Assembly (NCBI GenBank): GCA_937884085.1
Contig: CAKZYD010000214.1
Location: forward strand, 1-32,688
Reading direction: 5' to 3'
DNA length: 32,688 bases
DNA from: an uncultured Sphingomonadales bacterium
GTDB taxonomy: Bacteria > Pseudomonadota > Alphaproteobacteria > Sphingomonadales > CAKZYD01
Position 1 is the stretch's first letter. Each line of letters begins with the position of its first letter. This document shows positions 1 through 32,688 of this stretch, in pieces. A program made the position numbers and the translations under genes. The notes beneath the pieces were generated by a model. That model saw only the letters and a list, made by a program, of their open reading frames with translations. It was not told where the DNA came from and made no database searches.

Positions 1-534
1 GGTCAGGAAGTGAAGGTTGCCAATTGCGGCGAGGGTCTGGAAGTCGACCTTGGCATTCCCGAGCGCTTTATCGGGCAGGTACAGAAAGGGGCGTCCGCCA
101 TGGTCGCCTTTCCCGCCCTGCCAAGTGTGGTGCTGGAAGGCATCGTTGATGACGTGGGCATCTCTGCGACGTCAGGAGAGACGACCTTCCCCGTAACTGT
201 CAACCTGCCTGATACTGACCGGGAAGGCGTATCGGCTGGACTTTCTGCCCAAGTAACTTTCCAATTCCGCTCTCAAACGGTGGGGCAAGACGGTGCAAAA
301 GCACTCATTGTCCCCTCTTTCTCAGTCGGCGAAGACCAAAGCGGGCGATTTGTTTACATCGTCGAAGCTGCAGATGATGGCACCGGTATCGTCAAGCGCA
401 AAGCCGTCAATGTCGGCGCTCTGACCGACGAGGGCGTTGAAATCCTCTCAGGTCTGGAGGAAGGCGCGCTGATTGTAACGGCAGGCGTGTCCGCTCTGCG
501 GGACGGCGTAAAAGTGAGATATCCCGATGTCTAA
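1..534 (+). CDS. RND efflux periplasmic adaptor (membrane fusion) subunit, 5'-truncated by the window
   Basis: Frame open from base 1; C-terminal HlyD/MFP-like beta-barrel and membrane-proximal sequence (LIVPSFSV...GRFVYIVE...VKRKAVNVGALTDEGVEILSGLEEGALIVTAGVSALRDGVKVR); overlaps the downstream RND permease start. Confidence 0.88.
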   Translation, partial: GQEVKVANCGEGLEVDLGIPERFIGQVQKGASAMVAFPALPSVVLEGIVDDVGISATSGETTFPVTVNLPDTDREGVSAGLSAQVTFQFRSQTVGQDGAKALIVPSFSVGEDQSGRFVYIVEAADDGTGIVKRKAVNVGALTDEGVEILSGLEEGALIVTAGVSALRDGVKVRYPDV

Positions 535-3500
535 CACCGCAACACCGGATACGGCCAACACACCGCCTGCAAAGTCAACGGGCCTAACGGCCTTTGCGAT
601 GCAAAACAATGTGACCGTTATAGTGATCGTCGCCCTGCTCGCCTTCTCCGGTATCGCCAGTTATTTCAGCCTGCCTAAACAGCAGGATCCAGGCTTTATT
701 ATCCGTAGCGCCGTGGTGAACACCGTCTTCCCCGGCGCGAACCCTGGCCGCGTTGAAGAGCTGGTCAGCGACCCCATTGAAGAGGTGCTGCAGGAAATCC
801 CAGAGCTTGATTATATTGAAAGCGAATCTCGCAACGGCATCTCTATCATCACCGTCAGCTTTCAAGAGAAATACAAGGACATGCGCCCGCTATTTGACCG
901 CGTGCGGCGCAAGGTGGACGATTTAGTGGATGAAGGCGGCCTACCAAGCGGCGCTTTTGACCCGATCGTCAATGACGAATATGGCGATGTTTATGGCATC
1001 CTCTATTCGCTGACGGGAGAGGGGTTCTCGCCTTATGAATTGAAAGAAATCGCCGAGGACATCCGCAATGATCTGCTCGGTTTGGAAAATATAGCCAAAG
1101 TCGAAATCCATGGCGTGCAGGATGAAGTTATCTACGTCGAATATGCCGCCGCCCGGTTGCAAGAGCTCGGGCTCACGCCGACCGACTTAGAGCAGGCCCT
1201 ATCGGCAGCCAACATCCTGCAAGACGGCGGAGATTTGCGCGTTGGGCAAGAGCGCATCGTCTTAGAACCCACTGGGAATTATGACAGCGTGGGCGATCTC
1301 GGCCGCACGGTCATTCGCCTGCCCTCTGGGGAAGTGGTCTATCTTGAAGATATCGCCGAAATCAAACGCACCTATATCGACCCTCGTGATTCTATGACGC
1401 GCTATAATGGTGTCGACAATATCGTGCTGGCCATATCGCTTAAGGAGGGCGGCGACATTCTGGCCCTGGACAAAGAACTTGTCAGCGCTGTTCCCGGTAT
1501 TGAAGCTAAATATCCCTTTGGCATTACAATGAAGCGCGTGTTTTCGCAGCCCCAATTGGTTGAAGATTCCGTCAACAGCTTCATGTCGAACCTCATTCAA
1601 GCGATTGTTATCGTGGCAGTGGTGATGTTTGCGTTTTTGGGCTTCCGCACAGGGGTGATCGTCGCTTCGCTGATCCCGACCACCATCGTCATCACCTTTG
1701 TTTGCATGACGGTGTTTGACATCACAGTAAACCAGATATCCCTGGCCGCCCTCATCATCGCACTAGGGCTGTTGGTGGATAACGCCATCGTCATGGCAGA
1801 AGCCATCATGATACGCAGGGAAAATGGCGAAGACAAAATCACAGCAGCCATTGAATCCGGCAAAGAGATGAGCATCCCGCTGCTGATTTCATCGCTAACG
1901 ACCTGCTCCGCCTTTCTGGCAATTTTCTTAGCCGAATCCGCTACAGGGGAATATACGGCGGACATTTTTAAAGTTGTCTCTATCGCGCTTATATCATCCT
2001 GGCTCATGGCGATGACGTTCATCCCAATCCTTACGACCATCATCATGAAGATCAACCAGGACAAAGACACGAGCGAGCCCTACAAGGGTCTTATGTACCG
2101 CATTTACCGAGTAATTTTATTTCCCTCCTTGCGGTTTAAGTTCGCTCCAATCGTCATAGCGATTGTTTTGTTTTTTGTTGCCATGTCCGGACTGCAGCTT
2201 GTGCCACAAGTGTTTATTCCAGAGCGGCGCGACCCCATCATCAACGCAAAGTTTGAAATGCCGCGCGGAACGGACATTGCTGTCACAGAGGCAGTTTTGC
2301 ACGACGTCGAGGCCTATATGTTGCAGCAATATGGCGTTGACCCGACCGATGAAGAGGCTGAAGGCATCACAGATATCCTCGGCTTCATTGGTGTCGGCAC
2401 GCCGCGCTATGTATTGGCCATTGACCCAGACCAAGAAGACACCCATCGCGGCGCTATGATTATTAAGACCACCGGTGAGCCCATTATCGCTGGCATCATT
2501 CAGGACGTGGAAACCTACGCGGGCGAGAAATACCCCGACTTGATCGTCAAAATGCGCAAGATGGAGAACGGAAAACCCATTGATTATCCGGTGGAAGTGC
2601 GCGTTACAGGGGATGATGCCGATACCCTATATGAAATCACCGCAGTGCTAAAGGAACAGCTATTGCAAATCCCCGGTGTGCGTGATGTGAACGATGATTG
2701 GGGCACGCGGCGCAAGAAGATCATTATCGATATTGACCAGGATCGCGCACGAAGAGCAGGGGTGACAAATTCCGATGTGGCAACGTCGCTTAGCACGGGT
2801 TTGTCTGGATATCAGCTCACAGAGTTCCGCGATGGCAATGATGTTATTCCGGTCGAACTGCGGTCGATTTCAACTGACCGTGAAAGCCTGTCCAAGCTAG
2901 ACGGCCTCACTGTCTACGCGCAAGGCACAGACGCTTCCATTCCATTAAGCCAAGTTGCCGATGTGTCGCTGGACTTCGATGACGCGGTTATCATGCGCCG
3001 CGATAGAACACCCACCCTCACTGTTCGAACGATGCACTATCCAGGCGTCACTGCAACTGAAGTCCTCAATGAATTCCTGCCTTTTTTGGAGGAGCAAGCC
3101 AACATCTGGCCGAGCGGTTATTCCTATGAATTGGGCGGCGAGTTTGAAACCTCGGGAGATGCCGGCGCATCGGTGGTTGAAAAACTGCCAATCTCTGGCA
3201 TGCTTATTTTCCTCCTATTGGTGGCCCAGTTTAACTCGGTGCGCAAAACCGTTATCATCCTGTTCACAATTCCGCTCGGGCTTATTGGCGTTGTGTTTGG
3301 GCTGATCATCGGCAAGAGCATCTTCGGCTTTATGACAATCCTTGGCATCATCTCTCTAGCTGGGATCATTATCAACAATGCCATCGTGCTGATTGACCGG
3401 ATTAACATCGAGCGCGAGGAAAACAACCGCTCAGCCCCGGAAGCGGTGATAGAAGCTTGTCAACAACGTCTACGACCAATCATGCTCACAACATGCACCA

Positions 3501-3676
3501 CGGTCGGTGGGATGTTGCCACTCTGGATCAGCCATGATCCCATGTTTGAGACCATGGCCATCAGCATTATTTTCGGTCTACTTTTTGCGACACTTCTAAC
3601 GCTTGTGATCGTACCAGTGCTTTATTCGATATTCTTTGGCGTTAAATATGAACGCGCAGCACTTGCTGGGGGGTAA
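527..3676 (+). CDS. RND (AcrB/HAE1-type) efflux permease
   Basis: 1049 aa; N-terminal TM, PKQQDPGF, VFPGANPGRVEELVSDPIEE, TM block GLLVDNAIVMAEA and C-terminal block GIIINNAIVLIDRI typical of RND pumps. Confidence 0.96.
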   Translation: MSNTATPDTANTPPAKSTGLTAFAMQNNVTVIVIVALLAFSGIASYFSLPKQQDPGFIIRSAVVNTVFPGANPGRVEELVSDPIEEVLQEIPELDYIESESRNGISIITVSFQEKYKDMRPLFDRVRRKVDDLVDEGGLPSGAFDPIVNDEYGDVYGILYSLTGEGFSPYELKEIAEDIRNDLLGLENIAKVEIHGVQDEVIYVEYAAARLQELGLTPTDLEQALSAANILQDGGDLRVGQERIVLEPTGNYDSVGDLGRTVIRLPSGEVVYLEDIAEIKRTYIDPRDSMTRYNGVDNIVLAISLKEGGDILALDKELVSAVPGIEAKYPFGITMKRVFSQPQLVEDSVNSFMSNLIQAIVIVAVVMFAFLGFRTGVIVASLIPTTIVITFVCMTVFDITVNQISLAALIIALGLLVDNAIVMAEAIMIRRENGEDKITAAIESGKEMSIPLLISSLTTCSAFLAIFLAESATGEYTADIFKVVSIALISSWLMAMTFIPILTTIIMKINQDKDTSEPYKGLMYRIYRVILFPSLRFKFAPIVIAIVLFFVAMSGLQLVPQVFIPERRDPIINAKFEMPRGTDIAVTEAVLHDVEAYMLQQYGVDPTDEEAEGITDILGFIGVGTPRYVLAIDPDQEDTHRGAMIIKTTGEPIIAGIIQDVETYAGEKYPDLIVKMRKMENGKPIDYPVEVRVTGDDADTLYEITAVLKEQLLQIPGVRDVNDDWGTRRKKIIIDIDQDRARRAGVTNSDVATSLSTGLSGYQLTEFRDGNDVIPVELRSISTDRESLSKLDGLTVYAQGTDASIPLSQVADVSLDFDDAVIMRRDRTPTLTVRTMHYPGVTATEVLNEFLPFLEEQANIWPSGYSYELGGEFETSGDAGASVVEKLPISGMLIFLLLVAQFNSVRKTVIILFTIPLGLIGVVFGLIIGKSIFGFMTILGIISLAGIIINNAIVLIDRINIEREENNRSAPEAVIEACQQRLRPIMLTTCTTVGGMLPLWISHDPMFETMAISIIFGLLFATLLTLVIVPVLYSIFFGVKYERAALAGG

Positions 3677-3682
3677 AGCAGC

Positions 3683-4600
3683 TCAATCCAATTGCGGCCC
3701 ATACTGGCGGAGGCAGCTTATAAACTCCTGCACGATTTGAGACCTGTGGACGTCCACATGCGTGACAATCCACAGATTAGCCCAATAGGGTTTTTCTTGC
3801 GGGAGTACTTCGACCAATTCAGACCAGTTTCCAGCGTCGAAGGACGATATAAAGCCCATTCCCAAACCAGCGAGCACATTATGAAGGACCGCGACGGGGT
3901 CAGGGGTCTCAACAATAACCCCATCCTCAGATAAAGCATTTAAAACATGAAACTCAAAGTCCTCTTTCGCGCTCGCTTTGGTGCGTCCAATGAAACGGTG
4001 ACTGGCCAGCTCATCAAATCGTTTCGGTGTACCGTATTCACGCAGATAGTCTCCATGCGCGTAAAGCCCGACAGTAAAGCGCATAAAGGGGACAACCACA
4101 TAATCCGCGTTGCTGGGCTTTTGGCCAGTTCGAATGGCAATATGAGCGTCGCCGCGCTCCAGTTTCGCTAAATCTGTCGTTGAATCAACGCGGATGGAGA
4201 CCTTGGGGTGGCGCCTTGAAAACTCGCGAATAACAGGCGCAATCATAGCCGACAATGGCGACAGAGAGGACACGCGCAGCTGGCCTGTCATCTCGCCGCT
4301 GGTGCCTACCAAGTCAGAGGTGAACCCTTCAAAAAGGTCCTCTGCCTTCTCTGCGGCCTTTATCATGGCGAGGCCGTCATCAGTTAGCGAATACCCGTGC
4401 TTGTGGCGCGTAAAGAGCTTTGTCCCAAGTTGCTCTTCGAGGGTATCAATGTGTCGGCTGACAGTTGCGCGATGAACGCCCATCTTGTTTGCGGCAGCCT
4501 TGACCGTGCCCAAGCGGCCTAGATATAGAGCGGTGCGCATTTCGGTCCATAATTCCATGTTATTCTCCTGCTGCGCATACTCCTTTTTAACCGCCGTCAA
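3683..4600 (-). CDS. LysR-family transcriptional regulator
   Basis: N-terminal wHTH (MELWTEMRTALYLGRLGTVKAAANKMGVHRATVSRHIDTLEEQLGTKLFTRHKHGYSLTDDG) and LysR substrate-binding domain. Likely true start is the internal Met at about 4558. Confidence 0.92.
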   Translation of the reverse strand: MTAVKKEYAQQENNMELWTEMRTALYLGRLGTVKAAANKMGVHRATVSRHIDTLEEQLGTKLFTRHKHGYSLTDDGLAMIKAAEKAEDLFEGFTSDLVGTSGEMTGQLRVSSLSPLSAMIAPVIREFSRRHPKVSIRVDSTTDLAKLERGDAHIAIRTGQKPSNADYVVVPFMRFTVGLYAHGDYLREYGTPKRFDELASHRFIGRTKASAKEDFEFHVLNALSEDGVIVETPDPVAVLHNVLAGLGMGFISSFDAGNWSELVEVLPQEKPYWANLWIVTHVDVHRSQIVQEFISCLRQYGPQLD

Positions 4601-4931
4601 TAAACACAGAGCGTTTTTGCACTGACTGAGTTAAGACTGGCAGCATACATCTACAAGCAGTTGTTATATCACACCAAATTCGCCATAAGGCAACGATCGC
4701 AAATGACAAATAATGGTGACCAAGCGCAACAGAGAGCCCAAGTCTTTGTGGTTTGAGATGGGACGAGTTAAACGCCAAAAGTAGAGTGCATTTAGGTGCA
4801 AAAAACCGCCAAATGCCGTGACCACTTCCCCACACCTTGCTGTGAGAGCATGGAACGATAGCTTTTTTTGCGTTCGGCGCTTGGTCGTTCCTGCTACACT
4901 GTAAGCAATCGAGTATCGGAAGAGTAAGAAC

Positions 4932-5951
4932 GTGCACGCTTTTCAGATAGCAGCTCATGAAGTGCGGTTCATTGATGGTCTCGCCCGCAGCGCTGACTTG
5001 GATACAGCTGTGCTCTTAACGGGCATGGGATTGCGCGCGGACTTGCTTCAGGATCCTCAAACGGATCACCTTAGCCTAGCCGATTATGCCAAGTTTATGC
5101 AGCATATCGCTGTGAAGACAGGCGATGAAACCTGCGCCGCCTCGTCTCGACATTTAATGACTGGGACGACCAACTATTTGCTTAGAGGCCTCGCCTGTCC
5201 GGAACCGATGATCCACGTCTTAAAGGCATTGGCCGACGGCTACAATTTCGCCCACGGGGGTCCATTTAATGGTGTGAGGCTGTCCTCAAAAAGCCTCTGT
5301 TACAGCATTGATGACCGAGGCTTTCCCTACGCGCCCAACCAACGAGCGGAAGACTGCGCAACACTGATTGAGAGTATCTTGGTGTCGCTTCACCTGTTGT
5401 TCTGCAAGCTCGCAAATCGCTCTCTAGATGCGGATTTGATCCGCATCCACACCAAACGTGATCAAGAAGGCACACGGCCCTCCTTTTTAAAATATTGGCA
5501 AGTGCCAATCCGCTACGGCGCCGATACATATGCAATCCACTACCGCAACAGTATTGCAGATATAATTGTCAAAGAAGTCGATGGTAATACTGCCTTGACC
5601 ATCTTTGATTGTGTTCGCCACGAAGAACTGAGCAGCAGCGCGGAGTGGCGTGACCGCGTGTTAGCGGTCTTGGAGTCCGGCCTTGAAAGCCAGCCGCAGA
5701 TTGCTGAGAAGCTCGGGGTGAGCGTAGCAACCTTGCGGCGGCGACTATACGACGAGAATGCCAATTTCCGCGATCTTAAAGCGCAGACCCTCAACAGCCG
5801 ATCGCAGCAATTGCTGAGGTCGCGTCAAAGCTTAGAAGATGTCGCCGAACAGCTTGGCTTCGCCGATTTGCGAAGCTTTTCAAGGGCCTTCAAAGCCTGG
5901 AATGGCATCACCCCAAAAACCCACCGCATGCAAATTACAGGCGGCAACTGA
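4932..5951 (+). CDS. AraC-family transcriptional regulator (arabinose-binding-domain-like N-terminus)
   Basis: GTG start; C-terminal HTH (QIAEKLGVSVATLRRRLYDENANFRDLK...LEDVAEQLGFADLRSFSRAFKAWNGITPKTHR). Confidence 0.92.
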   Translation: MHAFQIAAHEVRFIDGLARSADLDTAVLLTGMGLRADLLQDPQTDHLSLADYAKFMQHIAVKTGDETCAASSRHLMTGTTNYLLRGLACPEPMIHVLKALADGYNFAHGGPFNGVRLSSKSLCYSIDDRGFPYAPNQRAEDCATLIESILVSLHLLFCKLANRSLDADLIRIHTKRDQEGTRPSFLKYWQVPIRYGADTYAIHYRNSIADIIVKEVDGNTALTIFDCVRHEELSSSAEWRDRVLAVLESGLESQPQIAEKLGVSVATLRRRLYDENANFRDLKAQTLNSRSQQLLRSRQSLEDVAEQLGFADLRSFSRAFKAWNGITPKTHRMQITGGN

Positions 5952-6009
5952 GCGAAAATGTCCTGCTAACTTGACGCCAACTGTCATGGTGCCTGGCGGA
6001 ACGCAGACC

Positions 6010-6024
6010 TAGGGTAAAGCCCTA
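6010..6024. promoter_or_regulatory. Inverted repeat TAGGG-TAAAG-CCCTA upstream of the TonB-dependent receptor
   Basis: Perfect 5-bp arms with 5-nt spacer, 36 bp before the receptor ATG; no poly-T terminator context for the + transcript. Confidence 0.35.
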
Positions 6025-6059
6025 AAAAACCTTGTGCGGACATCCGCCAAAAGGAACCT

Positions 6060-8357
6060 ATGGGGAGAAAACGCATGTCACATGCCTCAAGTCGTCTTGC
6101 ATCCACCCTTTTCGCTTCCACTGTTTTGGTAAGCCAGGTCACACCGGCGGCGGCGCAGCAAAGTTCGCTGGCGAACACTGACACCAAGATAGGCGTTGAA
6201 GAGATCATTGTCACCGCGCGGCGCCGCGAAGAGTCGCTGCAAGACGTGCCCATCGCCGTCTCCGCTTTCAGCGAAAACCGTATTTCCGAACTGCAGGCTG
6301 ACACGCTGTCAGGCCTGCAATATTCCGTCCCGAACTTCTATTTTGATGAAGGTGACGCCTCCAACGCAGTGGTCTATCTGCGCGGCGTTGGTCAAAATGA
6401 TTCGCTTGCCTTTGCAGATGCAGGGGTCGGAGTCTACGTCGACGATGTTTTCATCGCTCGCTCCCAAGCAGCCTTTCTAGAGCTGTTTGATGTCGAACGG
6501 GTGGAAGTTTTGCGCGGACCGCAAGGCACCCTCTATGGACGCAATACCATCGGCGGCGCTGTGAAATTTGTCTCCCGTAAGCCGACAGACGATCTAGAAG
6601 GCTATTTTGAAGGCGGCTATGGCAACTTCGATTTTGTAACCGCCAAAGGCCGTTTAAGCGGTCCGTTGGTCGACGGCGTTTTACGCGCTAAGGTGGCCGT
6701 GTCTTATACCAGCCGCGACGGCTACAATGACAATGCCTTTGACGGCCAAGATGACGGCGATCAAGAAACGTTGTCAGGACGAATTGGGCTGTATTACACG
6801 CCAAATGAGGATGTTGAAGTCGCGCTGACATTCGACGGCCGCCGAGACCGACCAGATACCTCCCGAAGCCCGTCGCTGACGACCCCGGGAACCGGCTTTC
6901 CTGACCCTGTAAATGATCCCTTCACGCTGCAAACCTTCCCAGTTCCAGACGACCCTTTTGATGTGAACACAAATGCCAACGACCTTTCGGACATTGATGC
7001 CTATGGCATTACGCTCCAAGTCGGCTGGCGCATCTCAGATGCCTGGCGGCTAGATTCCGTCACCTCTTACCGCGGCTTTGATTTTGACCTTAAATTGGAC
7101 ACCGACGGCACACCCCTACCGCTCCTGGACGTGCTGGTGTTACAGGACCAAGAACAATTTAGTCAGGAGCTGCGTCTCACCTATGACGATGGCGAAAAAC
7201 TCGCCGTCACCGGCGGGCTGTATTATTTCTACGATGACGACTTAACCTTTAGCGGGGTGGACAACGGGGCGGCTTCCCTGTTCGGATTTACAGTCAGCAC
7301 ATTCGGCCTGGCCACGTCATCCTTGGCAGATACCGATCAAGTAACGGATTCATTCGCTGCCTTTGTCGATGCGACATATGAAATCACGGACCGGCTGAGC
7401 CTCAGTGCCGGGCTGCGCTATACCTATGAAGATAAAAGCTCGATGCGGCGGTTTGAGAACTTTTTTGACGCAACCCTATCTGTTCTAGATGATACACCGC
7501 CCTTTTTACAAGGCGTCGGCGTTGCAGGCGTTGTTATTGAAGGCGAAGAAGACTTTGATGCGCTTACGCCGCGGGTCTCTTTGTCCTATGATGTGACCAG
7601 CGATGTCCTGGTCTACGCCTCAGCCTCGCGCGGCTTTAAAAGCGGCGGCTTTTCAGGTCGGGCCAATAGTGATTTCGGCTTCCAGCCATTCCGGCCGGAA
7701 TTCGTGTGGAGCTATGAAGCAGGCCTTAAATCAAGCTGGCAAGATGGCCGTCTGATCGCCAACCTAGCCTACTTTTATAATGATTACACCGACATTCAAG
7801 TCACCTCCTTTGGCGCTGACCCCGTCACCGGCGTGTTTGTTGATCTCTTCACCAACGCGGCGGCTGCAACAATCCAGGGGGTCGAGCGTGAGGTGGTCGC
7901 ACAGCCCATTGAAGGCTTATCTTTAAACGGCTCCCTCGGCTTTTTGGATGCCGATTATGACGAGTTTGACATTCTAGTCGCGGGTGAGGTGACAGACGTG
8001 TCTGATCGCGACCTGGTGAACGCACCGCGTTGGAACTTAAGCTTTGGCGGCACCTATGTGAAACCCATCACAGATGACGTGTCCGTGACGCTGCATGCGG
8101 ATGTAGCGCACCGCAGCAGCTTTGCCAATGAAGTGACAGATTCGCCCAACTTGCGGCAGGATGCCTACTGGCTTGCCAATGCCTTTGTCTCCGTCGGCGC
8201 CCCGGACAAAAGCTGGGAAGTACGGGCCGGCATTCGCAATATCGGCGATGAAGCCATTCGCGTTCAGGGCTTCAATCTGGAAGCGTTTCCAGGCCTCGAA
8301 ACAGCGTTTTATGGCGCGCCGCGGACCTATGATATCCGGGCAATTTTCCGCTATTAG
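6060..8357 (+). CDS. TonB-dependent outer-membrane receptor
   Basis: Signal peptide ending AAAQQ, TonB-box/plug (VEEIIVTARRREESLQDVPIAVSAFS, VEVLRGPQGTLYGRNTIGGAVKFVSRKP), C-terminal beta-strand ending IRAIFRY; AAGGA 6 bp upstream of ATG. Confidence 0.96.
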   Translation: MGRKRMSHASSRLASTLFASTVLVSQVTPAAAQQSSLANTDTKIGVEEIIVTARRREESLQDVPIAVSAFSENRISELQADTLSGLQYSVPNFYFDEGDASNAVVYLRGVGQNDSLAFADAGVGVYVDDVFIARSQAAFLELFDVERVEVLRGPQGTLYGRNTIGGAVKFVSRKPTDDLEGYFEGGYGNFDFVTAKGRLSGPLVDGVLRAKVAVSYTSRDGYNDNAFDGQDDGDQETLSGRIGLYYTPNEDVEVALTFDGRRDRPDTSRSPSLTTPGTGFPDPVNDPFTLQTFPVPDDPFDVNTNANDLSDIDAYGITLQVGWRISDAWRLDSVTSYRGFDFDLKLDTDGTPLPLLDVLVLQDQEQFSQELRLTYDDGEKLAVTGGLYYFYDDDLTFSGVDNGAASLFGFTVSTFGLATSSLADTDQVTDSFAAFVDATYEITDRLSLSAGLRYTYEDKSSMRRFENFFDATLSVLDDTPPFLQGVGVAGVVIEGEEDFDALTPRVSLSYDVTSDVLVYASASRGFKSGGFSGRANSDFGFQPFRPEFVWSYEAGLKSSWQDGRLIANLAYFYNDYTDIQVTSFGADPVTGVFVDLFTNAAAATIQGVEREVVAQPIEGLSLNGSLGFLDADYDEFDILVAGEVTDVSDRDLVNAPRWNLSFGGTYVKPITDDVSVTLHADVAHRSSFANEVTDSPNLRQDAYWLANAFVSVGAPDKSWEVRAGIRNIGDEAIRVQGFNLEAFPGLETAFYGAPRTYDIRAIFRY

Positions 8358-8392
8358 AGTAATGGGATACATTTGGGCTTGGCACCGCCGCA

Positions 8393-10150
8393 ATGGCACA
8401 AACATCTAAGGCCGCGAGCCGACCAAGAGAAGTGGTTTGGGAAGCGGAGCCAAGCCGCCATTGCGGGCCGTCCGACGACCTTCTAACGGCAGGGCTTGGC
8501 CTAGCTGGACTGCGCAGCCCCTGCCCTCCGCCCGATGCGGACGCAAGAACGCGAGCTATCCATAAAGACTTCCGTGACCTGGTCGATGTTTCTGAGGCGG
8601 GCGGCTTCGGCCAAAGCTATGGTCCAGAAACTCTGTCCGTTCCAGGCACGGCCTATAGCGCTTTCATGCGCCTTCCAGGGCGAACGCAAGCCTTTAGCGT
8701 CTGCCTTTTGCTCCCCGATGCCTTTGATTGGAACCACCCCCTGCTTATTGCCGCACCGTCCTCAGGCTCCCGCGGCGTCACCGGCGCGATTGGGGATATT
8801 GGCGCTTGGGCCTTGCCGCAAGGTCATGCCCTCGTGCTTACCGATAAAGGCACGGGCATCGGCGCCCACATTCTCGGCTGTGATACTGCCTATGGACCAG
8901 ATTTTCTGCCCACCCAAGCGCAGCAAGACCCAACCTGTTTCCGCTTGGCTGATACCGATCATTTAAAAGCCTTTCGCGCAGCACATCCTCATATTGTCGC
9001 TCTGAAACATCTCCACGGAAAAGAAAATAGCGAAGCCGATTGGCCGCACTGCGTGCTCGCCGCCATTAAATTTGGACTTTATGTGCTTGCGCGCGACGGC
9101 GGAAGCGCAAGCAGACCGCAAGTCATCGCCGCGGGCGTTTCGAATGGGGGTGGCGCTGTTTTAAGGGCCGCAGAAGTCGACCACGATGCGCTGATCCATG
9201 CCGTTGTAGCCGCTGAGCCCAACATAACGCCTGCGCAGGCCAGTCCCCTGTTTGACTACGCAACGCAGATGAACCTTTATCTGCCTGCCGCGCTACTGGC
9301 TTCAACGCTGGAAGACGCGCCTTACGCCAGCATCATGGCCAGTCAAAGCGCGCGGCTGTCAAACTGGTCCCAGGCGCTTGGCAGGGAAGGATTAATCGAT
9401 GGGCGTAGCACACAGGAAAGAGCCCAGTCCGCACTAGAAAAAATAGCGCAGCTTGGTTTCTCTAAAGCCAGCTTCAAGCTCTTCCATGCGGTCCATATGA
9501 TGCAAGCCTGGCCAACGATTAGCTATGCCTATGCAAACGCCTATGGACGCTTTGGTGTGGAAGACAGCCTTCTAGGTGCACAAATTTGCTTTGCTGATGC
9601 CAACCTACTGACCCTTGAAACCGGCCCTGCACGCGCGCCAACACAGGCAGAAATCCAGCACCTACCGACGGCAAATTCCGGCCTCACGCCCGGCGGTGGC
9701 TTGGTGACACGCTATGCCAATGGAACGATGGGCCAAAGCTTGGACGACGCGCTGGCCCTACGCGCATTTTTCACCGGCCAGAACGCCGAAGCGAAACGGG
9801 TACAGAACGGCATACAAGACATCACCGCCCAAGCCCGCAATCAAAGTATTGCAACGGTCATTGTCCATGGCGAAGCCGACCCCCTGATTGTGCCAAGCCA
9901 AAGCTCCCACGCATATTTTTCAGCGGCCAAACAAAACGGTCAGGATATGACGCATTGGCGCCTCTACAGGGTCGAAGGCGCGCAGCATTTTGAAACGCTA
10001 CTGATGGACCCAGAGGTTGCGAAACACTATCGCGCGCAGCTCCCCTTTTTCCATTCAGCACTAAAATGTTGTAAGGCGTTTCTGGCCAAGGGAGCGCCTC
10101 TGCCCCCAAGCCAGACAATCTCCGAGGGGCAAAGCGGCCTGCAAGAATAA
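8393..10150 (+). CDS. D-(-)-3-hydroxybutyrate oligomer hydrolase-like protein
   Basis: SDDLLTAGLGLAGLRSPCPPPDADARTRAIHKDFRDLVD...GYGPE-type N-terminus resembling the 3HB-oligomer hydrolase family; GVSNGGG nucleophile elbow, IVHGEADPLIVP and GAQHFETLL acid/His motifs. Confidence 0.78.
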   Translation: MAQTSKAASRPREVVWEAEPSRHCGPSDDLLTAGLGLAGLRSPCPPPDADARTRAIHKDFRDLVDVSEAGGFGQSYGPETLSVPGTAYSAFMRLPGRTQAFSVCLLLPDAFDWNHPLLIAAPSSGSRGVTGAIGDIGAWALPQGHALVLTDKGTGIGAHILGCDTAYGPDFLPTQAQQDPTCFRLADTDHLKAFRAAHPHIVALKHLHGKENSEADWPHCVLAAIKFGLYVLARDGGSASRPQVIAAGVSNGGGAVLRAAEVDHDALIHAVVAAEPNITPAQASPLFDYATQMNLYLPAALLASTLEDAPYASIMASQSARLSNWSQALGREGLIDGRSTQERAQSALEKIAQLGFSKASFKLFHAVHMMQAWPTISYAYANAYGRFGVEDSLLGAQICFADANLLTLETGPARAPTQAEIQHLPTANSGLTPGGGLVTRYANGTMGQSLDDALALRAFFTGQNAEAKRVQNGIQDITAQARNQSIATVIVHGEADPLIVPSQSSHAYFSAAKQNGQDMTHWRLYRVEGAQHFETLLMDPEVAKHYRAQLPFFHSALKCCKAFLAKGAPLPPSQTISEGQSGLQE

Positions 10151-10167
10151 CGCAAAAAAAATCAAGC

Positions 10168-10408
10168 GTGGTCCTCAAAGGCACATGCTGCCTCGAGGCA
10201 GAGGCGCCCAGCAAATCAATGGCCTTGGGCGTGCGCATCGTCATCATGCGGCTTAGAACCGGGGAATTGCTCGCCCTTGCACGTTTGTCTCCTCCAAGCC
10301 GCACGCGACGCCTACCGCAAGCGTTGGACAATTGAGACTTTATTCTCGAACCTCAAAACCCGCGGCTTCGATTTGGAAACGACGCATATCACGCAGCCGC
10401 CCTCATAA
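10168..10408 (+). pseudogene. IS4-type transposase C-terminal relic, frameshifted
   Basis: Frame 1: [39 protein letters not shown], then frame 2: [38 protein letters not shown]; the [23 protein letters not shown] string is typical of IS4 DDE transposase C-termini. Confidence 0.8.
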
Positions 10409-10486
10409 CAGCCATTTTATCCAACCGAATGCCGCCAAAACCCTTATGAAGGGGGCGTTTGCGGGAAGAGTTGAGTACTATGGCAT

Positions 10487-10522
10487 CTGACAAAAATAGC
10501 CTTTCTCAGCTATCTATGTCAG
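10487..10522. promoter_or_regulatory. Interrupted palindrome upstream of the histidine kinase
   Basis: CTGACA-aaa-ATAGC-ctttctca-GCTAT-cta-TGTCAG: two perfect nested arm pairs (6 bp and 5 bp) separated by a symmetric 3-nt internal loop; no T-tract follows. Confidence 0.4.
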
Positions 10523-10599
10523 CCCCTTGATATTTTGCAAATGCAGCGTCGACAGCGTCCATTTTATCTCCATAGTCTCCAGGCACCTGGAAGAGAGGA

Positions 10600-12165
10600 A
10601 TGCGCGGGGCTGCCTCTGTGAAGATACGGCTGTTTCATCAACTCTTTGCGCTTGTGGCGGCCACGGCGGTGCTCGCCGTGCTCGCCAGGGGGGCGCTCTT
10701 GTCTTGGAACTTGACTCGCGGCTTTGCTGCCTATCTGACGGAGCAGGATGAGCGCCAGCGCGCTTCATTTGCATCAGAGGCAGCGAGGCTTTTGGCAGAG
10801 CAGGGGCCGCCGCAGACGATGCTGACAGGTGCCAATCCGCCGGGCATTCGGCTACTGCTCAGCCGCTTGGTGCCAGATGGACTGATGCCCGTGCGGCCTG
10901 GTCTGCCTGGCAGGCCGGACCAAATGGCGAGCCCACCATCGGGGCCTCCCATGGGCGGGCCCCCACCGGGACGCCGCCCCAGACCGGGTCTCGAGCAGCC
11001 CGCGCGTCCGCTGGGCCCACCGCCCCAGAGATCAAATCCGGGTCCCCCCCAAAAATTCTCAACCCGGCTTTTGCTGTTTGATAGTCAAGGCAACCAGCTC
11101 GCCGGGCCGCCGCCGCCGCCAACGCCCCTAGCGGCCACTATGATGCTTGAAGCGCCTATCACCGTGCGCGGCGATATAGTGGCCGTCGCCAAGTTACTGC
11201 CCCGGGGTGTGATGGTAGACCCAGTCGATGCGGGGTTTTTATCGCGCCAATACAAAACCGCAGCTGTTCTTGCCGGTCTCTTGGTTATAGCCGCAGCAGC
11301 GCCGGCATTTGTGCTGGCGCGGCGCGGCGCCAAACGTCTTGGCCATATGCAAACAGCGACCAATGCGATTGCCAAAGGCAGTTTTGACGTCCGGGTCGAG
11401 GTCAACGGCAGCGATGAGCTGGCTACCATGGCGGAGAATATCAACGATATGGCGGCCAGCTTGGAACAGCTGGAAGCGGCGCGCCGGCGTTGGCTGGCAG
11501 AAATTGGCCATGAACTGCGCACACCGATGACCGTGCTTATCGGTGAAATAGAGGCCTTGCGGGACGGCATTCGCCCGCTGACAGCGGCGGCCGTGCACTC
11601 TCTGTCGGAGGAAGCCGGCCGGCTCTCCCTGCTGATTGAGGACCTCCAGTTTCTTGCGATGTCTGACCTGACGGCCGCGCCATGCCATTTTGCTGAAACC
11701 GATGCTGTACGCCTGGTCCGTGAAGTAGCTGCACGCTTCTCTCGCGACATGGAGCAAGCTGGGCTGTCGCTGGCCGTGGAGTGCGGCGCCATAGAAACGC
11801 TGCCCGTCCTTTGGGATAGGGGCCGGATAGACCAAGTACTCGCCAACCTGCTTACCAATGCGCTGCGCTATACGGATGCGCCAGGCGCTGTAAGGCTCAG
11901 CCTATTCGAAGCAGCGAACGATGTCCGCCTGACCCTGGAGGATACAGCGCCCGCCGTCCCAGAGGCGCAGTTGGAGCAGCTGTTTGAGCCTTTGTTTCGG
12001 CTTGAAGGTTCGCGCGCCCGCGCCTCCGGCGGCAGCGGCCTGGGCCTGGCCGTTTCCAAATCCATCGTCAGAGCCCATGGCGGCACCATCCGCGCGCAGG
12101 CCTCAGAGCTCGGCGGTCTTGCGATCTCACTCTCACTGCCAAAAGATGCCAGAAGGGCGGTATAG
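10600..12165 (+). CDS. Two-component sensor histidine kinase (HAMP, HisKA, HATPase)
   Basis: Two TM segments, HAMP, H-box WLAEIGHELRTPMTVL, N-box VLANLLTNALRYT, G-box GGSGLGLAVSKSIVRAHGG. Real start may be GTG at 10618. Confidence 0.95.
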   Translation: MRGAASVKIRLFHQLFALVAATAVLAVLARGALLSWNLTRGFAAYLTEQDERQRASFASEAARLLAEQGPPQTMLTGANPPGIRLLLSRLVPDGLMPVRPGLPGRPDQMASPPSGPPMGGPPPGRRPRPGLEQPARPLGPPPQRSNPGPPQKFSTRLLLFDSQGNQLAGPPPPPTPLAATMMLEAPITVRGDIVAVAKLLPRGVMVDPVDAGFLSRQYKTAAVLAGLLVIAAAAPAFVLARRGAKRLGHMQTATNAIAKGSFDVRVEVNGSDELATMAENINDMAASLEQLEAARRRWLAEIGHELRTPMTVLIGEIEALRDGIRPLTAAAVHSLSEEAGRLSLLIEDLQFLAMSDLTAAPCHFAETDAVRLVREVAARFSRDMEQAGLSLAVECGAIETLPVLWDRGRIDQVLANLLTNALRYTDAPGAVRLSLFEAANDVRLTLEDTAPAVPEAQLEQLFEPLFRLEGSRARASGGSGLGLAVSKSIVRAHGGTIRAQASELGGLAISLSLPKDARRAV

Positions 12166-12167
12166 CC

Positions 12168-12845
12168 ATGCAGAAGACCATTTTCGTCGTTGAAGATGAC
12201 CCAAAGATAGCGCAGCTCGTCGCGGATTATCTGACGGCTGCCGCGTTCGCGCCGCGGATTTTCCCCGACGGGCGCTCCGTCGTGGCATCCGTGCGCGCAG
12301 ATAATCCAGCCTTGGTACTTCTAGACGTCATGCTCCCCGCCAGTGACGGTATCACCTTATGTAAGGAAATCCGTCGCTTTAGCGCCGTGCCCATCATCAT
12401 GCTCACCGCCCGCGTCGAAGAGCGCGCCAAGCTAGGAGGCCTGGACTGCGGCGCCGATGATTACGTCACCAAACCCTTCAGTCCGGCTGAAGTCGTCGCC
12501 CGCGTCAAAGCCCAGCTGCGCCGCGCGGAGGGGTCGGTGACGACCAATCCAGATGCAGTTGATTATCTGGTCGATGAGGACGGCTACCGCATCGCCTGGC
12601 GCGGCAGCTGGCTTGATCTCTCCCCCTCTGAGTACCAGCTCTTCGCCGCCATGATAAAACGCCCAGGCGTCGTCTTTACAAGAGACCAACTCCTCGACAC
12701 TCTAGGCGAAGCCGCCACCGAAAGCACAGACCGCGCCATCGACAGCCACATCAAAAACCTACGCCGGAAAATCCAGCGGGTCGATGATGGCGCGCGCTGT
12801 ATTACGTCGGTTTATGGGGCCGGGTATCGGTTTGATCCGCCTTAA
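12168..12845 (+). CDS. OmpR/PhoB-family response regulator
   Basis: FVVEDDPKIAQLV, LVLLDVMLPASDGI, GADDYVTKPFSPAEVVARV and winged-helix effector VFTRDQLLD...AIDSHIKNLRRKIQ...VYGAGYRF. Confidence 0.97.
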   Translation: MQKTIFVVEDDPKIAQLVADYLTAAAFAPRIFPDGRSVVASVRADNPALVLLDVMLPASDGITLCKEIRRFSAVPIIMLTARVEERAKLGGLDCGADDYVTKPFSPAEVVARVKAQLRRAEGSVTTNPDAVDYLVDEDGYRIAWRGSWLDLSPSEYQLFAAMIKRPGVVFTRDQLLDTLGEAATESTDRAIDSHIKNLRRKIQRVDDGARCITSVYGAGYRFDPP

Positions 12846-14047
12846 GGGCGCGGTGGTCTCTGTGGCCTTCCGCCGCCACGTTGTTGACCTTGCCGCGGCC
12901 GCGCGTCCTGACGCTCGCTTATGCCTTTTACGCAGCGCTGGATGAAGGGATAGGCGTCGGTTGCGTAATAGTGGTAGATGCCGCCCGGAAAGTCTGGGGT
13001 TGCGCCGATGCGGCCGTTGCATTCGTCTAAATCACCGAGGCCAGCGACATATTCATAGTCTTGGCTGAAGGCGCCCATGGGAATGTCCGCCGTGTCTGGG
13101 CGACCCGCGTCTGGGGCCTCTTTAAGTTGGTAGCTGGGTTGCATTTCACGCAAGGCGCCATCAGCGCCGTAGCCATAGCGGGCGTATATGGGAAAGCCGT
13201 CTGTGGCCCAGCCGATGAGCGCCATTTCTAGGCCAGCTTTTGCGTCGTCCGACAGGAGGCCTTCGGGAACGCCGTGATAGTGGTAGGCGCCGGTGGGCTG
13301 CACGTGAGCGTGGTTATGGTCTTCGCCGAAATCGAAGCTGTCTTGGCCCAGCGCTTCGATATGCCAATGGCCGCGGCCAAAGCCGAGGCTGCAATCGGCT
13401 GGCGACTGGGCGCTAGACGCGCAGCGGCCTGCTGTGCCGGGGTCGAATTTGACGCCATTTAACGCATAGCCCACGATTTTCACAGGCTGGCCATCGCTGG
13501 CTTCAATGAGCGCGGGATACAGCGGTACAGAAGCGCGCACATATTGTGCGGACACACCGTGCGGATTGCCCCTGTTGGGAAAGGTGCCGATGCTATGGTC
13601 CGGCACGCCGTTGGCGACTAAGTTGCGTTTATCCTCGCTGCACCACCATGTGGCTTCGCTGGTCAGCCCCGTCTCGACATTCTCCGTTTCTTCAGTGACG
13701 CTGCACAGCACATCGGAGGTATCGTCCGCGTCGGCAACGACGGCGTTGTCTAAGGGGTTGGGGCGGCGGCCTGGGCCAGAGCGAAAGGCCGCTGGCCCAC
13801 CTTCGGGGACACAGGCAAGCGGGCGGTTGCCAGGGGCGAAACAACTGCCGCTGATGGTTTCCCCGCGCGGCCCGCTTGCGGTGCAGGATTGGCCGGATGA
13901 TTTGTCTTCACAGGCATTGAGCATGTCTTGCGTTGGCCGCGGCGGCCTGTCTTGGGCCTTTGAGGCCGACAAGACAGCCAGGCCCGATGAAAGCGCTGCA
14001 GAAAGCAACGCCGTCCAAAGCCAAGAGGATGCTTTCGTCATAGTCAA
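12842..14047 (-). CDS. YHYH-domain secreted protein
   Basis: N-terminal signal-like hydrophobic segment; conserved AYHYHGVPEGLL, IGWATDGFPIYARYGY, DLDECNGRIGATPDFPGGIYHYYATDAYPFIQRCVKG. Confidence 0.85.
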   Translation of the reverse strand: MTMTKASSWLWTALLSAALSSGLAVLSASKAQDRPPRPTQDMLNACEDKSSGQSCTASGPRGETISGSCFAPGNRPLACVPEGGPAAFRSGPGRRPNPLDNAVVADADDTSDVLCSVTEETENVETGLTSEATWWCSEDKRNLVANGVPDHSIGTFPNRGNPHGVSAQYVRASVPLYPALIEASDGQPVKIVGYALNGVKFDPGTAGRCASSAQSPADCSLGFGRGHWHIEALGQDSFDFGEDHNHAHVQPTGAYHYHGVPEGLLSDDAKAGLEMALIGWATDGFPIYARYGYGADGALREMQPSYQLKEAPDAGRPDTADIPMGAFSQDYEYVAGLGDLDECNGRIGATPDFPGGIYHYYATDAYPFIQRCVKGISERQDARPRQGQQRGGGRPQRPPRP

Positions 14048-14133
14048 TCCAGTCCGTTACAATGCAGTCATGAATTACACGGACACTATGGATGAAAAAT
14101 GGGCAGCGCTTTTCGCTCAGGCCGCCGGTTTGC

Positions 14134-15504
14134 TTACACAGCGACTGAATGCTGCGCTGCTTTTGCGCGCAGATAGGCATCGAACACGGCCGCCACAGTG
14201 CGCACAAGTGGCGCGCCCGCCTTCGTCATGGTGATGCGATGGGCCGCGTCCCGATAGATGAGCCCGTCTCGCTCCATTTGCGCCAAGTCTGTCTCGACCT
14301 CTGCATACCATCCCAGCGGCGCTTTATGCTGGGCTGCCGCCGCAGCCAGATCGACGCGGCCGTTGCACATCAGTTGCTCAATCACCCAGCCGCGCAGCGT
14401 GTCATCGGCAGTCAACGCGCAGCCTTTGGCGATGGGCAGCGTGCCTGCTTCTACCGCCCTTGTCCAAGCACGGGTCTCGGCAATGCTTTGGGTATAGCCA
14501 TGCGGTGTGCGGCCTATGGATGTGGCCCCCATACCAAGCAAAGTGGTGGCGGTGTCGGTCGTGTAGCCCTGAAAATTGCGCCGCAACGTGCCTTGGCGCA
14601 CGGCAAGGGCGAGCGGGTCGTCAGGCACTGCGAAATGATCAAGGCCGATGGCAACATAGCCCATGGCGACCAGAGCTTCAGACGCCGCCTTGGCTTGGGC
14701 CAGCCGTTCGGCTGCTCCAGGGAGCGCGGCGGCATCAATCATCCGCTGCGCTTTGGCCATCCAGGGCACATGAGCATAGCCGAACAAGGCGACGCGATTG
14801 GGCCGCATAGCCGCGCACAGCTCGATGGTGCGGGTTAGTGTTCCAACCGTTTGATGCGGCAGGCCGTAAATTAGGTCGAAATTGATGTTGGCGATGCCAG
14901 CAGCACGCAAACCATCGACCGAAGCGCGGACCATATCGGGGGGCTGGACGCGGTTGATGGCGAGTTGGACCTGTGGGTCAAATTCCTGCACGCCGAAGCT
15001 GGCACGGTTGAAGCCAAGGCCGGCGAGATGTTTAATCATGTCGCCAGACAGCGTTCTGGGGTCACTCTCAATGGCCAGTTCTGCATCGGACGCAAAGCTG
15101 AAATGGTGGTCAATGACCTCCATCGCGTGGCCGAGGTCGCTTTCACTCAGAGAGGTGGGCGTGCCGCCGCCCCAATGCATGTGGCTTACGCGCATGCGGG
15201 TTGGCAGATAACCGGCCACCAGGCCAATCTCTTTGCGCAGCGTCGCCGCATAGTCTGCAATCGGCTGATAGCGGGCCGATAGCTTCATGTTGCAGCCGCA
15301 ATACCAGCAGACTTTCTTGCAGAAAGGGACGTGCAGGTAGAGGGAGAGCGGGTCGAGCGGGTCTAAAGCGCTAAGCCAAGTCGCATAGTCATCAGGCCCA
15401 ATGTCCGGTGAAAAATGCGGCACTGTCGGGTAACTCGTGTACCGTGGGACGGCTCTGGTTGCGTAGCCGCTTAGTCTTTGGTCCATTGTCGTCCTTTTCC
15501 CCAT
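14134..15504 (-). CDS. hemN: Oxygen-independent coproporphyrinogen III oxidase (radical SAM)
   Basis: [37 protein letters not shown] (CxxxCxxC), HMHWGGGTPTSL, GVQEFDPQVQLAINRVQP, NFDLIYGLPHQT. Confidence 0.94.
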   Translation of the reverse strand: MGKRTTMDQRLSGYATRAVPRYTSYPTVPHFSPDIGPDDYATWLSALDPLDPLSLYLHVPFCKKVCWYCGCNMKLSARYQPIADYAATLRKEIGLVAGYLPTRMRVSHMHWGGGTPTSLSESDLGHAMEVIDHHFSFASDAELAIESDPRTLSGDMIKHLAGLGFNRASFGVQEFDPQVQLAINRVQPPDMVRASVDGLRAAGIANINFDLIYGLPHQTVGTLTRTIELCAAMRPNRVALFGYAHVPWMAKAQRMIDAAALPGAAERLAQAKAASEALVAMGYVAIGLDHFAVPDDPLALAVRQGTLRRNFQGYTTDTATTLLGMGATSIGRTPHGYTQSIAETRAWTRAVEAGTLPIAKGCALTADDTLRGWVIEQLMCNGRVDLAAAAAQHKAPLGWYAEVETDLAQMERDGLIYRDAAHRITMTKAGAPLVRTVAAVFDAYLRAKAAQHSVAV

Positions 15505-16099
15505 CCGGCGCGTCTGGCAACGTTACTTCAAATTTGCATAAGCCCGCGTCGCCCTTGCCGCAGACATGGCGCACCTCTGTCCCCCGCGCCACCAGCTGGT
15601 CGAAGAGCCGCGTGAAAACGGCGCTATGCCAAACACAGTCTGGCATCACCAGCGGATTGTCTTTGACCGTAATCATTGCGGGGCTGCCAGGCGTTGTTTC
15701 GCATTGGCCTGAGCCGACGAAGGTCCACGCGTTTTTCTTAATGGCTTTCAGCAGCAAGCGCTGTGCCAGGCGCTGTGGGGCAAGCCGCAGGATACCCTTT
15801 ACAAAGCCAGGAATGCGATTGGCGATGACATAGTCGGCTGTGCGCACACCTGCATCATGGGCAAGGGTCGGCGCCTCTTTCGGATGCACGTGCCAAAGCG
15901 CCTGATAGAGCGCGACCGGGACACGCTCATCGGTCATATCCTCAGGCGGCGTCTCTAGCATGTCCGGCACACCGGCATGGCTGAACACACGCACCGCCTC
16001 AGCCTGGCCGAGCCGGTCTGTCACCGCATGGCCAAGCTGGATAACGGCATTTGGTCCTATCTTGCCGTTTGGCGGCGTATTAAGCGCTGGGCTGGTCAT
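15392..16099 (-). CDS. bchJ: BchJ-like protein (4-vinyl reductase / V4R-domain, bacteriochlorophyll biosynthesis accessory)
   Basis: [18 protein letters not shown]...[21 protein letters not shown]...LYQALW...[44 protein letters not shown]; position directly after bchE. Confidence 0.88.
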
Positions 16100-17762
16100 G
16101 CAAAATGCTCCGTTTCATCGGTGCAAGGCTTTCGGCCATTTGCTCGTCTCCGCCGCCGCAGGCTTTCACGGCCATCCGCTCTTTGGCGCGTTCCTTGCCT
16201 TGGGCTTTTAGAGCGGCGCGCCGTTCGGCGGCCTTGGCGGCCAAGTCGGCGGAGGCTTGCCAATCCTCCATCTGCGCTTCGGCGATTTGGCGGGTTTCAT
16301 CGAAGTCAAAATGCACATTCTTCTTTGACTGCGGGCCCCAATAATTGGCCTTACCCAAGTCATAGAAGGTGCGCTGCACGCCCGCCTTTAAAAAGGCTTT
16401 TAAGCAGCCCAGCAAATAGCGGCGCCTAAAGCCAGTGCCGCGCCAGGGGTAATGGAACAGCGCTTTGCGGGAATAAAAGCGCCGGTAGTTGTGCATCACC
16501 CGGTCAAGCAATGTCGCCCGGTCCATGGCCTTGGGCGCCATAATGGGCGTGACGAAGTTGTATTTCGAAAAGTCAAAGACCTCCACTTGGTCCTTGAGGT
16601 CCTGAAACAGCGGCGTGAACGGCCAGGGCGTATACATGGACCAGTTGGCTAGGTCCGGTTGCCAATCCCAAGCCATCTGGAAGGTCTCTTCGAGCGTTTC
16701 CGGCGTCTCATTGTCCAGCCCAACGATGAACTGGGCTTCCACAAAGATATCGGCCTCGCGAAGCAAGCGAATAGCTTCCTTGTTGTCGGCGACCTTCGTT
16801 TCTTTGTTGAAAGTATCGAGCTTGAGCTGCGCGGCGGCCTCGGTACCCAGCGAGACGTGCACCAGGCCCGCTTTGCGATATAGCGGCAGGAGCTCCTTAT
16901 CGCGCATGATGTCGGTCACGCGGGTATTGATGCCCCACTTGACTCTGTCAGGCAGGTCGCGGGCAATCAGCTCCTCACAGAATTGAACGAACTTCTTGCG
17001 GTTAATTGTGGGCTCCTCATCGGCCAAGATGAAGAAGCCGACATCATGGTCGTTGACCAGCGTTTCAATCTCATCGACCACCTTTTTCGGGTCCCGCACC
17101 CGATAATCACGCCAGAACTTCCACTGGGAACAAAAAGAGCAGGTGAACGGGCACCCGCGTGCCAAATTGGGGATAGCGACCCGCACCCCGAGCGGCACAT
17201 ACATGTATTTCGACCATTCCAAGATGGTCCAATCCGGATTGATGCCGTCCAAATCCTTGACGGTCGGCGCGGCTTGTGTAGCCGTAATTTCATCGCCATC
17301 GCGGAAGGCGAGGCCCTTGATATCAGTACGGTTGGCAGGCCAGTTGCCTTCATCAATAGTGCGAATCAGCTCTAAGAAAATCTCTTCACCTTCACCCCGG
17401 ACAATCACGTCCACCCAAGGCGCTTCGGAGAAAACCTGCTTATACATGAAGGTGGCGTGCACACCGCCCAGAACGCGCACGGCACCGGGACAAACATCCT
17501 GAGCAATTTTTAGGGTTTCTTCCGCCATATAAATGGAGGGCGTAATGGCCGTCGTGCCGACCACGTCAGGCTGCAGCTCTTTAAGGCGTTCGGCAACGGC
17601 CTCATTATCCAGATCATTGGTCATGGCATCAATGAAGTGGAGGTCAGTATAGCCCGCATCGCGCAAATGGCCGGAGAGATATGCGGCCCAAGCCGGCGGC
17701 CAATTGCCCGCAATCTCCGCGCCACCTGAATGATAATTGGGGTGAATCAGAACGATGCGCAT
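16080..17762 (-). CDS. bchE: Mg-protoporphyrin IX monomethyl ester anaerobic oxidative cyclase
   Basis: 560 aa; [33 protein letters not shown] with B12-binding-like domain, radical [37 protein letters not shown]-terminal ACGGGDEQM. Confidence 0.94.
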
Positions 17763-17778
17763 AGCCAGCCTCTCCGTT

Positions 17779-17796
17779 TGTCTAAAAATACTGACA
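17779..17796. promoter_or_regulatory. CrtJ/PpsR-type operator 1: TGTctaaaaatactgACA
   Basis: Exact TGT-N12-ACA, 17 bp upstream of the bchE start codon. Confidence 0.75.
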
Positions 17797-17803
17797 GAAA
17801 CAT

Positions 17804-17821
17804 TGTCTAATTAATTTGACA
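17804..17821. promoter_or_regulatory. CrtJ/PpsR-type operator 2: TGTctaattaatttgACA
   Basis: Second exact TGT-N12-ACA; both begin TGTCTAA and end TGACA, 25 bp centre to centre. Confidence 0.75.
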
Positions 17822-18251
17822 TACATCATTTTTTGGCGGATTGGCGCAAAGGCTTTTGGCTTGATTGAGCGGCGGGCTAAGGCATCAATCGTGCTTAGCT
17901 AGATTTGAGGTTTAGCCAAGGCCGCAGCATGCCGCTCAAGCTTCAAGTGCTGAGTTGGAACAGCCTCCGTCCAGATTTGAGCTTTAAGCCCATTGCTGCC
18001 GTCCGAAACCCATTGCTGAAAGTCCGCTTTGCAATAGAAAACCGGCATTATGGGAGGCAAATTTAGGAGAGGATGGTGCTTACCCTAGCATCAACTAAAA
18101 TCGGCACACCAAAGAAAACACTGCTCAGCCCTTTTGTCTTCATAGCCAACTCAATTGAATGCGCAGGAAATCGTCGATCGATCGGCCTTTGTGTCGACCA
18201 TTCGGAATGAAGATCCGTTTAATTGCGAGCGTGTCCTAGCTACCTCAAAGA

Positions 18252-18659
18252 TCATCGAATGAACTGCGATATGACATTTTGACGGAATAGGAGTATGATG
18301 GCGATGATTTGAAGCACCATGAAGACGCCAATTCCGAGATACACCGTCAGTGCTGAGGCAATCTCGACGGGCATCGGGTGAAAGTACTGTGTGATCAGGC
18401 CGTGCGAATAATCAAATGCACCCAAGCTATTGTAGATGACCAATGCACCCCAAGCTCGTGGGCTTTCCATCTTCCACAGGGCGTAGATCATCACTGGCAC
18501 CAGAAATCCAATGATCGCATCGCTAAGCCACGGACCAAACCAGGCGTTGGGCGCAAGTCCACCAAACGCAGTTATCTCAGGAAGAAAGAGTATTGTCTGA
18601 GCCCGAAAGACTGTGGCGGCCATAAGTAAAGTGATTGTCCATCTGAGTGATATCGGCAT
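18252..18659 (-). CDS. Small four-TM membrane protein of unknown function
   Basis: 135 aa, four hydrophobic segments; immediately downstream of an AraC-family gene on the same strand. Confidence 0.65.
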   Translation of the reverse strand: MPISLRWTITLLMAATVFRAQTILFLPEITAFGGLAPNAWFGPWLSDAIIGFLVPVMIYALWKMESPRAWGALVIYNSLGAFDYSHGLITQYFHPMPVEIASALTVYLGIGVFMVLQIIAIILLFRQNVISQFIR

Positions 18660-18761
18660 CGATTCTAATCCTTTCTGAACTGTAATCAGGCAATGAGTAT
18701 TTGGTCGCCGAAATCTCTCATCGGCGTTGGATGAATATTGTTCGTTGGATCGATCTTGTCG

Positions 18762-19808
18762 CTAGTTTAGCGACGCAGGCCAGTCAGGTGGCCCTTGCCC
18801 GGTTTGGCGGAGTTGTTGTGGTGTATGGCCAGTCCACTTTCGAAAGGCGCGTTGAAACGCAGTGGTGTCCCGATATCCGAGAAGATGCGAGATCTGTTGA
18901 TTGTTTAGCGAGCTCGTTTTGATGTACCGCAAAGCCAACTCGCTGCGCGTCTCATCCAATAATCTCTGAAAAGTGGTACCCTCGTCGCGCAGGCGGCGCA
19001 CCAAAGTGCTCTTGCTAGTGTTCAGGCGCGCCGTGACATGGGCAATCGTCGGATCTGTCGTGGCAAAAGCTTCCAACAAGGCGGCACGTACACGGTGCAC
19101 CATAGGGCTGTCTCCCGACATGATCAACGATTGCACCTGAAGATCCTCTTCGGTCGCTGCCCAAAGCCGATCATTTTGCGAGACGAACGGCACCTGAACG
19201 TCTGATGCCGCATAGCGCAAAGTGGGTGGCCCATACTTCGGTACTACGCCGAACACTTCTTCCAGGCTTTCCCGTTCACTTGCAGTCAGCGGGACGCTGA
19301 CGAAAGAGGGCGTGTAAGCTCGCGTTGCAAGAGACTTGGCTTTCGCATGCAGAAAAACGATTTGCGCGCTGCTGAACGTGGCTGGCAATTCTGAGACCAA
19401 ACCGTCTGCAATGACCTGAATCCTGAATTCGTTTTTGCTCTGCAAGATCGCGAAACGCATCGGCCCGAATAAATGTTTGTAGCGAGCCATACGCTTTAGG
19501 CCGCGTTCAAAGTTTGGGGCCGCCGACAAAGCAAACAACACGGGGACTGCCGGGCCTTGGGCCATCCGAAGCCCCAAATCGCTCGCAATGTGCGGTGAAT
19601 CGGAGAGCTCAACCAAAGCTTCCCACAGCAAAACGTAATCGTCGCCAGATACTAGAAAACCGCCGCCATAAGCGTTTTCGAGGTCGAGCCCGGCCCTGAT
19701 TTCAACCTGTTTCCAATCCAAACCCAGAATGGCGCAAATCGGCCCCGAAAGAATTGCCGAGGTGTACAGCAGTTCTGGTACTTGACGGGTCATGCAATGC
19801 CTCCTCAC
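18762..19808 (-). CDS. AraC-family transcriptional regulator
   Basis: C-terminal HTH (TIAHVTARLNTSKSTLVRRLRDEGTTFQRLLDETRSELALRYIK...QISHLLGYRDTTAFQRAFRKWTGHTPQQLR). Start probably internal Met (MTRQVPELL). Confidence 0.93.
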   Translation of the reverse strand: MRRHCMTRQVPELLYTSAILSGPICAILGLDWKQVEIRAGLDLENAYGGGFLVSGDDYVLLWEALVELSDSPHIASDLGLRMAQGPAVPVLFALSAAPNFERGLKRMARYKHLFGPMRFAILQSKNEFRIQVIADGLVSELPATFSSAQIVFLHAKAKSLATRAYTPSFVSVPLTASERESLEEVFGVVPKYGPPTLRYAASDVQVPFVSQNDRLWAATEEDLQVQSLIMSGDSPMVHRVRAALLEAFATTDPTIAHVTARLNTSKSTLVRRLRDEGTTFQRLLDETRSELALRYIKTSSLNNQQISHLLGYRDTTAFQRAFRKWTGHTPQQLRQTGQGPPDWPASLN

Positions 19809-19864
19809 CGTTTAGGGGCGTGAGTTTGGTCGCTGTTCTTTCACCGTAACGCAAGCGGTGTGAC

Positions 19865-19895
19865 ACAATCTGCAAATCATTGGAACGATCTGCAA
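19865..19895. promoter_or_regulatory. Direct repeat ACAATCTGCAA / ACGATCTGCAA spaced 20 bp (candidate AraC-family operator)
   Basis: Copies at 19865-19875 and 19885-19895, 10/11 identical, in the intergenic region between the AraC gene and the divergent SDR pseudogene. Confidence 0.45.
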
Positions 19896-19961
19896 CTGGC
19901 TTCGAGTACAGACCAGCGTATCCCTCGGTGGAAGCAGAGAACCATGTAAATCGAGGGTGCC

Positions 19962-20378
19962 ATGTAACTCAAAGGCCTGATTGTTCTCGTGACGGGCGGC
20001 GGTTCCGCAATTGGTCTAGAGCTGTCCAAACAATTGGCTGCGCTCGGCAACACGGTGTTCATCTGCGAACGGCGAAAAGAAGCGCTAGATGCAGCCGCAG
20101 AAATGCATGGTCTTCACCCCATTGTGGGAGACGTCGCAAAGCACGAAGACCAAAAAGCGCATCCTCGCATCAGTCTCCGAAATGCACGGTCGTCTTGATC
20201 TCTTGATCAACAATGCAGGTGTATTCAGCAACTATGACTTTGGCGCTGATATCGATGCCATTGAGAGGATCGAGGCGGAGACCGGTATCAACGCCGTGGC
20301 CCCGCTGACGCTCACTAAACGCGTTCTACCGCTTCTTCAGATTAGCAAGACACCTGCAGTCCTATTCATTGGGTAAGG
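19962..20378 (+). pseudogene. Short-chain dehydrogenase/reductase (SDR) remnant
   Basis: Frame 3: (ATG TAA)LKGLIVLVTGGGSAIGLELSKQLAALGNTVFICERRKEALDAAAEMHGLHPIVGDVAKHEDQ, shift to frame 1: KRILASVSEMHGRLDLLINNAGVFSNYDFG...NAVAPLTLTKRVLPLLQISKTPAVLFIG*; stop codon directly after ATG, frameshift near a run of A, and no C-terminal YxxxK half. Confidence 0.85.
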
Positions 20379-20388
20379 CGTAGCCTAC

Positions 20389-20640
20389 GTGCTCTTCAAA
20401 GGTTGGTGTTTTGCACAGGCGCTCGCCCCTATCTGGCCGCTCTTTGGCCTGGTCGAGTTTTCCAACACCGTCTTCGCGGTCTTCCTATCGTTCTTCAGGC
20501 TTATCGAGTTCGCCATTGAGCAAGCGATCCTGGGCCATGCCCCCCTATTCAAGATTGTGCTCTTCCAACTGCCGTTTGGGATCATAATCCATGTGCTGCT
20601 GCTCATCCGGCCGCGCGCGCCAAATCAGGGCGCTGCATGA
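20389..20640 (+). CDS. Short hydrophobic ORF, possible membrane-protein fragment
   Basis: 83 aa, hydrophobic (LAPIWPLFGLVEFSNTVFAVFLSFF, IVLFQLPFGIIIHVLLLI); flanked by pseudogenes. Confidence 0.3.
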   Translation: MLFKGWCFAQALAPIWPLFGLVEFSNTVFAVFLSFFRLIEFAIEQAILGHAPLFKIVLFQLPFGIIIHVLLLIRPRAPNQGAA

Positions 20641-20651
20641 CGCAAAGAGGC

Positions 20652-20780
20652 GGGGTGTCCGTCCATTCACAGGCAAAGCTCAGCGCCATCGCGCGCCAGC
20701 TCAATGAAAGGCCCAGAAAAACCTTGAACTATCAAACGCCGACTGAAACCTTCGCTAAGTGTGTTGCAGCCACCCGTTGA
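20652..20780 (+). pseudogene. IS30-family transposase 3' fragment
   Basis: VSVHSQAKLSAIARQLNERPRKTLNYQTPTETFAKCVAATR* matches the characteristic IS30 transposase C-terminus; no 5' portion is present. Confidence 0.85.
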
Positions 20781-20859
20781 ACCCACAACTCAAGATGGAC
20801 GTTCACTAGGTCAAAAGTTCAAAAAAGCTCATATATAACTGCGCTTCCATATGCTTGGG

Positions 20860-21684
20860 CTAGGGGTGAGAACTCGCCAAGATTCGGTCAAGCTTGTTTG
20901 CCCAGGCCTCCGGTTGCTCATCCACAATATCATGGGTGCCACCTTCTAGGCTTTCAAAACCGAAATGCGGGAACTGTGCGTGCGTGCGCTTGGTGGCTTG
21001 AAACAGATCTTCGCCGGTGTTGGTGAGCAGCGTTGTGGGGCAGGTGATGGCCGCTAGGTCTGTGGCTAAATCATGGGCGAAGACGGCGTCAAAGGCCCAG
21101 AAATAGCGCTCTGGATTGGCGAGCATGTCGACCGTATAGCGATGCATCGCTGCCAAGTTGGTCCAGCCCGGAGACGCCTTCAGGCGCTGCTCCCAGGCTG
21201 CTTGGAGATGGCTTCCGTCGGCCTTGATGTCGAGGGGGCTGAACTTGAATGTGGCGAAGAAGGCGCGCTCCTCTTCGGACAGCAAGGGGACGCCATTGAG
21301 CACCAGATGTCGGACTGTATCACCAAATCGGGCAGCGAAATTGGCGGCAATAACAGCGCCGGTATGGTGGCCTAAGATACAGGCCGTTTCGTATCCGAAA
21401 TGATTGAGAACAGAATGCAGACAGTCCGCATAAGCGGAAATCTGGACTGGATTTTCTGGCGCATCCGATTGACCGTAGCCGGGCGTATCGGGCGCGATAA
21501 CGTGAAAGCCGTTCGCGCTCAGTTCTGCACTGGCCGCGGCGAACATACCGCTATTGAGTGGGGATTGATGCAGCAGCAACAAGGGCACGCCACGGCCGGC
21601 TTCGCGCACATGGAGTTGCCCAAACGGCCCGTCAATATATCCTCGGCGCATCGCGGCGTTATTGGCCCCGCAAGCCAAATCCAT
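20860..21684 (-). CDS. Alpha/beta hydrolase-fold protein with non-canonical nucleophile elbow (GHHTG)
   Basis: GVPLLLLHQSPLNSG, VIAPDTPGYGQSD, ILGHHTGAVIAANFAARF, GGTHDIVDEQPEAWA. Start probably Met at about 21651. Confidence 0.88.
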   Translation of the reverse strand: MDLACGANNAAMRRGYIDGPFGQLHVREAGRGVPLLLLHQSPLNSGMFAAASAELSANGFHVIAPDTPGYGQSDAPENPVQISAYADCLHSVLNHFGYETACILGHHTGAVIAANFAARFGDTVRHLVLNGVPLLSEEERAFFATFKFSPLDIKADGSHLQAAWEQRLKASPGWTNLAAMHRYTVDMLANPERYFWAFDAVFAHDLATDLAAITCPTTLLTNTGEDLFQATKRTHAQFPHFGFESLEGGTHDIVDEQPEAWANKLDRILASSHP

Positions 21685-22609
21685 CCGTTGGCAGCGGCTT
21701 TATAAAGGTCGCCATGGCGGCAGCATCACGGCGCACATGCGCCTCTAAAAACGCCGTCGTAATATCGACCATCTCGTCAAAGGCTTCAGTTTGTGGAGGT
21801 CCGGGATATTCAGTGCGGCCAATCACATTGCCAAAATAATGGTCCACCCCCTGCTGCACCAGCGCCCAGCTTTTGCCGCTATGGCTGTAGTGGCCAGCCA
21901 AATGGAGCTGCCATTCTGGCACCATTTGGGGCACAATATCTGCAGACCCAGTGGTCAGAAGCTGCGGCGCGTCCATGCGTGCCCAGCCTGCCTGTTCAAT
22001 GTAGCCGGGAATGGGGCCAGGCGGAGAAATGGCAATAATGGCTGCAACTGAGACAGGAACCACGCGCGGGATGGGGCCAGCAAGGGGGCCGGGTTGCGCA
22101 CCGCCCAAGACCTGCGCCAGCATCGCCCCAAAACTATGGCCAGCTGCCGCGACCTCGCTAATGGAAAGCGCTTGGTCAATCTCCATTTCAATTTGCTCGA
22201 TCGCGTCTATGGTCGCAATCATATCAAGGCGGCGCCAAGCTAAACCCTCCGTCTGCTTCTCAGGCTTGGGCCCCGTCCAGCGTTCTGAATCGACATGGAG
22301 CGGCGCTAAAACGGCATAGCCCGCCTGCGCCCAACGCTTCAGCAAAGCGTCATATTTTTCCGGGCTGGAAAAAGCCCCAGTTGAGAACAGGACGACCGGT
22401 AGGGCTTCGCTAGTCGCGCCGTCCTGGCCTGGATGCCAAATCATTACGGGAATCGTATCACGCCGATCAGACACGAGGTCGACGGTGGACACTCTAATAT
22501 CGCGCGGGCCAGCAGCGGGCACGATCTTGCTTAGGTCGGCAACCGGAGTATTGTGTTCAGCGCAGGCGCTGAGAGCGAGGATGAAGAGGAAGACAAGACG
22601 TGTTCTCAT
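21659..22609 (-). CDS. Alpha/beta hydrolase, predicted lipoprotein
   Basis: MRTRLVFLFILALSACAEH lipobox-like signal; PVVLFSTGAFSSPEKYD, AGHSFGAMLAQVLGG nucleophile elbow. Confidence 0.85.
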   Translation of the reverse strand: MRTRLVFLFILALSACAEHNTPVADLSKIVPAAGPRDIRVSTVDLVSDRRDTIPVMIWHPGQDGATSEALPVVLFSTGAFSSPEKYDALLKRWAQAGYAVLAPLHVDSERWTGPKPEKQTEGLAWRRLDMIATIDAIEQIEMEIDQALSISEVAAAGHSFGAMLAQVLGGAQPGPLAGPIPRVVPVSVAAIIAISPPGPIPGYIEQAGWARMDAPQLLTTGSADIVPQMVPEWQLHLAGHYSHSGKSWALVQQGVDHYFGNVIGRTEYPGPPQTEAFDEMVDITTAFLEAHVRRDAAAMATFIKPLPTDGFGLRGQ

Positions 22610-22753
22610 GTCATCCTAGCTAGTGCTGGCGCTGCGGAGGATCAAATCTAGACCAGTATTTCGCCCGCACAGCGATCGACCATAACGCGTCGGCTGACTT
22701 TGACGATTTGCAAACTAAATGCGTTTTCGAACAAGACAGCATCAGAGAGACTT

Positions 22754-23953
22754 ATGCGCATAGCCTTGAAATTTGTTGGATGGACCTTGCTTGCAATCCT
22801 TGGCCTGATTGGCGTCTTGATTGCTATGAACTGGACAATCGCAAAGAATGTCTATCTGACGCGCGATGCTAAGATCATGGACGTGGATCGGTTTGCGCCA
22901 CGCCGCATTGTGGCCGGCTGCGATATCGGCCCACTGGAAGCCCATGCGCAGAGCCCTATTCAGGCGGCTGTGATTGATGAGATGCAGGCCTATTCCTTGT
23001 CGCACGGCGGTGTGGGCTTGATCGTGCTCGTGGATGGCAAAATCGCCGGCGAAGCCTACCGCGATGGGGCTGACCAAACCACACGCACCCGCTCTTTTTC
23101 CATGCATAAATCTGTTCTTGGTCTCGCCTATGGCCATGCCTTAGCAGACGGCATTATTGAGAGCATGGATGATCCGATTGGCACCTATTTGACCGAATGG
23201 GCGGATGATCCGCGCGGCGCTATTCCAATCGGCGCGTTTTTGACCATGGCAAGCGGCATGCGCAGCCCATCCTTTTTGGACGATCAATGGGAAGCGACAA
23301 AGTTTCTGCTGTCCAGCAAGGTGACGGAGACAGCGCTCAGCATGGACCAGCGCGGCGAGCCGTGGAGCCAGTTTTGGTATAAGAATGTAGACTCGCAACT
23401 AGCGGGCGCGGCGCTCAACCGGGCCCTCAAAGCAGCGGGCAAAACAGGCTATGCGGCGTATCTGTCAGAGAAAATCTGGTGTCCTATTGGCGCTCAAGAT
23501 GCGCTGCTGTGGCCTGAAGATGAAACTGGCGATCCACGATTTTACGCCAATCTAGATGCAACAGTGCGCGATTGGGTGCGCGTGGGTCAAATGATCGCCG
23601 AGAATGGCGCCTTTATGGGCAACCAAGTCATGCCAGACGGCTGGATTGAGACCTATAAAACACCCTCAAAAACCAATCCGAATTATGGCATCCAAGTGTG
23701 GCTTTCTTCGCCCTATGTAAAAGAGCGAGCCTACAATCCCGCCAGCCCTGTGAAGGTGCTTCAAAGCGTACCGCATCTGGCTAATGATATCATCTTCTTC
23801 GATGGGTTTGGCGGTCAGCGCGTTTACGTCTCGCCGTCCAATAATCTGGTGATTGCCAGGTCAGGCGAGGTCAGCGATACGTGGGACGATGCGATTTTAG
23901 TTAATCTGGCTCTGGAAGCGCTGCGGGCTGCGCCGCAAGCGAGCGCCCGATAG
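22754..23953 (+). CDS. Beta-lactamase-family serine hydrolase (class C / esterase-like)
   Basis: SMHKSVLGLAYGHALADG (SxxK), IPIGAFLTMASGM, WYKNVDSQLAGAALNRAL (YxN), C-terminal FFDGFGGQRVYVSPSNNLVIAR. Upstream in-frame Met at 22700 is less likely. Confidence 0.9.
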   Translation: MRIALKFVGWTLLAILGLIGVLIAMNWTIAKNVYLTRDAKIMDVDRFAPRRIVAGCDIGPLEAHAQSPIQAAVIDEMQAYSLSHGGVGLIVLVDGKIAGEAYRDGADQTTRTRSFSMHKSVLGLAYGHALADGIIESMDDPIGTYLTEWADDPRGAIPIGAFLTMASGMRSPSFLDDQWEATKFLLSSKVTETALSMDQRGEPWSQFWYKNVDSQLAGAALNRALKAAGKTGYAAYLSEKIWCPIGAQDALLWPEDETGDPRFYANLDATVRDWVRVGQMIAENGAFMGNQVMPDGWIETYKTPSKTNPNYGIQVWLSSPYVKERAYNPASPVKVLQSVPHLANDIIFFDGFGGQRVYVSPSNNLVIARSGEVSDTWDDAILVNLALEALRAAPQASAR

Positions 23954-24722
23954 CATCAGCGCCTTCTTGCAGCCGCGATAAAAACTTTTCAGCCGCCTCA
24001 TCAACGGATAAGGCCGACGCGAAGAAAACAAGCGCCAGGGTTCCATGAATCTTACCGTCCGCGAAGATCGGAACGGCAATGGACGATGTCCTGCCTGGGT
24101 TGGCGGTGTAGACATTGCGCGGCTGCGTCGCGAAGCCAGCTTCGCGAACCCCATCAAGCGCACGCGCATCTTGCAGCATCAAGACGCCCATTTTCTCTGC
24201 CGGGCCATCGAGCGCGCGCAGCCCATCCAAAATCGCCTCGCGTTCCTCATCATCGCAAAACGCCATATAGGCTTTGCCGCTAGAGCACTCGGCAAGGGGT
24301 AAGGTGTAGCCGGGGTAGTAATTGTTGAGCGTAAGGGACGTCAGCGCGAATGTGCTGTCGCGCACCATCATCCGAGCGCCGACACGCGTGGATAGGCTGA
24401 CCGGCCACACCACATCTTTGGTCACATCAATAATGTGCGGACGCGCAATAGAGACGAGCTGATTTTCATCATGAAAGCCCGATGCAAGGGTCTTCACCAA
24501 GGCTGTGGGACGATAGCGTTTGCGGGAGGGTTCGCGTTCAATCAAGCCTTCCGTCAGCAGGGTTTGCACAATACGGCAGGCGGTTGGATAAGGCACCTCA
24601 GCGGTACGGGAAATCTGGGTCATCGACAGCGGCGGATTGCGGTTGACGGCCTGCAGCACAGCCAAGCCGCGAGAGATTGCCCGAATAGGTACACCCCGCT
24701 CTAAACCCATATAAACCTCCAC
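23901..24722 (-). CDS. IclR-family transcriptional regulator
   Basis: RAISRGLAVLQAVNRNPPLSMTQISRTAEVPYPTACRIVQTLLTEGLIERE and IclR effector-binding domain (LAECSSGKAYMAF). Confidence 0.94.
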   Translation of the reverse strand: MEVYMGLERGVPIRAISRGLAVLQAVNRNPPLSMTQISRTAEVPYPTACRIVQTLLTEGLIEREPSRKRYRPTALVKTLASGFHDENQLVSIARPHIIDVTKDVVWPVSLSTRVGARMMVRDSTFALTSLTLNNYYPGYTLPLAECSSGKAYMAFCDDEEREAILDGLRALDGPAEKMGVLMLQDARALDGVREAGFATQPRNVYTANPGRTSSIAVPIFADGKIHGTLALVFFASALSVDEAAEKFLSRLQEGADAIGRSLAAQPAALPEPD

Positions 24723-24747
24723 ATACCTTGAATCAGGATTATGACTT

Positions 24748-24765
24748 ATAGTCTTTCCAGACTAT
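24748..24765. promoter_or_regulatory. Perfect inverted repeat ATAGTCT-ttcc-AGACTAT upstream of the IclR gene
   Basis: 7-bp perfect arms, 4-nt spacer, 25 bp 5' of the IclR start codon; candidate autoregulatory operator. Confidence 0.45.
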
Positions 24766-24806
24766 GCCTATGTTGAGAGTCGGATATAGTGTCTTTCGCT
24801 GTGCGG

Positions 24807-25955
24807 TCAAATCGCGACACTGGTGGCGTCATAGTCGAAGAGACCGAGCTCTTCCTCGTTTTTGATGCGATGACCAGATTGGTCCGCCGGGTCCTTACCT
24901 TGAAACTGGAGACCCAGGAGCCGCGAGTTCTCTTGAATTGCATCGGTTCGCTGACGACGGGCGGCATCATAGCGAGACAGACTTTCGGCCAAGTCACTGC
25001 CCTCCAACGAGCGGGCCAACACCATGGCATCCTCAATAGCAGTCGCTGCACCTTGCCCCATAAAGGGGAGCATGGCATGCGCCGCGTCGCCGATAAGTGT
25101 GACTTTGCCGGCGACCCATGTCGATAGTGGTCGGCGCACATTCAGGGCCCACTTGAACAGTTCGGTATCCGGTGTCGCCTCTATCAGGGCCACAACACCT
25201 GCATCCCAATCACCGAAATAGCCCAACAGCTCGGCCCGGCTGGACGGGATGGTCCAGCCTTCGTCGGCCCAATCGCCCACATCCACAAAGGCCGCGTAGT
25301 TGGTTAAATCTCCGCCGCGCACGGGATAGCGCAAAAACAATTGCTTCGGACCGATATGGACGCCTGGCGTATCCATATTAGGCAGACCAGCCGCACTGGC
25401 CGTAGGCACCAAACCACGCCAGGCAACTTGGCCGGTAAATTCAGGGCGATCCGTTTCAAAAGCGGTTTCACGCACCTGACTTTTAAGTCCATCGGCACCT
25501 ATGACCAGGTCCGCCGCAACGGTTTCTCCGCTCGCCAGGGGCAATCTTCCATCAGCGCTAGCCAAGTGGGCCGGCTGGCCCAATTTAATCCCGCTGGGAC
25601 ATGCCTTCAGGAAGGTATCAGCAAGCACGCTGTGCAAGTCTGCACGGTGAATATGATAGTATCCAGCGCCATAGCGCTGCGCAGTTGCCGTACCGCGCTC
25701 AACATCTTTGAGGACAGCCCCCGTCTGCCAATGCTGGGTGAGCTGGCGTTGCGGTATGACCTGGTAAGGCGCAAGCGCCTGGCCCAAGCCCAGGGCGGTA
25801 AAAACCCGGTCGGCGTTGGGCGTGATGGTGATGCCGGCGCCAATTTCGCCCAGCGCGGGGGCCTGTTCGTAAACGGTGACATCATGACTGCGCTGACCCA
25901 GCGCAATGGCTGCGGTCAGGCCACCGATACCGGCACCAACAATGGCAATTTTCAT
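24807..25955 (-). CDS. FAD-dependent aromatic monooxygenase (salicylate / 3-hydroxybenzoate hydroxylase type)
   Basis: MKIAIVGAGIGGLTAAIALGQRSHDVTVYEQA, DLVIGADGLKSQVR, VTLIGDAAHAMLPFMGQGAATAIEDAMVLA. Confidence 0.92.
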   Translation of the reverse strand: MKIAIVGAGIGGLTAAIALGQRSHDVTVYEQAPALGEIGAGITITPNADRVFTALGLGQALAPYQVIPQRQLTQHWQTGAVLKDVERGTATAQRYGAGYYHIHRADLHSVLADTFLKACPSGIKLGQPAHLASADGRLPLASGETVAADLVIGADGLKSQVRETAFETDRPEFTGQVAWRGLVPTASAAGLPNMDTPGVHIGPKQLFLRYPVRGGDLTNYAAFVDVGDWADEGWTIPSSRAELLGYFGDWDAGVVALIEATPDTELFKWALNVRRPLSTWVAGKVTLIGDAAHAMLPFMGQGAATAIEDAMVLARSLEGSDLAESLSRYDAARRQRTDAIQENSRLLGLQFQGKDPADQSGHRIKNEEELGLFDYDATSVAI

Positions 25956-25978
25956 GGAGCTTTACACAGATAGAGAGC

Positions 25979-26006
25979 GCTCCGCTCGCTATGGAACGAG
26001 CGGAGC
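25979..26006. other. Intercistronic hairpin GCTCCGCTCG-ctatggaa-CGAGCGGAGC
   Basis: 10-bp perfect GC-rich stem, 8-nt loop, between the DUF1838-like gene and the monooxygenase gene; no poly-U tract on the minus strand. Confidence 0.6.
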
Positions 26007-26020
26007 AAGAGATGTGGGCC

Positions 26021-27106
26021 TTAGCCCTGGCCCTTCATCATTTGGGCTTTCGCAGCACCCCACCAGGCTGGCAGCTCAGGGTCTGCATGGGTGGGAATGG
26101 ACTGACCTTCCGCTACAGGCGCCGGGCTTTGCTCACGCGAATACCATTCCAGTGAAGACAAGGATGGCTCTTCCCAAACGTCTGGTGCGACCAGATATTT
26201 CGGATACTTCGCTTCCACATATTCCAGCGTCTTGGGATTGACTTTGTTGATGTCATCCACGGCGCCCATGAAGATGTTATATTGGCAATGGCCAGGGGTT
26301 GGGCCCATCAGCATCCAAGGCAGCCACGGCGTCGTGCGGCTCCAGGTGCCGTGATACTCAACGCTGGTCTTCTCTGGATTTTGCATGTCTGCCCAATTGA
26401 TGTTGAACAGGAAGTGCTCCGTCACCTGGTTGAATTCACCAGAGCTTTCGCGCTTCCACTTCGATGGCTGCAGAGCATTGGGGTACCAGAGATTGATATA
26501 GCGATGGAGCAGCAGGTCATCGCCTTTGCGTTTCCAGTCTAGAACCAGCGGATCGTATTTTTGCTCTTCTTTGCGCAGCCCGCCATAGGCTGGGCCTTTC
26601 GGTTTGAAGGGCGTAACGTGATTGTTGAAGGGGTCGTTGGCAATCGGCACGACCTTCTGCTTCTCATTGAAATAAGGATTGGTCCATTCTTCCAGAACTT
26701 CACCCGTCTCAAGGTCAGTATAAAGGCCAATCTCGCGCAGGACTTTTGAGTAGCCAACATAGCCTTCCGGCAGCTCAGGGCCTTGATAGGGAATGAACTT
26801 TGCCGTGGAGAGGAGCAGGAAGCCAACCAGGTCGCGCACAGCCTCGCCCGGGCGTACGCCTTGGACAATGCCTTCACCCCAGCCGAATTTGGTCGATTCC
26901 ATATCCAAATTAGCCATCAGCTTTGCATAAGCCGTGGCGGTGTCCTGTGGATCGCTGAGATCGAGGTGGTTGCCTTTGATATTGGTATCCCAGCCTTGCG
27001 GGGCTGCCGCCGCCTGCGCTGGGGTTTGCGACATAGCCGCTGCGCTGCTCGCCATTCCTGCTGCAGCAACGCCGCCCGAGGCCATCACGAAATGTCTACG
27101 GTCCAT
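26021..27106 (-). CDS. DUF1838-like secreted protein, predicted Tat substrate
   Basis: MDRRHFVMASGGVAAAGMASSAAAMSQ Tat-like signal; ORF extends to 27211 but GGAGAGA precedes the 27106 Met; family call from overall sequence (GEAVRDLVGFLLLSTAKFIPYQGPELPEGYVGYSKVLREIGLYTDLETGEVLEEWTNPY). Confidence 0.7.
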   Translation of the reverse strand: MDRRHFVMASGGVAAAGMASSAAAMSQTPAQAAAAPQGWDTNIKGNHLDLSDPQDTATAYAKLMANLDMESTKFGWGEGIVQGVRPGEAVRDLVGFLLLSTAKFIPYQGPELPEGYVGYSKVLREIGLYTDLETGEVLEEWTNPYFNEKQKVVPIANDPFNNHVTPFKPKGPAYGGLRKEEQKYDPLVLDWKRKGDDLLLHRYINLWYPNALQPSKWKRESSGEFNQVTEHFLFNINWADMQNPEKTSVEYHGTWSRTTPWLPWMLMGPTPGHCQYNIFMGAVDDINKVNPKTLEYVEAKYPKYLVAPDVWEEPSLSSLEWYSREQSPAPVAEGQSIPTHADPELPAWWGAAKAQMMKGQG

Positions 27107-27450
27107 GACATCTCTCTCCTTCATAAGATTCTGTGAAGTACCAGATAGGCCAAAGCACCAAGGAAGCACGGCAAGGCCTGCCAGAGTGTTCGACCAGCGA
27201 GCAAAAAGCATGATTTATGCAAATGCTATCACACGCTTAACACCGGCGGGGCGATGGTCTGACTTAGGTGTCTATGGCTAGGCTTTAGTCTCGCAAAAAG
27301 CCTGACTCCAGCTGCTAAAGCCCTCTTTCCACGATAGAATATGCTTAAGCGGTAACCTTAATGCGCGATACAGCCAGCCACAAGGGCTCAAAGGATCGGC
27401 CTCAAATAGTGACAAATATATGCAAACACCGAAACAAATGGCATTGTAAA

Positions 27451-27468
27451 TAACTGACCAGTCAGTTA
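27451..27468. promoter_or_regulatory. TetR-type operator TAACTGAC-ca-GTCAGTTA
   Basis: Perfect 8-bp inverted repeat immediately 5' of the TetR-family GTG start; lies between a TTGTAA -35-like and TAGTAT -10-like hexamer. Confidence 0.75.
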
Positions 27469-27477
27469 GTATAAACT

Positions 27478-28107
27478 GTGCCTGGAAAACAGCAACGACG
27501 GCCGGACGACAGGCCAGATGAAATTCTCGACGCGGCGACCCGTGTTTTCGCCCATATGGGCTTTACGGCAGCGCGCATGGATGACGTGGCAGCGCAGGCC
27601 GGTTTGTCAAAGGGCGCGCTCTATCTCTATTTTAAATCCAAGGACGCGCTTCTTGATGCCGTTGTAACGCGGTATTCAGACACCGTGGCGGCGCAGCTCA
27701 TGGACACTTTGGTGCAGCGCGCCCGGACTGACCCGGTTGCTGCCATCGAATTTTTGCTTGAGCAAGGTATCGCCGTTGCAACCGACCCAGAGACCACATT
27801 GGTCCCGCGTCTGGTGATGTCGGAAGCGCCGCGATCCCCAGAAATCGCTGCGCTCTACCGGACTAAGCTGCTGGATACTTTTGAAGAAGCGATGGCCTTC
27901 GTTTTGAACGAAGGGGTGCGGCAGGGCGTTTTTCGGCAGGTGCGCGCAGCATCACTGATGCGGGCTTTGATGGGTCCAATCCTTTCGCATGTACTGCTGA
28001 CCCATGTGTTTACCATCCCCGGCAGCGCAGCTTTATCGCCGCAGGTCTATCTTGAGGATCTAAAATCCATCTTACTTGACGGGCTCCATTTGGGAGAGGC
28101 CGCGTGA
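27478..28107 (+). CDS. TetR-family transcriptional regulator
   Basis: GTG start; [56 protein letters not shown] overlap with the next gene. Confidence 0.95.
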
Positions 28108-29057
28108 GACGCATGCTGTTGCTGATTGCAGCCCTCTCGGCGGCACTTCTGGGCTGCGATGATGAAGCGTATCGCATTTACGGCTATGCGGAGGGACGCT
28201 TTAGCCTGCTGTCTACGCCCATGAGTGGCCAAATCGGTGCTTTGCACGTGACGGACGGAAGCGCTGTGACAGCAGGCCAGCCCATCGCCGCCTTAGACCG
28301 GACCGTGCAAGATGCTGCGGTTGCCCGGGCCAAGGCCAGGCTGGTGTCGGCGACAGCGAGCCTAGCGGATGCGAAACGCGGCGGGCGGGCGCAAGAAATA
28401 GAAGCTGCACAGCAGCGTCTGGAACGCGCGCAAGCGACTGCAAAGCGCGCCAAGCAAGACTATGACAGGGTCAAACCGCTCTTTACACGCGGCGTGGTCG
28501 CTAAAAGCAGGCTTGATGATGCCTTGAGCGTCCTACAAGAGGCAGAGGCAAGCGTCGCCGAGCGGATAGAAGAGCTGAGCCTAGCGCAACTGCCGGCGCG
28601 GGAAGACCGCCTTGACGCGCTGAAAGCAGAGGTCACAGCTGCACAGGCGACCCTTACGGCGGAAAATCGCTTGCTAGCGCAAATGCTGTTGGTAGCGCCA
28701 AGCGATGGAACCATCGAGCGCGTGCTGCGCCGCCCCGGCGAAGTTGCCGGGCCGGGCGCGCCCATCGTTCGGTTTTTGCCCGCCGACAAACGCATCGCAG
28801 TGCTCTTCGTTGCGCAGCCACAACGGCATCATGTTTCGGTTGGCAAACAAGTCACTGTCGAATGCGATGGGTGCGCTGCCGCTACAATAGCGACGGTGGA
28901 CAGGGTCTCCGGCGAAGCAGAGTTCACCAGCCCCATGATTTTCTCCGATAAGGAACGCGCGCGCCTGGTATACCGCGTGGAAGCCCAGTTTCATGATGCC
29001 GCGCCACCCATCGGCACGCCGGTTTGGGCCAATATCACAGCAGCGCTGACACCATGA
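28104..29057 (+). CDS. HlyD-family periplasmic adaptor of an ABC exporter
   Basis: Lipobox-like [15 protein letters not shown]; lipoyl halves and long coiled coil; ATGA overlap with the ATPase gene. Confidence 0.9.
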
Positions 29058-29947
29058 GCGACGTCGCCATAGACGTCCAAGGGTTGACCAAGTCCTTTGG
29101 TTCAAAACGGGTGGTCAACGATTTTTCCATCACTGTCCCGCGCGGCGCGATTTATGGCTTTTTGGGGCCCAATGGCTCGGGCAAAACCACCACCATCCGC
29201 ATGCTGTGTGGGCTTTTAACAGCGGATGCAGGCCGCGGCACCTGCCTTGGCTTTGACATTATGGCAGAGCAATCGCGCATCAAGGAGCGGGTCGGCTATA
29301 TGACCCAGAAATTCTCGCTGTATGGCGACTTGACCATTCGCGAGAATGTGCGGTTTTTCGCCCGCCTCCATGGCCGCGCGCCGCTGGAAACGGTCGTCGA
29401 CGAGGTCTTGGAGACCTTTGACTTAACCAGCCGCGCCGACCAGCAGGCCGGCCAACTGTCAGGCGGGTGGAAACAGCGCTTGGCGCTTGCTACCGCAACG
29501 CTCAACAAGCCTGATCTGCTGCTCCTGGATGAGCCAACCGCAGGCGTTGACCCGAAGGCCAGACGCGATTTTTGGGACCGGATACGCGCCATGGCCCGCA
29601 GCGGTGTCACAACCCTGGTGTCCACGCATTATATGGATGAGGCCGTCCAATGCGATTTCATCAACTTCATCGCCTATGGCAACAAGCTTATTGATGCACC
29701 CTCTGCTGGGCTTGCGCGGGAAGTCGGTATTCACACAGTGCGCATCAAAGGCGAAGGCGTGAGCGCTGTCTATGATGCTTTGGAAGACTTGCCGGGCGTA
29801 GAGCAGCGCGCACGCTTTGGCTCTGCCATTCATGTCTCCGGCAAAGATGAGGCGGCTTTGTTACAGGCGGCTCAGCAGACCTGCGACGACCATGGCGTAA
29901 GCTGGGAAGCCATCGACACCGGGCTTGAAGATGCCTTCATCTATTAG
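29054..29947 (+). CDS. ABC transporter ATP-binding protein
   Basis: Walker A GPNGSGKTT, signature LSGGWKQRLALA, Walker B LLLLDEPTAGVDP, H-loop STHYMDEA. Confidence 0.96.
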   Translation: MSDVAIDVQGLTKSFGSKRVVNDFSITVPRGAIYGFLGPNGSGKTTTIRMLCGLLTADAGRGTCLGFDIMAEQSRIKERVGYMTQKFSLYGDLTIRENVRFFARLHGRAPLETVVDEVLETFDLTSRADQQAGQLSGGWKQRLALATATLNKPDLLLLDEPTAGVDPKARRDFWDRIRAMARSGVTTLVSTHYMDEAVQCDFINFIAYGNKLIDAPSAGLAREVGIHTVRIKGEGVSAVYDALEDLPGVEQRARFGSAIHVSGKDEAALLQAAQQTCDDHGVSWEAIDTGLEDAFIY

Positions 29948-29990
29948 ATGGCGGGCTCACAAGATAATTTCGCGCCAGGAACGGCCTAAC

Positions 29991-31133
29991 ATGGCCGCTA
30001 GAACCTTCGCCCGCATCCGCGCCATCGCTGGCAAGGAATGGCTGCAGATGCGCCGGGACAGAACCACCATGATGATGATGGTGATGATGCCGGTGATGCA
30101 AGTCGTGCTGTTTGGCTATGCTATCAACACAGACCCGCGCAACCTGCCCACCCAAGTGGAATTGCGCGATGATGGCCCCGCGACCAGGGCTATTTTGGCA
30201 GGCCTGGAAAACTCTGAGTATTTTGACCTTAGAGGCACGGTGGCCAGCACGGCGCAGGCTGATAGCGCGTTGCGGCAAGGCAAAGCGCTGTTTGTTGTTA
30301 CTATTCCGCAGGATTTTGAGCGGCGTTTGGCTGCTGGAGAGCAGCCGCAAATCCTGCTGGATAGCGATGCAACGGACCCGGTTGCCACAAGCGCGGCTGC
30401 TGGCGCCTTCAGCCCCATCGTTTCGCAAGCGGTCCGGCCCTTCAAACCTGGAAAACCAGCGCCTCTCGAGGTGACGGAAGCACAAGGCGATGGGGCAAAC
30501 CCCATCGTTCACCGGCGCTATAATCCGGCTGGCCGGACAGCGCTGAACATCGTACCGGGCCTCCTCGGCGTTATCTTAACCCTGACCATGATGCTAATGA
30601 CCGCCATCGCACTGACGCGCGAACGCGAGCGCGGCACGTTAGAGAGCCTGCTTGCCAGCCCAGCGCGCCCAGCGGAGGTGATGGCCGGCAAGACTATTCC
30701 CTTCATCGCCATGGGACTCGGCCAGACGCTCATTATCATTGCCTCGGCTGGGCTCCTCTTCAACGTGCCCATGCTGTGGGATGTCACTGCCCTTGCTATT
30801 GCCGTCAGCCTCTTCATCACGGTCAATTTGCTGATAGGATTTTTCTTTTCCACCCTGGCGGAAAGTCAGCTCCAGGCCATGCAAATGACGTTCATGGCCA
30901 TCATGCCCTCCATCATGCTTTCTGGCTTTATGTTCCCCTTCGCCGGCATGCCGTTATGGGCGCAGTCGATTGGCTATTGCCTTCCAACGACCCATTTTAT
31001 TGTGACGGTCCGCGCCATCATCTTAAAGGCGGCCACGCTGATGGATGTCTGGCCACAACTGCTGGCGCTGACCGGCCTTTGCGTGGTCTTCGCCTTGGCC
31101 AGCCTAATGCGCTACCGCAATACTCTGGATTAA
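29991..31133 (+). CDS. ABC-2 type permease
   Basis: ARIRAIAGKEWLQMRRDRTTMMMMVMMPVMQVVLFGYAINTDPRNLP; MTAIALTRERERGTLESLLASPARPAEVMAGKTIPF; ORF track begins at 29925 but the downstream Met is likelier. Confidence 0.93.
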   Translation: MAARTFARIRAIAGKEWLQMRRDRTTMMMMVMMPVMQVVLFGYAINTDPRNLPTQVELRDDGPATRAILAGLENSEYFDLRGTVASTAQADSALRQGKALFVVTIPQDFERRLAAGEQPQILLDSDATDPVATSAAAGAFSPIVSQAVRPFKPGKPAPLEVTEAQGDGANPIVHRRYNPAGRTALNIVPGLLGVILTLTMMLMTAIALTRERERGTLESLLASPARPAEVMAGKTIPFIAMGLGQTLIIIASAGLLFNVPMLWDVTALAIAVSLFITVNLLIGFFFSTLAESQLQAMQMTFMAIMPSIMLSGFMFPFAGMPLWAQSIGYCLPTTHFIVTVRAIILKAATLMDVWPQLLALTGLCVVFALASLMRYRNTLD

Positions 31134-31140
31134 TGGTGGA

Positions 31141-32637
31141 TTGACGGCTGCGGCCCTAGCCACCACATCGCTGGCAGACAGTCTTGAATGGACAACCTTC
31201 ATGCGCCTGCCCCTCACTGCCAAATATGCGGCTCTGCCGGAGCAGTTTTTTGCCGCGCTCGCGCCAACGCCTGTAAAAGCACCTTCCCTCATCGCGCTCA
31301 ATGAGCCGCTGGCCGAGGTGCTCGGCCTTCCCATCAATGCGCTGAAAACCGAAGACGGCCTAAGCATCCTCGCCGGCAATGCAGTTGCGGAAGGCTCGGC
31401 ACCCCTAGCGATGGCCTATTCAGGCCATCAATTCGGCCACTGGTCCGGTCAGCTCGGCGATGGCCGGGCGATTTTGCTTGGAGAGGCAGCGGCCAGCGAT
31501 GGCCAAGTCTACGATATCCAGCTGAAAGGCGCTGGCCGCACACCCTTTTCTCGCGGCGGTGACGGCCGATCAGCACTTGGGCCTGTCATCCGAGAGTATC
31601 TCGTTAGTGAAGCCATGGCGGCATTGGGCGTTCCGACGACAAGGGCGCTAGCGGCTGTGCGCACGGGCGATATCGTGCTGCGGGAGACGCCCTTGCCCGG
31701 CGGCATCATGGCCCGCGTTGCCAAAGCCCATGTGCGTGTGGGCACCTTCCAGCACTTCGCCGCTGCCAAGGACCTGGGTGCCCTCAAGGCCCTGACAGAC
31801 TTTTGTGTTGGCCGACTTTACCCCGGCGAAGTAGGCCTCGACCCGCGAGACAAAGCAGCATTTCTGCTGGAACAAACCATTGTGCGCCAAGCTGGGCTGG
31901 TCTCCCACTGGATGAGCCTCGGCTTCATCCACGGCGTTATGAATACGGACAACATGGCGATTTCCGGCGAGACCATCGACTATGGCCCCTGCGCGTTCAT
32001 GGACAGCTATGACCCCGCCAAAGTATTCAGCTCCATCGACCACCAGGGCCGCTACGCCTATCAAAACCAGCCGCCGATCGCGCATTGGAATTTGAGCTGC
32101 TTTGCCTCTTGCCTCCTGCCCCTGTTGGATGACGACGAAGACGCAGCCACAGCCCAGGCGCAAGCCATGCTAGACGCCTTCCCACACATTTATGAAGACG
32201 CCCTGCGCGCGCGCTTCAGTAAAAAACTTGGCCTCGACAGCAAAGAAGCGGGCGATGCAAGCCTGATAAGCGGTGTCCTAAGCTGGATGGAAGACACCAG
32301 CGCCGATTTCACCAACACATTCCGTGGTCTGTCAGAAGGCAAGGTCGACATGGAGCAAGACGCGCGCCTCAAAGTCCTTGAAAACCGCTGGACAAGTCAA
32401 GCGACCAGCGCCGAAGCACGACAAAGCGCCATGCAGGCGACTAATCCAGCCTATATCCCTCGCAATCACCAAGTGGAAAAGGCCATTCGCGCCGCGGTGG
32501 ATAGCGGTGACGATGGGCCTTTCCATCGGCTGCATGCCGTGCTCGCCAAGCCTTTTGACACGCAAAGAGGTGCCGACGCCTACACAGACCCGCCTAAGCC
32601 GGATGAAATCGTCTATCAAACCTTTTGCGGAACTTAA
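31141..32637 (+). CDS. selO: Protein adenylyltransferase SelO (YdiU/UPF0061 family)
   Basis: LAMAYSGHQFGHWSGQLGDGRAILLGE, LKGAGRTPFSRGGDGRSALGPVIREYLVSEAMAALGVPTTRAL, FIHGVMNTDNMAISGETIDYGPCAFMD, C-terminal YQTFCGT. Real start may be ATG at 31201. Confidence 0.95.
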   Translation: MTAAALATTSLADSLEWTTFMRLPLTAKYAALPEQFFAALAPTPVKAPSLIALNEPLAEVLGLPINALKTEDGLSILAGNAVAEGSAPLAMAYSGHQFGHWSGQLGDGRAILLGEAAASDGQVYDIQLKGAGRTPFSRGGDGRSALGPVIREYLVSEAMAALGVPTTRALAAVRTGDIVLRETPLPGGIMARVAKAHVRVGTFQHFAAAKDLGALKALTDFCVGRLYPGEVGLDPRDKAAFLLEQTIVRQAGLVSHWMSLGFIHGVMNTDNMAISGETIDYGPCAFMDSYDPAKVFSSIDHQGRYAYQNQPPIAHWNLSCFASCLLPLLDDDEDAATAQAQAMLDAFPHIYEDALRARFSKKLGLDSKEAGDASLISGVLSWMEDTSADFTNTFRGLSEGKVDMEQDARLKVLENRWTSQATSAEARQSAMQATNPAYIPRNHQVEKAIRAAVDSGDDGPFHRLHAVLAKPFDTQRGADAYTDPPKPDEIVYQTFCGT

Positions 32638-32688
32638 GTTAAGGGGCGGCTTTTGCCGCGTCGCCGCGATTAAAGGCACGCCTAGCCC

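Follow-up and report, generated by a model that had tools for sequence, protein, structure and literature searches.

In the closest described systems, binding of a PpsR/CrtJ repressor ahead of bchE has been established by experiment. Chromatin immunoprecipitation sequencing (ChIP-seq) of Rhodobacter sphaeroides PpsR found bchEJ to be enriched 21.9-fold, with two motifs in the region and derepression in the mutant (PMC4344238), and R. capsulatus CrtJ likewise gives a ChIP peak at bchE with the consensus TGT-N12-ACA (PMC5362033). The sites of the R. capsulatus bchEJGP operon are listed among distant sites, which lie 45 to 500 bp apart (PMC6199135). The R. capsulatus bchC promoter carries two adjacent CrtJ palindromes, 8 bp apart, that cover the −35 and −10 regions (PMC5362033, PMC6199135) and are bound by CrtJ cooperatively (PMC5362033). 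Activation has been described as well: an FnrL/CrpK box ahead of R. sphaeroides bchE was shown to be functional by mutation (PMC4263372), and regions occupied by FnrL in R. sphaeroides and R. capsulatus include ATGAT-type boxes at cco (ATGATgtcgATCAA, beside a second box [PMC2908626]) and at bchF (ATGACATGGGTCAA [PMC4634722]).

The window, a 32,688-nucleotide stretch of DNA from an uncultured Sphingomonadales bacterium, encodes on its minus strand an anaerobic Mg-protoporphyrin IX monomethyl ester cyclase, BchE (16080 to 17762), recognized by TIGR02026 (834 bits; cutoff, 481) and by Pfam domains of the B12-binding and radical SAM types. The bchE ATG occupies 17762 to 17760 and is preceded on the same strand by the ribosome-binding site GGAGAGG (17769 to 17775), read from the sequence. 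Also on the minus strand are bchJ, of the 4-vinyl reductase family (15392 to 16099; TIGR02019, 136 bits, above cutoff), and hemN, for an oxygen-independent coproporphyrinogen III oxidase (14134 to 15504; TIGR00538, 462 bits), which overlaps bchJ and apparently belongs to the same operon. The resulting order, bchE-bchJ-hemN, differs from the bchEJGP order of R. capsulatus, and unlike bchE of Rhodobacter, the operon lies away from the recovered bch and crt contigs. In this respect it resembles bchE-bchJ of Dinoroseobacter shibae (Dshi_2637/2636 [PMC10890935]), which has locus tags far from the main photosynthesis cluster in an organism that also has acsF but which, unlike the operon here, does not continue into hemN. 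An adjoining arrangement of hemN and bchJ (14134 to 17762 in the window) was otherwise seen only in the same-order relative G012 (locus L033), and at locus L092 a more distant hemN-like gene lies on the other side of bchE.

The original prediction described two perfect tandem TGT-N12-ACA palindromes, 7 bp apart, located 17 to 59 bp upstream of the bchE ATG. Reading of the sequence confirmed both sites, which together span positions −17 to −59 relative to the ATG and sit between the minus-strand bchE gene and a long intergenic stretch. The proximal predicted PpsR/CrtJ-type operator, TGTCTAAAAATACTGACA, occupies 17779 to 17796 (−34 to −17), and the distal one, TGTCTAATTAATTTGACA, occupies 17804 to 17821 (−59 to −42), neither being assigned to a strand; the gap between them is 7 bp, in contrast to the distant sites listed for R. 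capsulatus bchEJGP. The term "perfect" held for the TGTC and GACA arms but not for the full 18 bp, over which eight of nine positions pair in the distal site and five of nine pair in the proximal site. Single TGT-N12-ACA matches were not enriched, as five were found in the window against 4.55 expected by chance, and the evidence therefore rests on the pair. Under the assumption of independent bases, the expected number of TGTC-N10-GACA pairs with a gap of 0 to 20 bp is about 0.00014 per window.

Pattern searches of the 3.8-Mb assembly, a genome scan proposed with the original prediction, found the exact arrangement TGTN12ACA-N7-TGTN12ACA at only two places, one at bchE and the other beside ppsR (contig C301, 288 to 330). 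The latter pair lies just beyond the 3′ end of ppsR and faces an open frame on the minus strand that is cut off by the start of the contig. The exact pair with an 8-bp gap occurred at three places: ahead of bchF (C301, 2816 to 2859), ahead of pucBA-pucC (contig C166, 26034), and within an open reading frame (contig C429, 11654), the last of which was taken as a chance match because of its location in coding DNA. Pairs with one mismatch were found ahead of bchC (contig C226, 4741) and between crtD and crtE (C226, 2668). At the bchF-side locus, bchF, bchN, bchB, and bchL were identified, with bchH and bchM assigned by Pfam, and at the puc locus a PUCC protein was found and the light-harvesting beta and alpha reading frames were recognized by eye. 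We conclude that tandem pairs mark photosynthesis operons on several contigs.

A PpsR homologue, the absence of which would have spoken against the proposed operator, was found by profile search at C301, 359 to 1666 (region 335 to 1765), scoring 371 bits against the TIGR02040 cutoff of 275. The protein has PAS domains and a Fis-type helix-turn-helix (HTH), and its gene is neighbored by bchF and by an AerR/PpaA-like gene with a B12-binding domain. Moreover, the genome carries acsF, bchFNBHLM, bchCX, bchDO, crt, and puc genes as well as pufM, the last cut by a contig end, a broad photosynthesis gene set that marks a phototroph and shows, as proposed, that the bchE operon is not a relic. Both cyclase genes, bchE and acsF, are thus present in one genome (contigs C214 and C301). 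Among 61 genomes of the order, PpsR exceeded the cutoff in seven and a close BchE was present in three, this genome being counted in each case. Oxygen sensing by CrtJ depends in part on C249 and C420 (PMC5362033). The HTH cysteine is retained in the PpsR of this genome (KLCIETAL), but the PAS-domain cysteine that forms the R. sphaeroides and R. capsulatus disulfide is absent at that position, leaving one of the two cysteines required for disulfide-type redox control; redox sensing by this PpsR may therefore differ. Light or redox control could possibly proceed by another route that involves the AerR/PpaA-like partner or relies on the single cysteine. The predicted tie of the operon to the control of photosynthesis genes is supported by PpsR and by the tandem sites at photosynthesis operons; its redox component calls for caution, as the published cysteine pair is incomplete here.

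To compare bchE promoters, 80 bchE loci from named genomes, of which 79 had sufficient upstream sequence, were combined with two relatives and the window to give 82 readable promoters; these come from Alpha- and Gammaproteobacteria, mostly Rhodobacterales, such that the counts are not independent events. TGT-N12-ACA was found within 200 bp upstream of bchE in 77 of the 82 promoters, and nearly always within 100 bp, but in only 6 of the 82 in the control region from −500 to −300. The commonest spacing between sites was a 25-bp period, with 16 exact pairs, at about −59 and −34 as in the window. The distal site is conserved in position, and the proximal position, −34, recurs in many bchE promoters. 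A partner site at 25 or 26 bp with at most one mismatch was present in 49 of 77 promoters, compared with 2 of 77 at control offsets. Two Woeseiaceae loci and one Oceanicaulis locus among the 82 lacked both motifs, the PpsR type and the FNR type discussed below.

Taken with the PpsR encoded in the genome, the tandem sites at other photosynthesis operons, the conservation in 77 of 82 promoters, and the binding reported in Rhodobacter, the tandem sites very probably constitute the PpsR (CrtJ) operator of bchE, in support of the original interpretation. The operator could instead belong to a different regulator that recognizes a TGTC-N10-GACA-like sequence, such as a protein of the TetR or IclR type with its gene in the window. 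The window does encode TetR-, IclR-, and AraC-type regulators, and a further TGTC-N10-GACA at 27093 to 27110 lies near a TetR-type gene, although inside an open reading frame. The same tandem pairs, however, stand ahead of photosynthesis operons on other contigs and ahead of bchE in many unrelated genera, and PpsR is known to bind the motif at bchE (PMC4344238). Binding by one of the regulators encoded in the window instead of PpsR found no support, and we consider it highly improbable. The frequency of lone TGT-N12-ACA matches in the window would also be expected if the sites were short inverted arms that arose by chance in AT-rich intergenic DNA. Chance would produce tandem pairs very rarely, however, and they are found at photosynthesis promoters, with a position and spacing that have been conserved from genus to genus; a chance origin was rejected for its conflict with that rarity and conservation, and its probability is close to negligible. 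The PpsR operator of bchE is best viewed as a further example of an operator type already described, and its mechanism is essentially known.

The FNR/FnrL box is a TTGAT-N4-ATCAA-like palindrome, for which promoters were scanned as TTGA-N6-TCAA. A perfect match was present at about −67 in 74 of the 82 bchE promoters. In 57 of these, the distal PpsR site, allowing at most one mismatch, began 8 bp inside the box, such that the TGTCAA sequence was common to both. At the matching position in the window lies a candidate FNR-like box, ATGATGTATGTCAA (17816 to 17829, minus strand), which has one mismatch in the scanned core and a TGTCAA half that doubles as the outer half-site of the distal PpsR palindrome. 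This overlapping box was missed by the original prediction and was added in the present analysis. ATGATGTATGTCAA is one base away from TTGATGTATGTCAA of loci L073 and L114, and one-mismatch boxes occur about 0.5 times per kb by chance. The FnrL/CrpK box of R. sphaeroides (PMC4263372, PMC2908626) is found at an equivalent distance from the bchE start, but it reads TTGACatgcATCAA and lacks the TGT overlap, whereas the sequence here, ATGATgtatGTCAA, has TGTCAA in common with the distal PpsR site. We found no description of an FNR/PpsR half-site overlap at bchE in the open-access literature.

One way in which the overlap could matter is if bchE promoters broadly form a composite operator, with TGTCAA as a half-site common to the FNR box and the distal PpsR palindrome at a fixed 8-bp offset. 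Binding of the anaerobic activator and binding of the aerobic repressor would in that case preclude each other at the gene for the oxygen-sensitive cyclase, and the window would represent a variant in which the FNR half is weakened. We rate this proposal as evenly balanced. Alternatively, bchE of this lineage may be under PpsR control only, the FNR-like box being a vestige to which FnrL has ceased to bind after a change of the first base of the box (A for T). That the window has one mismatch where 74 of 82 promoters have a perfect box, and that the same-order relatives G012 and G028 retain perfect boxes at bchE, would fit such a loss. Against it, FnrL in Rhodobacter occupies regions with ATGAT-type boxes (PMC2908626, PMC4634722), and a box of the same form, ATGATATATGTCAA, also overlaps a PpsR site at the crtE/crtD promoter (locus L024 on C226, 2680 to 2693). 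Moreover, the genome encodes an FnrL-like protein, the one strong Crp/Fnr match (contig C330, 11600 to 11833 region; a 255-amino-acid frame), for which FnrL was the best model at 150 bits, below the equivalog cutoff of 300, and which carries C-x2-C-x7-C and an ETLSR recognition helix. Loss of FnrL control seems a real possibility that falls somewhat short of an even chance, and the probability that FnrL acts at bchE in this organism is about even.

A consensus scan called no sigma-70 promoter at the tandem-site region. A weak candidate −10 element, TATTTT (17785 to 17790, minus strand), may be present within the proximal operator, as judged from sequence and geometry. If the FNR-like box acts as a class II site centered near −41.5, we infer that transcription would start approximately 18 nucleotides before the ATG, which would place the distal PpsR site over the −35 region and the proximal site over the −10 region. 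The predicted arrangement resembles that of R. capsulatus bchC in having two adjacent palindromes and differs in the gene, in the 7-bp gap, and in having a start site that is deduced. The repressor site at bchE corresponds to those of R. sphaeroides bchEJ (PMC4344238) and R. capsulatus bchE (PMC5362033, PMC6199135) in motif, gene, and regulator class, with the difference that binding there was found by experiment and here is predicted.

We propose that the tandem operator overlaps the promoter of the bchE-bchJ-hemN operon and that PpsR, when bound to the two palindromes, would occlude the −35 and −10 regions and keep the operon off under oxygen. The AerR/PpaA-like partner, with its B12 domain, may extend the PpsR shutoff to some light conditions. 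When oxygen drops, PpsR would loosen, and an FnrL-type activator could switch on the anaerobic cyclase through the box that overlaps the distal PpsR site. As the box shares TGTCAA with the distal site, the sequence suggests that FnrL and PpsR exclude each other on bchE.

The BchE protein of the window shares 79 to 82% identity with several proteins from Rhodobacterales and Hyphomicrobiales but 72 to 76% identity with proteins of its own order. In a BchE tree that had long branches and weak support, the window sequence fell nearer to Hyphomicrobiaceae and Rhodobacterales than to G012 and G028 of the same order, and an origin separate from theirs is possible. No claim of transfer is made, because the G012 and G028 branches are long and the support in the tree is weak.

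The analysis indicates that the bchE operon of this uncultured phototroph belongs to the normal photosynthesis regulon, although the contig that carries it is separate from those with the other pigment genes. A PpsR operator at bchE is already known in related bacteria, and the FNR-box overlap is the part worth following. The overlap between FNR and PpsR boxes is conserved and, if it operates as proposed, would provide a simple, testable rule for why a cell that has two cyclases would produce the anaerobic enzyme only in the absence of oxygen.
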